Source of the DNA: an uncultured Pseudomonadota bacterium
Lineage (GTDB): Bacteria; Pseudomonadota; Gammaproteobacteria; Methylococcales; Methylomonadaceae
Assembly: GCA_903870545.1 (NCBI GenBank)
Contig: CAIQDI010000010.1
Coordinates: forward strand, 1-64,000
Direction: 5' to 3'
DNA length: 64,000 nt
In this document: positions 1 through 64,000 of the stretch, one piece after another
How the letters are laid out: each line of letters starts with the position of its first letter
How positions within the stretch are numbered: the first letter of the stretch is position 1
The notes under the pieces: model-generated
Databases searched by the model: none
What the model was told of the DNA's origin: nothing
The model's input: the letters and a program-made list of their open reading frames with translations, nothing else
Program-made: the position numbers and the translations under genes

Positions 1-94
1 CTCGTCAGCCTCCGAAGAGCTGCTACCGTTCGACTTGCATGTGTTAAGCATACCGCCAGCGTTCAATCTGAGCCATGATCAAACTCTTCAGTTT
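1..94 (-). rRNA. rrs: 16S ribosomal RNA, 5' end (partial)
   Basis: Read on the minus strand, positions 94 to 71 give AAACTGAAGAGTTTGATCAT, followed by the universal GGCTCAG and GAACGCTGGCGG of the 16S 5' end. Only the first 94 bases are inside the window; the gene continues beyond position 1. The mature 5' end is placed at 94 by comparison with the E. coli start. Confidence 0.97.
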
Positions 95-258
95 AGATCA
101 GTTTTGCAACTCTAAAATGAGTTGCCAATTTTTGGCTCGACCAGAATTCACTAACATAATTTAAAATTGCTTTTGAATTACTGTGTTTCGTTCTTGTGTC
201 GATTATTTGTATAATCATATCTAGCAACACAAGCACCCACACAAATTATTTTGATTTA

Positions 259-294
259 GTTTTTAAAGAGCTTTTTCGCTGCGTTTCTGCAGCT
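259..294 (-). promoter_or_regulatory. rrn leader antitermination signals (boxB-like hairpin and boxA)
   Basis: On the minus strand a GCTGC/GCAGC hairpin with a six-base loop (294-279) is followed by GCTCTTTAAAAAC (271-259). This is the boxA core seen in gammaproteobacterial rRNA leaders, where NusB/NusE load to prevent Rho termination. The position, between the rrn promoter and 16S, fits. Confidence 0.75.
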
Positions 295-304
295 GATTCC
301 GAGT

Positions 305-332
305 ATTCTACAGCCTAAAAAAATTATGTCAA
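305..332 (-). promoter_or_regulatory. rRNA operon promoter
   Basis: The minus strand has a perfect -35 TTGACA (332-327), a 16-base spacer and -10 TAGAAT (310-305). An A/T-rich stretch upstream (333-360) is suitable as an UP element. It lies about 210 bases upstream of the 16S 5' end. Confidence 0.85.
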
Positions 333-423
333 ACAAAATTTTACTTTTGTTAACTTTTGCCGACAAACAGTGTTCGTTTTGGGGTGATTGTCGGCTACTC
401 GATTTTGATAAAACGCTTGAAAT

Positions 424-1215
424 TTAGTGACGACTTTCGGCTTGCGTGTTGTCTGTTTCTATATCCAAATCACCATAACCCAAACGACGGTGGAACAGTT
501 CTAGCAGCAACGACCAGCTTTGCAGCGCAAGTGCTGGATCATAACGCGGACCTTCGTCACGCATAAAAGCATGTTGACCATTCACTTCATGCCAAGTGAA
601 TCGAGTTCCCACTTCCTCCAATCGTGCTTTCAACAAATTACGACCTTCCAGCGGCACATGCGGATCTTGACGACCCCAAATGTGCAACAATTCACCTTTA
701 ATTTCCCCCGCACGATCCAACGAGTTGTCATTTTTGCCCAACCCCAACCCTCTTTTGTGAATGTCCGTCGCATAAAAACACGTCGTGGCTAATACATCTG
801 GATTCATCGCGGCACGAAATGCCAGATGTCCGCCGATGCAAATACCCATCACACCCAATTTCCCCGTGCAATAATCCAACGTTTTCAGATAATCCAAAAC
901 CGCCCGCGCGTCGCTGTCGTAAGACGAAAGCTCTTTCGTGATTTTATGTTCGTTGCCGCGCGTCGTGCCTTCTTCATCATAAGAAAGCACCGTGCCTAAC
1001 GGTTCCAATTCATGATAAATTTCAGGGCAAGCCACCACAAATCCATGTCCCGCCAACATCGCAGCGGTGCGACGAATCGGAGCCGTCACCTGAAAAATTT
1101 CTGAAAACATCAAAATCCCTGGATATTTTCCTGGTGCAACGGGGCGGAAAATATGCGCTCGCATCGTGCCAGTCGGGGTTTCTAAATCTGCAATTTCGTT
1201 ATCTCTAATAATCAT
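424..1215 (-). CDS. Dienelactone hydrolase family protein
   Basis: This is a 263-residue alpha/beta hydrolase of the dienelactone hydrolase (carboxymethylenebutenolidase) family. The family signature G-x-C-x-G-G is present around Cys126, and Asp184 (WGRQD) and His215 (NGQH) complete a plausible Cys-Asp-His triad. There is no signal peptide, so it should be cytoplasmic. Members open lactone rings such as dienelactone in chlorocatechol breakdown, but many are general esterases; nothing nearby points to aromatic degradation, so the substrate is unknown. It lies between the rRNA promoter and pgl, on the pgl strand. The start at 1215 follows an A/G-rich stretch that can serve as ribosome binding site. 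Confidence 0.9.
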   Translation of the reverse strand: MIIRDNEIADLETPTGTMRAHIFRPVAPGKYPGILMFSEIFQVTAPIRRTAAMLAGHGFVVACPEIYHELEPLGTVLSYDEEGTTRGNEHKITKELSSYDSDARAVLDYLKTLDYCTGKLGVMGICIGGHLAFRAAMNPDVLATTCFYATDIHKRGLGLGKNDNSLDRAGEIKGELLHIWGRQDPHVPLEGRNLLKARLEEVGTRFTWHEVNGQHAFMRDEGPRYDPALALQSWSLLLELFHRRLGYGDLDIETDNTQAESRH

Positions 1216-1306
1216 ATTTTCTTCTATTTAAGCCAGTTTGTTAAAAAACGCTATGTTAATTCAACACGGGTTAATGGCACAAGATTGTTGTATCAAATGC
1301 CGAAAA

Positions 1307-1993
1307 TCAACTCGTTTCAAATGCCGCCGAATCCACATAAATCTCTAAAACATTGAACGCCGTCACCGTCGCAACGGGTAAATTTTCACCGTCACGCCAA
1401 CGTTTCAACGCTTCACGTTTATCTTTTCCCGTAATCAAAAAAAACAAATTCTGCGTGTTACTCAACGCTTTCGCGCTCAATGTAATCCGTTCCGCTGGCG
1501 GTTTAGGCGAATCATAAATAGAATGCAGCCACGCATTTTCGTCGTGAATCCGATTCGGAAACAAACTCGCCACATGACCATCTTCACCCATTCCCAATAA
1601 GACCAAATCAAATGGCAGCGCGGCTTTCACAATCAACCGATATGCCGCCGCACTTTCTTCCGCGCCTAATTCTGTCGGCATATCGAAAACGTGATTTTTC
1701 GGAATCGCCACCGCATTCAAAAACGCATTTGCCGCCATCACGCTATTTCTGTTCGCATCATCAATCGGCAAACACCGCTCGTCACCGTGATAAATAAACC
1801 AGTTCGACCAATCCGCGTCACTTTGCGCCAATAATCGATACACTTTTTCGGGTGTTTTACCGCCCGCCAACACAAATTTAAATTGCCCACGTTCCGTAAT
1901 CGCTTCGTTTGCCAATGCCAAAATCCGCGCACAAACCGTTTCCGCGATTAAATCCGCCGTTTCAAGTTGATGCCATTGAAGATTACGCTGCAT
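1307..1993 (-). CDS. pgl: 6-phosphogluconolactonase
   Basis: This 228-residue protein hydrolyses 6-phosphogluconolactone to 6-phosphogluconate, the step between zwf and gnd products. Its NagB/RpiA-type fold is marked by the FVLAGGKTPEKVY segment near residue 40, the GDERCLP motif near 71 and LLGMGEDGHVASLFP near 132. The length is usual for the DevB/Pgl family. Zwf (4119-5600) and two 6-phosphogluconate dehydrogenases lie upstream on the same strand, so the three oxidative pentose phosphate steps are clustered. A repeat protein with its own terminator interrupts the block between pgl and zwf. Confidence 0.95.
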   Translation of the reverse strand: MQRNLQWHQLETADLIAETVCARILALANEAITERGQFKFVLAGGKTPEKVYRLLAQSDADWSNWFIYHGDERCLPIDDANRNSVMAANAFLNAVAIPKNHVFDMPTELGAEESAAAYRLIVKAALPFDLVLLGMGEDGHVASLFPNRIHDENAWLHSIYDSPKPPAERITLSAKALSNTQNLFFLITGKDKREALKRWRDGENLPVATVTAFNVLEIYVDSAAFETS

Positions 1994-2020
1994 GAATTTC
2001 CGCTTTTTAAAATTAAAAAA

Positions 2021-2061
2021 AATCGGCGTTCTTTTCTAACAGGAGAAAAGAAACGCCGATT
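2021..2061 (-). terminator. Intrinsic terminator after the repeat-protein gene
   Basis: On the minus strand AATCGGCGTT pairs with AACGCCGATT, with further pairing of T-rich and A-rich inner segments. A run of T follows (A-run on the plus strand at 2015-2022). It separates the repeat-protein gene from pgl. Confidence 0.85.
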
Positions 2062-2090
2062 GTTTGGTTGCCGTTATTTAAACGATAAAA

Positions 2091-4007
2091 CTACACAAAA
2101 CTTGTGTCGTTAATAATTACGGTACTCGACCCAACAATTGCAATATCACTACCCACAACGGTCACAGCAGCAGAAGCTACAGTAACGTCAAACAACTGAA
2201 CGGCAAATTTTTCAGCGAGTTTAACTCCCGTTGCACCTGTACCGCCACCGTCGTAAGCTGTATCAGCACTCACATAAACGGAGAAACTTGCTTTACCATC
2301 TGTGCCAATGGTAACGAAAGCGTTATTTGCTACACCTGAACCGCCTTTCAATAGAAGTAAACTTCCAAGAGTTGCTCCACCTTGCGTAACTGTAAAATCA
2401 TTTAAGTCAGCCGCTGTATAAGTTCCCAAAACCGACGGCGTTACTACTTTATAACCAACCGTTTGACCAGGTTTGCCATCCGTAATGCTAAATAAAACCG
2501 CGCCGCCTTCATTCACCGCCTGCGTTGATGGATTCAAACTGTAAGCATAATCTTTGCTCGAATCATTCACTAAAACAGCTGCGTCTATTGCTGTCATTGT
2601 AGTAGGAGTTCCACCACCTGTACCAGTTGCTGTACCAGCAGCAGCAGTCATTGTCATTATCAACATCTCGCCACCCAGTTCAGTGACGTGGTCTGCGTTC
2701 AACGGCACGGTAACTGTACCTGATGTTTTACCCGAGGCAATTGTAAATGTTCCACTTAATGACGAAGTATCTCCCAGCACAGTTACGGGGGTTGTTGCTG
2801 GTGTTACACTGGCGTGAGTTGCGTTAGTTCCGACAAGTGCAGGCCCAACAACAGTAATTCCCGTCAACGTATAAGCGTAAGTCGTTCCAGTAGAAGAACC
2901 GACTGGCATATTACTCAACGTGAAAACGGCTGAACCGCCTTCATTTACCGACGTTGCCGCTGGTGATAATGTGGGAATGTCTGTGCTGGTGTCATTCACA
3001 ATAACAGTGCTAATTACCGATACAGCAGCGGTAGAAGTAGATGCAATACCAGCTAATGTCAATGTAAAAGTTTCGGGACCTTCTGCTAATACATCATTTA
3101 CAAATGAAACGGGAATATTAGCAAGTCCATTGTCACCAACAGTCACAGAAATAGTATTGGTTTGAACTCCGCTGCTAACAGTCAAAGCAGTATTATTGAT
3201 TTTGGCATCATTTGCTGCAAGCCCTGTGCTGCTTAATACAGCGGTATAACTGCCTTTAACGGCATTAGCGAAATTAAACATCATACCGCCGCCCTCATTC
3301 ACTGACGCAACCGACGGCGTTAATGTATTAGTTGCCGTGATGCTGGTGTCTATGATTGTAACGGTTGCTGTTGGAGTGCTTGGTAAAACTCCACCTAATG
3401 TCGGGTTACTCAACGTTAACGTTAAAACTTCAGTCGATTCAGTGAAGGCATCGGCTTTCACGACAACAGGGATAGAAGCCACACCATTTACAACTGTTAC
3501 GGTTCCAGTTGCTAATGTACCGACAACATTAGCACTTGTTGTCACGGTGTAATCAGTCGTAATAGTCGGCCCCGAAAAAGTATAAGTATAAGCACCATTC
3601 GCCGCATTGATGTTAAACGTCACCGTGCTACCTTCATTAACTGTTGCCGCCGAAGGAATAATTTTAGACGGCGAGTTGGTGCTGGTGTCGTAGACTGTGA
3701 TTGAAGCGGTCGTTGCGTCAGCATTAGCGAATGCTGCGGTACCGCTTACAATCATAGTATCCGTGCCTTCGGTCGTTAAATCCGCAAGTAATGTCACTGG
3801 AATAACTGCTACGCCGTTTGATACTGGCACCACACCCGTCAAGCCGCCTTTCACGTCTAGCGCAGTGAAGTTTGCACCGGTTGATGTCGTACCCGCCAAT
3901 GTATAATTGAAAGTCTTTTCAGTCGTAAACCCCGTTGCATAAAACGTTGCGGTGCTACCTTCATTAACCGAACTCGCAGTTTTGTATATTTTCACAGTTG
4001 TTGTCAT
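2091..4007 (-). CDS. Calx-beta-like repeat protein, probable secreted or surface protein
   Basis: This 638-residue protein is built of five repeats of roughly 105-150 residues. Each opens with a VNEG-S/G motif (about residues 14, 123, 237, 352 and 500). Each closes with acidic E-x-x-E/T and an I/V-x-N/D-D-T/S-S strand. This layout resembles Calx-beta/cadherin-like immunoglobulin folds of calcium-binding adhesins and S-layer proteins. No N-terminal signal peptide or RTX nonapeptide is visible; the last residues (INDTSFV) end in a hydrophobic tail, so export by a type I system is possible but unproven. Composition is rich in Thr, Ala, Val and Ser with no cysteine in the repeats. It sits between zwf and pgl and has its own terminator. 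Function is inferred as structural; I cannot name the protein. Confidence 0.7.
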   Translation of the reverse strand: MTTTVKIYKTASSVNEGSTATFYATGFTTEKTFNYTLAGTTSTGANFTALDVKGGLTGVVPVSNGVAVIPVTLLADLTTEGTDTMIVSGTAAFANADATTASITVYDTSTNSPSKIIPSAATVNEGSTVTFNINAANGAYTYTFSGPTITTDYTVTTSANVVGTLATGTVTVVNGVASIPVVVKADAFTESTEVLTLTLSNPTLGGVLPSTPTATVTIIDTSITATNTLTPSVASVNEGGGMMFNFANAVKGSYTAVLSSTGLAANDAKINNTALTVSSGVQTNTISVTVGDNGLANIPVSFVNDVLAEGPETFTLTLAGIASTSTAAVSVISTVIVNDTSTDIPTLSPAATSVNEGGSAVFTLSNMPVGSSTGTTYAYTLTGITVVGPALVGTNATHASVTPATTPVTVLGDTSSLSGTFTIASGKTSGTVTVPLNADHVTELGGEMLIMTMTAAAGTATGTGGGTPTTMTAIDAAVLVNDSSKDYAYSLNPSTQAVNEGGAVLFSITDGKPGQTVGYKVVTPSVLGTYTAADLNDFTVTQGGATLGSLLLLKGGSGVANNAFVTIGTDGKASFSVYVSADTAYDGGGTGATGVKLAEKFAVQLFDVTVASAAVTVVGSDIAIVGSSTVIINDTSFV

Positions 4008-4118
4008 AAAAATTCTCTCTCAAATAGAAATTAAAAAAATAAATTAACGTTTTCGCGCATTTACGTTACACGCTCAAATCATCGTACACCCTTTCAGAAG
4101 GGGCTTCAAATGTTTAAT

Positions 4119-5600
4119 TTACTTGCATTCAGGCGTTAAAGACGTGCGCCATTTTTGGCTTTCTTTATCGAACAAACGACTGTCTTCAGGCCCCCACGAA
4201 CCGGCGGGATAAGTTGCCACATAATCGCGTTCACTTGCCCACGTTTGCAAAATCGGATCGACAATTTTCCACGCATATTCCACTTCATCGAACCGTAAAA
4301 ACAACGACCGATCACCGCGCAACACGTCTAACAATAAGTCTTCGTACGCATCAATAGCTTTTTCGTCCGAATTCCGAAAACTGGCATCCAGTGAACTGGT
4401 GCGGGTTTTCATTTCTAAACCGGGTTCTTTCACGGTCATTTCAATCCGAATACATTCTTCCGGTTGAATGCCCAACAACACCCAATTCGGATTCATGCAA
4501 TGCACTTCGGTATCACGGAAAAAATGCAACGGCGGATGACGGAAACAAATCGAAATCACCGATTGCCCTTTTTTCATGCGTTTGCCGGTGCGTAAATACA
4601 TCGGCACGCCGCGCCACCGCCAATTATCGACATACAATTTCATCGACGCATAGGTTTCGGTAATGCTGTCAGCGGGAACGTGCGCTTCTTGTAAATACCC
4701 ATTCACTTTTTCGCCATTCACTGTGCCGCTGGCATATTGAGCGCGGTACGCATGAGCATGAACGGCTTCTTTTGAAATCGGGCGAATCGATTTTAACACT
4801 TTTACTTTTTCGTCACGCAACGCATCGGCTTCCATTGAAACCGGCGGTTCCATCGTCACCAGCGTTAATAATTGCAACAAATGACTTTGCAACATATCGC
4901 GCATTGCGCCGGAACCGTTGTAATACTCGCCGCGCCCTTCAATGCCAAGACTTTCAGAATGGGTAATTTGAATGTGGTCGATGTAATTACGATTCCAAAG
5001 CGGTTCAAGCATCACGTTAGCAAAACGGAACACCAGCACATTTTGCACCGTGCCTTTGCCCAAATAATGGTCGATGCGGTAAATTTGCTCTTCCGTTAAA
5101 TAATGTGAAATGCGTTTTTGTAACGCTTGTGCGCTTTCCAAATCGTAACCAAACGGTTTTTCAATCACCACGCGCCGCCAACCTGCCGTTTCGTCAAATA
5201 GTTGATTATTGCTCAAATGTTCCATGACCGAACCAAAATCCGACGGACTAATCGACAAATAAAACGCGGCATTTTGAGGGAATTGCGGTTGTTTCAACGT
5301 GACGGCTAACGAGCTGTAACATTCCGGCTGCTGCAAATCGCCAAAATGATAATGCAACCGCGCGGCAAATTTTTCAAAAACAGCTTCATCGAAAGCGTCT
5401 TTGATTTTGGTTTGAATCATTTCTTTGACTTCAGAAAGCCATTTTTCTTGTGTCCATTCCCGTCGCCCGATGGCGACAATTCTCGTATCGTCGGGCAATT
5501 TCCCCGCAACATCCAAATGGTAAAACGCGGGCATCAATTTAATGCGCGACAAATTCCCCGTCGCGCCAAAAATTACATAAGTACAAGCATCAGCATTCAT
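4119..5600 (-). CDS. zwf: Glucose-6-phosphate dehydrogenase
   Basis: This 493-residue enzyme oxidises glucose 6-phosphate to 6-phosphogluconolactone with NAD(P)+. The N-terminal Rossmann motif is IFGATGNLSRIKLMP, where the usual GDL reads GNL. The active-site motif is RIDHYLGKG near residue 177; most family members have RIDHYLGKE. The second half contains YLRTGKRM and GPEDSR typical of the family C-terminus. Length is normal. In gamma-proteobacterial methylotrophs the enzyme feeds the dissimilatory ribulose monophosphate cycle, a role suggested here only by the neighbouring tandem gnd genes. Confidence 0.95.
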   Translation of the reverse strand: MNADACTYVIFGATGNLSRIKLMPAFYHLDVAGKLPDDTRIVAIGRREWTQEKWLSEVKEMIQTKIKDAFDEAVFEKFAARLHYHFGDLQQPECYSSLAVTLKQPQFPQNAAFYLSISPSDFGSVMEHLSNNQLFDETAGWRRVVIEKPFGYDLESAQALQKRISHYLTEEQIYRIDHYLGKGTVQNVLVFRFANVMLEPLWNRNYIDHIQITHSESLGIEGRGEYYNGSGAMRDMLQSHLLQLLTLVTMEPPVSMEADALRDEKVKVLKSIRPISKEAVHAHAYRAQYASGTVNGEKVNGYLQEAHVPADSITETYASMKLYVDNWRWRGVPMYLRTGKRMKKGQSVISICFRHPPLHFFRDTEVHCMNPNWVLLGIQPEECIRIEMTVKEPGLEMKTRTSSLDASFRNSDEKAIDAYEDLLLDVLRGDRSLFLRFDEVEYAWKIVDPILQTWASERDYVATYPAGSWGPEDSRLFDKESQKWRTSLTPECK

Positions 5601-5636
5601 AGTGAAACTCCAAAATTAAACACAATTTCAAAAAAA

Positions 5637-5670
5637 AACCGCCGCCGCATTCAATTGACGACAACGGTTT
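5637..5670 (-). terminator. Intrinsic terminator downstream of the first gnd
   Basis: On the minus strand AACCGTTGTCG pairs with CGGCGGCGGTT (11 pairs, three of them G-U) around a TCAATTGAATG loop. Eight or more T follow. It lies between the gnd copy at 5695-7164 and zwf, so zwf probably has its own promoter. Confidence 0.75.
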
Positions 5671-5694
5671 TCCGTTTTTGACTAACTCAAAATT

Positions 5695-7164
5695 TTATAC
5701 CGAATAATTAGTCGTGGCGGAAACATTTCCACCTTCGCCAATCCAATCCGTGTGGAAAAATTCACCGCGCGGTTTGTCGATACGTTCATAAGAATGCGAG
5801 CCAAAATAATCGCGCTGCGCTTGTAACAAATTCGCGGGCAAATGTTCGGTGCGATAGCCATCAAAATACGCCAACGCCGATGAAAACGTTGGAATCGGAA
5901 TGCCCAATTGAATGCCTAAAATCACGGCTTTGCGCCAATTCACTTCCGATTTTTTCATCACACCAGCAAAAAAGTCGTCGAACAACAAATTTCTTAACTC
6001 GTGATTATTGCTGTAAGCGTGTTTGATATTCTTTAAAAATTTACTGCGAATAATACAACCGCCGCGCCACATCAACGCAATGTCACCGTAATTCAGCGCG
6101 AATTTATATTCTCTTGAAGCCTCACGCATTAAACGGAAACCTTGCGCGTAAGAAATAATTTTTGACGCATACAACGCATCATGAATGGCGTGAATCATTT
6201 CAGCTTTATCGCCAGTGAACGGCGCAATCGGGTGTTTGTGCAAAATTTTTGCCGCTTGAACACGCTCCGATTTTTGCCACGACAAACACCGCGCAAAAAC
6301 TGCTTCACCAATCAATGTCAACGGAATGCCTAATTCCAAAGCATCAATCCCTGTCCATTTTCCGGTGCCTTTTTGTCCAGCGGTATCTAAAATTTTAGCC
6401 AACAACGGCGCACCGTCTTCGTCTTTATAAGCCAGAATATCGATGGTAATTTCCATCAAGTACGAACTTAATTCGCCTTTGTTCCATTCTTGAAAAATGT
6501 CGTGAATTTCGTCAACGCTTAATCCCAAACCTTCTGACAACAATTGATACGCTTCACAAATTAACTGCATATCGCCGTATTCAATGCCGTTGTGAACCAT
6601 TTTGACGTAATGCCCCGCGCCATTATCGCCCACCCAATGACAACAAGGCTCGCCGTCAACGTGTGCGCTAATCGCTTGAAAAATCGGTTTGACGGTTGCC
6701 CAACCGGCACGATTTCCGCCTGGCATCATCGACGCGCCATAATGTGCGCCTTCTTCACCGCCGGAAACACCCATGCCGATAAAGTTTAAGCCTTTTTCAT
6801 TTAGTTGCGCCACGCGGCGATTGGTATCGGTATAAAGCGAATTGCCACCATCAACAATAATGTCACCTTTTGACAACAACGGAACTAACTTGTCGATATA
6901 AAAATCCACCACGTCACCCGCTCTCACCATCATGAAAACCACGCGCGGCGTTTGCAGATTGTCCACCAATTCTTGCAATGAATTGGTGCTAATCATTTCG
7001 GCGTTTTCAATGGCAGCGGTATTTTCAGCTTCTGCCGTGACAAACGTATCGGCAACGCCTTCGGCATATTCATAAACCGCCACTTTGAAGCCGTGGTCTC
7101 GAATGTTGAGAGCCAAATTTTTTCCCATTACCGCTAAACCAACCATACCAATTTGTGCTTGCAT
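5695..7164 (-). CDS. gnd: 6-phosphogluconate dehydrogenase, decarboxylating (copy 1)
   Basis: This 489-residue protein catalyses oxidative decarboxylation of 6-phosphogluconate to ribulose 5-phosphate. Visible motifs are GLAVMGKNLALNI at the NADP-binding N-terminus, GGNSLYTDT near 107, the GVSGGEEGA loop near 133, and [16 protein letters not shown] near 187 with the catalytic lysine. The C-terminal GGNVSATT tail of the dimer-forming long type is present. It is a close paralogue of the next gene upstream (7205-8650), sharing long identical stretches, so the pair is a tandem duplication. Cytoplasmic. Start at 7164 follows AGAGGAAAAT. Confidence 0.95.
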   Translation of the reverse strand: MQAQIGMVGLAVMGKNLALNIRDHGFKVAVYEYAEGVADTFVTAEAENTAAIENAEMISTNSLQELVDNLQTPRVVFMMVRAGDVVDFYIDKLVPLLSKGDIIVDGGNSLYTDTNRRVAQLNEKGLNFIGMGVSGGEEGAHYGASMMPGGNRAGWATVKPIFQAISAHVDGEPCCHWVGDNGAGHYVKMVHNGIEYGDMQLICEAYQLLSEGLGLSVDEIHDIFQEWNKGELSSYLMEITIDILAYKDEDGAPLLAKILDTAGQKGTGKWTGIDALELGIPLTLIGEAVFARCLSWQKSERVQAAKILHKHPIAPFTGDKAEMIHAIHDALYASKIISYAQGFRLMREASREYKFALNYGDIALMWRGGCIIRSKFLKNIKHAYSNNHELRNLLFDDFFAGVMKKSEVNWRKAVILGIQLGIPIPTFSSALAYFDGYRTEHLPANLLQAQRDYFGSHSYERIDKPRGEFFHTDWIGEGGNVSATTNYSV

Positions 7165-7204
7165 ATTTTCCTCTCAAATTAAAACTGAAGTGAATTGTGG
7201 CGTG

Positions 7205-8650
7205 TTACACAGTGTAAGTGGTCGCCGAAACGTTGCCGCCCTGCCCTGTCCAATCGGTATGGAAAAATTTTCCACGCGCTTGGTCAACACGTTCATAAGT
7301 GTGTGCGCCAAAATAATCGCGCTGTGCTTGTAATAAATTTGCCGGTAATTTCGCTGAACGATAACCATCGAAATACGCCAAAGCCGATGAAAATGTCGGC
7401 GTGGGAATTTCTAATTCAATCCCTAACACGACCGCTTTACGCCAGCCTAAATTGGCTTTTTGCATCGCCGCGACAAAGAAATCATCCAGCAACAAGTTTT
7501 CTAAATCCGGTGTTTTGTTGTAAGCCTGTTTGATGTTGTTCAAGAATTGACTGCGAATAATACAGCCGCCGCGCCACATCAAGGCAATGTCGCCGTAATT
7601 CAACTCAAAATGATATTCTTTCGACGCTTCACGCATTAAACGGAAACCTTGTGCATAAGAAATCAATTTCGCCGCGTACAACGCATCGCCAATTGCGTGA
7701 ATCATGGCGGCTTTGTCACCACTGAAAACCGCGTGTGTTTTTGGTAAACGTTCTGCCGCCCGAACGCGCTCGTCTTTTTGCGAAGATAAACACCGCGCAA
7801 AAACCGCTTCGCCAATTAACGTCAACGGAATGCCCAAATCCAGCGCGTTAATACCTGTCCATTTACCGGTGCCTTTTTGTCCAGCGGTGTCTAAAATTTT
7901 CTCAACTAATGGCGAACCATCGCTGTCTTTGTGTGCGAAAATTTCGGTGGTGATTTCAATTAAATACGAACCCAATTCGCCTTGATTCCATTCGTTGAAA
8001 ACGGCGTGTAATTCGTCCGCATTCAAACCTAACCCTTCCGACAATAATTGATACGCTTCACAAATCAATTGCATATCGCCGTATTCAATACCGTTGTGAA
8101 CCATTTTCACATAATGCCCCGCGCCTTTGTCGCCGACCCAATTGCAACACGGTTCGCCGTCAACGTGTGCGCTAATCGCTTGGAAAATTGGTTTAACGGT
8201 TTCCCATGCGGCAGGATTGCCACCTGGCATAATCGATGGGCCATTTCTCGCGCCTTCTTCACCACCCGAAACGCCGGTGCCGATAAAGTTCAACCCTTTT
8301 TCACTTAAATCGGCGGTGCGACGATTGGTGTCGGTGAAAAGCGAATTTCCGCCATCAACAATAATATCGCCCGCCGATAATAATGGCGTTAATTTGTCGA
8401 TATATTGATCCACCACGTCACCGGCTTTCACCATCAACATAATGATGCGCGGCGTTTGTAAACTTTCGACCAAGGCTTCTAACGAATGCACGCCGATAAC
8501 ATTGGTGCCTTTTGCAGCGGTATTCAAAAACTCATCGACAACGCGAGTAGTGCGATTAAAAACGGATACTTTGAAGCCGTGATCGTTCATGTTAAGCACT
8601 AAATTTTGACCCATTACCGCTAAACCAATTAAACCAATTTGCGCTTTCAT
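7205..8650 (-). CDS. gnd: 6-phosphogluconate dehydrogenase, decarboxylating (copy 2)
   Basis: This 481-residue paralogue of the downstream gnd has the same motifs: [34 protein letters not shown] and [16 protein letters not shown]. The pair differs mostly in the coenzyme-binding domain (residues 30-80) and in the helical C-terminal domain. Both look intact, with all catalytic residues. The 40-base gap to copy 1 holds only a ribosome binding site, so the two are probably cotranscribed. Different cofactor preference (NAD versus NADP) is possible but cannot be read from the sequence with confidence. Confidence 0.95.
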
Positions 8651-8693
8651 TTATTTGCCTTTTAGAAGATTGAGAAGCTGTAATTTTAGCACG

Positions 8694-9623
8694 TTAAACA
8701 TTAAAAAATTCTTTTGCCGCCGCCACATCATGACGAATTTGAGATTGTAATTGTTCCAGCGAGGCAAAACGCATTTCGTGCCGCAATTTGTATTTAAACT
8801 GCACACTAACGTAACGCCCATAAATATCTTGATTAAAATCAAACAAATGCGTTTCTAAAATTACTTTGTGGTTGCCGTCAATCGTCGGACGAATACCGAC
8901 ATTCGCCACGCCTTGAAATTCACGATTATCAATGCCGGTCATGGTGACGGCAAACACGCCGCGAATCGGCGTATTTCGGCGCAACATTTTGATGTTTGCC
9001 GTAGGAAATCCTAGCGTTCGCCCGAGTTTATCGCCTTGTGCAACACGCCCACAAATCGAATAATCTTGCCCCAACAAACGTTTCGCTTGCGTCAAATCAT
9101 CGGCATTCAACGCATCGCGAATCAACGTACTACTGACACGCAAATCGGCTAATCGATACGCGGTTGATTTTTCAACTGAAAAACCCAGTAATTCGCCGTG
9201 CTCTTGCAACAGTTTGAAATTACCGCGCCGCGCTTTGCCAAAGTGAAAATCGTCACCAATCACCACATGTTTCACATTCAGTTTCGACACTAAAATTTGT
9301 TGAATGAATTGCTCCGGTTCGTAATCGGCCAGAGTTCGATTGAAACGCACAATGACCACGTTATCAATCGGCAATGAATGTAACGCCAGCATTTTTTCGC
9401 GCAACCGCATCAAACGAGAAGGCGCATTATCGGCTGAAAAATACTCTAACGGTTGCGGCTCAAACAAGATGATGACCGTTGGCAAATTAAGTTCGCGCCC
9501 ACGATTAGCTAACGCTTCAATCACGGCACGATGCCCTAAATGTACGCCGTCGAAATTACCAATGGTTAAAACACAGCCATTCGGAAAAGGCGGTGCATGA
9601 GAAAAACCTCGAATTAAACGCAT
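8694..9623 (-). CDS. ribF: Bifunctional riboflavin kinase / FAD synthetase
   Basis: This 309-residue enzyme phosphorylates riboflavin to FMN and adenylates FMN to FAD. The N-terminal nucleotidyltransferase domain shows GNFDGVHLGHRA near residue 22 and SSTLIRDAL near 165. The C-terminal riboflavin kinase domain begins near 180 with the GRTLGFPTANI motif. Length is standard. It lies 43 bases upstream of gnd copy 2, same strand, and may share transcription with it. RibF is often next to ileS and lspA, which are not here. Confidence 0.95.
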   Translation of the reverse strand: MRLIRGFSHAPPFPNGCVLTIGNFDGVHLGHRAVIEALANRGRELNLPTVIILFEPQPLEYFSADNAPSRLMRLREKMLALHSLPIDNVVIVRFNRTLADYEPEQFIQQILVSKLNVKHVVIGDDFHFGKARRGNFKLLQEHGELLGFSVEKSTAYRLADLRVSSTLIRDALNADDLTQAKRLLGQDYSICGRVAQGDKLGRTLGFPTANIKMLRRNTPIRGVFAVTMTGIDNREFQGVANVGIRPTIDGNHKVILETHLFDFNQDIYGRYVSVQFKYKLRHEMRFASLEQLQSQIRHDVAAAKEFFNV

Positions 9624-9660
9624 GATGAAAAACTCAAATCAGAAATAGCAGTCAAAAAAA

Positions 9661-9690
9661 AACCCCGCGAGCAAGCTCACAGGGTTTTTA
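9661..9690 (-). terminator. Intrinsic terminator of the Lpp-like gene
   Basis: On the minus strand AACCCTGTGAGC and GCTCGCGGGGTT form a GC-rich stem with a short loop. A long T run follows (A-run at 9654-9662). It lies immediately after the small lipoprotein gene. Confidence 0.85.
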
Positions 9691-9710
9691 GCAGCATTCA
9701 ATGAATAAAA

Positions 9711-9989
9711 TTATTTCATCATTGATTTTTTGAACATGCTGTCCAATTTGCTGTTAGTGTCTTGTGCGTATTGAGCAGCACGGTTTGCAGCTGATTCAGC
9801 CGCTGCGGCGCGTGAAGCTGCATCAGCAGCTGCACTTTGTGCGCTGTTAGCGTCAGCAGATGCTTGTGCAACAGATGTTTTCAAGCCATCAACTTGTGAT
9901 TGCAAGTGTTTAATATCATCTGTGCTAGCACAACCAACAACAACAGTAGCGAACAATGCGATTACTGCTAATTTAACGAATTTTTTCAT
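9711..9989 (-). CDS. Lpp-like major outer-membrane lipoprotein
   Basis: This 92-residue protein has a lipoprotein signal peptide ending in the lipobox VVGC (Cys20). A heptad-patterned, alanine-rich helix from about residue 22 to 85 follows. The C-terminus is a lysine (SMMK), as in Braun lipoprotein, where the terminal lysine is joined to peptidoglycan. It is longer than E. coli Lpp (78 residues including signal). A strong terminator follows, and an L,D-transpeptidase gene lies directly upstream on the same strand, which fits an Lpp-peptidoglycan linkage system. Sequence-level identity with Lpp is limited to architecture, so the name is not certain. Confidence 0.8.
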   Translation of the reverse strand: MKKFVKLAVIALFATVVVGCASTDDIKHLQSQVDGLKTSVAQASADANSAQSAAADAASRAAAAESAANRAAQYAQDTNSKLDSMFKKSMMK

Positions 9990-10091
9990 GAGATTTACCT
10001 TATATAAAATGAGAACTTAACGAGAATTTTTACTACAAAAAACACTACAGCTGTGGATAATTTTAACCACCCATCGCTATATTTTCCAGCT

Positions 10092-10649
10092 TTATTTTAT
10101 TTTAACAACCGTACCCGTATCCACTAATTGGCTTAAATGATCGATTTGCGAGTTCGTTAATGCAATACAACCATGCGTCCAATCAAACACTTCATGCACT
10201 CGTGCATCCGCGCTACCTAAGCCATGAATACCAATTTGACCACCGAGCGGTGTGTCTTGTGGTGGGATTTCACCCAATTCCTGAGCGCGAACAATTCGCT
10301 TATATTGACCTTCGTTAATCACACCTTTATCAAAGGCTTTTTCAGCATCTTCAACCGACGGATACGTCAATCCAAAAAACCGCCGAAACGTACTTTTATC
10401 GCCAATCCAGCCAATATGATATTCTCCGTACGGTGTGATATTGTCGCCACGACGCGATTTTAAACCCGCGCCACCCCGACCAATCGCAACGTGTTCAAGC
10501 GTTTCAACCGTTTGCTCGCCTTTTTTGATTTCAATTTTTTTGGCTTTTGTGTCAATCAATAACCACACTTTATCGGGACGCATTTCCGTCGCCGCCATAA
10601 TCGGAACCGAAAACAAACTAACACATAATAATAAATAAGCGCGTAACAT
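10092..10649 (-). CDS. Periplasmic L,D-transpeptidase (YkuD family)
   Basis: This 185-residue exported protein has a signal peptide (residues 1-19, ending IMA-A). Its YkuD catalytic motif is HGLGS, followed about 20 residues on by the cysteine in DWTHGCIAL near residue 161. Such enzymes form meso-DAP crosslinks or attach Lpp to peptidoglycan. The gene ends about 100 bases upstream of an Lpp-like lipoprotein gene on the same strand, so the lipoprotein is a reasonable partner. The extra segment between residues 85 and 140 is helical in character. The choice between crosslinking and Lpp-attaching activity cannot be made from sequence. Confidence 0.88.
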   Translation of the reverse strand: MLRAYLLLCVSLFSVPIMAATEMRPDKVWLLIDTKAKKIEIKKGEQTVETLEHVAIGRGGAGLKSRRGDNITPYGEYHIGWIGDKSTFRRFFGLTYPSVEDAEKAFDKGVINEGQYKRIVRAQELGEIPPQDTPLGGQIGIHGLGSADARVHEVFDWTHGCIALTNSQIDHLSQLVDTGTVVKIK

Positions 10650-10700
10650 ATTTCTCCTACACTGAATGAGTATTTTGGTGTACTTTTAAGCACAATTTAA

Positions 10701-12356
<1,656 letters not shown>

Positions 12357-12381
12357 AAGCTGATATTGCACAAGATCCATC

Positions 12382-12465
12382 GTAGGGGCGTACTGCGTAC
12401 GCCCGTAATGCAGCGAGTTATCATCAAGAATCGTTTTTATGCGGGTTCACGCAGTGAACCCCTAC
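12382..12465 (+). repeat. MITE-like palindromic repeat, copy A
   Basis: This 84-base element begins GTAGGGGCGTACTGCGTACG and ends with CACGCAGTGAACCCCTAC, giving terminal inverted GTAGGGG/CCCCTAC. Each end contains its own small palindrome. A second copy at 43135-43219 lies in opposite orientation and matches at both ends and at TATCATCA and ATC in the middle. No coding potential. It lies in the pgm to peroxidase gap and may also act as a transcription terminator through its hairpins. Confidence 0.85.
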
Positions 12466-12547
12466 AGTCTTTTTGTATATCCGTTAAAACATAAAAATCG
12501 ATTTTGTAAACGCAGCGATTTTTGCGTGTTTACGTCGGTGTGTTAAA

Positions 12548-12576
12548 GTTTGCCGCGCATAAAAGGCGTGGCAAAC
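12548..12576. promoter_or_regulatory. Stem-loop upstream of the diheme peroxidase gene
   Basis: GTTTGCCGCGC pairs with GCGTGGCAAAC (11 pairs, one G-U) around a seven-base loop, 61 bases before the peroxidase start. No T-run follows. It could be an operator palindrome or a leader hairpin; I cannot assign a regulator. Confidence 0.45.
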
Positions 12577-12636
12577 GTTACGTCAATTGTGAATCTAAAA
12601 TAAAAATTATTTTTGTACACTTTAGGAGAGTTAGAA

Positions 12637-13641
12637 ATGTTTAAACTTCGTTCATTAGTAACGGCTTTAGCGTTAGTCGGTTCCGTTTCAGTGGCCAGCG
12701 CGTGGGAAGTTTTACCGACGCAAGCCCCCGAACCTGCGGATAATAAAAGCAGTGTCGAAAAAGTAGAATTAGGCAAAATGCTTTATCACGACCCGCGTTT
12801 GTCTTCGACTGGCACGGTGTCTTGCGCGTCTTGCCACAACACCATGTTGGGCGGCGAAGATAATCGCGCCAATTCAATGGGCGTACAAGCACAACTCGGC
12901 GGACGCAGTGCGCCAACTGTTTGGAATTCAGCGTTTAATAAAGTGCAATTTTGGGATGGACGCGCGGCAACGTTGGAAGAACAAGCTGCGGGTCCCGTTA
13001 CCAGTCCGGTTGAAATGGGCATGAAAAATTGGGATGACGTGGTGGCGCGTTTGAAATCCATCGACGGTTATCAAACGGCATTTGAAAAGGCGTTTGGTAA
13101 AGATGCCATTTCTAAAGATACCGCCACTAAAGCAATTGCAGCGTATGAACGCACCTTGATTACGCCAAATAGCCCGTACGATAAATTTGTCGGTGGCGAT
13201 AAATCCGCGTTATCGGCTCAACAAATTCGCGGCATGGAAAAAGTAGCAGAACTTGGCTGCACCAGTTGCCACAGTGGTGCGGCGTTTAATGGCGCGGGAA
13301 CGTTCCAAAAATTCCCGATGATTAACGACGGTTATTTGGAAGCAAAATACCATTTCAGCAAAGACAAAGGTGTGGCGGACGTATCTAAAAAAGCGGAAGA
13401 CGAGCATTTCTGGAAAGTGCCAACGTTGCGAAATATCGCGTTGACCGCGCCGTATTTGCACAATGGTTCCGTCGCCACGTTAGATGAAGCCGTCAACGTG
13501 ATGGCAAAAGTGCAATTGAACAAAGAATTATCAAAAGACGAAACCGCTGACATCGTGGCGTTTTTGAATGGTTTGACGGGTGAATTCCCAAAACAAACCA
13601 TGCCAACATTACCCGCCACATCGGGCAAAACGGTAAATTAA
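12637..13641 (+). CDS. Periplasmic diheme cytochrome c peroxidase (CcpA/MauG family)
   Basis: This 334-residue protein has a signal peptide (residues 1-22, ending ASA-W) and two heme c motifs, CASCH near residue 59 and CTSCH near 207. The GRSAPTVWN-FWDGRA segment is typical of bacterial diheme peroxidases. It would reduce hydrogen peroxide in the periplasm with electrons from cytochrome c or cupredoxins; MauG-like roles remain possible. The start is ATG at 12637 because AGGAGAG lies 7-13 bases before it and the signal peptide begins there; the upstream in-frame TTG has no such support. A peroxiredoxin gene follows, making a peroxide-defence neighbourhood. Confidence 0.92.
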   Translation: MFKLRSLVTALALVGSVSVASAWEVLPTQAPEPADNKSSVEKVELGKMLYHDPRLSSTGTVSCASCHNTMLGGEDNRANSMGVQAQLGGRSAPTVWNSAFNKVQFWDGRAATLEEQAAGPVTSPVEMGMKNWDDVVARLKSIDGYQTAFEKAFGKDAISKDTATKAIAAYERTLITPNSPYDKFVGGDKSALSAQQIRGMEKVAELGCTSCHSGAAFNGAGTFQKFPMINDGYLEAKYHFSKDKGVADVSKKAEDEHFWKVPTLRNIALTAPYLHNGSVATLDEAVNVMAKVQLNKELSKDETADIVAFLNGLTGEFPKQTMPTLPATSGKTVN

Positions 13642-13649
13642 ATCTCAAC

Positions 13650-13676
13650 GGTGAGCGTGACAAATTCGCGCTCGCC
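13650..13676 (+). terminator. Possible hairpin terminator after the peroxidase gene
   Basis: GGTGAGCG pairs with CGCTCGCC (eight pairs, one G-U), starting nine bases after the peroxidase stop codon. There is no T-run, so intrinsic termination is doubtful. Confidence 0.35.
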
Positions 13677-13767
13677 TAGATGATTACCGACTAATTTAGT
13701 GTAGAATTACGCCGTCGTCTTAATCGGCAGTTTGAGTTATTTTTTATTTTCATTATTGGAGTTATTC

Positions 13768-14373
13768 ATGAGTGTTTTAGTTGGCAAACAAGCCCCAGAT
13801 TTCACTGTTCCAGCGGTTTTAGGTAATGGTGAAATCGTCGATTCATTTAACTTTGCTGAAGCAACCCAAGGCAAATACGCGATTATCTTTTTCTATCCGT
13901 TAGATTTCACCTTCGTTTGCCCAAGCGAATTGATTGCGTTGGATCACCGCATGGAAGAATTCACCAAACGTAATGTGGAAGTAATTGCCGTGTCTATCGA
14001 TTCACATTTCACGCATAACGCATGGCGCAACACGCCCATCAATCAAGGCGGTATTGGTCAAGTGAAATACACGATGGCAGCCGATTTGAGCCATTCGATT
14101 GTGAACGCTTACGATGTAGCCGTTGAAGGCGTTGGCATTGCGTACCGTGGCGCGTTTTTGATTGATACGACTGGCAAAGTACGTCATCAAGTGGTCAACG
14201 ATTTACCATTAGGTCGTGACATGGATGAATTATTGCGTATGGTTGATGCGTTACAATTCCACGAAGAACACGGTGAAGTTTGTCCAGCCGGTTGGAAAAA
14301 AGGCGATGCAGGTATGAACGCAAGTCCAGCGGGTGTTGCAGAATATCTTGCTACCAACGAAGCTAAATTATAA
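13768..14373 (+). CDS. Typical 2-Cys peroxiredoxin
   Basis: This 201-residue thiol peroxidase of the AhpC/Prx1 type has the peroxidatic cysteine in FTFVCPSE near residue 51. The resolving cysteine is in HGEVCPAGW near 171, followed by the C-terminal arm. It reduces hydrogen and organic peroxides using a thioredoxin-type reductant in the cytoplasm. Start at ATG 13768 is chosen because TTGGAG precedes it and the protein then begins MSVLVGKQAPDF as in homologues. No ahpF is adjacent. A candidate -10 (TAGAAT) lies about 70 bases upstream; I see no convincing -35. Confidence 0.95.
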   Translation: MSVLVGKQAPDFTVPAVLGNGEIVDSFNFAEATQGKYAIIFFYPLDFTFVCPSELIALDHRMEEFTKRNVEVIAVSIDSHFTHNAWRNTPINQGGIGQVKYTMAADLSHSIVNAYDVAVEGVGIAYRGAFLIDTTGKVRHQVVNDLPLGRDMDELLRMVDALQFHEEHGEVCPAGWKKGDAGMNASPAGVAEYLATNEAKL

Positions 14374-14389
14374 TTCGATTGGTCAAACG

Positions 14390-14421
14390 AAAGGCGCAAG
14401 GTTTGAAAATCTTGCGCCTTT
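14390..14421. terminator. Bidirectional intrinsic terminator
   Basis: AAGGCGCAAG pairs perfectly with CTTGCGCCTT around a ten-base loop, and TTTTGTGTTTT follows on the plus strand. It lies between the convergent peroxiredoxin and small membrane protein genes and can serve both. Confidence 0.85.
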
Positions 14422-14427
14422 TGTGTT

Positions 14428-14700
14428 TTAAGAATTATCGCGTTTGGCATCGAGTAACAATTTTTTACGAATCAACCAAGCCGCCGCAACACCCACAAAC
14501 GCCGGCAAGTTAGATGAAATAAACGCTGCCGATGGACTTTTAGGCAACAACGTATCAGCGGCTAAATGTGCCAGCTCCCACGTTATGGCAAAACCCATTA
14601 AACCAATAATCGCCCATTTAACCGGTGGTTCGTCATGGTCTTTGGCAGTCAGATAAAACCAAATTACAACGCCTGCTGCTGCCATTTTTGCTAATAACAT
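14428..14700 (-). CDS. Small membrane protein of unknown function
   Basis: This 90-residue protein has three predicted membrane segments (about residues 3-19, 28-46 and 59-76) and a basic C-terminus (RKKLLLDAKRDNS). I do not recognise the family. The start at 14700 follows AAGGAGAGGAAAAT, a good ribosome binding site, which supports it being real. It is convergent with the peroxiredoxin gene and divergent from mutY. Confidence 0.7.
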   Translation of the reverse strand: MLLAKMAAAGVVIWFYLTAKDHDEPPVKWAIIGLMGFAITWELAHLAADTLLPKSPSAAFISSNLPAFVGVAAAWLIRKKLLLDAKRDNS

Positions 14701-14743
14701 TTTCCTCTCCTTTTTATTCTTTTTATGAGCTTGAAATCATAGC

Positions 14744-15793
14744 ATGACGCTAGAAAAACCACCCACAGACTTTGATTTTGCCAACGCTTTATTGACGTGG
14801 TTCGACACACACGGGCGAAAAGATTTGCCGTGGCAGCAGGATAAATCACCGTATCGCGTGTGGTTGTCCGAAATTATGTTGCAACAAACGCAAGTCGCTA
14901 CCGTAATTCCGTATTTTCAAGCGTTCATTGCAAAATTTCCCACCGTCGAAACCTTAGCCGCCGCACCACTTGACGACGTTTTATTGCGTTGGGCGGGATT
15001 GGGTTATTACGCTCGCGCTCGAAATTTGCATCATGCCGCGCAAACGATTATTCAATTCGGTTATTTTCCGAATACGCTACCTGAATTGTTGGCGTTATCG
15101 GGCATTGGAAAATCGACAGCGGGAGCTATTTTGAGCATTGCGTTTCAAACATCGCAGCCAATTCTGGATGGCAATGTGAAACGGGTTTTAACGCGCTTTT
15201 ATGCGGTTTCAGGTTGGACAGGATTGCGCGAAGTTGAAACGAAATTGTGGGCATTGAGCGAAAAAATTACACCGTCGGAACGGTGCGATGATTACACGCA
15301 AGCGATTATGGATTTGGGCGCGACGCTTTGTACGCGCAGTAAACCGCGTTGTGGTGATTGCCCGATGTCAACGAATTGCGCCGCATTTTTGACGCAAACT
15401 GTGGCACAGTATCCGTCGTCGAAACCCGCAAAAAAATCGCCGATTAAACAAACGCTTTTTTTGGTGATTCGCAATGAACAGCACCAACTTTGGCTGGAAC
15501 AACGTCCGACCAAAGGAATTTGGGGCGGATTGTGGAGTTTGCCCGAAGTTGCAACGCGGGAAGACGCGCAATTATGGTGTCATGAACGCAATTTAACCAT
15601 TCAAAATCACCACTTTTCGCCGACGCAACGGCACACATTTTCACATTACCATTTGGATTTCACACCGCTGTTGATGGACGTGAATGCCATCGATAATTTA
15701 AATTTTCACACGCGCCAAGAATGGCAAAATCGGGCATTACCCGCGCCGATTAACACACTTTTAACGCAACTTACAACAGAGGATTTTTTATGA
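14744..15793 (+). CDS. mutY: A/G-specific adenine DNA glycosylase
   Basis: This 349-residue base-excision repair enzyme removes adenine mispaired with 8-oxoguanine. The helix-hairpin-helix segment is [18 protein letters not shown] near residue 110, followed by the conserved LDGNVKRVL. The iron-sulfur ligands follow the C-x6-C-x2-C-x5-C pattern (residues about 199-215, [17 protein letters not shown]). The C-terminal NUDIX-like domain recognises 8-oxoG. Its stop overlaps the yggX start by four bases, as in the E. coli mutY-yggX operon. Confidence 0.96.
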
Positions 15794-16062
15794 CACGCAC
15801 CATTCATTGTGTAAAACTGGGTACCGAAGCCGAAGGTTTAGACGCGCCACCATTTCCTGGTGAACAAGGTTTAGAAATTTTTGAACACATTTCAAAAGGC
15901 GCGTGGCAAGCGTGGTTAAGCCAACAAACTATGCTGATTAACGAAAATCGATTAGCCAGTTTTGATCCAAAAGCGCGGTCATTTTTAGCCGCCGAACGTC
16001 GCAAATTTTTATTTGAAGGCAATAACGAAAAGCCTGAAGGCTACGTCGCGCCAGTACAATAA
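15790..16062 (+). CDS. yggX: Fe(2+)-trafficking protein YggX
   Basis: This 90-residue protein begins [17 protein letters not shown], with the conserved Cys7, and contains the family segment [19 protein letters not shown]. It helps protect and load iron-sulfur proteins under oxidative stress. The overlap with mutY, itself an iron-sulfur enzyme, matches the conserved operon. Cytoplasmic, standard length. Confidence 0.96.
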
Positions 16063-16078
16063 ATCGCTAGAAAAGAAA

Positions 16079-16108
16079 AACCGCCTGATAATTGCTCATC
16101 AGACGGTT
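16079..16108. terminator. Hairpin between yggX and the ODP-like gene, probably bidirectional
   Basis: ACCGCCTGAT pairs with ATCAGACGGT with one mismatch. T-rich sequence follows on the minus strand (A-rich on plus at 16070-16080). It probably ends the minus-strand chemotaxis operon after the ODP-like gene. Confidence 0.6.
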
Positions 16109-16111
16109 CTT

Positions 16112-16216
16112 CCCCACTTTCTCAACAAAAAACAAAAACACAACAAACAACTTTTTTCTAACAGAACACAAACTCAACCACTCTTAACAACACACAACAA
16201 ATTTATATTTTCTCTA
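16112..16216 (+). promoter_or_regulatory. Strand-biased, G-free tract after yggX (possible rut site for Rho)
   Basis: About 105 bases on the plus strand contain one G (in ACAGAAC) while C is common and evenly spread. This is the C-rich, unstructured pattern bound by Rho. It starts just after the hairpin downstream of yggX and ends at the stop codon of the convergent ODP-like gene. On the minus strand the same tract is a C-free 3' untranslated region. Confidence 0.45.
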
Positions 16217-16217
16217 A

Positions 16218-16946
16218 CTAAACACCGGTTCCAACTTGTAACGAATCGAACCAATCAAGGAAACGTTTCACGTCGTCGCCTTTAAACATGCGCCCATGTT
16301 GTGGAGCTAAAATATCAATATCTAAATTTCTAACGCGATCAACCCACGCGCGTTTGGCTTGATTCGACGGCATCATTCGCTGATGGTAATAACGCATTTT
16401 TTCAACGTGAACATCAAAACGTTCCACAAATACCGGCGCACCAGGTGCTTCAAACGCGGAACCAACGCTACCACACATTAAAATTTTCGCTTGGGGATCA
16501 TACACATGAAACCCACAAGGTGAATGCAAATAATGTGCCGGAATAATTTGTAATTCGACTGATTCTATTTTAATTGTTTCGCCATTATCAGGAATCGGTA
16601 CATATTGAATGGATTCACAACCAAAATGACGAATGTAGCCTTCCCAAAGTGCGGGCGCGTGCAATTTTGCATTCGACAACGCTTGATCCCACAAACCCAA
16701 AGACGAAATTACATCAGGATCTTGGTGCGAAGCGAATAAATCGGTAATTTGTTCAACCGGTGCATGATGCAAAACCGCCGCCATCATCGGTGCAAATAAT
16801 TCTGTACCACCGGGTTCCAGCAATAAACATTTATTCGCTGTACGAACAATATACTGATTACTATCGATAATGTTATCGGGTTTATTTTCGTCGCGTCCAA
16901 ACATAATCCATTGGTGCGCTCCCTCATAAATTTTGGTCATTTTCAT
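16218..16946 (-). CDS. Metallo-beta-lactamase-fold diiron protein, ODP (oxygen-binding) type
   Basis: This 242-residue cytoplasmic protein has the MBL fold of flavodiiron proteins without the flavodoxin domain. The metal motif is H74-Q-D76-P-D78-V, then PAHYLHSP with His138 and His141, then CGSVGSA near 158-164, then the late PQHG with His217. Where flavodiiron proteins have a bridging aspartate (GD), this one has Ser160. Stand-alone proteins of this kind (ODP) have been described as iron and oxygen sensors that act on CheA and are encoded with cytoplasmic chemoreceptors. Here it is the last gene of a chemotaxis cluster, 18 bases after a receptor-tip-like gene, so a sensory role is a strong inference. 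A hydrolase or detoxifying role is the alternative. Confidence 0.75.
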   Translation of the reverse strand: MKMTKIYEGAHQWIMFGRDENKPDNIIDSNQYIVRTANKCLLLEPGGTELFAPMMAAVLHHAPVEQITDLFASHQDPDVISSLGLWDQALSNAKLHAPALWEGYIRHFGCESIQYVPIPDNGETIKIESVELQIIPAHYLHSPCGFHVYDPQAKILMCGSVGSAFEAPGAPVFVERFDVHVEKMRYYHQRMMPSNQAKRAWVDRVRNLDIDILAPQHGRMFKGDDVKRFLDWFDSLQVGTGV

Positions 16947-16964
16947 AAAAACAATGTTCCTATT

Positions 16965-17573
16965 TTAACTATTGCGATAAATCGATAATGCGATGCGACA
17001 CCGTTGCACATTATCATGAATGGTATGCGCGGCTTTATCGACGCTTTCGGCAACGGCTTGTAAACTTTGCAAATACTCGCCCGCTTGCGAGGCTTCAATT
17101 CGAGAGTTTGCCGCAATAACTCGTGCCGCTCGTGCGTGGTGCATCACCGCTTCGAGCTGTCCTAATAATTGCGTCACGTCACGTTTAAATTGACGTTGGC
17201 AATCCTGCATAATGGTTCTTGCGGTTGTAATAGGCTCTTGCATCGAATCGGCATAACACGCCCCGACCGCTAATTTTGCGACTTGTTCAAAACGGTTATA
17301 AGCAGCGGTTCGTCTATATTCATTCACCGTCAACCGATACAATAACAACGCATACACGTTGATATTGGTGACTAATTCAATCGTTTCTTTCGCCAGTTCG
17401 TTAATAAAATCGGTAATCGGTTGAAAACCTTTGGCTTTATCACCCGCTCGAAACGCAATCGCTTTCGCATTCGCTGCCGCTAACGAAATCTCTTTCGCCA
17501 CGACCATCACCGCACTCAACTCCGACGTAATCGAAGCAACAGCAATAAATTGTGATTTTGTCTGACTATTCAT
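16965..17573 (-). CDS. Small cytoplasmic protein with two receptor-signalling-tip-like segments
   Basis: This all-helical 202-residue protein has no membrane segment and no sensor domain. Residues 34-61 (ANAKAIAFRAGDKAKGF onward) and 154-185 (AANSRIEASQAGE onward) both resemble the signalling-tip helix of methyl-accepting receptors, compared with LNASVEAARAGEQGRGF in the receptor at 22310-24631. Shared positions are N-A/S, E-A or A-F-R, A-G-E/D, and the V/I-A...L-A spacing. The glutamates and glycines are only partly kept, so it may be a degenerate or truncated receptor. It lies between cheB and the ODP-like gene, same strand. Inference: an adaptor that couples the ODP-like protein to CheA/CheW arrays. 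Confidence 0.6.
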   Translation of the reverse strand: MNSQTKSQFIAVASITSELSAVMVVAKEISLAAANAKAIAFRAGDKAKGFQPITDFINELAKETIELVTNINVYALLLYRLTVNEYRRTAAYNRFEQVAKLAVGACYADSMQEPITTARTIMQDCQRQFKRDVTQLLGQLEAVMHHARAARVIAANSRIEASQAGEYLQSLQAVAESVDKAAHTIHDNVQRCRIALSIYRNS

Positions 17574-17608
17574 AATGTTTTTTTTCGCCTGAAAATAATG
17601 TCTGTTGA

Positions 17609-18682
17609 TTAGCGCGATCCAGATTTGACCAGCGTCAAAATTTTAGCAGCAATGTCATCTAACGGAACAACGTAATCGACACAACCTAATTTAAATGCCG
17701 CCCCTGGCATTCCCCACACCACACTCGACGCTTCATCTTGCACAATGGTTTTTGTACCAGCTGCCTTCATGGCTTTCATTCCGACTGCACCGTCTGCTCC
17801 CATTCCTGTAAGCAAAACACATACCGCATTTTCACCGGCACATTTCGCCGCCGCATAAAATAGCACATCTACCGACGGTTTATGCCGATTCACTGGCTCA
17901 CCATTTTGTAACTGAATCACATATTGATTATTGCTACGGATGACTTCCATGTGTTGATTGCCTGGCGCGAGATAAATGTTGCCCCACTCCACAACTTGAC
18001 CATGCACAGGAATACTCGCCGTCATTTCTGTTATCGAATCAATATGATTCACAAACGATTCGCTAAACGCCGCTGGCAAATGTTGAGTGATTAGAATGGG
18101 TGGACTGTCGGCGGGCATATTTTTCATGACTACTTTGATTGCCTCGGTGCCGCCTGTCGATGACCCCAACACAATGATTTTATTAAAACCCGTGTGTTTT
18201 CGAGCTGATAAAATTCGCTGCATTGGATTGAGCTCTTTTTCAATGTCGAGCGGTTCCTCGCAGATTTTTATTGCTTGAACATTGGTATTCGCGGCGAGGC
18301 GTACTTTCGCAATAATTTCTTCCGAATAATCGACCAAAGTATTCTCAGCATTTACTTTAGGTTTCGCCACAAAATCGACAGCACCTAACGCCATCGCATT
18401 CAATGTAGCTTCGGCACCGTGTTCGGTTAATGCTGAAATCATCACCACTGGTGTCGGACGCAAACGCATTAAATTTCGCAAAAACGTCAGTCCATCCATG
18501 TGTGGCATCTCAATATCCAATGTTAATACATCGGGATTGAGCTGCTTAATCATTTCGCGGGCGACTAACGCATTTTCCGCTGCACCCACTACTTCAATAT
18601 CAGCGGCGGTATCCAGCACACGGGTTAGCACTTTTCGGATTAACAAAGAATCGTCAATAATCAAAACTCGAATTTTTTTCAT
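17609..18682 (-). CDS. cheB: Chemotaxis methylesterase/glutamine deamidase
   Basis: This 357-residue protein has an N-terminal receiver domain (residues 3-120, with DD at 11-12 and the phospho-acceptor in LTLDIEMPHMDG near 56). A linker leads to the C-terminal methylesterase domain with Ser in GSSTGGTEA near 173, His in ITQHLPAAF near 200 and Asp in TGMGADGAVG near 295. It demethylates receptors after phosphorylation by CheA. It lies upstream of the receptor-tip-like gene and downstream of cheD in the same operon. Confidence 0.96.
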   Translation of the reverse strand: MKKIRVLIIDDSLLIRKVLTRVLDTAADIEVVGAAENALVAREMIKQLNPDVLTLDIEMPHMDGLTFLRNLMRLRPTPVVMISALTEHGAEATLNAMALGAVDFVAKPKVNAENTLVDYSEEIIAKVRLAANTNVQAIKICEEPLDIEKELNPMQRILSARKHTGFNKIIVLGSSTGGTEAIKVVMKNMPADSPPILITQHLPAAFSESFVNHIDSITEMTASIPVHGQVVEWGNIYLAPGNQHMEVIRSNNQYVIQLQNGEPVNRHKPSVDVLFYAAAKCAGENAVCVLLTGMGADGAVGMKAMKAAGTKTIVQDEASSVVWGMPGAAFKLGCVDYVVPLDDIAAKILTLVKSGSR

Positions 18683-18730
18683 GTACGACTCTAAAATTTA
18701 TATAATCGATTCGTAGTTAAATTATTTAAA

Positions 18731-19366
18731 CTAAAATAACTCAACATCGCCTTCAACCGGCAAATCTTTGATGTTTCTTGAATATTGACGCTCACGCTGT
18801 GCAATCGTGTCGTTATGTAAATCTTGAATTCTCTTCATGCCCACTTTACCCGTTTTTGGAAAATAAATTACTTTGCGTGGATAAATATCACCTAAATCTT
18901 GAGAGAGTAACGCTAATCCTTCTTGGTCAATATAATCCAAAATAAAACTGATATTACTTTTACCTACGTCACCTAATGTCGGAATAATTTTGCCACCGCC
19001 AAACACTTTGATTTCTAAATTTTTACGCTTGCCACCATTGGACAAAATCGTATTGATTAAATGCTCCATCGCATAATTGCCGTAGCGTGTGGCATTACCA
19101 ATCAAGGCATCGCTACCTTGTTTCATTTTCGTCGCCGTTGTTTCGGGTAACATAAAATGATTCATTCCGCCGACCCCTGTTTCTTTGTCGCGCACACACG
19201 CCGAAATACACGATCCTAAAACCGTCGTAATGAGTTCGTTTTCATCGGTGACGTAATACTCACCGGGCAATATTTTTGCCGCAACAATGCCGTAATCTCT
19301 GTCTAGGTAACGATTGATATGATCAAAGCCGTGAATAGACGGCTTGTTAATTTGATTCGAATTCAT
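18731..19366 (-). CDS. cheD: Chemoreceptor glutamine deamidase
   Basis: This 211-residue protein converts receptor glutamines to glutamates. The catalytic Cys is in VLGSCISACVRD near residue 52 and His in GGMNHFMLPE near 69; the family's FGGGKI is near 122. Its start codon follows the cheR stop with no gap. Standard length apart from a short N-terminal extension. Confidence 0.95.
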   Translation of the reverse strand: MNSNQINKPSIHGFDHINRYLDRDYGIVAAKILPGEYYVTDENELITTVLGSCISACVRDKETGVGGMNHFMLPETTATKMKQGSDALIGNATRYGNYAMEHLINTILSNGGKRKNLEIKVFGGGKIIPTLGDVGKSNISFILDYIDQEGLALLSQDLGDIYPRKVIYFPKTGKVGMKRIQDLHNDTIAQRERQYSRNIKDLPVEGDVELF

Positions 19367-20203
19367 TTAGGTGTTTTTTCGATAACTAGTAGTTGTAACT
19401 AACTCAAATTCACTACAAATTTGATTCAAGGATTCTGAATGCCCAATAAATAACCACGATTTACTGGCAAGCAGTTTAGCATACCGTTTTGCCAACGCCG
19501 CTTTTGTTTCACGATCAAAATAGATGAGAACATTACGACAAAAAATAATATCAAAGGGCATTTTCATTTCCCATTCTTGCATTAAATTCAACTGTTTAAA
19601 TTGAATAATTTTTTGTAATTCGGCTTTAACTTTAACGTTATTCGGCGATGATTTACTTTTCATAAACCAACGTTTCAACACCTCTAACGGTAAATCAGCA
19701 ATGCGGTCTTCAGTGTAAATACCATCGGCTGCTGTTTGCAATACATTCGTATCTATATCAGTCGCTAAAATTTTCACATCCCAATCGCGTGGAACATTTT
19801 CTAACAACGTCATTGCCAGCGAATAAGGCTCTTCACCCGTTGAACAACCGGCTGACCAAATACGCATTTGTTTTGTCGCCACATTCCGCACCAATAATTC
19901 AGGAATGACTACGTCGCGCAAATAATCAAAATGATGCTGTTCACGAAAAAAAGAAGTCAGATTCGTCGTAATGGCGTTAATAAATTCAGTAAATTCATGC
20001 TCATGATGGCTGCGTAAATAGTGGCAATATTCTTTAAAATTGTTTAATCCTAACTTTCTAACGCGCTTAGATAGGCGAGAATAAAACATATCAAAACGCT
20101 CATCAGGTACTTGAATACCAGAATAATCATTCGACAATTTTCTCAAAAAATTGAAATCTTCGGCGGTAAATGCAAACTCGCGATTCTTTTCTACAATTGC
20201 CAT
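19367..20203 (-). CDS. cheR: Chemotaxis protein methyltransferase
   Basis: This 278-residue S-adenosylmethionine-dependent enzyme methylates receptor glutamates. The helical N-domain carries LTSFFREQHHFDYL near 85. The SAM-binding motif is IWSAGCSTGEEPYS near 119, followed by ILATDID near 146 and DIIFCRNVLIYF near 218. The receptor encoded at 22310-24631 ends in a WEEF tail that may tether this enzyme. The adjoining cheD start is directly after its stop. Confidence 0.96.
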   Translation of the reverse strand: MAIVEKNREFAFTAEDFNFLRKLSNDYSGIQVPDERFDMFYSRLSKRVRKLGLNNFKEYCHYLRSHHEHEFTEFINAITTNLTSFFREQHHFDYLRDVVIPELLVRNVATKQMRIWSAGCSTGEEPYSLAMTLLENVPRDWDVKILATDIDTNVLQTAADGIYTEDRIADLPLEVLKRWFMKSKSSPNNVKVKAELQKIIQFKQLNLMQEWEMKMPFDIIFCRNVLIYFDRETKAALAKRYAKLLASKSWLFIGHSESLNQICSEFELVTTTSYRKNT

Positions 20204-20239
20204 AACTGTGACGCATTTCCTTTGAGCTGATTGCTCACG

Positions 20240-20971
20240 TTAAACGTCAATTACATCAAGCACGTCAAGTAAATTCAATAATTTGGCGGATTCGATAAAC
20301 CGAGAAGATGGGTGAATAATATCTACAATTTTATTCAAACGTGGTGCGTCTTTTTTCAGCGAAACCAATAATTGCAACGTCGCCGTATCAATTGTAGTCA
20401 CATTTGAAGCGTTAATTTCAAGCGTGTCGTATGCCGCCAAAGCCTGTTTAATCGTGTTGTAAAGTTTAGCAATGTGTTTAATCGTTGCGTCCGACCCTAA
20501 TTCAATCAGTGGCTCGACGATTTTTTCAGGAACGCTTTCGATAACTTCCGTTTCAGCGGTTTCCACAAGCATTTCGTTAACTTCGTCAACGATTTGATCA
20601 ATCACTTCTTCATCGGTTTGTTGCGATTCCGTCGAAATTTCAAACTCAATATCTGCGTGTTCTTCGCCATCAATTCTCACATCAATATCGCCATTTTTAT
20701 CAATTATCACATCGATTTCAATTTCTTCCGGTGTGTCAACAATTGGCTTAATTTCGTTTTGTACTTGCGCTACTGTTTGCAATTCGGCGGCGTTATCGAC
20801 GATTTCGCCCGTAACCACTGTCAGTTCTTCCGCTATTTCGACCGGTGCCACTTTCACTTTTGCTCTGGATTTAGTCGTTTTTTTAGCCATTACGACGGGG
20901 GGAATTTCTTCAATCACCTCGCCATCTAGCCACGCTAGCGGGTCGTAACCAATTAAATTATTTGTTGTCAT
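20240..20971 (-). CDS. Acidic STAS-domain protein of the chemotaxis cluster
   Basis: This 243-residue protein has three parts. The N-terminus has a short motif YDPLAWLDG (residues 9-17) and a basic patch near 30-40. Residues 45-155 are a very acidic, probably unstructured linker. Residues about 158-243 look like a STAS domain (YDTLEINASNVTTIDTATLQLLVSLKK), with Thr in place of the usual phosphorylated serine region. Its start overlaps the parA stop by 14 bases, indicating translational coupling. STAS domains act as protein-protein switches. The position beside ParA suggests a role in placing or regulating arrays, which is inference. I do not know a described function. Confidence 0.65.
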   Translation of the reverse strand: MTTNNLIGYDPLAWLDGEVIEEIPPVVMAKKTTKSRAKVKVAPVEIAEELTVVTGEIVDNAAELQTVAQVQNEIKPIVDTPEEIEIDVIIDKNGDIDVRIDGEEHADIEFEISTESQQTDEEVIDQIVDEVNEMLVETAETEVIESVPEKIVEPLIELGSDATIKHIAKLYNTIKQALAAYDTLEINASNVTTIDTATLQLLVSLKKDAPRLNKIVDIIHPSSRFIESAKLLNLLDVLDVIDV

Positions 20972-21731
20972 CTGTCATCACTCTATTTTCAAGAAAATCA
21001 TTGGCAAGGTTACGAAAATCTCTTGCTGAACGGCTTTTAGGACTGTATTCCAAAATGGTTTGCCCAAAACTTGGACATTCCGCTAATAACGCAGTTTCAC
21101 GAATGACCGTCGCCAACACTTGATTCGGAAAGTGCGCCAGTAAAACGTTTAAAACCTGACCAGAAATGCGGCGCGTAGACATATAACGCGAAATAACGAC
21201 CGACAATTTATAGTGTCTTTTTAACGCACCTTCAAAACGTTTAATCGTTGCCATTAAATGTGACAAACCTTGTAACGCGAGAAAATCACCCGCCATCGGC
21301 ACCAAAACTTCTTGTGTGGCAATGAGCGCGTTCGCCACCAATAATCCCGACGAAGGTGGACAATCAATAAAAATAAAATCTTGATCCAGCAATTGCCCGC
21401 GCAACGCATCACGCAACAACACACCGCGTGGTGAACCGGTATTGCTCATTTGTTCCACGTCTTTTAGTTTTGAACCCGCCGGAATCAATTGCAAATTTTC
21501 GCGTATTGGCACCACTTGCTCATCGATGGTTTTTTCTTTGAGTAATGCCAAATCGATGCCGCTAATGTCGTGCGAAATAATACCAAATGAAACCGCCAAA
21601 TGTCCTTGTGGATCAAAATCAATCACCGTGACTTTTTTGCCTGATTCCGCCAGCGCGTGGCACAAATTAGCGGTAGTCGTTGTTTTTCCGACTCCGCCTT
21701 TTTGGTTAATAATCGCGACTAGTCTGGTCAT
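20958..21731 (-). CDS. ParA-family ATPase of the chemotaxis cluster (ParC/Soj-like)
   Basis: This 257-residue deviant Walker ATPase has the P-loop KGGVGKTTT at residues 11-19, IDFDPQGHLA near 38 and the switch FIDCPPSSG near 121. No ParB gene is adjacent. ParA-like proteins inside chemotaxis operons (ParC in Vibrio and Pseudomonas) place chemosensory arrays at the poles. The usual partner ParP, a CheW-like adaptor, is missing here; the overlapping STAS-protein gene may replace it. The start overlaps the stop of cheW by one base. Confidence 0.88.
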   Translation of the reverse strand: MTRLVAIINQKGGVGKTTTTANLCHALAESGKKVTVIDFDPQGHLAVSFGIISHDISGIDLALLKEKTIDEQVVPIRENLQLIPAGSKLKDVEQMSNTGSPRGVLLRDALRGQLLDQDFIFIDCPPSSGLLVANALIATQEVLVPMAGDFLALQGLSHLMATIKRFEGALKRHYKLSVVISRYMSTRRISGQVLNVLLAHFPNQVLATVIRETALLAECPSFGQTILEYSPKSRSARDFRNLANDFLENRVMTDDNK

Positions 21732-22258
21732 TACAGCAATTCATCATAGTCAGAGACTGAATCGGAAATCGTTTCAATATCGTCCAATTCATCCGGATTG
21801 AGCAGTTTATCCACGTCCAATAACATAATCATATTTTTTTTATAAACGTGCATGCCGCGCATATAACGAGTATCTAATTGTGAACCGAAATTAGGGGCTT
21901 TTTTAATTTCACTGAGTTTAATATCCAGCACATCCGATACCGCATCGGCAACAATACCCATCACAAACGTTTCGGCACGATGACGCTTGACACACAACAC
22001 AATCACGACGGTTTTTTGGGTGTAATCGCAATGTTCAAGCGAAAAGCGTTCGCGCAAATCAACGATTGGAATGACCGATCCACGCAAATTTAAAACACCT
22101 TTAATAAAAGACGGCGCATTAGGTATGACGCGAACTGCTTCCCAACCCCTGATTTCTTGTACTTTTAAAATTTCTACGCCGTATACTTCGTTGGCGAGTT
22201 CAAACGTTAAAAACTGTTCAATTTGTTTGCTGTTTACTGCGATGTGATCGGTTGTCAT
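21731..22258 (-). CDS. cheW: Chemotaxis coupling protein (copy 1)
   Basis: This 175-residue CheW (start chosen at ATG 22258, ten bases after AGGA; an ATG at 22294 lacks such a site) links receptors to CheA. It contains YGVEILKVQEIRGWE, the conserved GVLNLRGSVIPIVDLR and a C-terminal MLLDVDKLL. It is paralogous to the second CheW at 24666-25184. The receptor gene lies between the two copies. Confidence 0.92.
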   Translation of the reverse strand: MTTDHIAVNSKQIEQFLTFELANEVYGVEILKVQEIRGWEAVRVIPNAPSFIKGVLNLRGSVIPIVDLRERFSLEHCDYTQKTVVIVLCVKRHRAETFVMGIVADAVSDVLDIKLSEIKKAPNFGSQLDTRYMRGMHVYKKNMIMLLDVDKLLNPDELDDIETISDSVSDYDELL

Positions 22259-22309
22259 GGTTGTCATTTCCTGCGAGTTATATTTGGTGAGCATTGATCG
22301 GTAATCAAA

Positions 22310-24631
22310 TTAAAATTCTTCCCAATCATCGCTATTATGAGTAGGGTATGATTGAACGAGTGCAGCCCTTTTGGGTTTAACAACCGTTTTTAGCGGTGCG
22401 CTATCATCAGGACGCGCCACCCACAGTGATGATTTATCGCTCACTTTAAAGACACTAATAAACTGAGTCATTTTGGCGGATTGCTCACTCATCGCCATAC
22501 TATTCGCTGCCGCCTCTTCGGCTAATGCGGCATTTTGTTGAGTAATATCGTCCATTTGCGTGACAGCTTGATTAACTTGACTAATGCCAGCTGATTGTTC
22601 GTTACTGGAGTTGGTAATGTGACTGACAATCTCACCCACTTTAATAATACTGTCCACAATTTCAATTAACGCCGCACCTGTTTCATTAACAAATGCCGTG
22701 CCAGAACGCACTTTCTGCACGCTAGTTTGAATCAATTCATTACTTTGAGCCGCTGCTATTGCACTGCGTTGCGCTAAATTTCTGACTTCAGTAGCCACCA
22801 CGGAGAAACCACGTCCTTGTTCACCCGCCCGCGCCGCTTCCACTGACGCATTTAACGCTAACAAATTAGTTTGAAACGCAATGTCGTCAATCACGCCAAT
22901 GATTTCAGCAATACGACTACTACTTTCATTGATTTCTTGCATCGCGGCAATGGCAGATTTCACCACGTCACCACCTTTTTCTGCTAATTTCGCAGTAGAT
23001 TGTACAACTTGGGATGCGTGTTGCGTATTGGCTGCGTTACTTTTTACGATACTCGCCAACTCTTGCATACTCGCAGCAGTTTCTTCCAAACTCGCGGCTT
23101 GCTGTTCGACACGATGTGACAAATTATTATTGCCGCTGGCTATTTCTTGTGAAGCATTATTTACAAAGTTAGCCGATTCACGAATTTGCTGAATAAACTG
23201 ATTTATTTTAGTAATTGCCTCATTGATATTATCTTTGCATTGCGCGTAAATGCCCTGGTAATCGGTGAGAATATTGCCCGTTAAATCACCGTCTGCCATC
23301 TTTTGAATAATGGCATTGATGTCAACAAATACGCTTTCAATCATATCCGTTAACCCATTGATGTTTATTGACAACGATTTTGTAAAGCCTTCTTTATCAC
23401 CCAAATGAATTCGCGCACTCAAATCGCCAAATCTAATCGAATTCACTAAATGCTCAATTTCACGTTCGATTTTATTTTCTTGGGTTCTATCCAACCACTC
23501 AGCAATGTAACCGATTCGCGAACCGTCCGCTGAAATCACCGGTTTCACAATAATTTGAAACAAATGCCCCGCTAAGTCGAGATTATAATTAGCCGAATCG
23601 ACCAAATTATCGAGTAATTGACGCTGATATTCAGGGTTTTTATGAAAGACATCGATATTCGAGCCAAGCAATTTATCCGCCCTAAAATTGGGTAACAGCT
23701 TTTTAACATCGGACTCTACTTTTGAAAATAAGGTTTTCGCTGACTGATTCACAAAAATAATATCTAAATCGGCATTCGTAATTAACACGCTAGATTGCAC
23801 ATTTTCTAACCCACTAATAATACGCAGCGCATCAGCAGCGTCTTGATTTAAATGCCCTAAATCGCTACCTACTTTAATACTTGTGCCGTAAATGGTGCGG
23901 AACAAATCGCCAAATTGATCATCACGTCTTAAATTAGGCGGCGCACTAAATTTATTTGCACTGAGTTTTTGTAATTCGCTAATCGATAATGTCACTAATT
24001 GATGGGTTTCATTAGAAACTTTTAAAACTATCAACCCACCTAAAACAGTGAACGCAGCGACGATTGATAGCCAACCATAATCGGCAGAATTCAAAAATTC
24101 GGACATTAAAAAAACGTTCGGCGCGGCAAGTAACACCGATGCCAATGCCAATTTTTTGCCAAGTGAAATTTCTTTGATTTTCTTAAAAAAAGCGGTCACG
24201 CCTGTTGAATGCAACTTAGCTTGATGGGTGACAACGTTATGATACAACTGTTCGGCTTCTTTAATATCCATACGCGAAGGCGCGTGACGCACAGAAATAT
24301 ATCCAATCGAGACACCATTTTCCAAATGCGGCATCGCATTCGCGCTCACCCAGTAAAAATCCCCCGCTTTTGTACGATTTTTCACCACGCCGTGCCACGG
24401 ATTACCTTTTTTGATGGTATTCCACATTTCTTCATAAACAACGGAAAGCATATCAGGATGGCGAACAATGTTGTGCGGCGAGCCAATCAGCTCGGCGCGT
24501 GAATATCCGCTGATGTCTATAAAAGCATCATTCGCAAACGTAATCACACCTTTTAAATCTGTGCGTGTAACTAAAATCGTTCCGGCTTTCATCACGACTT
24601 CGTTATTGGTGACGGGCATATTCATTTTCAT
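22310..24631 (-). CDS. Aer-like methyl-accepting chemotaxis receptor with two PAS regions
   Basis: This 773-residue receptor begins with an Aer-type PAS domain (residues 15-120). It contains NIVRHPDM and NPWHGVVKNR, the sites that bind FAD in Aer. Two membrane segments (about 163-181 and 187-205), a HAMP-like region, a second PAS region (about 275-390) and another HAMP follow. The signalling domain has its tip at AFQTNLLALNASVEAARAGEQ near 620. The C-terminus DDWEEF resembles the NWETF pentapeptide that tethers CheR and CheB. It probably senses redox state or oxygen through flavin. It lies inside the che operon between two cheW genes. Confidence 0.92.
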   Translation of the reverse strand: MKMNMPVTNNEVVMKAGTILVTRTDLKGVITFANDAFIDISGYSRAELIGSPHNIVRHPDMLSVVYEEMWNTIKKGNPWHGVVKNRTKAGDFYWVSANAMPHLENGVSIGYISVRHAPSRMDIKEAEQLYHNVVTHQAKLHSTGVTAFFKKIKEISLGKKLALASVLLAAPNVFLMSEFLNSADYGWLSIVAAFTVLGGLIVLKVSNETHQLVTLSISELQKLSANKFSAPPNLRRDDQFGDLFRTIYGTSIKVGSDLGHLNQDAADALRIISGLENVQSSVLITNADLDIIFVNQSAKTLFSKVESDVKKLLPNFRADKLLGSNIDVFHKNPEYQRQLLDNLVDSANYNLDLAGHLFQIIVKPVISADGSRIGYIAEWLDRTQENKIEREIEHLVNSIRFGDLSARIHLGDKEGFTKSLSININGLTDMIESVFVDINAIIQKMADGDLTGNILTDYQGIYAQCKDNINEAITKINQFIQQIRESANFVNNASQEIASGNNNLSHRVEQQAASLEETAASMQELASIVKSNAANTQHASQVVQSTAKLAEKGGDVVKSAIAAMQEINESSSRIAEIIGVIDDIAFQTNLLALNASVEAARAGEQGRGFSVVATEVRNLAQRSAIAAAQSNELIQTSVQKVRSGTAFVNETGAALIEIVDSIIKVGEIVSHITNSSNEQSAGISQVNQAVTQMDDITQQNAALAEEAAANSMAMSEQSAKMTQFISVFKVSDKSSLWVARPDDSAPLKTVVKPKRAALVQSYPTHNSDDWEEF

Positions 24632-24665
24632 TGCAGCGTTCTCGTCAAAATTTTGCGACCAAAAA

Positions 24666-25184
24666 TTAGTTTTCGGATTGTTCTAACGATTCCAACGTCA
24701 ATAATTTGTCCACATCCAGCAACATGACCATGCGTTCATTAACTGAGACGAGACCGTTAATAAATTCATTGCTGACTTTTGTGCCAAAATCCGGTGCGCC
24801 TTGGATTTCAGATTTATCAATACTAATCACGTCGGAAACAGAATCCACCACCACACCCATAATGCGAGTGTGATTACCGCTGCCCGTTTGTAAAACAACG
24901 ACTACCGTCAGCGGCGTATATTCGACTTTACTAAGACTGAAACGTTCGCGCAAATCGATAATGGGGACAATCGCCCCGCGCAAATTCACCACGCCTTTTT
25001 CATAAGGTGGCACATTTGGCACGCGCGAAACGGGTTCCCAACTTCTAATTTCTTGTACCCGTAAAATATCAACGCCGTATTCTTCTTTGCCCAAAACAAA
25101 ACTCAAATACTGAATGGTAATGGAGGTTTCTGAATTGGTTTGCGCGACTTCTTTTACCGCTCGTATTTCGTTTTCTGGTGACAT
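24666..25184 (-). CDS. cheW: Chemotaxis coupling protein (copy 2)
   Basis: This 172-residue CheW contains YGVDILRVQEIRSWEPVSRVP, KGVVNLRGAIVPIIDLRERF and a C-terminal VMLLDVDKLL. It is closely related to copy 1 and is encoded just downstream of cheA. The two CheW proteins may favour different receptors or the receptor-tip-like protein. Confidence 0.93.
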   Translation of the reverse strand: MSPENEIRAVKEVAQTNSETSITIQYLSFVLGKEEYGVDILRVQEIRSWEPVSRVPNVPPYEKGVVNLRGAIVPIIDLRERFSLSKVEYTPLTVVVVLQTGSGNHTRIMGVVVDSVSDVISIDKSEIQGAPDFGTKVSNEFINGLVSVNERMVMLLDVDKLLTLESLEQSEN

Positions 25185-25217
25185 AACGATTTTCTGTTTA
25201 AGTTTAAGTGAATGAAA

Positions 25218-27281
25218 TTAGCGCACAGATAAGCGAACTAAACCAGGAACATCGAGAATCAACGCCACCGAACCGTCGCCCAAAATAGTTGCTCCCGATA
25301 CGCCTTCGACACGCCGATAATTGGCTTCCAGTGATTTGATAACAACTTGTTGTTGACCCAATAATTCATCGACTAAAAACCCACACAATGCGCCCTGTCC
25401 TTCTACCACGACAATCACACCTTCATTCGATTTGGTCGCTGCGCCGGATTTTACGTTGAAAATTTCACGCATTCGGATAATGGGTAAATACTCGCTGCGT
25501 AATTTGAACGTTTCGCCTTTGCCCGCTACTTTGTTGAGCATTTTTTCGGTGATATTGATAGATTCAATAATTGACACCAGCGGTACAATGTAGGTTTCAT
25601 CGCCCACCGCGACCGATTGACCGTCTAAAATAGCCAACGTTAACGGCAAATGAATAGCAATCGTTGAACCTTTGCCCAGTTCAGAAATAATATCGATATT
25701 GCCGCCCAACGATTGAATGTTTCGACGTACTACGTCCATTCCCACGCCACGCCCTGAAATATCGGTCAACTTTTCGGCGGTTGAAAAACCTGGCATGAAA
25801 ATCAATTCCAGAATTTGTTTGTCGGACATAATCGTTGCTTCATCGACCAAGCCTTTTTCAATCGCTTTCGCCAACAATTTCGCTTTATCCATGCCGCGTC
25901 CATCATCGACAATTTCAATCACGATGTGACCGCCACGGTGATAGGCTTTCAGCTCAATCGTCCCCATTTCTGGTTTGCCCGCCGCAATCCGTTCCGCCGG
26001 CATTTCAATTCCGTGATCCAAACTGTTACGAATCAAATGTACCAACGGATCGTTAATCAATTCGACGACAGCTTTATCGACTTCGGTATTTTCACCGACC
26101 AATTTCAGCGTAATTTTTTTGTGCAATTGCGTACTAATATCATGCACCAGGCGCGGGAAACGACTGAATACGAAACTAATCGGCAACATTCGGATATTCA
26201 TCACACTTTGCTGCAAATCACGAGTGTGACGTTCCAATTGCGCCAAGCCGCGTTTCAGCTGCCCGACTTTATCCATGGTGAAATTTTCGCCAATCAATCC
26301 GAGCATCGATTGCGTAATCACAACTTCACCCACCATGTTAATCAACGTATCAATTTTATCGGTATCAACACGAATGGAACTGGAGGCTTTCGGGGTGTTT
26401 TTAGACGGATCGGATTCAACGACAACAGCCGCTTTTTTAGCGACGGATTCAACCACGTCAGGAGTGGCGGTCACTACTTCAACGACTGGCGCGGTGGGTG
26501 TAATTTTTGGTTTTTTGACTTTTTTAGGTTTTGATAGTGGCGTGATTTCTAAAGCACAATCGTCTTCAACCCAACTGAAAATTTCCCGAATGGCGGCTTC
26601 TTTCGCCTCAGTGACTAATTTTAATTCCCAAGAGATATTACATTCTTCGGGGTCTAATTCATCAAAAGGCGGTATATCTTGGATATTAACATTCGACGTA
26701 AATTCGCCTAATCCATTAAGTTCTCGAAACAAACGCACCGGATCATTGCCGGTTTTGAGCAAATTCAAATACGGACAAAAGGCGATTTTCCAACCTTGTT
26801 CCTCGTCAATTTCGGTGATTTCTTCTGGTTTGAGTGGCGCGGCGATGGGTGCAACTTTATCAATTTTCACCGCTTCGGGCGCATTGCCAGCTGAACCATT
26901 CAATTCTATTTCTAACGCTGCTTGATGCTTCGCCGCGCTAACCATATTTACATCTTCTTCATTTTGAATTGAAGTCAGCATTTCGCGCAAACAATCGACC
27001 GAACCCAACAATACGTCAACTGCCTGTTTGGTGACTGGTCTACGCCCGTCACGCATTTCATCGAGTAACGTTTCCATGATGTGCGTGTATTCCGCCACCA
27101 CGGTAAAACCGAACGTGCCGCTGCCGCCTTTGATAGAATGAGCCGCTCTAAAAATGGTGTTAATGACTTCGGAATCAATGTCGCCAATATCGAGCGACAA
27201 CAACCCAGATTCCATCGCTTCCAAACCTTCGAAACACTCTTCAAAGAAAACTTGATGAAATTGTGACATATCAATAGACAT
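25218..27281 (-). CDS. cheA: Chemotaxis histidine kinase
   Basis: This 687-residue kinase has P1 (residues 1-105, phosphorylated His in FRAAHSIKGG) and a P2-like response-regulator-binding domain (about 164-252). A basic, Pro/Val-rich linker follows, then P3 dimerisation (about 300-370). The P4 ATPase has LIRNSLDHGIEMP, DDGRGMD and GRGVGMDVV, and the P5 CheW-like domain is at about 550-687. It phosphorylates CheY and CheB. A separate Hpt protein copying its P1 domain is encoded just upstream. Confidence 0.97.
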   Translation of the reverse strand: MSIDMSQFHQVFFEECFEGLEAMESGLLSLDIGDIDSEVINTIFRAAHSIKGGSGTFGFTVVAEYTHIMETLLDEMRDGRRPVTKQAVDVLLGSVDCLREMLTSIQNEEDVNMVSAAKHQAALEIELNGSAGNAPEAVKIDKVAPIAAPLKPEEITEIDEEQGWKIAFCPYLNLLKTGNDPVRLFRELNGLGEFTSNVNIQDIPPFDELDPEECNISWELKLVTEAKEAAIREIFSWVEDDCALEITPLSKPKKVKKPKITPTAPVVEVVTATPDVVESVAKKAAVVVESDPSKNTPKASSSIRVDTDKIDTLINMVGEVVITQSMLGLIGENFTMDKVGQLKRGLAQLERHTRDLQQSVMNIRMLPISFVFSRFPRLVHDISTQLHKKITLKLVGENTEVDKAVVELINDPLVHLIRNSLDHGIEMPAERIAAGKPEMGTIELKAYHRGGHIVIEIVDDGRGMDKAKLLAKAIEKGLVDEATIMSDKQILELIFMPGFSTAEKLTDISGRGVGMDVVRRNIQSLGGNIDIISELGKGSTIAIHLPLTLAILDGQSVAVGDETYIVPLVSIIESINITEKMLNKVAGKGETFKLRSEYLPIIRMREIFNVKSGAATKSNEGVIVVVEGQGALCGFLVDELLGQQQVVIKSLEANYRRVEGVSGATILGDGSVALILDVPGLVRLSVR

Positions 27282-27474
27282 AAATTTAACCTGTGCCTGC
27301 GTTTATTTAAATTAGGTTGGAATCAACCCTTCTTTCTAACATTTACACTCAGTTTCAGCGCAAATCTTGTTGCCTAAAATAGGTTCAAAGCGACAAAGAT
27401 TGCAATAGACATATTTATAAGTCTATGACGTATTACACTGATTATTTTTTATTTTGGCGCAAATAAGCGCGAAC

Positions 27475-27861
27475 TTAAACGATTGCGGCGTGCATTTTGG
27501 CACGATGTATTGCGGCATTCGCGTCGTCTAGCACTTCTTTATTTTGTAACTGTTTAATCATAGCGCGAATAAATTCAACCGATTCCAACATCACGCCGAT
27601 ATTATCAGGATTTGTTTGCTTGGTTTGATCGCGCATTTCACCTAAAAGATGCTCCATTTCTTTCGCATACTCGGCGACAATATTAAATTCTAACATCGCA
27701 CAGCCGCCTTTAATGGTGTGTGCGCCACGATAAATGGTATTCATTCTTTCTTTATCAAACGCATTCAAATCGATGCTATTTAACTCCGTTTTCATAATGT
27801 CTAAATTTTCCAAACATTCTTCAAATAAAATATCGTGAAATTCTGTCATATCGATGGACAT
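27475..27861 (-). CDS. Stand-alone Hpt protein derived from the CheA P1 domain
   Basis: This 128-residue protein consists of one histidine phosphotransfer domain with the phospho-accepting His in YRGAHTIKGG near 48. From MSIDM to GEMRD it aligns residue by residue with the first 80 residues of the neighbouring CheA. It therefore looks like a duplication of that P1 domain. Inference: it may act as a phosphate sink or as a relay between CheA and the CheY encoded next to it. It lies 49 bases downstream of cheY. Confidence 0.88.
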   Translation of the reverse strand: MSIDMTEFHDILFEECLENLDIMKTELNSIDLNAFDKERMNTIYRGAHTIKGGCAMLEFNIVAEYAKEMEHLLGEMRDQTKQTNPDNIGVMLESVEFIRAMIKQLQNKEVLDDANAAIHRAKMHAAIV

Positions 27862-27910
27862 AGTTTTTTCCTTTACTTGCTAAACAAAATTAAGGTGATG
27901 CTGCGTTGGA

Positions 27911-28273
27911 TTAGCCTAACACTTTCAATAACGTTTTTAACAGCTGATCCGGATTAAATGGTTTAACCATCCAGCCCGTTGCCCCTGCTTCTTTGCCTTG
28001 CGTTTTTTTATCCATGCCCGATTCAGTGGTCAACATAAGCATTGGCACATGTTTATATTGGGGTAATTGTCGAAGATCTCGAATGAGTTCGATGCCATCT
28101 TTGTTAGGCATATTCACATCGGTGACAATGCAATCAAACGTCCGCAATTTCGCTTTTTCTAACGCATCGACACCGTCTTCGGCTTCTTCAACGTCATAAC
28201 CCGCTGTTTTCAACGTAAACGCGACCATTTTTCTCATTGAGGCTGAATCATCCACTGCAAGAATACTCGCCAT
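27911..28273 (-). CDS. cheY: Chemotaxis response regulator CheY
   Basis: This 120-residue single receiver domain has acidic residues at 7-8 (DDS). The phospho-acceptor Asp is in FDCIVTDVNMPNKDG near 51-60, Thr in LMLTTES near 81 and Lys in MVKPFNP near 103. It carries the signal to the flagellar switch. It is the first gene of the cluster, and a sigma70-type promoter lies upstream (28321-28350). Confidence 0.95.
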   Translation of the reverse strand: MASILAVDDSASMRKMVAFTLKTAGYDVEEAEDGVDALEKAKLRTFDCIVTDVNMPNKDGIELIRDLRQLPQYKHVPMLMLTTESGMDKKTQGKEAGATGWMVKPFNPDQLLKTLLKVLG

Positions 28274-28320
28274 TATTTTTTCTCCATTTAGTAATCAATT
28301 TAAAGCAAAATGTTTGGCGG

Positions 28321-28350
28321 ATATTACAGCATCTACGCCTAAATTGTTAA
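28321..28350 (-). promoter_or_regulatory. Candidate sigma70 promoter of the chemotaxis operon
   Basis: Minus strand TTAACA (28350-28345), an 18-base spacer and TAATAT (28326-28321) lie about 50 bases before the cheY start. The match is five of six at each box. A sigma28 promoter was looked for here and not found. Confidence 0.5.
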
Positions 28351-28373
28351 GCATAACCCCGTTTTTTTTGACG

Positions 28374-28400
28374 AGTGCGCTGGGTTTTATCCAACGCACT
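28374..28400. terminator. Hairpin between flgL and cheY
   Basis: AGTGCGCTGG pairs with CCAACGCACT (ten pairs, one G-U). It follows flgL on the minus strand but lacks a T-run in that direction. It may slow transcription or mark a weak boundary between the flagellar and chemotaxis operons. Confidence 0.4.
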
Positions 28401-28449
28401 TATTTTGTCCAATTTGTATGACAATTATCAGACACCGCTTTTTTGAACT

Positions 28450-29754
28450 TTAGAAATACTTAAATAACGACATACTTTGCACTTTCGCATACGATTGTTG
28501 TGCGGCTTGCAGTGACAATTGTTGTGCATTCAAATTGGTAATCGCGGTAGCGTAATCTAAATCCGCGACTTCCGACAATGCCGTTTTGGTGTTGATAATA
28601 AAGTCTTGATTGGTTAACTTTTGTTTATCGAGCGCATTTTGTCGTGCGCCGATATTTGAGCGAACAGTCGAAACTTGCACAAGCGCGTTATCCAATTCTT
28701 GCAACGTTTCCAACGTCGGTTTGTCGGCTCTCAATTCGTCAGAAAAGTTTTTAACCGCGTCGAAAAGTGATTTGCCCGTTGCCGTCGAAACAAAAACCGC
28801 TGTGCCAGTATCGCCATCGGTTATGGTACGCGCGGAACCAACTTGAATCGATCGTTGTGTATTTGAACCAAAATAAGTAAAAGCAGTCGGAATATTTCCA
28901 TCCGTTGTTGTCGTTGCGGATTGTGCTTCGACGACCGTTCCCGATCCTGCTAATGTACCATCTTCGGTTATACCGCCTGAATAACTCACATTGAATCGCC
29001 ATGACGTACTATCACCCGCCGACATCACTACTTTTACTTTTGCACCAGCAGGGATTTCGGAACTCGGAATACTCAATGCGCCTGAGCCTGAAACCAGGCC
29101 ATTCGTACTCGCCATCAATTTATCATTAACATAAACGTCCATTTTATCTGGCACAGTGTCCATGTTGTAGCTAATTTTAAAGTCACCACCCGCTGAACCA
29201 ACCGTATAATTTTTTTCAGTAACGCCCGTTCCACCAATTGCGGCATCCATAAATGTAGTTGGTCGCGTGACAGAAGGCATAACAGCGATTGTCGAATTCG
29301 CATTTTCCATGCTGAATGGCATCACATTGGATTTTATCCCTGCAAAAAGATATTCACCATTTGCATTACGAGTGTTTGCTAAACTAATAAGTTGTTGGTT
29401 TATCTGATCGAATTCGTCAGCAATCGCATTTCGCGCGGTGACTGAATTGCCAGAATCACTCACGCCTTGCAAACCCAATTCTTGTAAGCGTTGAATCGCC
29501 TCAGTAACCGTTGCCAACGTCGTATCTTCCAAACCCAATCTCTGATTTGCAGCTGCGATGTTATCTTGATGTTGCGTCGCTTCGCCAATCGCTTGTTTAA
29601 AACCCAATGAATAGGCAGCGGCGGAAGGATTTTCAGCCGGTGTTAAATACTTTTGACCCGAAGAAACCTTTAATTGCGTTGAGTTTAATTTATTTTGTTG
29701 ATCAAACATCGAATTGATGTTGAATTGTTGCGGATAAGCCGTTGAAATACGCAT
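28450..29754 (-). CDS. flgL: Flagellar hook-filament junction protein FlgL
   Basis: This 434-residue flagellin-like protein starts MRISTAYPQQFN with the conserved N-terminal helix. It ends with the paired C-terminal helix (LNAQQLSLQAAQQSYAKVQSMSLFKYF). The variable central region (about 130-330) is rich in Gly, Thr and Ser. It joins the hook (via FlgK) to the filament and is the last gene of the flg operon. Confidence 0.95.
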   Translation of the reverse strand: MRISTAYPQQFNINSMFDQQNKLNSTQLKVSSGQKYLTPAENPSAAAYSLGFKQAIGEATQHQDNIAAANQRLGLEDTTLATVTEAIQRLQELGLQGVSDSGNSVTARNAIADEFDQINQQLISLANTRNANGEYLFAGIKSNVMPFSMENANSTIAVMPSVTRPTTFMDAAIGGTGVTEKNYTVGSAGGDFKISYNMDTVPDKMDVYVNDKLMASTNGLVSGSGALSIPSSEIPAGAKVKVVMSAGDSTSWRFNVSYSGGITEDGTLAGSGTVVEAQSATTTTDGNIPTAFTYFGSNTQRSIQVGSARTITDGDTGTAVFVSTATGKSLFDAVKNFSDELRADKPTLETLQELDNALVQVSTVRSNIGARQNALDKQKLTNQDFIINTKTALSEVADLDYATAITNLNAQQLSLQAAQQSYAKVQSMSLFKYF

Positions 29755-29763
29755 GATAATCCC

Positions 29764-31392
29764 CTATCGAATTGCGCCAAGCAAGCTATCAAACAAGGTT
29801 CGCGAAATAGCGACCACTTGAGATGACGCTTGATAAGCATTTTGAAATTTAATTAAATTTGCCGCCTCTTCATCCAAATTCACACCGGCAAAATTGGCTC
29901 GCGCTTCCACCGCTTGATTATTTAACGCCTTCTGAGCCGATAAACTGACACTCGCGGCATTTGCTGACGTACCAACTCGTGCGACCATTTGTTGATACGA
30001 CTGACTAAATGTTTTGCTATCGATTAGCGTGCCTTGAGATTCTAAATTCGCTAACGCCAACGCATTCGTGTTATCGCCTTGTGCGGTTGTTGTTGCAGCA
30101 GCAATTTCGTTCGGGTCGGTAATCATGGCGGTGATATTTTTCGCCGATTGATAGGTTGGACGAATGGTAAAACTCGCGGCTCCACTTGGCACCGCTAGTT
30201 CGGTAATGGTCATGCCATCGACGGTTGTCGGCAAACCGCCTGTCGGTAACATAATTTTGGCATTATCCGATAATCGCGTTAAGGAATAAGCCCCCGCGTT
30301 GTAATCCAATTGGTAATCACTGGCGTGTAATTGATTTAACGTCGCTCTGTCAAAAGTTACTTTTAACCCGCCGCCCATGTTGCCGTTATCAGCGTAAACG
30401 GGAATTTCAGTCGGTTGAAAGGTGAACATTTCCTTTCCGGTCGCGCCATTTAAATCAACACCTTGTTTATGAACTTCGTTGAAGGAAATTCCTAAACCAG
30501 CGGCAACCAATCCTAATTGTTGTTGGGCAGGATCTAAAACTTGATCTCGGAATTTCACCGCGCCCGCTAACGAACCGCTGGCAAATTGACTGCTGACATC
30601 GTAGCCATTCATCAACACATTTTTTTGCATCGGGTCGGTGGTTGAACTTCCTAAGGATAATTTAGAACGTGAATCACCGGAAATTAACGCCTGACCTTGT
30701 CCGATAAACACATCGACAGAACCATCGGGACGCGCCAACGTTGAAATATCAATATTTTCAGATAGTTTCGCTAATAATTGGTCGCGTTGATCTAATAATT
30801 CATTGGGGAATTGTGTCGCGCCCCCGCGCGATGCAGCAGCGATTTTGCTGTTTAAATCCGCAATGTTTTGCGTGAAGCTGTTAATGTTATCGACGTTCGT
30901 TTGCATGTACGCATTATTTTGACCGCGCAACGTTTCTAATTGCGTTGAAACACTATTAAATTGCATGGTTAATGTATTCGCTTCCGTGACCATGACTTGT
31001 CGCGCGGGAATTGAGGTGGGATCGCTGGCAACCGTGTTCACGGAATTAAAAAATGATTTCATCGCATTCGCCATACCCGTTTCGGGATTCGCCATCAAAT
31101 TATCGACTTGTGCCGTCATCGATTGAAAGCGATCAGCATTGCCTAACGCCGATGCCGAAGTGCGAATATTATTGCTGATAAATTGATCGTAACTGCGAGT
31201 AACATTGGTGACATTGACACCGTTTCCAATGTAATTACCGCGTATAAACGTGGTGGGAGCGGTTTCTAAATTTGTATTTTGACGGCTATAACCGTCGGTA
31301 TTCACGTTGGCAATGTTATTACTGGTGGTTTGCATGGAGCGTTGAAACGCCATCAATCCGGTCAACGCGGTACCTAAAATTCCACTGGGCAT
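29764..31392 (-). CDS. flgK: Flagellar hook-associated protein 1
   Basis: This 542-residue protein has the rod/hook N-terminal motif (ALTGLMAFQRSMQTTSNNIANVNTDGYSRQ). The C-terminal motif is VNLDEEAANLIKFQNAYQASSQV. It caps the hook and accepts FlgL. The gene lies nine bases upstream of flgL. Length is typical. Confidence 0.96.
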   Translation of the reverse strand: MPSGILGTALTGLMAFQRSMQTTSNNIANVNTDGYSRQNTNLETAPTTFIRGNYIGNGVNVTNVTRSYDQFISNNIRTSASALGNADRFQSMTAQVDNLMANPETGMANAMKSFFNSVNTVASDPTSIPARQVMVTEANTLTMQFNSVSTQLETLRGQNNAYMQTNVDNINSFTQNIADLNSKIAAASRGGATQFPNELLDQRDQLLAKLSENIDISTLARPDGSVDVFIGQGQALISGDSRSKLSLGSSTTDPMQKNVLMNGYDVSSQFASGSLAGAVKFRDQVLDPAQQQLGLVAAGLGISFNEVHKQGVDLNGATGKEMFTFQPTEIPVYADNGNMGGGLKVTFDRATLNQLHASDYQLDYNAGAYSLTRLSDNAKIMLPTGGLPTTVDGMTITELAVPSGAASFTIRPTYQSAKNITAMITDPNEIAAATTTAQGDNTNALALANLESQGTLIDSKTFSQSYQQMVARVGTSANAASVSLSAQKALNNQAVEARANFAGVNLDEEAANLIKFQNAYQASSQVVAISRTLFDSLLGAIR

Positions 31393-31437
31393 AGGAATAA
31401 CCTGTTTCTAAAGTGTTAAAACGACAAATAGCGATGC

Positions 31438-32388
31438 TTATTTCACCGCTACCATTGCTGCATTGTCCGCAAATACATTTAACGCATTACTTTTGTAAAT
31501 GTGCATGACTTTTGCCGCGTAGCTTGGATCAGTTGCGTAGCCCGCTTGCTGTAATTCGCGCATGTATTGTTCAGTATTACCGACTTTGGTTAATGCAGAT
31601 TCGTAACGTGGATTGTTTTTAATAAAGTTCACATAATCGTGAAAACTTTCTTGATACGACGAATAGGCTCTAAAACCCGAACTCATTCTTCGTGCAATCC
31701 CTTGGTCAAATTCGAGAGCCGACACTTGCACTTGTTTACCTTGCCACGCGCGATTTGCTTTGATGTTAAATAAATTGTGACTGCTGGTGCCATCACTATT
31801 TTTAATCACCGCATTTCCCCAACCACTTTCTAATGCGGCTTGCGCTAACAACGCATTGGGATCAATGCCTAAACCTTTTGCAGCTTGTTGAGCAAACGGT
31901 TGCAACTGCCTGACAAAATCAACCGCAGACTGTATCGGCACAGAACGACCATTCTTAAATGGCGTTTCGTCGGAATCGCGTTCAAATACGCCACCGGTCG
32001 CGACCATGCCGTCGGGCGTTTTCACCATTGTGACCGGATTATTCAAATAATCTTCCAAACTTTGCGGCTGTTGATTTTCTGCTTTCGGACTAAGTTGTTT
32101 CACAATTAAATCCGCCAAACCTACACCTGGTTTACCCGCTAAATGTACCGAAAGTTGTTGATCGTACATTTCGTTGTAACTGTCGGATTGACTGCTGTCA
32201 AACGCACCTTCTGCCAATTTCGCCGCCCGCATACCTTTCAAGATATTATTTAAAAATAAGCCTTCAAATTGTTTCGCTACTTTTTGCAACGCGGCGGGCG
32301 TATCGGTTTTAGATTCGACTTTTAATTTTGCAAATTGACTGAAATCGCTGTAAGCCGAGGCATTGGCAGAAGTCGGGGCGTTTAACAT
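31438..32388 (-). CDS. flgJ: Flagellar rod assembly protein / peptidoglycan hydrolase FlgJ
   Basis: This 316-residue protein has an N-terminal rod-capping domain (about 25-110, KQFEGLFLNNILKGMR). Its C-terminal glucosaminidase domain (about 160-305) has ALLAQAALESGWG, where the Glu is catalytic, and later FRAYSSYQESFHDYV. It cuts peptidoglycan to let the rod through. This is the dual-domain form usual in gammaproteobacteria. Confidence 0.95.
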   Translation of the reverse strand: MLNAPTSANASAYSDFSQFAKLKVESKTDTPAALQKVAKQFEGLFLNNILKGMRAAKLAEGAFDSSQSDSYNEMYDQQLSVHLAGKPGVGLADLIVKQLSPKAENQQPQSLEDYLNNPVTMVKTPDGMVATGGVFERDSDETPFKNGRSVPIQSAVDFVRQLQPFAQQAAKGLGIDPNALLAQAALESGWGNAVIKNSDGTSSHNLFNIKANRAWQGKQVQVSALEFDQGIARRMSSGFRAYSSYQESFHDYVNFIKNNPRYESALTKVGNTEQYMRELQQAGYATDPSYAAKVMHIYKSNALNVFADNAAMVAVK

Positions 32389-32397
32389 GGGATTTCC

Positions 32398-33519
32398 TTA
32401 AATTATAATCAGTTCAGCGTGTAATGCGCCTGCCGATTTTAAGGCTTCCAAAATCGCCACCAAATCGCTTGGAGCTGCGCCCACTTGATTTACGGCATTG
32501 ACCAAATCATCCAACGCCACACCTGGTCTAAAGGCAAACATTCTATTTTTTTCTTCTTTCACTTTCACGCTCGATTGTGGCGTGACGGCGGTTTGACCTT
32601 GCGAAAGCGGATTTGGTTGGCTGACGTTCACATTTTCATCAATCGTCACCACCAAACTTCCGTGCGTCACAGCGGCAGGCGACACGCGCACTTTGCTACT
32701 AATCACCACCGTTCCGGTGCGTGAATTCACAATCACTCGCGCGGGGGCTTCGTCCATGTCCAGGGTGACATTTTCAATCACCGACGCAAACATCACTTTT
32801 TGCCCCAAATCGCTCGGCGCATTCACACGCACCGACGTGGCATCAATCGCTTTGGCGGTATTTGCGCCGAGCAATTTGTTAATCGCTTCCGCCATGTGAT
32901 TGGCAGTGGTGAAATCGGCACGGTGTAAATTAAACACCAGCGAATCGCCTTCTGAAAAAGAAGTCGGAACTATTTTTTCAACCAAGGCACCATTCGCAAT
33001 TCGTCCTGCGCTAGGATTATTCACCGTAATACTGGATCCATCTTTGCCCGACGCACTCATTCCGCCCACGACTAAATTACCTTGAGCAATCGCATAAACC
33101 TGACCATCTGCGCCTTTTAGCGGAGTCATTAACAACGAACCGCCGCGCAAACTTTTGGCATCACCGATTGACGACACCGTGACATCAATCGCCATTCCAG
33201 GTTTGGCAAACGCGGGTAATTCCGCTTGAATCGCCACGGTCGCAATGTTTTTTGCTTTTAATTGTTTTAAATCTTCAGGCGATAATGTAATGCCGAAACG
33301 CATTAACATATTGCTCAAACTTTGTTTTGAAGTCGGTGAACTGGTGCTGCTGTCGCCTGATTTATCTAATCCTACGACCAAACCATATCCGACCAGTTGA
33401 TTGACACGAACGCCCTCAATCGACGCAATATCTTTAATGCGTTCCGCTTGTGCTGTCGTCACACAGGCAAACCCTGTCAGCATCAAGATTAAAAATAAAG
33501 CGTGTTGTCGCAGATTCAT
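32398..33519 (-). CDS. flgI: Flagellar P-ring protein
   Basis: This 373-residue protein has a signal peptide ending TAQA (residues 22-25), then [26 protein letters not shown], the signature of FlgI. The C-terminus is [14 protein letters not shown]. It forms the periplasmic P ring around the rod. It lies nine bases upstream of flgJ. Confidence 0.97.
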
Positions 33520-33534
33520 GTTATTGCTCGTGTG

Positions 33535-34218
33535 TTAGAAAGGAAACCAAGGACTGTTTAAAGCACGCGACACCCAGCCTTTCGCGCTAGCATCTGCCAT
33601 TGCACCTTCGCCGGTGTACATAAAGGTGGCATCGGCAATTTTACCCGAATCAATAATGTTTGAAGGTGAAATATCGACGGGTCGAACAATGCCCGATAAA
33701 CGTACAAATTCATCGCCTTCATTCAGAGCAACCCGCTTTTCACCGCGAATTTTTAAATTGCCGTTCGGCAACACTTCCACCACCGTCACTGAAATTCGAC
33801 CATTTAAATTATTACTTTGACCGGCATTGCCTTTACCTTTAAAAGATTTTGAAGATTCCATCGACGTTTTCATGTCGCTGCCGAGCAATATCGCGCCTAA
33901 ACCAAATAAGGTTGGCAAACTCACGGAAAGTGAATCATCTTTTGAATCTTGGCTGTTGGCGGCTTTTTTTGATTGGGTATTTTCATTTAAAGAAACAGTT
34001 AACACATCACCGACGCGGCGGGCTGTGTGATCTTCAAACAAACGATTATCATAACCTGCCTGATAAATGCCGCCTGAACTTTGCTGAGGTGGGCGTAAAT
34101 CAGCCGGTGCGACGGGCGCAAATGAAGGTTCCCGCTTCGGTAAAGGCGTATTGCACGCCGTCAAAAAAATCGGCAACAGCACAAAAAATGGAAAAGTGCG
34201 TATTATCATTTTAATCAC
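33535..34218 (-). CDS. flgH: Flagellar L-ring lipoprotein
   Basis: This 227-residue lipoprotein has a signal peptide ending in the lipobox LTAC (Cys22). The family motifs GDVLTVSLNENTQSKK near 67 and RGEKRVALNEGDEFVRLSGIVRP near 160 are present. It forms the outer-membrane L ring. It lies between flgG and flgI with short gaps. Confidence 0.97.
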   Translation of the reverse strand: MIKMIIRTFPFFVLLPIFLTACNTPLPKREPSFAPVAPADLRPPQQSSGGIYQAGYDNRLFEDHTARRVGDVLTVSLNENTQSKKAANSQDSKDDSLSVSLPTLFGLGAILLGSDMKTSMESSKSFKGKGNAGQSNNLNGRISVTVVEVLPNGNLKIRGEKRVALNEGDEFVRLSGIVRPVDISPSNIIDSGKIADATFMYTGEGAMADASAKGWVSRALNSPWFPF

Positions 34219-34221
34219 TCG

Positions 34222-35010
34222 TTACAGATTTTGCGTGATGTAAGACAACATTTGATCGGTGGTTGAAATGGCTTTGGAATTCATTTCGTAAGCGCGTTGC
34301 GTTTCAATCATGCCGACTAATTCTTCCACCACATTCACGTTGGAAGTTTCCAATGAATTTTGCACCAAACTCCCAAATTCACCCAAACCCGGTGTACCAA
34401 TAACCGGTGGGCCACTCGCGCCAGATTCACGGTATAAATTTTCGCCAATCGGTTCTAAACCGGCGAGATTGATAAAATTCGCTGTTTGTAACTGCCCGAC
34501 GTTTGCCGGTTGCGGATTGCCCGATTCTAAAATGGAAACGGTACCGTCTGAACCAATCGTGACACTTAACGCGGTACTCGGAATGGTAATCGCAGGATTT
34601 AAAGGCAAACCGTTTGTCGTCACCAGCTGACCGTTAGAATCTAATTTTAATTGCCCGTCGCGTGTGTAAGTTGTGCTGCCGTCCGGCATGGTGACTTGTA
34701 AAAAGCCGCGTCCGTTAATCGCTACGTCTAAATTATTGCCGGTTTGTTCAACGTTACCTTGAATATGAATTTTTTCGGTCGCCATCGTTTTCACACCGGT
34801 ACCGAGTTGTAAACCGGTCGGTAATTGAGAAGTTTGGGAAGTTTGTGCGCCCACTTGACGCATATTTTGGTACATCAAATCTTGAAACACCGCGCGATCT
34901 TTTTTGAAACCGGTGGTGTTCACGTTCGCCAAGTTGTTGGAAATAACCGCCATGCGGGTTTGTTGAGCATCCAGCCCCGTTTTCGCTACCCATAATGCGC
35001 GTTCTGTCAT
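34222..35010 (-). CDS. flgG: Flagellar distal rod protein
   Basis: This 262-residue protein starts with the rod motif ([19 protein letters not shown], then [17 protein letters not shown]). It ends [27 protein letters not shown], both typical of FlgG. It forms the distal rod. The upstream gap to flgF carries a palindromic repeat. Confidence 0.97.
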
Positions 35011-35038
35011 GATAATTCTCCGAAAATTATTTTAAATG

Positions 35039-35108
35039 TACGAGCAAATGCGATTCGCCCTTTTCTTAATTATGAGTGTTGGAAGGGCAAATGTGATTTG
35101 CCCTTACG
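35039..35108. repeat. Palindromic repeat element within the flg operon
   Basis: Two imperfect palindromes, ACGAGCAAATGCGATTCGCC (from 35040) and GGGCAAATGTGATTTGCCC (35085-35103), flank about 22 bases. This gives terminal inverted TACG/CGTA ends. The architecture matches the MITE-like copies at 12382 and 43135 but the sequences differ, so it is a relative or a separate family. It occupies the gap between flgF and flgG and would be transcribed with them. Confidence 0.65.
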
Positions 35109-35143
35109 ATGTCTAAATATCAGCACTATCTATGCCACGCAAA

Positions 35144-35884
35144 TTACATTTGTAATAATTTGGCACTTGCCGCTGCATTTTCTTTGGCATTTTTCATGAC
35201 ATTGGTTTGCATTTCAAAATTACGCCCCAGCTCAATCATATCAACCATTGCGCCAATTGCGCTGACGTTGCTGCCTTCAATTACACCTTGAGAAATTTGC
35301 ACGGTGGTATTGTCGGCTTGCGGTTTACCGTCTTTCATATACGCCAAACCATCCGTCCGTTTTTCAACATTTTTCAAATCTGGCTTGATGAGTTTTAGTT
35401 GATCAATCGTCACCAATCCACCGGTAGGCGAGCCGAATGGAATAATACTAATCGTGCCATCACTGCTAATCGATAATTTTTCGGAAGCCGGAATAGTAAT
35501 CGGCTGACCCGCTGAATTTAACAATCGTAAACCTGAACTGGTTTGCAATTCACCGTCGGGAGTCATTTTTAAATCACCCGCGCGAGTGTACGCTTCTTTG
35601 CCTTTGCTATCTTGAACGGCAAAAAAACCTTCGCCATTGATTGCCAAATCTAAATCATTGCCCGTAGTTTGTAGCGGCCCTTGTGAAAAATCCGTCGCTG
35701 CTTTTTCCGTCATCGCAAAAACGCGCGTCGGATAACCGTCACCAAATACCGGCATACTGCGAAATTGTTCTAAATCCGATTTGAAACCGGTGGTTTGCGT
35801 GTTTGCCAAATTGTTGGCATTTGCCGTTTGAGCCAGCAGCGTTTGTGTCGCGCCACTCGAAGCAATAAAAAGACTGCGATCCAT
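35144..35884 (-). CDS. flgF: Flagellar proximal rod protein FlgF
   Basis: This 246-residue rod protein begins MDRSLFIASSGATQTL and contains NNLANTQTTGFKSDLEQFRSMPVFGDG. The C-terminus is DMIELGRNFEMQTNVMKNAKENAAASAKLLQM, as in FlgF. Position between flgE and flgG agrees. Confidence 0.96.
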   Translation of the reverse strand: MDRSLFIASSGATQTLLAQTANANNLANTQTTGFKSDLEQFRSMPVFGDGYPTRVFAMTEKAATDFSQGPLQTTGNDLDLAINGEGFFAVQDSKGKEAYTRAGDLKMTPDGELQTSSGLRLLNSAGQPITIPASEKLSISSDGTISIIPFGSPTGGLVTIDQLKLIKPDLKNVEKRTDGLAYMKDGKPQADNTTVQISQGVIEGSNVSAIGAMVDMIELGRNFEMQTNVMKNAKENAAASAKLLQM

Positions 35885-35948
35885 AAAGTTCTCCTTTTTG
35901 AAGGTAAAATTGTGGATGCGATTTTATTCGCACCCACAAAACTAAAAA

Positions 35949-38090
35949 CTAAATTCTCAAAATCGTGTCAACCAAACTTTTTTCCGTCGTAATCGTTTGC
36001 GAACTCGCTTGATACGCTTGTTGCGCTACAATCAATTTCACTAATTGTTCCGACAAATCCACGTTTGAATTTTCAATCGCTGACGATTGAATCGTGCCAA
36101 AATTGTTGTCGCCGCCTGCCCCATAAATCGGCATGCCAGAATCCGCCGTAGACATCCACGTCGTCGAACCCACTTTTGCTAAATCTTGGTTGCTGGGGAA
36201 ACGCGCCAAGGCAACTTGACCAATCGGCTTTGCAAAACCGTTGCTGTATTTGGCGTACACAATCCCTTTTTTATCCACATCCACACCCGTTAAATTACCA
36301 ACCGGCAAACCGTCTTGTTTTAAATCGTTCACGGTGAAAGGCGTTGAAAACTGCGTGGTATTCGCTAAATCAAGGCTGAAACTCATTGCTTTAACTTTGA
36401 TGTCCGGATTGATTGCTGAAATGTCGATGCCCCCAAAATCAATTTTAGTATTGGGAAATTTAGCCGTCATACCTGGCAATCCCAGAGCTGCCGCCGCTTT
36501 TGCCGCATCTGCGGCGGTAGTCAGCGCATCGGTTGCAATCTGATCCGATGTCGCCCAATCCACTAAGGCAATAGCCGCCACGGCTTCAGCCGACGTTTTA
36601 TTACTCGCCGCCGTTGACATGGCGACGGTGGATGCGTCTACCTCGGTTCTTGCACTTTGTAGCGCAACCGTTACCGGTATCGTGCCATTTGTCGCTACCA
36701 GCGCGATATTGTCAAAATAAAGTTTTGCATCGTCTTGAAGTGCCTGTGCAATCAACAATGGATCTGTCACTGCTGCATCGGGCGTTGCCGGTGTTAAAAT
36801 GGCACCTTGCAATCCACTATTGTAAGCATCCGCCGCATCTTTCTTAGCTTGTGCAGCAACCAGTTTGGCTTGAGCCGAGGTGTCAGCGGCTTGAAATCCT
36901 GCCTGCGTCGCCGCTGTCCCCGTACCTGCGGCAACCGCATCTATCGCTTTTTGAAGATCTGCTGCAGTTAGATCCGCTCTTGTCTGGGCTGCCGTCAAAT
37001 CTGAAGTGGCGGTTTTTAAATCCACAGAGGCTTTGGTGACAACGGCATCGGCAGCCTCACGGGTTGCCTTGGCGAGCTGTGTCGTTGCGGTTGCTGTCCG
37101 TGTAATGGCGGCATTAGACACAACACCTGCCGTCACAGATGCCGCCGCCGCTTTATCCGAGTTAATTTTCGCCAGTGCCGCCGTAGAAACCGCTAAATCA
37201 GCCGTTGTGGCTACTGGTGATACTTTTGATAAATGCCCTTTATCGTCAAAAACGACTCGCGTTGGACTGGTGGTAATCGTTCCCGCTGGTAAAGGTGTCG
37301 CACCGGTAGCGGGAACAGGCGGAATCGCATAAACGTCTTCTTGCACGCCTGGCTGAATACTTCTGCCATCTATAAACGTGTAAACATCCCATTCATTTGG
37401 CACGGCGGTTTTGCAAAAATACGCTGAGGCAATATGCGCGTTACCTAATGAATCGTAAGTGGTAATCGATGTGGTATGCGTGTACGTTTTTGGATCGGGA
37501 ACATAAGGTGCCGTACCCGGTGTTGTATAAGCGAATGGCGTAATGGCGATTTGTGCCGAACCGTTCAAATTCAACTGCATATCGATATTGCCGGTTTCAG
37601 TCGGCGAACCTTGATCGGTGTTAAGTTTCAGCGGTAATTTAACGCCCACGTCGAAACCGTCCGCCACGTTTATTCCCGTTGGTTTGAACGCCAACAAATA
37701 CCGCCCATTATCATCCACAACGTTCCCGACGTTATTCAAATGAAATGCGCCGTTGCGGGTAAAAGAAGTCGCTTCTAGCGGTTTATCGGGCGTTGTCGGG
37801 TCAATGGCATCGCCCATCGCAAAAAAACCTTCACCGCTGAGAGCTAAATCTAACGAGTTGGCGGTGGGTTCGATGTTGCCTTGTTTAAATTGCTGCGCGA
37901 TAGCAGAAACTTTCACGCCTGTTCCGACGGTGCTTTTGCCTACTGCGCCCAAACTACTCACATACACATCACCAAACTGAGCGCGTGATTCTTTAAAACC
38001 AGCGGTTTGTGAGTTCGCAATGTTGTTGCCGGTGACGGATAAGTTGGTGGCGGCAGCTTTTAGACCGCTTAATGCTGTTGAAAAACCCAT
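35949..38090 (-). CDS. flgE: Flagellar hook protein with large alanine-rich insertion
   Basis: This 713-residue hook subunit is far above the usual length of about 400-450. The N-terminal (MGFSTALSGLKAAATNLSVTG) and C-terminal (QLVKLIVAQQAYQASSQTITTEKS) rod/hook motifs are intact, as are the D1/D2 regions up to about residue 292 and from about 545. Residues about 293-543 form an Ala/Thr/Asp-rich block with long helical, coiled-coil-like segments. No other hook protein part resembles it. The reading frame is open throughout, so it is likely functional and displayed on the outer hook surface. Confidence 0.94.
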   Translation of the reverse strand: MGFSTALSGLKAAATNLSVTGNNIANSQTAGFKESRAQFGDVYVSSLGAVGKSTVGTGVKVSAIAQQFKQGNIEPTANSLDLALSGEGFFAMGDAIDPTTPDKPLEATSFTRNGAFHLNNVGNVVDDNGRYLLAFKPTGINVADGFDVGVKLPLKLNTDQGSPTETGNIDMQLNLNGSAQIAITPFAYTTPGTAPYVPDPKTYTHTTSITTYDSLGNAHIASAYFCKTAVPNEWDVYTFIDGRSIQPGVQEDVYAIPPVPATGATPLPAGTITTSPTRVVFDDKGHLSKVSPVATTADLAVSTAALAKINSDKAAAASVTAGVVSNAAITRTATATTQLAKATREAADAVVTKASVDLKTATSDLTAAQTRADLTAADLQKAIDAVAAGTGTAATQAGFQAADTSAQAKLVAAQAKKDAADAYNSGLQGAILTPATPDAAVTDPLLIAQALQDDAKLYFDNIALVATNGTIPVTVALQSARTEVDASTVAMSTAASNKTSAEAVAAIALVDWATSDQIATDALTTAADAAKAAAALGLPGMTAKFPNTKIDFGGIDISAINPDIKVKAMSFSLDLANTTQFSTPFTVNDLKQDGLPVGNLTGVDVDKKGIVYAKYSNGFAKPIGQVALARFPSNQDLAKVGSTTWMSTADSGMPIYGAGGDNNFGTIQSSAIENSNVDLSEQLVKLIVAQQAYQASSQTITTEKSLVDTILRI

Positions 38091-38119
38091 GATGAATGAC
38101 CTCGAAATTAGTTTAAGAA

Positions 38120-38824
38120 TTAAAGAATTTGTTTAACTTGTGCAAAATCTACGCTGCTACCGTCTGCAAGATTTACTTTCATACCAGTTGTTCCATTTGC
38201 CATCACGACGCTGCCCACTCGTGAATTTATATCTGTCGTAAACATCGTGTTTTTGCCATTCACCGGAGCGGAAGCGGCAATTTTGTAAGTACCCGGACTG
38301 GATAATGCGCCTGCGGTGTTGATGCCGTCCCAAGAAAATGGCACATTGCCCGCGCTTTGATTGCCTAAATCAATGGTTTTCACCAATTCACCGGTGGCGG
38401 CGTTGGTCACTAAAATCGTTAAATCGGGCGTGCTGCTGGTCAAATTAACCGTGCCGCTCACGTCGCCGCCCGCCGCCAAAACACCTTGCGTACTGGTCAC
38501 TGTGACATCACGCCCCACCAAACTCGCCGCTTGCAACGCTTGATCCGAGGTAATCGAACTGGCAAAGGTGGCAAATGATTTTTGTAAATCTTGAATGCCC
38601 GACACGGTGCCGAATTGCGCCATTTGTGACAAAAATTCGCCGTTTTGCATCGGATTATTGGGATCTTGATGCGTCATTTGCGTGGTCATTAACTTCAAAA
38701 ACTGATCCTGACCTAACGACGTTTTTTTCTTTGCTGCGGCGGCGGACGCGGCGGCGGCATCGATGGTTGTTTTTGTTAAACCGCTGAACTTATTATCTGT
38801 TGCTGCGCTGCTTGCTACTGCCAT
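38120..38824 (-). CDS. flgD: Flagellar hook capping protein
   Basis: This 234-residue hook scaffolding protein has the N-terminal FlgD motif LGQDQFLKLMTTQMTHQDPNNPMQNGEFLSQMAQF. The C-domain contains FSWDGINTAG near 162. It caps the growing hook. The N-terminal 35 residues are Ala/Ser-rich and probably flexible. Confidence 0.96.
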   Translation of the reverse strand: MAVASSAATDNKFSGLTKTTIDAAAASAAAAKKKTSLGQDQFLKLMTTQMTHQDPNNPMQNGEFLSQMAQFGTVSGIQDLQKSFATFASSITSDQALQAASLVGRDVTVTSTQGVLAAGGDVSGTVNLTSSTPDLTILVTNAATGELVKTIDLGNQSAGNVPFSWDGINTAGALSSPGTYKIAASAPVNGKNTMFTTDINSRVGSVVMANGTTGMKVNLADGSSVDFAQVKQIL

Positions 38825-38833
38825 AAAATTCTC

Positions 38834-39250
38834 CTATTGACCCATTCTTAATGTTTGTAACATCATTTGTTTCGCCGTGTTTAACACTTCGATATTGTTT
38901 TGATACGAACGCGATGCAGACATCATATTCGCCATTTCTTCAATCGTATTTACGTTTGGCTTAAAAATATAGCCGTCTTTATCTGCCATCGGATGATTTG
39001 GCGCGTATTCCATGACAGCAGGCGCGTTACTTTGAACCACTCCCAGAACCTCGACTTTACTCGCCGCATTTTCAGCGTCAATAACATTTTTTAGCTCGGC
39101 ACCAAAAACTGGTTGGCGCGATTTGTACACACTGCCTTGACTGCTGCTGACGCTGTTGGCGTTAGAGATATTACTCGCCACCAAATTCAACCGCAGTTGT
39201 TGAGCATTCATGCCGCTTCCGGCAATATCAAAGATATTTAATGACGACAT
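38834..39250 (-). CDS. flgC: Flagellar proximal rod protein FlgC
   Basis: This 138-residue rod protein starts MSSLNIFDIAGSGMNAQQLRL and ends NTAKQMMLQTLRMGQ, both typical. The start codon overlaps the stop of flgB by one base. Standard length. Confidence 0.97.
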   Translation of the reverse strand: MSSLNIFDIAGSGMNAQQLRLNLVASNISNANSVSSSQGSVYKSRQPVFGAELKNVIDAENAASKVEVLGVVQSNAPAVMEYAPNHPMADKDGYIFKPNVNTIEEMANMMSASRSYQNNIEVLNTAKQMMLQTLRMGQ

Positions 39251-39645
39251 TAGACTTGTCCTGTGAATGCTGATTTTAAATCATTAAATTCGCCGCCTAA
39301 CCACTGCAAACTGGCTTGATATTGCAGCGAGTTTTCAGCGTATTTGGCTTGTTCAATATGTTCTTCAACCGTGTTGCCATCGAGTGAAACTTGATTCGGA
39401 TTGCGGTATTTTAGTTGTGCGCCCAAAAACGGCATTTCCGGTGCAAAATGTCCCGTTTGTGTGTGCGCTAAAACGGTTGGTTCGGGCATTGATTTTTTCA
39501 ACACGCGCGAAAAATCTAAATCGCGGGCTTTGAAATTGGGCGTGTCCGCATTAGCCAGATTCGCCGCTAAAATTTCACCGCGTTTTTCGCGCAACGCTAA
39601 AATTTTCGGACTATTGCCAAGTGCTGCATCAAAACTAATTGCCAT
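39250..39645 (-). CDS. flgB: Flagellar proximal rod protein FlgB
   Basis: This 131-residue rod protein contains REKRGEILAANLANADTPNFKARDLDF. It is the first gene of the flgB-L operon. GGAG lies at a good distance before the start. A sigma54-type promoter is 40 bases upstream. Confidence 0.96.
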   Translation of the reverse strand: MAISFDAALGNSPKILALREKRGEILAANLANADTPNFKARDLDFSRVLKKSMPEPTVLAHTQTGHFAPEMPFLGAQLKYRNPNQVSLDGNTVEEHIEQAKYAENSLQYQASLQWLGGEFNDLKSAFTGQV

Positions 39646-39684
39646 AATAATGACTCCAAAAATGTATTCGTATTCAATTAAAAA

Positions 39685-39699
39685 GCACGCGATATGCCA
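39685..39699 (-). promoter_or_regulatory. Sigma54-type promoter of flgB operon
   Basis: Minus strand TGGCATATCGCGTGC has GG and GC separated by ten bases, the -24/-12 signature of RpoN promoters. The transcript would start about 28 bases before the flgB start codon, leaving room for the GGAG site. Confidence 0.7.
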
Positions 39700-39840
39700 G
39701 TAAAATTTAACTAATAAAAATCAGCGAGTTACTGTTTTTGTACTTTTCGTCAACTGAGTTATCGTCAAAAAACAGATAAAGTTAAACCTTTATTTTTACG
39801 CAATCAAGAGTATTTTTTGACGTAGTATCAACAGATTAGC

Positions 39841-39854
39841 GTCAATAAATTGTC
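39841..39854. promoter_or_regulatory. FleQ-like binding site in the flgA-flgB intergenic region
   Basis: GTCAATAAATTGTC matches the FleQ consensus described in Pseudomonas (GTCAATAAATTGAC, as I recall it) at 13 of 14 positions. It lies between the two divergent sigma54-type promoters, about 115-145 bases from each. That is a typical enhancer position. Further CGTCAA half-sites occur at about 39748, 39763 and 39820. Confidence 0.5.
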
Positions 39855-39956
39855 AATACTACAAAAATTAAAACTTTGTGGAGGTAAATTTTTCTCGTTA
39901 CTGACTTCCAACTGGATGGACAAATTTTACAAAAATAAAATCCAAAATTTATATTT

Positions 39957-39972
39957 TGGCATTAAATCTGCT
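39957..39972 (+). promoter_or_regulatory. Sigma54-type promoter of flgA
   Basis: TGGCATTAAATCTGCT has GG and GC separated by ten bases and matches TGGCA and TGCT of the RpoN consensus. The expected start point near 39983 leaves the ATG at 40026 as first suitable start and argues against the GTG at 39987. Confidence 0.7.
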
Positions 39973-40025
39973 TTATACATCACGAAGTGATTTTATTAAC
40001 CCTTAACCCAACGCCCTTAATTTTT

Positions 40026-40718
40026 ATGTTTAGATTGATGCTAGTGTTTGTCAGCGCATTTATAACAACGAATGCACCTCATGCCGAGCCACAATGGCAA
40101 ACGCACGAATCGATTTATGACATTGTTAAAAGTTATGTGGCTCAAAATATCAACACCACTGCTGCTGAATATGAAATCACCGTACTACCGTTGATGAATC
40201 GCTTGAATTTACCGTTATGTTCTCAGCCGATTGAAGGCTTTGCGCCAAATCTGCCCAAAGCCGGACGCATGTCCATTAGCGTACGTTGTAATGGTGCTAA
40301 AAAATGGGCCATTTTTGTGTCGGCGACCATTACGCCATTTGAAAATGTCGTCATTTTGACGCAACCGCTGCAACACGGCGACACCGTCACAAATCAAGCG
40401 ATATTGGCGCGTAAAGATGTTTCTCAATTACACAATAATTATTTGACGCAATTAAGTCAGATTATGAATAAACAGGTGCTGCGGAATTTACCCGTCGGCA
40501 CGATTGTGACGGCGAAAGATTTGGTCGAACCTAAGTTAGTGAAACGCGGCGATCGTGTTCTGATTACCTCAAATCAGGCAGGAATTACCATTAAAATGAA
40601 TGGCGTTGCGGAATCGGATGGCAGTAAAGGACAGACAATTCGGGTGAAAAATCAAAATTCAGCACGGATTATTAACGCCGTGATTGTTGATATGGGCGTA
40701 GTGAGAGTTTCGCAATAA
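40026..40718 (+). CDS. flgA: Flagellar P-ring assembly chaperone FlgA
   Basis: This 230-residue periplasmic protein (start ATG 40026) has a signal peptide ending APHA. The C-terminal SAF-like domain contains the family motif LPVGTIVTAKDLVEPKLVKRGD and ends VRVKNQNSARIINAVIVDMGVVRV. It helps FlgI assemble the P ring. An in-frame GTG at 39987 would lie four bases from the predicted sigma54 transcription start and is rejected. Transcribed away from flgB. Confidence 0.93.
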   Translation: MFRLMLVFVSAFITTNAPHAEPQWQTHESIYDIVKSYVAQNINTTAAEYEITVLPLMNRLNLPLCSQPIEGFAPNLPKAGRMSISVRCNGAKKWAIFVSATITPFENVVILTQPLQHGDTVTNQAILARKDVSQLHNNYLTQLSQIMNKQVLRNLPVGTIVTAKDLVEPKLVKRGDRVLITSNQAGITIKMNGVAESDGSKGQTIRVKNQNSARIINAVIVDMGVVRVSQ

Positions 40719-40750
40719 CAACGTGATGGAATAGAATTTTACAATTTGGT

Positions 40751-40777
40751 TAAAGAATTTCTTTGCCTTGCCGATAC
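40751..40777 (+). promoter_or_regulatory. Sigma28 (FliA) promoter of flgMN
   Basis: TAAAGAAT, an 11-base spacer and GCCGATAC match the sigma28 consensus (TAAAGTTT-N11-GCCGATAA) at 13 of 16 positions. It lies 38 bases before the flgM start. FlgM is the anti-sigma28 factor, so this is a classic feedback promoter. Confidence 0.9.
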
Positions 40778-40814
40778 GAGTGTCTATCATACAGACCACT
40801 TACAGGAGCTCGGC

Positions 40815-41144
40815 ATGGCTATCGAATTGATTAAAAATGGGGTTGGAATTTCACCACCCTTTAAAAGCACACCTAAAAACAGCGAACCTACTGAAAACAT
40901 TGCGATTTCAATAGCAGAAACTAACATTACGGTGAGCGGTGATAGCGTGAGCATCACCAACACAATGATAGAAATTAGAAAAAGTTTTAATTCATCTACA
41001 GAATCCAGCGTAGATGCTGAACGATTAGCGAAAATGGAACGCATTAAATACGCAATCGAGAGCGGTACTTATCAAATCGATCCCGATAGAATTGCGCGGA
41101 AAATGCTTCAATTTGATTTTTTAGGTCAAGGAAACAGTACATAA
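40815..41144 (+). CDS. flgM: Anti-sigma28 factor FlgM
   Basis: This 109-residue protein binds and inhibits FliA until it is exported through the finished hook. It begins MAIELIKNGVGISPPF. The C-terminal FliA-binding region is in RLAKMERIKYAIESGTYQIDPDRIARKMLQFD, which is well conserved. Start at 40815 follows AGGAGCT and lies downstream of a sigma28 promoter; a longer frame from 40746 overlaps that promoter and is rejected. Confidence 0.92.
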   Translation: MAIELIKNGVGISPPFKSTPKNSEPTENIAISIAETNITVSGDSVSITNTMIEIRKSFNSSTESSVDAERLAKMERIKYAIESGTYQIDPDRIARKMLQFDFLGQGNST

Positions 41145-41148
41145 CGTT

Positions 41149-41643
41149 ATGATTGAACATACATTTCCAATTGCAGAGCAGTTAATTTTTAATGCGTTAC
41201 AACTCACGCAACGGCTTCATCAGCAACTAAACCAAGAAGCTGAGGGTTTAGTTCGCACACCGCAATCTGGCTTCATCAATACTGTGGCGAATAATAAGCG
41301 GGATTTGGTAACGCAATTGGATTTGTTCAATAAACAACTCGAGCAGATTTTAGCAGCCGAACAATTGCCGCACTCGCAACACGGTGTTAACTCTTATTTT
41401 CAAATGGCAACGATTGCCAATTTGTCGTGCGACACAATTAAAAAAAATTGGGAAGCCATGATGGATTTGTGTACGGCGTGCAAACATTTGAACGAGCAAA
41501 ATGGTGCGAGTATTGATATTTTAGCGCGTAGCAACAAGCGAACGCTGCATATTATCAAAGGAAAATCCGAAGTCGTTACCAGTTACGGACGCGATGGCTC
41601 GACGATTAGTGAATTGCAAAATAGCACGTTAGTTTCAGTTTAA
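41149..41643 (+). CDS. flgN: Flagellar export chaperone FlgN
   Basis: This 164-residue all-helical protein of the FlgN family is encoded four bases after flgM, its usual partner. It carries substrates FlgK and FlgL to the export apparatus. The C-terminus (NGASIDILARSNKRTLHIIKG) resembles the FlgN substrate-binding tail. Confidence 0.88.
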   Translation: MIEHTFPIAEQLIFNALQLTQRLHQQLNQEAEGLVRTPQSGFINTVANNKRDLVTQLDLFNKQLEQILAAEQLPHSQHGVNSYFQMATIANLSCDTIKKNWEAMMDLCTACKHLNEQNGASIDILARSNKRTLHIIKGKSEVVTSYGRDGSTISELQNSTLVSV

Positions 41644-41686
41644 CGCGCCATTCTTCGTTTGATTCGTGCTAAAATTCTGTCGTAAC

Positions 41687-41760
41687 GCCCCGGTAGCTCA
41701 GTAGGATAGAGCGATCCCCTCCTAAGGGATAGGTCAGTGGTTCGATTCCGCTTCGGGGCG
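41687..41760 (+). tRNA. tRNA-Arg (anticodon CCT)
   Basis: A full cloverleaf folds from GCCCCGG. The D arm is AGCTCAGTAGGATAGAGCG. The anticodon stem ATCCC/GGGAT encloses loop CTCCTAA (anticodon CCT), and the T arm contains TTCGATT. The acceptor 3' strand TCGGGGC pairs with the 5' strand with one G-U. The CCA end is not encoded. Its 3' part overlaps the last codons of the convergent flavoprotein gene. Confidence 0.95.
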
Positions 41761-42981
41761 CAAAATTTCACCCAATTCCAGCCAATTTAACACTCCCAGC
41801 CCCGCCGCACGTCCGGTCGCTAAACACGCCGTCAATAAATAACCGCCCGTCGGTGCTTCCCAATCCAACATTTCACCCGCACAAAACACGTTCGCCAATT
41901 GTTCACATTTTAAATCGCCATTCAACGCTCCAAAACTGACTCCGCCCGCGCTACTAATCGCTTCGTCAATCGGACGCGGTGCAAGTAATCTCAACGGCAA
42001 GGCTTTCAACGTTTGGCAAACCAATTCCGCTGAATTCAGTGCGCCCACATCCAATATTTCACGCACTAAACCGGCTTTCACGCCATCCAAACCTAATTGT
42101 TTACGCCAAAATTGCGCCGTCGAAGATTTGCCACGCGGGTTATTTAATCGCACTATCAACGCTTCCGTGGTTTTGTCGGGAAATAAATCAAGATGAATGA
42201 TTGCGGTGCCATTTTTAAAAATCTCATCACGAATGCGCGACGATGCCGCGTAAATCAAACCGCCTTCGATGCCATGTTCAGTCATCATCATTTCGCCTTT
42301 TTGCTGAAAATCGTTGAAATGCAAACACACATTTTTCAACGGTTGACCAGCAAAACGCTGTTTAAAATAGTCGCGCCACGCCACGTTAAAACCACAATTT
42401 GACGGTTGCAACGTTTCCACCTTCACGGATTGTTCACGCAAAATAGACACCCATTCGCCCGTCGAACCTAATCGCGCCCAACTTCCCCCGCCTAACGCTA
42501 AAATAACCGCGTCCGCGCTGACTATTTTTTCACCGTTTGGCGTATCGAAAATCAATTTTTTCGGGTCATTATTCTGCCAACCCAACCAACGATAACGCAT
42601 CGAAAATTGCACGCCGTTTGCCCGCAAACGCTGTAACCACGCGCGTAATAGTGGCGCAGCTTTCATTTCTTTGGGGAAAATTCGACCCGACGACCCGACA
42701 AACGTTTCAATGCCCAAATCGCTTAACCATTCGCGTAAATCTGTGGGCGTGAAAGCGTTTAAATACGGTGCGAGATTCGTTTGGCGCGAACCGTAACGGC
42801 TGACAAATGTTGAAAAATCTTCTGCGTGCGAAATGTTCATGCCGCCTTTTCCCGCCATTAAAAATTTGCGTCCAGCGGATGGCATTGCATCGTAAACCGT
42901 GACGTGGAAATTCGATTGACTGAGCATTTCAGCCGCCATTAAACCCGCTGGTCCCGCGCCGATAATTGCAATTTTTTTCAT
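41734..42981 (-). CDS. FAD-dependent oxidoreductase (BaiN/HI0933-like flavoprotein)
   Basis: This 415-residue flavoprotein has the dinucleotide-binding IIGAGPAGLMAAEML at its N-terminus, the family GRKFLMAGKGGMNISH near 46 and FCAGEMLDWEAPTGGYLLTACLATG near 382. Start at ATG 42981 begins MKKIAIIGAG; the upstream in-frame TTG is not needed. The reaction is unknown for most members of this family. The last nine codons, including the stop, run antisense through the 3' half of tRNA-Arg, which is unusual. Confidence 0.88.
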   Translation of the reverse strand: MKKIAIIGAGPAGLMAAEMLSQSNFHVTVYDAMPSAGRKFLMAGKGGMNISHAEDFSTFVSRYGSRQTNLAPYLNAFTPTDLREWLSDLGIETFVGSSGRIFPKEMKAAPLLRAWLQRLRANGVQFSMRYRWLGWQNNDPKKLIFDTPNGEKIVSADAVILALGGGSWARLGSTGEWVSILREQSVKVETLQPSNCGFNVAWRDYFKQRFAGQPLKNVCLHFNDFQQKGEMMMTEHGIEGGLIYAASSRIRDEIFKNGTAIIHLDLFPDKTTEALIVRLNNPRGKSSTAQFWRKQLGLDGVKAGLVREILDVGALNSAELVCQTLKALPLRLLAPRPIDEAISSAGGVSFGALNGDLKCEQLANVFCAGEMLDWEAPTGGYLLTACLATGRAAGLGVLNWLELGEILRPEAESNH

Positions 42982-43134
42982 AAATTTGTTATTTTTCAAA
43001 AGTGAAACAGAATGGCGCAATCATACGACATAATCCGAATTTTGCTTTTTCATTTCGCGCCAAATTATGTCCACGCGCATTGACCTTTTCGCATTGAAAC
43101 ATTATTCTTTTCAAAATGATAACAATAGAAAATC

Positions 43135-43219
43135 GTAGGGGTTCACTGCGTGAACCCGTATAAATAGGATGCCTGATGATAGCGTTTACACCTTGCGGGC
43201 GTACGCAGTACGCCCCTAC
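43135..43219 (-). repeat. MITE-like palindromic repeat, copy B
   Basis: This 85-base element has the same ends as the copy at 12382-12465 (GTAGGGG... and ...CCCCTAC, read on the minus strand). Each end contains a palindrome. The centre differs except for short blocks such as TATCATCA. It lies in the 338-base intergenic region between the flavoprotein and oxidoreductase genes, where I see nothing else apart from candidate promoters. Confidence 0.85.
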
Positions 43220-43319
43220 GAAACGATTGCGTAATATCCGTCAATAAAGCGAATTAACCGTCCAAAATTCGTTTTCTAAAACCCCCTTCTCCACTCCATA
43301 AAATTGAAAGGAAATTCAC

Positions 43320-44315
43320 ATGCAAGCCATATTGATGACCGCTATCGGTGATAGCACCGTTTTGATTGAACAAAATATAGCCGAGCCACATTTAACGCAA
43401 CGCACAGAAATAAAAGTCCGCCTGCACGCTGCCGGAATAAATCCGGTCGATACCAAAATTCGCAAAGGCGGTTTGTTTTATCCCAACGCGGAATTACCCA
43501 CCGTTTTAGGTTGCGACGGTGCGGGCGAAGTCGTCGAAATTGGCGCAAACGTCACGGATTTTAAAGTCGGCGACAAAGTTTGGTTTTGTCACGGCGGTTT
43601 GGGGCGTGAACAAGGAAATTACGCAGAATTCACCGTTATTGACCAACGTTGGGCAAGTTTAATGCCGCAAACTGCAACGTTTGAAACGGCTGCCGCTGCG
43701 CCATTAGTGTTAATTACGGCGTGGGGCGCATTGTTTGAACGGGGAAATTTGCAAGCGGATCAAACCGTTTTAATTCATGCTGGCGCGGGTGGTGTGGGAC
43801 ACGTCGCGATTCAATTGGCGAAAATCGCCGGCGCACGAGTCATCACCACCGTGAGTTCAAATGAAAAAGCCGCTTTCGTGAAATCACTCGGTGCGGATGA
43901 AATCATTTTTTACAATCAAACAAACGTGGCAACAGAAGTAAATCGTTTAACTAAAAATTGTGGCGCGGATTTGGTTTTTGACACCGTTGGCGCAGACGTT
44001 TTTAAATCGAGCATTGCCTGTACCGCGCATTTTGGACGCATTGTGACGTTGCTCGATGCGTCAAATTTAGATTTGAATGAAGCCCGCATGCGAAATTTGT
44101 TAATCGGTTTTGAATTGATGTTAACGCCGATGTTGCGCGACTTAGATTCTGAGCGCGATAAACACATCGAATTACTGAAAAAATGTGCGGCGTACATCGA
44201 TGCGGGTAAATTAGCCGTTCACGTCAGCCAAGTTTTACCATTAGCAGACGCGCAAAAAGCGCACACTTTAATTGAAGCCGGTCACACGATGGGCAAATTA
44301 GTTCTTTCTATTTAA
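43320..44315 (+). CDS. Zinc-independent quinone oxidoreductase / MDR-family dehydrogenase
   Basis: This 331-residue medium-chain reductase of the zeta-crystallin (quinone oxidoreductase) type has the GroES-like N-terminus (HAAGINPVDTKIRKG). It also has LGCDGAGEVVEIG near 60 and the NADPH-binding HAGAGGVGHVAIQLAK near 150. The catalytic zinc cysteine and the structural zinc cysteines are not present, so it is probably a quinone or enal reductase. Start at 43320 follows AAAGGAAATTC. The next gene, an OFA transporter, starts 12 bases after its stop. Confidence 0.92.
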   Translation: MQAILMTAIGDSTVLIEQNIAEPHLTQRTEIKVRLHAAGINPVDTKIRKGGLFYPNAELPTVLGCDGAGEVVEIGANVTDFKVGDKVWFCHGGLGREQGNYAEFTVIDQRWASLMPQTATFETAAAAPLVLITAWGALFERGNLQADQTVLIHAGAGGVGHVAIQLAKIAGARVITTVSSNEKAAFVKSLGADEIIFYNQTNVATEVNRLTKNCGADLVFDTVGADVFKSSIACTAHFGRIVTLLDASNLDLNEARMRNLLIGFELMLTPMLRDLDSERDKHIELLKKCAAYIDAGKLAVHVSQVLPLADAQKAHTLIEAGHTMGKLVLSI

Positions 44316-44327
44316 CTTTTCAAGATT

Positions 44328-45956
44328 ATGACACTCGATTTTTTAGACAAAAAACACACGATTGCGGGCGCAGGTTTTAATCGTTGGCTAATGCCACCGG
44401 CGGCGTTGGCGATTCATTTATGTATCGGTATGGCGTACGGTTTTTCCGTATTTTGGTTGCCGCTTTCAAAAGCTATTGGCATCAAACAAAGCGTGGCGTG
44501 TTCTGCCGATGTTGGATTTTTCACCGAATTATTCATCACCACCTGCGATTGGAAAATCTCCACGCTGGGCTGGATGTACACGTTATTTTTCGTATTTTTA
44601 GGTTCATCGGCGGCACTTTGGGGCGGTTGGTTAGAACACGTTGGCCCGCGCCGCGCTGGTGTGATTAGCGCGTTATGTTGGTGTGGCGGGATGTTATTGT
44701 CGGCGTTAGGCATTTACACACACCAATTTTGGCTGATGCTGATTGGTTCCGGCGTAATCGGAGGTATTGGTTTAGGTTTGGGTTATATTTCGCCCGTGTC
44801 GATGCTGATTAAATGGTTTCCTGACCGTCGCGGCATGGCGACTGGCATGGCAATTATGGGTTTTGGCGGCGGCGCGATGATTGGCTCGCCGTTAGCGACG
44901 TTGTTGATGAAACACTTTGCGACCGAAACAGATGTTGGTGTTATGCCTACGTTTGTGGCGATGGCAAGTATTTATTTTGTTTTTATGATGGCAGGCGCGT
45001 TGACTTACCGCTTGCCTGTTTCGGGTTGGCAACCAGCGGGCTGGATTCCTGTCGCCTCCACGCAAAATAAAATGGTTACACCGCATCACGTTCACGTTAA
45101 AAACGTGTTCAAGATTAAGCAATTTTGGTTACTGTGGGGCGCGTTGTGTATGAACGTGAGTGCGGGAATTGGCGTAATTGGAATGTCTTCGCCCATGCTG
45201 CAAGAAGTTTTCGGCGGAAAATTGATTGGGTTAGCGAAAACGTATGGCGAATTAGACAAACCCGAATTAGCCGCAATTGCCATCGTCGCAGCAGGTTTCA
45301 CGGCATTATTGAGTTTATTCAATATCGGCGGACGGTTTTTCTGGGGCAGCTTGTCAGATAAATTAGGACGAAAATTAACGTTTATGATTTTTTTCGTGGC
45401 TGGCAGCGCGTTATATTTCAGCGTTTCTGGCAGTGCGATTGCGGGCAATAAATTATTATTTGTAGGTGGTTTGTGCTTAATTTTAAGTATGTACGGCGGC
45501 GCATTTGCGACGGTTCCTGCATATTTAGCAGATTTATTCGGCACGCAAATGGTTGGCGCGATTCATGGAAGATTATTAACCGCATGGGCGACAGCGGGCG
45601 TTTTAGGCCCAGTAATTGTAAATTACATGCGTGATTACCAACTTGGTTTGGGTATTCCGCGTGAGCAAGTTTACAATCAAACGATGTGGATTTTAGCGGG
45701 ATTGTTGATTATCGGCTTGATTTGTAATCTGTTAATTCGCCCCGTCGATGAAAAATGGTTTATGTTGCCAGATGAACTCGCGAAAGAAAAACGTTTAGCG
45801 CAAGATCGCATTCATGATGAAGAAGTGGGCGAAACGGATGATATGGTGAATTCAACGCCAATAATTTTAGTCTACGTGGCTTGGCTAGCCGTGGGAATTC
45901 CGCTGACGTGGGGAATTTATCGGGCAGTGGTCGCGGCGATGGCGTTTAGCCTGTAA
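44328..45956 (+). CDS. OFA-family MFS transporter (oxalate/formate antiporter-like)
   Basis: This 542-residue major facilitator of the oxalate:formate antiporter family has 12 predicted membrane segments. It has the motif FPDRRGMATGMAIMGFGGGAMIGSPLA near 163, GRFFWGSLSDKLGRK near 333, and a long cytoplasmic tail. The substrate is probably a small carboxylate, but it cannot be read from sequence. It is likely cotranscribed with the preceding oxidoreductase gene. A 12-bp hairpin follows the stop. Confidence 0.9.
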   Translation: MTLDFLDKKHTIAGAGFNRWLMPPAALAIHLCIGMAYGFSVFWLPLSKAIGIKQSVACSADVGFFTELFITTCDWKISTLGWMYTLFFVFLGSSAALWGGWLEHVGPRRAGVISALCWCGGMLLSALGIYTHQFWLMLIGSGVIGGIGLGLGYISPVSMLIKWFPDRRGMATGMAIMGFGGGAMIGSPLATLLMKHFATETDVGVMPTFVAMASIYFVFMMAGALTYRLPVSGWQPAGWIPVASTQNKMVTPHHVHVKNVFKIKQFWLLWGALCMNVSAGIGVIGMSSPMLQEVFGGKLIGLAKTYGELDKPELAAIAIVAAGFTALLSLFNIGGRFFWGSLSDKLGRKLTFMIFFVAGSALYFSVSGSAIAGNKLLFVGGLCLILSMYGGAFATVPAYLADLFGTQMVGAIHGRLLTAWATAGVLGPVIVNYMRDYQLGLGIPREQVYNQTMWILAGLLIIGLICNLLIRPVDEKWFMLPDELAKEKRLAQDRIHDEEVGETDDMVNSTPIILVYVAWLAVGIPLTWGIYRAVVAAMAFSL

Positions 45957-45979
45957 TCATTTTTGGAATTGAAAATCGT

Positions 45980-46007
45980 ACAAGCAATATTCAATAATAT
46001 TGCTTGT
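45980..46007. terminator. Perfect 12-base-pair hairpin after the OFA transporter gene
   Basis: ACAAGCAATATT and AATATTGCTTGT form a perfect stem with a four-base loop, 24 bases after the stop codon. There is no T-run, so it may stabilise the transcript end rather than terminate. Confidence 0.5.
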
Positions 46008-46032
46008 GCAAATAATATCTGGAGGCATAAAA

Positions 46033-46063
46033 AAACCCCGCTGACGAAATAGTCGCAGGGTTT
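46033..46063 (-). terminator. Intrinsic terminator after tRNA-Thr
   Basis: On the minus strand AAACCCTGCGAC and GTCAGCGGGGTTT form a GC-rich stem, followed by TTTTTTT. It lies nine bases after the tRNA 3' end. Confidence 0.85.
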
Positions 46064-46071
46064 AATTTTAT

Positions 46072-46147
46072 TGGAGCTAGTGAGGGGATTCGAACTCCTG
46101 ACCGGCTGATTACAAATCAGCTGCTCTACCAACTGAGCTACACCAGC
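46072..46147 (-). tRNA. tRNA-Thr (anticodon TGT)
   Basis: The minus strand folds as a cloverleaf. The acceptor is GCTGGTG/CACTAGC (one G-U) and the D arm is AGCTCAGTTGGTAGAGC. The anticodon stem GCTGA/TCAGC encloses loop TTTGTAA (anticodon TGT), and the T arm contains TTCGAAT. CCA is encoded. Confidence 0.96.
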
Positions 46148-46198
46148 AATGTATGCAGGTAATTATACATAATTAACCACTTTTAGCCACTTTTAAAC

Positions 46199-46684
46199 AT
46201 GAAATTACACTTTTTTCTGCATATTTCGACTGAAAATCAACAACTCGAAATCGTTATAAATTCAAAAATTACAAAAAGTTATCGCATTTCGACCGCTAAA
46301 AACGGCACGGGGGAAAATAAAGGCAGTGAATGCACTCCGTGCGGTTGGCATTCCATTCGTGCCAAAATCGGCAATCGACAACCCATTCAAAGCGTTTTTG
46401 TCGGACGACGACCGACAGGTGAAATTTATAGTGCTGAATTGGCGGCAAATTACCCGAATCGAGATTGGATTTTGACGCGCATTTTGTGGCTAGATGGTTT
46501 AGAAGCGGGTAAAAATCGTTATGGAAACGTACACACCAGCACACGTTACATCTACATTCACGGCTGCCCAGACGAATTGATAACCGGAAAACCTGCCTCG
46601 CACGGCTGCATTCGTATGAAAAATGCTGACGTTTTAGATTTATTTAATCGAATTCCAGTCGGAACAAACGTATTCATTGATTAA
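46199..46684 (+). CDS. L,D-transpeptidase-fold (YkuD) protein without signal peptide
   Basis: This 161-residue protein consists of a YkuD domain with YIHGCPDE near residue 124 and the active-site Cys in ASHGCIRMKN near 144. It lacks a signal peptide and begins directly with a beta-rich segment. It may be exported by an unknown route, or be a homologue of the cytoplasm-facing type; the first residues (MKLHFFLHIS) are not a good signal. It ends four bases into the convergent DUF3570 gene. Confidence 0.8.
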   Translation: MKLHFFLHISTENQQLEIVINSKITKSYRISTAKNGTGENKGSECTPCGWHSIRAKIGNRQPIQSVFVGRRPTGEIYSAELAANYPNRDWILTRILWLDGLEAGKNRYGNVHTSTRYIYIHGCPDELITGKPASHGCIRMKNADVLDLFNRIPVGTNVFID

Positions 46685-49221
46685 AACGCATAAGACCACG
46701 TCGCGGACAACGCGCCTTCACGCGGTAATTGATAGCCGTTCACGTCGTCGTGAACGGGCTGCAACCATTCGAAACTCACCCGATTACCTTGTAAACTTCC
46801 GTTCGGCATCGAGGCGTTAATGCCAAAACCGACATCAACAAATCGTCCACCATAATTACGCCCATAATCCATCGCGCCAATTTCATGATAAACGCCACGA
46901 TACGCGCCTTGTAGCGAACCTTGCAACGTATAAACGCCCCGCACCGAAGTCGCCAACCAATTTGTCCAACTGTAACTGCCCCACGTTGTCGCCTGAAAAA
47001 TATCACCCAACGCAAAACCGGCTTTATTGTGCGATTCCAACCGTTTCGTGCCGTTTAATTGTGCGCCAAATGACCAATCGTCGATATTGCCTGTGTAAGT
47101 GACCGCTGGTTTGAAATCCCACGTCCCGCTACCCAGCTGCATTCCGTAATGAATAAAACCTAAATCTTGCCGATGCGTGTCGCGCAACTGAATTTCAGCG
47201 TCGCCCGTCGGTGCTGTGCCACCCAAACTTACGTTGATTTGTTGGGAATCTGTTTTAAACACGTTGAATAGCGCGTAAATTCCGGTATCGCCCAAACCGC
47301 CTGTCGTGTGTTCGTGTCCAGCGTGAATAATCGCTGAACCCAAAGCAGTCGTCATAGCTGGCGTATCGGGCGCACCATCAAGCGAGCGCATCGTCATGTG
47401 CATATCCATAAATTGCGGCATCAACATCAACGTCAACCAATCTGTCGGCGCGAACATTAAATCCAACATGTGCATATTCATGCTCATTTCGCTGGGCGTA
47501 ACGTAGCATTTTTGCGGCGCACACGCTTGATTCACCAGCGTTTCATCGGCAACAGTATTCAAACCGTTTTGCGTATTGCCTGCTTGATTTGCGTACATAT
47601 AACGATAACCGACCATCACATCGCCCGCATTCGGCAAAACGTGGTCAAACATAACGCCCGCTGGAACACCTGCGCCATGATGATGCGCGTGTTGCGAATG
47701 TTGCGAATGTTCACCATGATTTGAATTAGCAATCGATAACGCCGCTAAATCCACTTTTAACGCCGCATTAACCAAATAACCGTCAAAATCTGTGTAATTT
47801 CCTTCACCCCCGCCGCCCAATTTCAAACTTCCCGCGTGCGTGTAATACTCCGCACCCGCTTGAATTTCCAAGCCTTTGGCGAATTTTTTAGTCACTGTTA
47901 AACCGCCACTCAACGCGCCATAACCCGATAATCGATAATCACTGGAATAATTTTGTGGCAATAATTTCGGATTGTAATCAGTTTTAACGGGATTTCCGCC
48001 AGCATCAAAAGTGACTTTATTAGCGGCTTGTTTTGAAACCAAATAAGGCGCGTAAAAATCCGCCGCATTTTGCGAATAATAACGCACGCGCGGTGTCATC
48101 GACCACCCATCGCCCAACGGCTGAATCCAATCGCCCGAAATCGTGTGCGCCTGAATACCCCAATCGTCGTGATAAAAACGATAATCCAAATGCAACGCAG
48201 CATCCAGCGCGTCGATGTGTTGAATGTAACGCAAATTCTCTGTCCATTGCTGACGTTCTTCGGGTCGTTGCTCTAAAAACGCCAACATACTTCCGTTCAA
48301 TTGTCCGTCTTTGCCCGCTTTTTGCGTCGGATCTACAAATAAAACCGCCATCGTTTTATACGGATTCGCCATGTAACCATTGCTCGTGGTGTAACTAACG
48401 CTGCCTTCCACGAGCGCAGATTTATTCAAAACCTGCGTCAATCCTAAACTGCCCGCCCAATCTTGTTTTGAACCCGTCAACAATTTCACGCCATTTGGCA
48501 ATGAAGTGACTTTTGTGCCAAAGGTGCTTTTTTCAATATACGGCGCGGCATCGTGATCGAGCATCGATTCATTTTCGCTGGCGGTATAACTTGCGCCAAA
48601 ATTGACGCTGGTCAATTTTTGATTAAAATCCAATCGCCCGCCGACATTGCCAAAACTCGAATTGTAATCATTTTCTGCCGACGTTCCCGCACCAACATCT
48701 AAACTCGCTTCGTCCCAATCGTAACCAAAACGTAAATCCCCTTGTTTACGGGTTTCGGGGGAAGCCGAAGAAAGTGTGTGAACGAGTTGCGTGTTTTTCG
48801 TGAATTTTCCAGTTTTAGCATCTTGTTGTAGCGGGTTAAATTGGCTATCAACAAACACGTTTTTATTTTGTAAATACGGCGACGCGCCACTGAGAACATT
48901 GGCTGCAATTTGTCGTTGACGATTACCGCCAAACGCTAACGGGGCTGTGGTAATCGGTGTCGCGCCACTCCAAGTATCTTGCGTGTAATTGAACGCTAAC
49001 CGCACGCGATCTGAAAGTTTAAGTTTGGTGTTGGTTTGAATGCTATCGACTTGAATCGGTTTTAGACCGCTTTGCGCGTTGAATAAATTGCGTGCGCCGT
49101 CTTCATAATGCCCGTATTGAAAAGTGGCTTCTTCGTCGCTCGCGTAAATCGTAGTTAACGGCAATGCGAGCGCAGCGGCAGTTAAAAGACGTAATGTTTT
49201 TGATTTTTTAATAACAGCCAC
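46681..49221 (-). CDS. DUF3570-type outer-membrane protein fused to a His/Met-rich C-terminal barrel
   Basis: This 846-residue exported protein (GTG start at 49221, eight bases after GGAGG) has a signal peptide ending TIYA. The N-terminal half (about 20-500) is of the DUF3570 beta-barrel type. A His cluster (about 515-530) follows, then Met/His-rich segments MSMNMHMLDLMF and LMPQFMDMHMTM (about 595-635). Then comes a barrel-like region ending GALSATWSYAF. The C-terminal aromatic residue fits outer-membrane barrels. His and Met clusters suggest copper binding, which is inference. The gene is last in a six-gene operon-like run and overlaps the DUF4266 gene. Confidence 0.8.
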   Translation of the reverse strand: MAVIKKSKTLRLLTAAALALPLTTIYASDEEATFQYGHYEDGARNLFNAQSGLKPIQVDSIQTNTKLKLSDRVRLAFNYTQDTWSGATPITTAPLAFGGNRQRQIAANVLSGASPYLQNKNVFVDSQFNPLQQDAKTGKFTKNTQLVHTLSSASPETRKQGDLRFGYDWDEASLDVGAGTSAENDYNSSFGNVGGRLDFNQKLTSVNFGASYTASENESMLDHDAAPYIEKSTFGTKVTSLPNGVKLLTGSKQDWAGSLGLTQVLNKSALVEGSVSYTTSNGYMANPYKTMAVLFVDPTQKAGKDGQLNGSMLAFLEQRPEERQQWTENLRYIQHIDALDAALHLDYRFYHDDWGIQAHTISGDWIQPLGDGWSMTPRVRYYSQNAADFYAPYLVSKQAANKVTFDAGGNPVKTDYNPKLLPQNYSSDYRLSGYGALSGGLTVTKKFAKGLEIQAGAEYYTHAGSLKLGGGGEGNYTDFDGYLVNAALKVDLAALSIANSNHGEHSQHSQHAHHHGAGVPAGVMFDHVLPNAGDVMVGYRYMYANQAGNTQNGLNTVADETLVNQACAPQKCYVTPSEMSMNMHMLDLMFAPTDWLTLMLMPQFMDMHMTMRSLDGAPDTPAMTTALGSAIIHAGHEHTTGGLGDTGIYALFNVFKTDSQQINVSLGGTAPTGDAEIQLRDTHRQDLGFIHYGMQLGSGTWDFKPAVTYTGNIDDWSFGAQLNGTKRLESHNKAGFALGDIFQATTWGSYSWTNWLATSVRGVYTLQGSLQGAYRGVYHEIGAMDYGRNYGGRFVDVGFGINASMPNGSLQGNRVSFEWLQPVHDDVNGYQLPREGALSATWSYAF

Positions 49222-49423
49222 AGCCACCGCCTCCCGCTGCGCCACCGCCCGAAGCCGCTTCACGGCTGCCGTATTGATGCGTGCGTAAACTATTTTGCAA
49301 TGGTGCGGGGTCTAAACTCATGTGAGATTTTGCTAATGTGCCGCGTTCCCACGGTGAAACTGAACTGCATCCCGATAAAAATAATAAACAAAAAAAGAAA
49401 GTCCCTTTTTTAAAACGCGACAT
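49208..49423 (-). CDS. DUF4266-type small lipoprotein with Gly/Cys tail
   Basis: This 71-residue lipoprotein has a signal peptide ending in LSGC (Cys19). The conserved stretch is SVSPWERGTLAKSHMSLDP. The C-terminal tail GGGAAGGGGCGCY is the hallmark of DUF4266. DUF4266 and DUF3570 genes are regularly adjacent. Codons of the Gly-rich tail contain GGGAGGCGG, which doubles as the ribosome binding site for the next gene, whose GTG start overlaps it. The function is unknown; the two terminal cysteines may bind metal or be modified. Confidence 0.85.
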   Translation of the reverse strand: MSRFKKGTFFFCLLFLSGCSSVSPWERGTLAKSHMSLDPAPLQNSLRTHQYGSREAASGGGAAGGGGCGCY

Positions 49424-49427
49424 GATT

Positions 49428-49913
49428 CTATTTTTCAGCCAACAATTGAGCGATTTGCAGCTTTAACTCTTCGGTTTCGCCATCTCGAAAACCTTGATGA
49501 ATGTGGCGAATTACACCGTGTTTGTCGATTAAATAAGATGTGGGCATCGCTTGCACATCAAAACTTTTCGCGCACTGTTCACCGCCGTGATTCGCAATCG
49601 TAAATTGTGACGGATGATGTCCTAAAAATGCGAGGGCATCATCGACTTTTTCATCTACATTCACGCCGACAATATGCAATCCTTGCAGCCCGAATTCGTG
49701 TGTGAGTTGATTTAAAAACGGAAACGATTGCATGCACGAGCCACACCACGAAGCCCAAAAATCCACATACAATACTTTGCCAGTATATTCATGAAAATGA
49801 ACGGGCGTATTGTTGAGCGAAGTCAGCACGCAGTCGGGTGAATTTTCACCCACTGTAGCGGCATTTAAATTTGAAATAAAAAACGTAGTCGCTAAAAATA
49901 AAAAAATTTTCAT
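49428..49913 (-). CDS. Periplasmic TlpA/ResA-like thioredoxin
   Basis: This 161-residue exported thiol-disulfide oxidoreductase has a signal peptide (residues 1-18, ending LNA-A). The active-site motif is FWASWCGSCMQSFP near 52-65, and a cis-proline motif AMPTSYLID is near 122. It probably reduces disulfides in partner proteins of the same operon, such as the cysteine-pair proteins upstream or the DUF4266 tail. It lies four bases before the DUF4266 gene. Confidence 0.9.
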   Translation of the reverse strand: MKIFLFLATTFFISNLNAATVGENSPDCVLTSLNNTPVHFHEYTGKVLYVDFWASWCGSCMQSFPFLNQLTHEFGLQGLHIVGVNVDEKVDDALAFLGHHPSQFTIANHGGEQCAKSFDVQAMPTSYLIDKHGVIRHIHQGFRDGETEELKLQIAQLLAEK

Positions 49914-49922
49914 GAGTCAAAT

Positions 49923-50342
49923 TTAATTATTTTGTAATGTACTATCGGTCGTTTCAGCGTGTTCGCCCTCGTTCGATTCACAATGATAAACAAAAGAATA
50001 ACTCGCTTTACCCACGCCGTTTTTATTTATAGTCACGCGATATGCACCCTCCCCGCCAGCAACTTCAGCAACACGACTCGAATTAGCATCACCGTTAATC
50101 AAATCGGTGACATTCGTGGCAAAGTTATTCTTGGCAATTTGTGCGCTGACCAGTGGAGCGGGGCTGAGTGAATCGTTTGAAAGTTGAAAATACAGTTTAT
50201 CGGCGGTAATGGAACCATCCGCCGAACAGTAAATCATCATGTAATCCGTCGCCGAAGCTGATTCACCTAAATCACCACTCAAATCATGCGCGAAACCGCA
50301 AATAGGCAAACTCATTAACATCAAAAAAAGAAAGCGTTTCAT
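49923..50342 (-). CDS. Exported protein with one two-cysteine module (novel family)
   Basis: This 139-residue protein has a signal peptide ending GFA-H, so the mature form would start with histidine (HDLSGD). The body has one copy of a module that occurs twice in the upstream gene: Y-M-M-I-Y-C, then D-K-L-Y-F-Q-L, then G-G-E-G-A-Y-R-V-T-I, then Y-S-F-V-Y-H-C. The two cysteines probably form a disulfide. I recognise no named domain. It lies nine bases before the thioredoxin gene, the likely oxidoreductase partner. Confidence 0.75.
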   Translation of the reverse strand: MKRFLFLMLMSLPICGFAHDLSGDLGESASATDYMMIYCSADGSITADKLYFQLSNDSLSPAPLVSAQIAKNNFATNVTDLINGDANSSRVAEVAGGEGAYRVTINKNGVGKASYSFVYHCESNEGEHAETTDSTLQNN

Positions 50343-50357
50343 CAGTATTTCCTCGTG

Positions 50358-51206
50358 TTATTGATTTTGTAAAAGTTGAAAAGGCGACGTTTTCGCTTCG
50401 AAATTTTTAGTATTTAAACAACTGTACTGAAAACTGTACGTTTTCGCGGCATTGATGGGACTATTGACCATGACAGAATAATCACCATTCCCCTCTTGAA
50501 TATCCAAAACATCGCCAATCGTATTTTGTGCATTTGCGCCTTTAATCACTTGCGCGGTTAAATTCCCTGATGACACAGAAACCGCTGGAATAACTGGAAT
50601 AATTGGGATAATTGTAGGCATTGGTTTTACAACGGCGGTTTTGTTGGTGATTTTTACTTTTAAACTATCCGTTTTTCCGGTGCAGTTAATCGCGTATTTT
50701 GCTGTTTTGTTATTAGCTAATGATTTTGTTGTGGATTCAACGCCCAATTTTACGAGTGTTGATGAGCCGGCTGTAATTGTTTTTGCAGCATTTAAACATT
50801 GATATTGGACTGAATAAGTTTGTGCTGTTTTTAGCGTTAAATTTGTGCCGAATGTGTCTAATGTCAATGTGTACGCGCCATTGCCACCTTTTAACGCCAC
50901 TTCTTTATTCGTACCAGCGGCGATTGCAGAAGTCGCGGCAGTTAATTTTAATTTCGCTAATGTTACGTTTAAAACTTGTGGAAGAGTGGGAGGTAACTCC
51001 GTGATTACAACAGGCGCAGCAGTCACGCCATTTTCAAATAATTTAAAATTCAAATGGTCGGTGTCACCCGCGCAAGTAATTTTAAAATAATCCGTCGCGC
51101 CAATTGTGGTGGTTAAATTCTGTGCGCCAGAATCTAATGCGAATGCGCTTTCAAAGGCAGTCAATGCAAGTAACGATAGCAGCGTTTTTTGAGCTATTTT
51201 TTTCAT
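50358..51206 (-). CDS. Exported protein with two two-cysteine modules (novel family)
   Basis: This 282-residue protein (start ATG 51206, not the TTG at 51224) has a signal peptide ending AFA-L. It has two tandem modules, about 30-155 and 165-275. Each has Y-x-I-x-C (FKITC, YAINC), then D-x-L-x-F/V, then G-N-G-A/D-Y-x-L/V and Y-S-V/F-Q-Y-x-C-L-N. A Pro/Ile/Val-rich stretch (PMPTIIPIIPVIP) lies within module two. The product and partner are unknown. It is separated from the YcnI-like gene by a strong hairpin. Confidence 0.7.
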   Translation of the reverse strand: MKKIAQKTLLSLLALTAFESAFALDSGAQNLTTTIGATDYFKITCAGDTDHLNFKLFENGVTAAPVVITELPPTLPQVLNVTLAKLKLTAATSAIAAGTNKEVALKGGNGAYTLTLDTFGTNLTLKTAQTYSVQYQCLNAAKTITAGSSTLVKLGVESTTKSLANNKTAKYAINCTGKTDSLKVKITNKTAVVKPMPTIIPIIPVIPAVSVSSGNLTAQVIKGANAQNTIGDVLDIQEGNGDYSVMVNSPINAAKTYSFQYSCLNTKNFEAKTSPFQLLQNQ

Positions 51207-51273
51207 GAGAGGAATCCAAGACAAATAACAATTGGCGTATTATCGCGCATTTTTGATTGATTTGTGTTTTGAA

Positions 51274-51302
51274 AATCGACACGCTTTAAAAACGTGTCGA
51301 TT
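51274..51302 (-). terminator. Hairpin terminator or attenuator after the YcnI-like gene
   Basis: On the minus strand AATCGACACG and CGTGTCGATT form a perfect ten-base-pair stem followed by TTTTC. It lies 16 bases after the stop and before the next gene, so it may lower expression of the five downstream genes relative to the first. Confidence 0.6.
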
Positions 51303-51317
51303 ATTGGTAGCGAAGAA

Positions 51318-52406
51318 TTATTTTGTGGGCCAATACAACGCACCGTTCGCGCCAGCCGGATATTTTGCAGCGGAAATGGGCAATAAATTGTCAATATCAT
51401 CGTTGCTTGGTTCGATATAAACGGTGTCGTAATCAGCAGCATCCGAACAAGCTATTTTAGTTGATGTGACCGCTGCGCCAGTGGCCTCTTTTGCTCCCGT
51501 AGCCCAGCCGGCAACAGAGCGATCAATTGTCGCGCCTGTTTCGGGATTAAATCCTTTTGTACCGGGTAACGGATTTCTCGCTAAATCACGATTAACGGTC
51601 AACGTTGACCAAAAAACGGGTGTGGCATTTGGGCTAGGCATCGTGACGGGGTCGTTAAATTTTGTTGTCATGTGACCAATCCATAAATCAACACGGCTTG
51701 GACTATCGTAAGATTTTGCACCTTTTTCACACCAGTTAGCGACCGCCACACGGATTTTTAAGGCTTTGGCACACGATTCAGGTTTGAATGCGAAAGCGTT
51801 AATACCAAAAGGTGAAAGACCGGTTTCGCTTATATCGCTACCATCGGCTTTTTTCGCGCTTTCTAATAATGGCGCACCGTTATAAGGTGATGTGCCGCTC
51901 CAACTTTGCCAGCCGCGCACGTTTCCTTTAGTATCGACTTTAGGAATGTTGTTCGCAAACATCGCACCGCCAACGTTGACCAACGACAAAGCTGAAACCA
52001 ACGGTACGCCACTTGATGAAGTGCCTGAACCCACGATGTCTTTTGATAAATCAGCAATTTTGTCTTCTTCACCGGTTGTGAATCCATCAACGGCTTTTGT
52101 CGTCACATTTCCAGCCGCATCTTTCACTTCTGCAACAGCAGCTTTTCCTTTCGTGCCACGAATAATGACATCTGTAAAGCTAGGCGAGTTTGGGAAAATC
52201 GCACTTAATGCAATAACATCCTTATGAGGTTGACCGTTACCTTCACCACCGACATTCGTATTACAACCGTGCGTGATGGTGACTGCGTTCCACGTTTTTA
52301 CTGAACCTTCAGTAATTTGATCTTTGAAACCAGCGTGTGCGTGTGCGAGTTGCGCTGTACCTGCAAGCAAGGCAATTGAAGTGAATGCTTTAAGCGATGT
52401 GTTCAT
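51318..52406 (-). CDS. Secreted YcnI/DUF1775-like protein, candidate copper binder
   Basis: This 362-residue exported protein has a signal peptide ending LAHA-HAGF, so the mature protein may begin with histidine. It has ITHGCNT near residue 46, comparable with the V-P-H-G-C motif of DUF1775/YcnI proteins, whose N-terminal His and conserved Trp bind copper. Four cysteines (in THGCNT, ESCAKA, ANWCEK and IACSDA) could form two disulfides. The rest is not recognised. YcnI-like proteins are usually 150-230 residues, so this is longer. The assignment is by motif only. A sigma54-type promoter candidate lies 80 bases upstream. Confidence 0.55.
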   Translation of the reverse strand: MNTSLKAFTSIALLAGTAQLAHAHAGFKDQITEGSVKTWNAVTITHGCNTNVGGEGNGQPHKDVIALSAIFPNSPSFTDVIIRGTKGKAAVAEVKDAAGNVTTKAVDGFTTGEEDKIADLSKDIVGSGTSSSGVPLVSALSLVNVGGAMFANNIPKVDTKGNVRGWQSWSGTSPYNGAPLLESAKKADGSDISETGLSPFGINAFAFKPESCAKALKIRVAVANWCEKGAKSYDSPSRVDLWIGHMTTKFNDPVTMPSPNATPVFWSTLTVNRDLARNPLPGTKGFNPETGATIDRSVAGWATGAKEATGAAVTSTKIACSDAADYDTVYIEPSNDDIDNLLPISAAKYPAGANGALYWPTK

Positions 52407-52486
52407 TTTTTATCCTAAAGTAAGTTTATTTATATAAATTACGCAACAAATTCAAATTTTAAAAACTTAAAGCGTTCTCATTATTT

Positions 52487-52502
52487 AGCAGAATATACGC
52501 CA
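52487..52502 (-). promoter_or_regulatory. Sigma54-type promoter candidate of the YcnI-like gene
   Basis: Minus strand TGGCGTATATTCTGCT has GG and GC ten bases apart with TGGC and TGCT flanks. It would start transcripts about 70 bases before the YcnI-like start codon. Confidence 0.5.
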
Positions 52503-52594
52503 GCTTAAAATTTTTTATTGAAACATATTGAAATTATTAACTTAAATAGAAAAATTGGTGCTATTTCATGCCAAAATTTAATTTAACTAAGGGT

Positions 52595-52644
52595 AAAAAA
52601 TACGCGATATACCACCATTCCTATTAAAAAATGCGTGATATGCC
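52595..52644. repeat. Two 19-base direct repeats resembling the flgB promoter
   Basis: AAAAAATACGCGATATACC (52595-52613) and AAAAAATGCGTGATATGCC (52626-52644) are direct repeats with a 31-base period. The sequence at 39680-39698 (AAAAAGCACGCGATATGCC), which contains the flgB sigma54 promoter, is of the same pattern. On the minus strand both copies have GG-N10-AT instead of GG-N10-GC, so they are unlikely to be promoters themselves. They lie about 190 bases upstream of the YcnI-like gene. The rest of 52407-52764 is AT-rich sequence with the two promoter-like sites and a terminator. Confidence 0.4.
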
Positions 52645-52696
52645 CTAGTTTTGATAAAAAATTTTCGATTTGAAAAAACTAAAAGTCCTGAAAACA

Positions 52697-52723
52697 AAAA
52701 ACCCAGCAAAAATGCTGGGTTTT
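52697..52723 (-). terminator. Intrinsic terminator of the 37-residue lipoprotein gene
   Basis: On the minus strand AAAACCCAGCATTTTTGCTG forms a stem of eight or more pairs, followed by TTTTTT. Confidence 0.88.
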
Positions 52724-52764
52724 CTGAAAGCTCTAACAGCTAAAGGTCTAGCGTTTGTTCAATC

Positions 52765-52878
52765 TTACAAAGAGATTGAGCTAGAAACTTTTTGTTTGCT
52801 GCTATCTTGATCATCGATACAACCAGTTAAACCAACAATCATTAACGCTAAAGCTAATACAGAAATTACTTTTTTCAT
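52765..52878 (-). CDS. Small lipoprotein, 37 residues
   Basis: This tiny gene encodes MKKVISVLALALMIVGLTGC followed by 17 residues (IDDQDSSKQKVSSSISL). The lipobox LTGC makes it a lipoprotein with a short acidic/serine-rich mature part. AAGGATT precedes the ATG at a good distance and a strong terminator follows, so it is a real gene. It resembles entericidin-like or other short lipoproteins in size, but I cannot assign a family. Confidence 0.75.
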   Translation of the reverse strand: MKKVISVLALALMIVGLTGCIDDQDSSKQKVSSSISL

Positions 52879-52995
52879 TTGTGAAATCCTTCAAAGTTGT
52901 TTTAATTATTATTGCGCTAATCTGTAAGCACGGGCATTTTATATCATGACTATTCTGTCAATGCAATAATAAAAAAATCGAAAATCGTGTCAAAA

Positions 52996-54885
52996 TTACA
53001 GGGCGTTGATGTCGTCGGGTAATTCAATTTGAATCACTTTGTTCTGCCATCGCGCAGCACCAATGATTTTCCACGTTCCCGCCATGTTTTGATGCAGCAA
53101 ATCTTCCACCCAATCGTTCGGTGCGCGAGTCTTTTTCATCTGAATATGAAAAGTTGTTTTATTCAAATCTATGCCTAAATCTCGTCCATAAAAAGCCGTA
53201 ATTTTCATAATAAATTTTTCTAAACGCTGATTGTTAATCGTTGGCGTAACGGCAATATTTGCCCACATCGAATGTACTCGCCCCCAATTTGGCGCAAGCA
53301 TTCGTCCTTGCTCATTCACAAATGGCAGCCATTTTTCTTGTCCGTCGGTATCGGTATAAGTAATCGCCAAAATGTGATCGTAACCCGTAAAATGATCATG
53401 CAAATAAAGCGGGTGCGGCACAATTCCGACAAATGTTTGCGACCACAAAATTAACGTATTACTGATTTGTGTCAACGATGACAAAACGGGATTGTGCAAT
53501 TTTAAACGATAAATTAGCCCGTAATGAATCGTGCTATTAAGCTGCAACAGCAATAACAGCATAAGAATTTTCGTGAGTTTTCGCGCAAATGTTTTTGGTT
53601 TTTTAACCGCATATTGCTCAACAAGATAAGCATACCAAGTGTTATTTTCCAACGGTGTGACAACTAAACAAGCCATATCACAACGAACGCGCGTGTCGGC
53701 AATCGCGCGGTATTTTTTCTCTGCGAATGGACGAATCATTGGCAATGACAACAGCACGCCGATCAATGCTAAATAACCGGTATGTTTAAAAATTTGTGCG
53801 TAAGTTTGCACGCCAGAATAAATGTGACCTTCAGCATCGATTGCATACAAATCTGTCAACAACGCTTCTGATTTAATCGTCGCCATTACGGGATAATTTG
53901 CGGCATTTTCTTGTGCATTTTTAAAATCAATACGGCGAAAAATATCAACGTGATTTAGCGTCAACGCCGTACGATTACATAGCGGACATTGTCGATCAAA
54001 AAATACCGTTAACGTTGGTTTTTTCGCAATCAAAACGTGACCAATCGCCCGCCACCATCGAAATGGAATCATCAAAAAATAAAAGCACAGCATTCCCAAA
54101 CCAAACGGATAAATGTTGAATGACAACGTAATCCCTAAATGCAAACCCATGCCAATCAGCAAATATACGATGCGTAAATGCCGTTGCCAAAAGAAAAATA
54201 TAAACGTGAATTGAAAGACTAAAATCGTATAGCCCAACAAATTTTGTAACCATTCTTGATTCAACAACGGCGACATATCCAACGCTGAAACGTAATAAGG
54301 TTGCGTAGCAGGCAACCATGTTCCCAAACCATTTCGCCAATGTTCGGCAAACATTTTATGAACTGAAGAATCGAAATATAAAAATCCTAAGCAAATCGCT
54401 ACGGGTAAATAATAGGCAAGAACCGAAACGGTGGGTTTGTTATATTCGCGGTAATGTTTGAATGGTTGGCTGAGTTTATAACGTAAATTATCCAACGAAA
54501 AGGCTTTGTCGGCGGGCAAAAATAATAAGAAAAATCCTGCACCAATCATAAAGGTATCAAAACCACCATCAAAATCACGCTGCATCGGTGTGAAATTAAC
54601 GAACAAAATCCAGAGTAAATAGTTACATAACACGGCAGTTTGATAGCGATAACCTAACGCGACGCAAGACGCAACAATCGCCCATAAACCTAGAAAAATC
54701 GGAATCATCGGAAATTCGACATCCAAATAGGGAATTGGATCGAAAATAAGGTGATTAAAGTACAGCAAAAAGAAAATTTCTTGCAGTGTCACTAGACCGT
54801 AAAACAAACGAAACAAACCCAACCCAGTCGCTGGAACTTGTTTATTGAGCAACGCATTGAATTTATTGGAAAGACGTGAATACAT
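52996..54885 (-). CDS. HTTM-domain membrane protein fused to a DCC thiol-disulfide oxidoreductase
   Basis: This 629-residue protein (start 54885, after AGGA) has an N-terminal membrane part with about eight helices, of the HTTM/vitamin K-dependent carboxylase-like type. A DUF393 (DCC) domain follows with FFDRQCPLCN (Asp297, Cys300, Cys303). A further membrane segment (about residues 450-465) and a C-terminal soluble domain come after. A longer frame from 55020 crosses a terminator and is rejected. Function unknown; a redox-coupled modification at the membrane is inference. Confidence 0.8.
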   Translation of the reverse strand: MYSRLSNKFNALLNKQVPATGLGLFRLFYGLVTLQEIFFLLYFNHLIFDPIPYLDVEFPMIPIFLGLWAIVASCVALGYRYQTAVLCNYLLWILFVNFTPMQRDFDGGFDTFMIGAGFFLLFLPADKAFSLDNLRYKLSQPFKHYREYNKPTVSVLAYYLPVAICLGFLYFDSSVHKMFAEHWRNGLGTWLPATQPYYVSALDMSPLLNQEWLQNLLGYTILVFQFTFIFFFWQRHLRIVYLLIGMGLHLGITLSFNIYPFGLGMLCFYFLMIPFRWWRAIGHVLIAKKPTLTVFFDRQCPLCNRTALTLNHVDIFRRIDFKNAQENAANYPVMATIKSEALLTDLYAIDAEGHIYSGVQTYAQIFKHTGYLALIGVLLSLPMIRPFAEKKYRAIADTRVRCDMACLVVTPLENNTWYAYLVEQYAVKKPKTFARKLTKILMLLLLLQLNSTIHYGLIYRLKLHNPVLSSLTQISNTLILWSQTFVGIVPHPLYLHDHFTGYDHILAITYTDTDGQEKWLPFVNEQGRMLAPNWGRVHSMWANIAVTPTINNQRLEKFIMKITAFYGRDLGIDLNKTTFHIQMKKTRAPNDWVEDLLHQNMAGTWKIIGAARWQNKVIQIELPDDINAL

Positions 54886-54926
54886 GGCTGTCCTGAAGGT
54901 TACAAATGTTAGAATTTTAAACATAA

Positions 54927-54960
54927 AAAAAGGTCGCAACGTAATCCGCTGCGACCTTTT
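54927..54960 (-). terminator. Intrinsic terminator of the 43-residue membrane protein gene
   Basis: On the minus strand AAAAGGTCGCA and TGCGACCTTTT form a perfect stem followed by T. It separates the small gene from the HTTM-DCC gene. Confidence 0.88.
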
Positions 54961-54983
54961 GGCTAAAGACGGAAGTCTGTCGC

Positions 54984-55115
54984 TTATTTTTCGTCTTCTG
55001 GGTGTGGAGCAAAAACCCATTTTACGAAGAAGTAACCTGCTGCCACAACTACTAAACCGATTGTTGCACCTGTTGGTGTTTTTAACATTTCAGTAACGTC
55101 TAAAATTGCGCCCAT
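54984..55115 (-). CDS. Small single-pass membrane protein, 43 residues
   Basis: The sequence begins MGAILDVTEMLKTPTGATIG, then has one membrane helix (about 17-35, LVVVAAGYFFVKWVF) and an acidic tail APHPEDEK. GAGGAGAATTCA precedes the ATG, a sigma70-type promoter lies upstream (55181-55208) and a strong terminator follows. It is therefore a well-expressed stand-alone gene. I do not recognise the family; such small helices often join membrane complexes. Confidence 0.8.
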   Translation of the reverse strand: MGAILDVTEMLKTPTGATIGLVVVAAGYFFVKWVFAPHPEDEK

Positions 55116-55180
55116 TGAATTCTCCTCTATAATTTTTATGTTTTAAAAGTATGCTAACAAATAGCACAAACCGAAACCTA

Positions 55181-55208
55181 ATAATACTTTAGAATGCGTG
55201 AAAGTCAA
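55181..55208 (-). promoter_or_regulatory. Sigma70-type promoter of the 43-residue membrane protein gene
   Basis: Minus strand TTGACT (55208-55203), a 16-base spacer and TATTAT (55186-55181) lie about 65 bases before the start codon. Both boxes match consensus at five of six positions. Confidence 0.6.
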
Positions 55209-55271
55209 GGCTTGTGACTTAGTCAGCGCGGATTCATGCGCTAAAAGTTCAAGCGGCATATTTAATAATGA

Positions 55272-55277
55272 TATAAT
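55272..55277 (+). promoter_or_regulatory. -10 element for the gene at 55326
   Basis: A perfect TATAAT lies 48 bases upstream of the start codon; the -35 region (TTCAAG at an 18-base distance) is weak. Confidence 0.4.
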
Positions 55278-55325
55278 CAAAAACGCTACATTTACATTGT
55301 GAGTATCAAACAGGAGTGGTGAAAA

Positions 55326-55718
55326 ATGAGAATAATAAATTACGCGAAATGTTTACTGTTGATTGCTGTTTTTTTTGCGTGTTCGGCACACGCCGATGTT
55401 GTTTTAACCGATAACAGCGAACTGTTAGGAAAGTGGGCATTAACCGCCGAAGCCATCAAGCTCGATGGGGAAAAAAAAACCGTTTCTAGCACCTGGGAAT
55501 TTAAAAATGATGGCACATTGATTTCAATTGCTACCGATTCTTTAGGTCGAACCAAAGAAATGACTGTCGCGGTAAAATACACCGTTGAAGATGGCTTGAT
55601 TAAAAAACAAGTTTCACCCGGGCGTGACAAATACGAATCCTGTTCTGTCGTTCAAAAAGAGGGTTCAAACATGATAGTAAGATGTACAAACCTATTTCTT
55701 TTCTTAACAAAAAAATAA
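55326..55718 (+). CDS. Small secreted lipocalin-like protein
   Basis: This 130-residue protein has a signal peptide ending SAHA-D. A beta-rich body with LLGKWALTAEA near 36 and STWEFKNDGTL near 53 resembles lipocalin-like proteins that measure or bind small ligands. Two cysteines (ESCSV, VRCTN) could form a disulfide. Start at 55326 follows AGGAGTG. The downstream gene begins 22 bases after it, so the pair is probably an operon. Function unknown. Confidence 0.7.
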   Translation: MRIINYAKCLLLIAVFFACSAHADVVLTDNSELLGKWALTAEAIKLDGEKKTVSSTWEFKNDGTLISIATDSLGRTKEMTVAVKYTVEDGLIKKQVSPGRDKYESCSVVQKEGSNMIVRCTNLFLFLTKK

Positions 55719-55740
55719 TAATTTCAAAGGATATAAGACA

Positions 55741-56169
55741 ATGATTGGTGGAATGTTTATGATTTTTGTTGCCATCTGGATTTATCAGTCGGCAGCACGC
55801 GCAAAAGTGCAAAATATGTTTTATTGGGTGGTAGGCAGCATCGTTACCTTTTTCGCCGTACAGTTTCTATTAGTTGAATTCGATATTTATTTGTTAGAAG
55901 CACTTAGAAGTAGCGAAGGTGGTGCCGTTTATGAAGGCGAAAATGGCGCAGATCGTAAAAACGAAGGCGATTTTCAAGGTTTCGGCGGTGTTTTAGAATC
56001 ACTGTTTTTTGAATTGATGCCACAAATTACCGGCTTCTTAGCGGTTGCCATATTGCGTAATCGTTTCATGCTAAAAGAACCCCTTACTGTTACCAATTTG
56101 TTTAGTGGTATCAAAGAGTTGTTTATTGGTATTAAAAATAGTTTTAAAACCACTGCAAATCAAGAATAA
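55741..56169 (+). CDS. Membrane protein of unknown function
   Basis: This 142-residue protein begins with a membrane segment (MIGGMFMIFVAIWIYQ), has a second at about 22-42 and a third near 90-105. A polar acidic loop (EGENGADRKNEGDFQ) lies between. AAAGGATAT precedes the start. It is the second gene after the lipocalin-like protein and is convergent with the DUF2063 gene. No known family is recognised. Confidence 0.7.
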   Translation: MIGGMFMIFVAIWIYQSAARAKVQNMFYWVVGSIVTFFAVQFLLVEFDIYLLEALRSSEGGAVYEGENGADRKNEGDFQGFGGVLESLFFELMPQITGFLAVAILRNRFMLKEPLTVTNLFSGIKELFIGIKNSFKTTANQE

Positions 56170-56179
56170 ATTTTGTACC

Positions 56180-56208
56180 GTTTAGGCGTAAATTTTTTGC
56201 GCCTAAAC
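56180..56208. terminator. Hairpin terminator between convergent genes
   Basis: GTTTAGGCG pairs perfectly with CGCCTAAAC around an 11-base loop, followed by ATTTTC. It can stop both the membrane protein and DUF2063 transcripts. Confidence 0.7.
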
Positions 56209-56212
56209 ATTT

Positions 56213-56950
56213 TCAAGCTGCAACAATCACGCCTCGCTGTGCAAAATCCCGCAAAATTTCCAAACCCGATTCTTGTAACTTCTGTACCGAAAAGGTCGGC
56301 GCAAACGTGGCAAGTTGCGCTAAATAAGTTTCTGAAAACCGCCCCGATTTCGCTTCAAGTAATTGTAGTAACTGATAAGTTAACGGCGTAAGCTCGCAAA
56401 AATGCACAACATCTTCAAAATTCCGATACGCGAGTAAAAAAGTCGGCTGCTGCGGCACCGATAACGGCAGAAAGGTCGGTGAAATTTGATGCACAGGGAA
56501 TTGATACGCCAACAAACATGCTAACGGTGACAGTTTTAATGCGGTTTCGGTTAAATGTTCTAACGGCATTTTTTCACTCTCGGCATCCGCAATCGACAAC
56601 GCCATTTCCACCCATTCGTAATGCGCTAATTCTGCCATAAACGGGAAATCCGTCACACACTGCCGTTCATTTTGTAAATAAGCCAAAAATTCTTCGGGAA
56701 TTTCAGAAAAATGGGGCGTGTGAGAAACGTGTTTAGCAAAAAAATCTTGAACTAAATTCTGCCAATCTTGTTCGCTGAATAAACGATGCAACACCGGAAA
56801 ATTAGCGATTAAAAAACCATCGATATTGTTAAAAAACAGCTCCCGATACATCGCTATGCGTTCAGGTTTTACACCCGCAGGCAACGGAGTCGTTTCAGGA
56901 TGGCGAATATAGGCAGCAAATGCCGCTTGATGTTGTTGGAAATTCATCAC
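56213..56950 (-). CDS. DUF2063 protein (partner of DUF692 enzymes)
   Basis: This 245-residue protein starts FQQHQAAFAAYIRHPETTPLP, typical of the DUF2063 N-terminal domain. It contains LPVLHRLFSEQDWQNLVQDFFAKH near 61. In RiPP systems such as bufferins and methanobactin-like peptides, a protein of this kind helps a DUF692 enzyme recognise its precursor. Here it overlaps the DUF692 gene by four bases, so the two are translationally coupled. Confidence 0.85.
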   Translation of the reverse strand: MMNFQQHQAAFAAYIRHPETTPLPAGVKPERIAMYRELFFNNIDGFLIANFPVLHRLFSEQDWQNLVQDFFAKHVSHTPHFSEIPEEFLAYLQNERQCVTDFPFMAELAHYEWVEMALSIADAESEKMPLEHLTETALKLSPLACLLAYQFPVHQISPTFLPLSVPQQPTFLLAYRNFEDVVHFCELTPLTYQLLQLLEAKSGRFSETYLAQLATFAPTFSVQKLQESGLEILRDFAQRGVIVAA

Positions 56951-57771
56951 GCCACCATTTGAAATTTTTTGATTTGTTGTACTTCAGCCATCAATTCATT
57001 GATTGACGGTAAATTAAAATCACGTTCCAACAATGTTGGAAACACGCCAAAACGCTGATAAGCGTGCTGTAATAATTGCCAAACGGAGTCAATAATTGCC
57101 GCGCCATGCGTGTCCACTAAAAAATCTTCGGCTTCACGATAATGTCCCGCAATGTGAGCATAAGTAATGCGTTCGACCGGCATCGCGTTCAAAAATTCAA
57201 TCGCGTCATAACCATGATTCACGCTGTTGACGTAAATGTTATTCACGTCCAGCAACACGTCGCAATTGGCTTCATTCACAACGGCATTAAAGAAATCAAT
57301 CTCGCTCATTTCTTGTCCCGTGAACGTGTAATACGACACATTTTCGATGGCGATTTTACGCTCTAAAATGTCTTGAACGCGCTTGATTCGTGCGGCGACG
57401 TGTTGTACCGCTTCAGCCGTAAATGGAATCGGCATTAAATCGTACAAATGCCCATTGTGGCTGCAATAACTCAAATGTTCGCTGTAATGTTCAATGCCGT
57501 GCGTCGCCATAAATGTTTTGATTTGCTGCACAAATACTTCATCGAGCGGATCAGAACTGCCAATTGACAGCGATAAACCGTGACAAACAAACTGATATTG
57601 TTCCGTCATGGCGCGAAACTGTTTGCCCAATTTGCCGCCCATCGTAATCCAATTTTCGGGTGCCACTTCGAAAAAATCCACGGCGGGTTGCGGCGTTTGC
57701 AAAATTTCGGTTAAAAATGGACGGCGTAAACCTAAACCTGCGCCGTGAAGAATAGAATGCGGAATCGACAT
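56947..57771 (-). CDS. DUF692 (UPF0276) multinuclear iron oxidase-like protein
   Basis: This 274-residue TIM-barrel protein begins HGAGLGLRRPFLTEIL and has FFEVAPENW near 34 and HGLSLSIGSSDPLD near 64. It also has SEHLSYCSHNGHLYDLMPIPFT near 98, NVSYYTF near 145, DVLLDVNNIYVNSVNHG near 172 and HIAGHY near 206. The His, Glu, Asp and Asn at these sites are the iron ligands of MbnB/TglH-type enzymes. These modify cysteines of small peptides. It lies 12 bases after mnmE with no precursor gene between. Confidence 0.85.
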   Translation of the reverse strand: MSIPHSILHGAGLGLRRPFLTEILQTPQPAVDFFEVAPENWITMGGKLGKQFRAMTEQYQFVCHGLSLSIGSSDPLDEVFVQQIKTFMATHGIEHYSEHLSYCSHNGHLYDLMPIPFTAEAVQHVAARIKRVQDILERKIAIENVSYYTFTGQEMSEIDFFNAVVNEANCDVLLDVNNIYVNSVNHGYDAIEFLNAMPVERITYAHIAGHYREAEDFLVDTHGAAIIDSVWQLLQHAYQRFGVFPTLLERDFNLPSINELMAEVQQIKKFQMVA

Positions 57772-57783
57772 AAAAACCTGACT

Positions 57784-59133
57784 TTATTTACCAATACAAA
57801 AATTGGAAAAAATTTCGCCCAACAAATCATCGGACGTAAATTCACCGGTAATTTCTGACAAACAGTGTTGCGCCTGCCGTAAATCTTCAGCAACTAACTC
57901 ACCTGCCAAAGCGTTTTGTAATTGTGAAAGAGCTTGTTCGACAAATTCGTGACCTGCATTCAGGGCTTCTAAATGCCGCCGCCGGGCGATAAATACGTTT
58001 TCAACGCTGGCATTAAATCCGACACTTTGCTTTAAATGCGTGGTCAATAATTCCAAACCTGCGCCGGTTTTAATCGACACATAAATTGCGATTCCGTTCG
58101 TGGTAGATTCGATTGCGGGCAAACGTGTCAATAAATCGATTTTGTTATAAACTCGAATGACTTCCACATTCGCAGGCAGCGTGGCTAGCAATGCCGCTGT
58201 TTCAATTTCTGATTCACGCACGTCAATCAGCAACAAAATTTTATCCGCTTTCACCATTTCAGCACGAGCGCGGCGAATACCTTCTTGTTCCACGACATTG
58301 TCCGAATCACGCAAACCAGCGGTATCAATGATGTGCAGTGGCATTCCGTCTAATTGAATCCGTTCACGCAATACGTCACGGGTTGTTCCTGCAATTTCAG
58401 TGACAATCGCGGCATCATGTCCCGCTAGAAAATTAAGCAAACTTGATTTGCCTGCATTTGGCTTACCTGCCAAAACGATGGTCATGCCATCGCGCAATAA
58501 TCGCCCTTGTTGTGCGGTTGTTTGAATTTGCTCAATCCGTGTCAACAAGGCTTTCAATCGTCGTTCAATTAACCCGTCACTTAAAAAATCAATTTCTTCG
58601 TCCACAAAATCAATCGCTGCTTCAACATAAACACGCAAAGCGATTAACTCTTTAACGAGCGACTGAATTTGCTGTGAAAATACGCCCTGCATCGATTTTT
58701 GCGCGGAACGTACTGATTGTTCGGTGCTGCTACTAATTAAATCTGCGACGGCTTCCGCTTGTGCTAAATCGAGTTTGCTATTTAAAAACGCCCGTTCGGT
58801 GAATTCACCAGCTCTCGCCTGGATCGCACCTAATGCCAACACGCGCCTTAACAGCATATCCAAAACCACTGCACCGCCGTGACCTTGCAATTCTAAAATC
58901 GATTCGCCGGTGTAAGAATGGGGTGCTGGAAAATAAATGGCGATGCCAGAATCAATAATTTCACCGCTTTCATCAAGAAAAGGTGAATAAAGAGCAGTGC
59001 GAGGTGAAAGAGGTTTTGAAAGTAATTTTGAAGCGATGTCTAAAACAAGCGTTCCAGAAATCCGAATAATGCCAACACCGCCATTTCCTGACGGTGTCGC
59101 AATTGCTGCGATAGTGTCTGTGTGATTTAACAC
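57784..59133 (-). CDS. mnmE: tRNA modification GTPase MnmE
   Basis: This 449-residue protein works with MnmG to modify the wobble uridine of some tRNAs. It has an N-terminal folate-binding domain and G-domain motifs GKPNAGKSSLLN near 222 and DTAG near 268. The C-terminal FCIGK contains the conserved cysteine. It lies one base after the yidC stop, as in the usual oriC-proximal operon. Confidence 0.97.
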   Translation of the reverse strand: MLNHTDTIAAIATPSGNGGVGIIRISGTLVLDIASKLLSKPLSPRTALYSPFLDESGEIIDSGIAIYFPAPHSYTGESILELQGHGGAVVLDMLLRRVLALGAIQARAGEFTERAFLNSKLDLAQAEAVADLISSSTEQSVRSAQKSMQGVFSQQIQSLVKELIALRVYVEAAIDFVDEEIDFLSDGLIERRLKALLTRIEQIQTTAQQGRLLRDGMTIVLAGKPNAGKSSLLNFLAGHDAAIVTEIAGTTRDVLRERIQLDGMPLHIIDTAGLRDSDNVVEQEGIRRARAEMVKADKILLLIDVRESEIETAALLATLPANVEVIRVYNKIDLLTRLPAIESTTNGIAIYVSIKTGAGLELLTTHLKQSVGFNASVENVFIARRRHLEALNAGHEFVEQALSQLQNALAGELVAEDLRQAQHCLSEITGEFTSDDLLGEIFSNFCIGK

Positions 59134-59134
59134 A

Positions 59135-60829
59135 TTACTTCGGATTTTCGATTTGTCGTGTAATGTAAGTCTGTTGCAGAATCGACAAGGTATTATTGAT
59201 TACCCAATACAACACCAAACCCGCTGGGAAAAACAGAAAAAATACCGTGAAAATAATCGGAAACATTTTCATCACTTTTGCCTGTATTGGATCAATTGGC
59301 GCAGGATTCAAACTTTGCTGAATTTTCATGCTGATGCCCATAATTACGGGCAACACAAAGAACGGGTCTTGAATCGACAAATCTTGAATCCACAACATAA
59401 ACGGAGCTTGACGGAATTCAACCGTTTCACTTAACACCCAATACAACGCCATAAACACAGGAATTTGAATCAAAATCGGCAAACAACCGCCTAACGGATT
59501 CACTTTTTCTTTCCGATACATTGCCATCATTTCAGTATTGAAACGAGGACGATCATCCTTAAAGCGTTCCTGCATTTCTTTTAGACGTGGCTGAATTTTA
59601 CGCATTTTCGCCATCGATTTAAAACTAGCGTGTGATAACGGAAAGAACAACAATTTAATCACGAACGTTACGCCAATAATGGACAAACCCCAGTTACCAA
59701 CCAAATTATGAATTTGATTAAGTAGCCAGTAAATCGGCTTACCAATAAAGGTCAACACACTGTAATCAACCGTTAATTCCAAACCTGCCGCGACTTTTTC
59801 CATCAACGGCTGAATTTTAGGGCCAGCAAATAGCTGTGCGGTAAATTTCGCTTCAGCATTGGTTTCAATCGTTACAGCGGGAGAATAAGTGCCGATAACA
59901 TATTGACCCAATTTTAATTCTTTACTGTAAAAATGATTTTCTTGATCCGCTGGTGGAACCCACGCGGAGGCGAAATAATGTTGAATCATGGCTGTCCAAC
60001 CGCCTAGACTCACGACTTCCAGATTTTCGTCGTGCATATCATCGAAATCAACTTTTTGATACTTTTTAGCTTCGGTATAAATCACACCGCCATCGTAGGC
60101 ACGCATACCGCTAGTCAGCATTCCGCCTTTACTTTCTGTGTTAGGCGTTTTCAATAATTGACTATACTGGCGACCGTTCCACGCTTTCGTGGAATTGTTT
60201 TTAACCGTTTGCGCTAAATCAATTTCATAACTACCGCGATTAAACGTAAATGTTTTCGTGACTTGTAAGCCATCGCTACTCGTCCACGTTAATGGCACCG
60301 TTAAACTATCTTGACCGGCTGCCAAGGTATATTTTTCTTTGGGTGCTGCAAAAATACTGTGATGATTAGCCGCTTCAACTGAATTTGCACTTGTAATCAA
60401 ACCGCTTTGTGCCACAAATAATTTGTCCACTTGTCCGTTAAATATCCGCACAGGCGTTTTATTTACTTCAGGAATCGTAAAACCAAACATGTCGCGTAGT
60501 TTATTAACGGTTGTATTTTCTTGTTCAACTGGATAGGCAAGCAAATCTAGGTTTTGAACCGTGCCGCCTTCAGTGTTGATTTCCAACGCTAATACATCAG
60601 TAGTAATTTTAATAACTTTAATCACTGATCCCACAGTGTTTACCGCAATGGATGCGGTAGTTTGAACCTGTGAAGGAGCATTAGTTGCTGGCAAATCATC
60701 TTTTGTATTCACACTCGCCACAGCGGCTTCAATTGCGGGCTTCGGTGCGTAATCTGCCTGCCACGCCTGCTGCAACATAAACACGAGCATCGCAAAAGTA
60801 ACGATGAGTATAAATCTTATATTATCCAT
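59135..60829 (-). CDS. yidC: Membrane protein insertase YidC
   Basis: This 564-residue inner-membrane insertase has the N-terminal helix, a large periplasmic beta domain (about 60-340) and a C-terminal five-helix core. The core carries GNWGLSIIGVTFVIKLLFFPLSHASFKSM near 392 and GGCLPILIQIPVFMALYWVLSE near 451. Length and order between yidD and mnmE are standard. Confidence 0.97.
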   Translation of the reverse strand: MDNIRFILIVTFAMLVFMLQQAWQADYAPKPAIEAAVASVNTKDDLPATNAPSQVQTTASIAVNTVGSVIKVIKITTDVLALEINTEGGTVQNLDLLAYPVEQENTTVNKLRDMFGFTIPEVNKTPVRIFNGQVDKLFVAQSGLITSANSVEAANHHSIFAAPKEKYTLAAGQDSLTVPLTWTSSDGLQVTKTFTFNRGSYEIDLAQTVKNNSTKAWNGRQYSQLLKTPNTESKGGMLTSGMRAYDGGVIYTEAKKYQKVDFDDMHDENLEVVSLGGWTAMIQHYFASAWVPPADQENHFYSKELKLGQYVIGTYSPAVTIETNAEAKFTAQLFAGPKIQPLMEKVAAGLELTVDYSVLTFIGKPIYWLLNQIHNLVGNWGLSIIGVTFVIKLLFFPLSHASFKSMAKMRKIQPRLKEMQERFKDDRPRFNTEMMAMYRKEKVNPLGGCLPILIQIPVFMALYWVLSETVEFRQAPFMLWIQDLSIQDPFFVLPVIMGISMKIQQSLNPAPIDPIQAKVMKMFPIIFTVFFLFFPAGLVLYWVINNTLSILQQTYITRQIENPK

Positions 60830-60831
60830 TC

Positions 60832-61056
60832 TTAAATTACCGATTTTTCTGGAACAGGATCAATACCGCCTTCATGAAAGGGGTGGCATTTCGCCAGTCT
60901 TTTGAGTGTAAGATACGACCCCGTAACGCTTCCGTGTCGTTCGACGGCTTCTAAAGCGTAACTAGAGCAACTAGGGTAAAAACGGCACACATTCCCGAGC
61001 GCGGGGCTGATAAAATATCTATAAAATTTTATGAGTGTGGTAAGTATGAATTGCAT
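60832..61056 (-). CDS. yidD: Membrane protein insertion efficiency factor YidD
   Basis: This 74-residue protein has the family motifs [28 protein letters not shown] and [19 protein letters not shown]. Its start overlaps the rnpA stop by 28 bases. It lies between rnpA and yidC. Confidence 0.95.
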
Positions 61057-61406
61057 CGGTTAACCAGTCTAAGCCAATGTTTTTCCAGTGACTTTTGTAG
61101 TAAGAAAGGAGCCGCATCTAATGCTTCTCTGCGTGCCAAAACAACAATGTCGATGTTAATTATCGTGTGGCGATATCGCCGAAAATTGTCACGAACAATG
61201 CGTTTAATGCGATTGCGGTGTACCGCTTTCCTTATATTTTTTTTAGCAACCACTAATCCGAGTCTTGGGTAGTCAAAGTCATTTTGAACCGCTAGTAACG
61301 TGAAATAAGTATCACTAGACTTCGTCGGATTAGTAAAAACTTTTTTGTAATCAGCCGGCGTTTTCAGCCGAATTTTTTGCGGAAAACTAAAGTCTATTTT
61401 GGTCAC
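61029..61406 (-). CDS. rnpA: Ribonuclease P protein component
   Basis: This 125-residue basic protein helps RNase P trim tRNA 5' ends. It contains the RNR motif ([17 protein letters not shown] near 63) and [10 protein letters not shown] near 85. Downstream of rpmH and overlapping yidD, as usual. Confidence 0.95.
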
Positions 61407-61419
61407 AAAAATCAGTCGT

Positions 61420-61560
61420 TTAACCGCTTGTAGTTAATTTTGCGCGACCTTTTGCACGACGGGCATTAACTACTTTGCGACCGTTGCGTGTCGCCATTCT
61501 GGCGCGAAAACCATGTGTTCTAGCACGTTTGATTTTACTGGGTTGGTAAGTTCTTTTCAT
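61420..61560 (-). CDS. rpmH: Ribosomal protein L34
   Basis: A 46-residue protein begins [18 protein letters not shown] and continues with [20 protein letters not shown], the L34 signature. The C-terminus has two extra residues. It is divergent from dnaA and heads the rpmH-rnpA-yidD-yidC-mnmE block. Confidence 0.97.
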
Positions 61561-61738
61561 TGGAGTTATAACCTAATTGAAGTTAACAAAAACGGATAAA
61601 ATAGTTCGCGGATGATAGAATAAAGCCCTAGCCGTGTCAATTATGCTGTCGCGTATTGGTTTTTGGTCACATTATTTTTAATCGTTGTATCATCGTCTAT
61701 TTTTTGTGCCTCGCACACCTACTTTTTCTGAAATTTTA

Positions 61739-63061
61739 ATGAGTTCACTCTGGAATATCTGTCTTTCTAAACTCGAAAACGAAGTGCCTAGCACTGATTT
61801 CAATACTTGGATACGTCCACTTCAAGCTATCGAAACTGACGCGCAATTACATCTATTTGCACCCAATCGTTTTGTTTTGGAATGGATAAAAAAACACCAC
61901 GTCGTCCAAATAAACGAAGCCGTTACGGAATTTTCTAATGGAAAATTGACCCTCGTTTTAGACGTAGGCTCTAATCGGCACGCCTTGCCGTCTGTGATTT
62001 CAAATACGCCAATTGAAACGAAAGCGACACCACAAAATTTTCAAAGTTTTTTAAATAAAAATTTTACCTTTGACAATTTTATTGAAGGTAAATCGAATCA
62101 ATTTGCCCGCGCTGCTGCGCTGCAAGTCGCCGAAAATAGTGGAAAATCCTATAATCCGCTGCTGATTTATGGCAGTTCTGGTTTAGGTAAAACGCATATT
62201 ATGCACGCAGTAGGTAACGCTATTTTGGCAAAAAACCCTGAAGCAAAAATTGTGTATTTGCATTCAGAACGCTTTGTGCAGGATATGGTGAAAGCCTTGC
62301 AACAAAACGCTATTCACTCATTTAAGACGTTTTATCGCGCTGTAGACGTGTTACTAATTGACGATATTCAGTTTTTTGCTGGCAAAGATCGATCACAAGA
62401 AGAGTTTTTTCATACGTTCAACAGTCTTATTGATCGCAAACACCAAATTGTGTTGACGTGCGATAAATATCCAAAAGAAATTACTGGGCTTGAAGAGCGT
62501 TTAAAATCACGGTTTAGCTGTGGTTTGCCGGTGTCAATTGAACCACCAGATATGGAAACTCGCGCGGCAATTCTGATGAAAAAAGCGGCACTCGCACAGA
62601 TTATTTTACCTGATGATGTTGCATTTTTTATTGCCAAACGAATGCCGTTTAATGTCCGCGACCTAGAGGGTGCATTGCGGCGTTTGATTGCTAATGCAGA
62701 ATTTACTGGCGAAGTGATTACGCTCGATTTTACTAAAAACGTATTACAAGATCTCGTTGTTTTACAAGATAAATTAGTCAGCTTGGAGAGCATTCAACGC
62801 ACTGTTGCGGCATATTTTAATTTACGATTAGATGATTTATTGGCGACCAATAAATTGAAAACGGTGGCACGCCCACGACAAATTGCCATGAGTTTAGCGC
62901 GAGAACTGACTGCACACAGTTTTCCTGAAATTGGCGTTAGATTCGGTGGACGAACTCACACAACTGTGATGAGCGCGTGTAAAAAAATCGATGAATTGAA
63001 GAAAATAGACCTCAAATTATCGGACGATTACGTCAATTTAGTTCGCATTTTATCGTCATAA
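61739..63061 (+). CDS. dnaA: Chromosomal replication initiator DnaA
   Basis: This 440-residue initiator (start ATG 61739, MSSLWNICLSKLE, as in homologues) has domain I and a short linker. The AAA+ domain carries GSSGLGKTH near 155 and DDIQFF near 216. The C-terminal DNA-binding domain ends with GGRTHTTVMSACKKI. It binds the boxes in the adjacent oriC (63230-63400). It lies divergent from rpmH and upstream of dnaN. Confidence 0.97.
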   Translation: MSSLWNICLSKLENEVPSTDFNTWIRPLQAIETDAQLHLFAPNRFVLEWIKKHHVVQINEAVTEFSNGKLTLVLDVGSNRHALPSVISNTPIETKATPQNFQSFLNKNFTFDNFIEGKSNQFARAAALQVAENSGKSYNPLLIYGSSGLGKTHIMHAVGNAILAKNPEAKIVYLHSERFVQDMVKALQQNAIHSFKTFYRAVDVLLIDDIQFFAGKDRSQEEFFHTFNSLIDRKHQIVLTCDKYPKEITGLEERLKSRFSCGLPVSIEPPDMETRAAILMKKAALAQIILPDDVAFFIAKRMPFNVRDLEGALRRLIANAEFTGEVITLDFTKNVLQDLVVLQDKLVSLESIQRTVAAYFNLRLDDLLATNKLKTVARPRQIAMSLARELTAHSFPEIGVRFGGRTHTTVMSACKKIDELKKIDLKLSDDYVNLVRILSS

Positions 63062-63267
63062 ATGGCACAAATTTGAGCTTAAAATCGCAAAAATTTGTAG
63101 TAAAAATACCCAAAATGCAACAAAATTCGACCCGTTACACTTTTTTTATTTAAATCAATTAGTTAATTTTTTAGTCGATTTTCAATTTTTTCATAACTAA
63201 TTGAAATCGAACGTTAATATCATTCACACACAGCCTGTGCATAACCCTGTGCATAACTTCGTGTTTT

Positions 63268-63339
63268 CTGTGCATAACCCTGTGCATAACTTTTTTTTTT
63301 GAATTTTTTTGAAAAAGTTATGCACAGGGTTATGCACAG
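63268..63339. repeat. 28-base perfect inverted repeat inside oriC
   Basis: The arm 63268-63295 (starts CTGTGCATAACCCTGTGCAT) is the exact reverse complement of 63312-63339, with a 16-base T-rich spacer. Each arm contains two DnaA boxes, so four boxes are arranged as a mirror image. Confidence 0.95.
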
Positions 63340-63405
63340 GGTTATACACAGGCCATGTTATTGAAAAGGAACGCGAAAGAGGAGTTATGCACAGGTTTTG
63401 CCTTC

Positions 63406-63500
63406 CCTAATAATAAATAATAATTTATATCTATAAATATTATTTAATATTTAACTAAAATTTTTTTTGAATTTTTTTTTGAATTTTTTGTCACTTTTTT
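63406..63500. other. AT-rich unwinding region of oriC
   Basis: The sequence from 63406 to 63500 consists almost only of A and T. It includes TAATAATAAATAATAATTTA, later TTTAATATTTAA and T-runs, directly beside the DnaA boxes. This is the expected position of the DNA unwinding element. Confidence 0.75.
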
Positions 63501-63515
63501 ACGAGGAAAACCACC

Positions 63516-64000
63516 ATGAAATTTATCATTAACCGCGAAGCACTTTTGGGTTCTTTGCAACAAATCGTCAGCGTTATCGAAAAACGTCAAACAATGCCGA
63601 TTCTCTCAAACGTTTTGCTCGTCATCGATAACGAGCAACTGACCATGACCGGCACGGATTTGGAAGTTCAGCTTATCTCAAAACTGGATTTACCCAACGC
63701 AACATCCGGTTCCATAACGGTTCCAGCGCGTAAGTTCTTGGATATTTGCCGTTTATTACCCGCCGGCTCTGAAATCAAATTCGAGCAAAACGACGACAAA
63801 GTCAAAATCACATCGAACCGCAGCCGCTTTTCGTTGAACTGTTTGCCAGCGGATAATTATCCTGAATTTGCAGAAGACGAACTTGAACATCAGTTCGTCA
63901 TCAACGCTGGTCAGTTCAAACGCGCATTGGACAAAACCACGTTCTGCATGGCAAACCAAGACGTGCGTTATTACCTCAACGGCTTGTTGCTTCACATTTC
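63516..64000 (+). CDS. dnaN: DNA polymerase III beta clamp (partial, N-terminus)
   Basis: The first 161 residues of the sliding clamp begin MKFIINREALLGSLQQIVSV and continue with MPILSNVLL and LPADNYPEF; the gene runs off the end of the window. The start at 63516 follows GAGGAAAACCACC. It follows oriC on the same strand as dnaA. Confidence 0.96.
   Translation, partial: MKFIINREALLGSLQQIVSVIEKRQTMPILSNVLLVIDNEQLTMTGTDLEVQLISKLDLPNATSGSITVPARKFLDICRLLPAGSEIKFEQNDDKVKITSNRSRFSLNCLPADNYPEFAEDELEHQFVINAGQFKRALDKTTFCMANQDVRYYLNGLLLHI

Follow-up and report, generated by a model that had tools for sequence, protein, structure and literature searches.

Organization of the locus

The window described here is a 64,000-nucleotide stretch of DNA that contains a chemotaxis cluster encoded on the minus strand, with the gene order cheY-Hpt-cheA-cheW-MCP-cheW-parA-STAS-cheR-cheD-cheB as read from the open reading frame list and Pfam matches. 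Successively, these are cheY (27911–28273), a gene for a free Hpt protein resembling the P1 domain of CheA (27475–27861, recognized by profile matches), cheA (25218–27281), the first cheW (24666–25184), an Aer-type receptor gene (22310–24631), the second cheW (21731–22294), genes coding for a ParA-like ATPase (20958–21731) and a STAS-domain protein similar to anti-sigma factor antagonists (20240–20971), and then cheR (19367–20203), cheD (18731–19366) and cheB (17609–18682). Two further genes on the same strand follow cheB at the cluster end. The first (16965–17573) encodes a 202-residue protein that we have named TIP2, in which profile comparison detects two chemoreceptor-tip segments and for which AlphaFold predicts a single-chain four-helix bundle, and the second (16218–16946), situated 18 bases downstream of TIP2, encodes a 242-residue ODP-family protein with a metallo-beta-lactamase fold (Pfam PF19583, with corresponding PDB matches). 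The two reading frames, their strand and the 18-base gap are exactly as reported in a preliminary description made from the DNA sequence alone, and its placement of the pair at the end of a chemotaxis operon is correct for the window. The host genome encodes pmoA and the host is therefore an aerobic methanotroph of the Methylococcales, in keeping with the earlier suggestion of a probably aerobic methylotroph.

The Aer-type receptor, which the preliminary description had also placed in this cluster, has an N-terminal PAS domain, membrane segments, an Aer2-like signaling part and a C-terminal DWEEF tether; residues 262–773 match the NCBIfam Aer2 model with an E-value of 1.8e-136, and PAS and MCPsignal are also matched. 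The cluster as a whole resembles the F7 stage 1 chemosensory cluster of Gammaproteobacteria, including that of Methylomicrobium alcaliphilum (Ortega et al. 2020, PMC7184735), in having cheY, cheA, two cheW genes, an Aer2-like receptor, cheR, cheD, cheB and a STAS gene, the F7 class being assigned here by gene order and identity and not by CheA phylogeny. The DWEEF tether likewise fits the motif -x-[HFYW]-x(2)-[HFYW] at the C-terminus of the stage 1 Aer2-like receptor (PMC7184735). However, the window has extra parA and Hpt genes and lacks, at the place after cheB, the mcpA-like gene, second STAS gene and serine phosphatase gene of stage 1 clusters, TIP2 following directly instead, and neither TIP2 nor ODP is among the stage 1 genes listed in PMC7184735. 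The free Hpt protein, encoded between cheY and cheA, is a possible phosphotransfer shuttle or decoy.

TIP2 contains two receptor-tip-like segments

The first tip of TIP2 spans residues 27–61 (KEISLAAANAKAIAFRAGDKAKGFQPITDFINELA; 17391–17495, minus strand) with a hairpin turn at Gly44, and the second spans residues 148–179 (RAARVIAANSRIEASQAGEYLQSLQAVAESVD; 17037–17132, minus strand) with its turn at Gly165, both being located by profile alignment with MCP tips. Between them is a mid turn at residues 102–108 (17250–17270, minus strand), identified from the AlphaFold secondary structure and the conservation profile, which is the family-variable part and the predicted distal end of the protein. 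The two arms are symmetric, with 61 residues between Gly44 and the mid turn and 60 residues between the mid turn and Gly165, and conservation peaks around the tips and is lowest near the far turn.

The match of a single TIP2 sequence to MCPsignal is weak (21.1 bits, below the curated cut-off of 34.6), and 25 of the 27 family members match it at E-values up to 0.01. When compared by hhalign with a chemoreceptor tip profile built from the receptor tips of the retrieved loci, the N-terminal half matches with a probability of 94–96% (E-values of 1.8e-7 with the wide alignment and 1.9e-9 with the narrower one) and the C-terminal half with a probability of 82–89% (2.4e-6 and 1e-5, respectively); in both halves an Ala-Gly-Asp/Glu sequence is in register with the receptor hairpin turn, as expected from the two receptor-tip-like segments noted in the preliminary description. 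The hhalign scores are 43.9 for tip 1 and 37.1 for tip 2, compared with 11.7 and 14.5 for the reversed controls. These controls are cleaner than the block-shuffled ones, which reach a maximum of 30.4 for tip 2, and a maximum of 44.0 with a mean of 24.6 for tip 1, the latter maximum probably arising because the 7-residue blocks preserve pieces of the motif. Direct profile comparison of the N-terminal and C-terminal halves gives a weak match (probability 2.6%, E-value 0.018), and we therefore do not claim an internal duplication.

The best sequence matches of the TIP2 family profile in the PDB are short Thermotoga-type receptor fragments (4jpb, 3g6b and 3ur1, with E-values of about 1e-9) that include a fragment of TM14, the receptor coupled to the ODP of Thermotoga maritima. 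A dataset note in PMC6746300 describes 4jpb as this TM14 fragment in complex with CheA P4-P5 and CheW. Judged from these alignments, TIP2 is receptor-like by virtue of its hairpin tip, which it has in two copies, and it is not a full receptor. We considered and rejected the possibility that it is an ordinary receptor fragment or a pseudogene, as omega is 0.02–0.035 and two separate tip regions are fully conserved.

The tips nonetheless depart from those of receptors at positions of interest. Throughout the main TIP2 family, the position of the conserved receptor Glu is occupied in tip 1 by a hydrophobic residue (Ile, Leu, Val, Ala or Met), and tip 2 mostly has Gln at the receptors' Arg position; we take these to be E385 and R388 by Tsr numbering. 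With these changes, the normal trimer contacts may fail in TIP2. Loss of the E385-equivalent acid in the whole main family, and of R388 in most members, would suit a decoy or cap that binds CheW or CheA, is unable to form trimers of dimers, and under the control of ODP uncouples or displaces receptors and so dampens the array, rather than serving as an additional receptor. It would also be consistent with the altered CheA order in arrays of Treponema denticola upon ODP deletion, where CheA becomes more ordered (PMC7666581). However, the surroundings of tip 1 are very strongly conserved (NA.....RAG..A.GF.PIT..I), and we regard a decoy role as unlikely.

Predicted fold of TIP2

The AlphaFold2 model of the window TIP2, made with 44 relatives, has a pLDDT of 87.5 and a pTM of 0.79, with helices at residues 3–101 and 109–197 and dips in confidence at residues 41–50 and 161–170, corresponding to both tip turns. 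A second AlphaFold model, of a 55%-identical member (L110; pLDDT 86.2), has an explicit helix break at tip 2. By DSSP the helix is unbroken at tip 1 in both models, and this, together with the dips at both turns, leaves the tip geometry uncertain. Both models can be superposed on four-helix bundles designed as single chains (Z of 16.6–18.0, rmsd of 1.8–2.0 Å over 173–175 residues) and also on a ROP dimer re-engineered as one chain, with the caveat that helical bundles resemble one another. Uninterrupted helices of 100 residues, which is how the DSSP strings would read, were rejected because the four-helix superposition at 1.8–2.0 Å calls for a reversal near the tips. The models thus imply a single-chain up-down-up-down four-helix bundle, a topology that would place both tips at the same end, and we infer that TIP2 imitates the tip of a receptor dimer fused into a single chain. 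There are no receptor-tip structures among the best 50 VIA-align matches for the TIP2 model, and MCP signaling domains are present only among the weaker Foldseek matches, such that the link between TIP2 and receptors rests on the sequence profiles.

Two signaling tips in one chain are also a feature of DosM, described as a double signaling domain receptor (Briegel 2016, cited in PMC6978683), which belongs to the Vibrio cholerae F9 system and stabilizes arrays with two baseplates. By this likeness TIP2 could be a two-ended receptor bridging two baseplates, but in contrast to DosM it is small, a predicted four-helix bundle of 202 residues with its tips predicted at one end, and we consider such bridging very improbable.

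The ODP protein has an altered putative metal site

The ODP gene product matches PF19583 over its full length (E-value 1e-63, 215 bits, curated cut-off 27.2), and the host genome has no other match to this family; in the PDB it matches entries named 'oxygen-binding diiron protein' with E-values of 6e-58 (6qrq/6qwo) and 2e-50 (6qnm/6r9n). The ODP-like identity proposed in the preliminary description is thus secure, the Pfam score being far above the cut-off. Alignment with the solved ODPs, together with the general flavodiiron pattern, provides the identities of the metal ligands. The motifs HQDPD (H74, D76 and D78; 16713–16727, minus strand), LH and PQHG are intact in the window protein, and CGS is present where the solved ODPs have SGD, so that Ser160 (codon at 16467–16469, minus strand) replaces an aspartate that presumably corresponds to the bridging carboxylate ligand of the flavodiiron proteins. 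The solved ODPs have this aspartate, and among the TIP2-linked ODPs it is missing only from those of the window genus, in which 14 of 14 distinct ODPs have Ser at the aligned position, and of Methylocucumis, which has Lys; the two are sisters in the ODP tree and a single loss is therefore enough. The ODP of Methylobacter tundripaludum, for example, retains SGD and a complete metal site. HQDPD, AHYLH or AHYMH, SGD and PQHG are common, by alignment, to the ODPs of all 24 TIP2-linked loci outside Methylococcales, and the solved ODPs have HQDPD, SGD and PQHG too, but with AHFLH or SHFMH at the AHYLH/AHYMH position. A second and independent ligand loss is seen in one genus (g4; L024 and L025), in which HQDPD is changed to NPDPD and LH to LY (AHYLY) with retention of the TIP2–ODP pair. 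We also note that Methylobacter favarea (L102) has the same identities as L024 and L025.

ODP is reported to bind iron and oxygen and to interact with cognate receptors (PMC6978683). With Ser160 in place of the bridging-type aspartate, it is doubtful that a di-iron site senses oxygen in the window genus, and the oxygen sensor of the preliminary description is accordingly in question here. On the alignment, we classify the window protein as a PF19583 member and do not file it as a working di-iron oxygen-binding protein. Without a bridging-type aspartate, the site in the window genus probably differs in its ligand or its redox chemistry, and it could be mononuclear, contain a different metal, or be apo. 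The ODP gene is nevertheless still needed in this genus, given that its omega (0.026) is as low as that of Asp-keeping relatives (0.029), in comparisons with dS near saturation. The replacement of the aspartate by Ser or Lys at such a low omega, and the independent ligand loss in L024 and L025, would fit an ODP in the window genus that is a pseudo-sensor or senses another ligand, with the pair keeping a structural or regulatory role. The intact HQDPD, LH and PQHG motifs argue otherwise, as does the derivation of ligand identity from alignment and the general flavodiiron pattern, and we give this reading somewhat less than an even chance.

The TIP2–ODP pair is a conserved unit

TIP2 is followed directly by ODP at every locus with enough contig, both in the order to which the host belongs and beyond it, which agrees with the earlier claim that ODP is coupled to a sensor-less receptor-like protein. 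Outside of Methylococcales, the TIP2 profile identifies 24 loci in other Gammaproteobacteria, and ODP follows TIP2 in all 24. At 22 of these there is no cheA, cheW, cheR or cheB in the flanking DNA (up to about 8 kb, and less at contig ends), and most of the neighboring genes examined have housekeeping roles, among them lpxK, tatD, and those for ATP synthase and pyruvate kinase. The conserved unit is the TIP2–ODP pair and not the che cluster, and a position at the end of a chemotaxis operon does not hold as a general rule, as the pair mostly occurs by itself, either surrounded by housekeeping genes or on a plasmid. The pair in Pseudoalteromonas xiamenensis is annotated as 'chemotaxis protein' and 'MBL fold metallo-hydrolase', and that on plasmid pPN3F2_1 of Shewanella aestuarii (L200) has a transposase gene and a TraG-like gene nearby, raising the possibility that the cassette may be mobile.

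Where the pair is associated with che genes, the arrangements differ. A search for it in related che operons, as the preliminary description had proposed, places the pair directly after cheB in the window genus and in Methylobacter, and after cheB-mcpA-STAS-phosphatase in other Methylococcaceae (L124–L126), which have the F7 stage 1 order with the mcpA-like, STAS and SpoIIE-type phosphatase genes after cheB, plus the pair; most of the wider loci, as noted above, lie outside che clusters. In our family f7 the pair precedes STAS-cheY-cheA, and a sister TIP2 lineage lies within another che cluster (L116, L117, L186 and L187).

ODP paralogues, 33–38% identical, directly adjoin GGDEF/EAL proteins in several Methylococcales (L127–L134, e.g. 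L127:7386–10338), which suggests that these paralogues feed c-di-GMP signaling. The preliminary description had held that ODP-like genes in non-chemotaxis contexts of close relatives would count against its reading, and these paralogues are such genes, whereas the orthologues are always found with their partner. In one Methylococcaceae genome (L121:6961–11350) an ODP paralogue and the GGDEF/EAL gene beside it are directly followed by a TIP2–ODP pair, outside of a che cluster.

The two genes have diverged together. All TIP2-linked ODPs, from both lineages, form one clade with 100/100 support in the ODP tree, apart from the GGDEF/EAL-linked ODPs, and TIP2 and ODP distances are correlated with a Mantel r of 0.84 (0 of 2000 permutations). 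The pair is under strong purifying selection, with omega of about 0.02–0.035, and this conservation, together with adjacency in all relatives with enough contig, excludes chance. Among 369 gammaproteobacterial genomes sampled, F7-like CheA (a label assigned by an identity threshold of about 49% or more over the catalytic part) is present in 19 of 20 genomes with TIP2 and in 85 of 348 others (p of 2e-10, uncorrected for phylogeny).

The absence of che genes at 22 of the 24 wider loci, beside housekeeping genes, invites consideration of a role for the pair outside chemotaxis, for example as an oxygen- or NO-reactive protein with a helical partner that was inserted into che clusters by chance. 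However, the partner has receptor-tip homology, two distinct lineages are located in different che clusters, and the co-occurrence with F7-like CheA is near-exclusive, and we find such a role improbable.

A sensor/adaptor model for TIP2 and ODP

We propose that TIP2–ODP is a two-gene sensor/adaptor cassette that couples a soluble metallosensor to the F7 array via a receptor-tip mimic, which we consider the best explanation of the data and slightly better than an even bet. TIP2 would be a soluble receptor mimic, without a membrane or sensor part, and it would dock by its two-tip end in the F7 array, at the baseplate formed by CheA and CheW, as suggested by its homology, its place in the operon and its occurrence alongside F7-like CheA. 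The ODP protein would bind TIP2, CheA, or both, and by analogy with T. denticola its metal or oxygen state would shift the kinase output; in the window genus, where the metal site is without the bridging-type aspartate, the ligand or redox chemistry of this step would be altered. This explanation is based on homology, the predicted fold, the pairing of the genes and their co-divergence, co-occurrence, selection and ligand loss, whereas we infer the docking, the direction of the effect and the ligand sensed. A broader proposal, which we advance tentatively and as something less than probable, would place TIP2 in a class of array components of its own. In this view the two tips make up a pseudo-dimer within one chain, which would form the socket through which a soluble metallosensor plugs into F7 arrays; socket and sensor would move together as a cassette of two genes, plasmids included, and the arrangement would survive loss of the sensor's di-iron site.

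The pair is like the ODP systems of T. denticola and T. maritima in that an ODP-family gene is coupled to a soluble receptor-like protein with neither a transmembrane nor a sensing module. It differs from them in that their partners are MCP homologues with one tip, whereas TIP2 carries two within a single chain and falls below the MCPsignal cut-off, and in that the window-genus ODP is without the bridging-type aspartate. The T. denticola ODP and its cognate sensor-less receptor are TDE2498/TDE2496 (PMC7666581, which cites Muok et al. 2019). Campylobacter CheO was also considered as an ODP-like protein and was rejected, as it has no known sensory domain according to its authors (PMC9665402).

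It is unclear what the ancestral F7 arrays of Gammaproteobacteria (stages 1 and 2) do (PMC7184735), and a sensor/adaptor pair that is conserved, encoded on its own and found in step with F7-like CheA is a concrete candidate for an input to them. If TIP2 is indeed a single-chain copy of the receptor-dimer tip, it would be a natural soluble tool for the engagement of CheA and CheW by tips, and the Asp-loss clade is a natural experiment on the need for the metal site. What makes the system interesting is a partner that is putatively pseudo-dimeric, a pair that stays together where no che cluster surrounds it, and a clade in which a metal ligand has been lost.

Other features of the window

Elsewhere in the window, two similar 6-phosphogluconate dehydrogenase-like genes lie in tandem (5695–7164 and 7205–8650), and the gene next to them, in the same orientation, is glucose-6-phosphate dehydrogenase-like. 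A flagellar hook-type protein (35949–38090) has a long, alanine-rich and helical-looking insertion in the middle of the protein.
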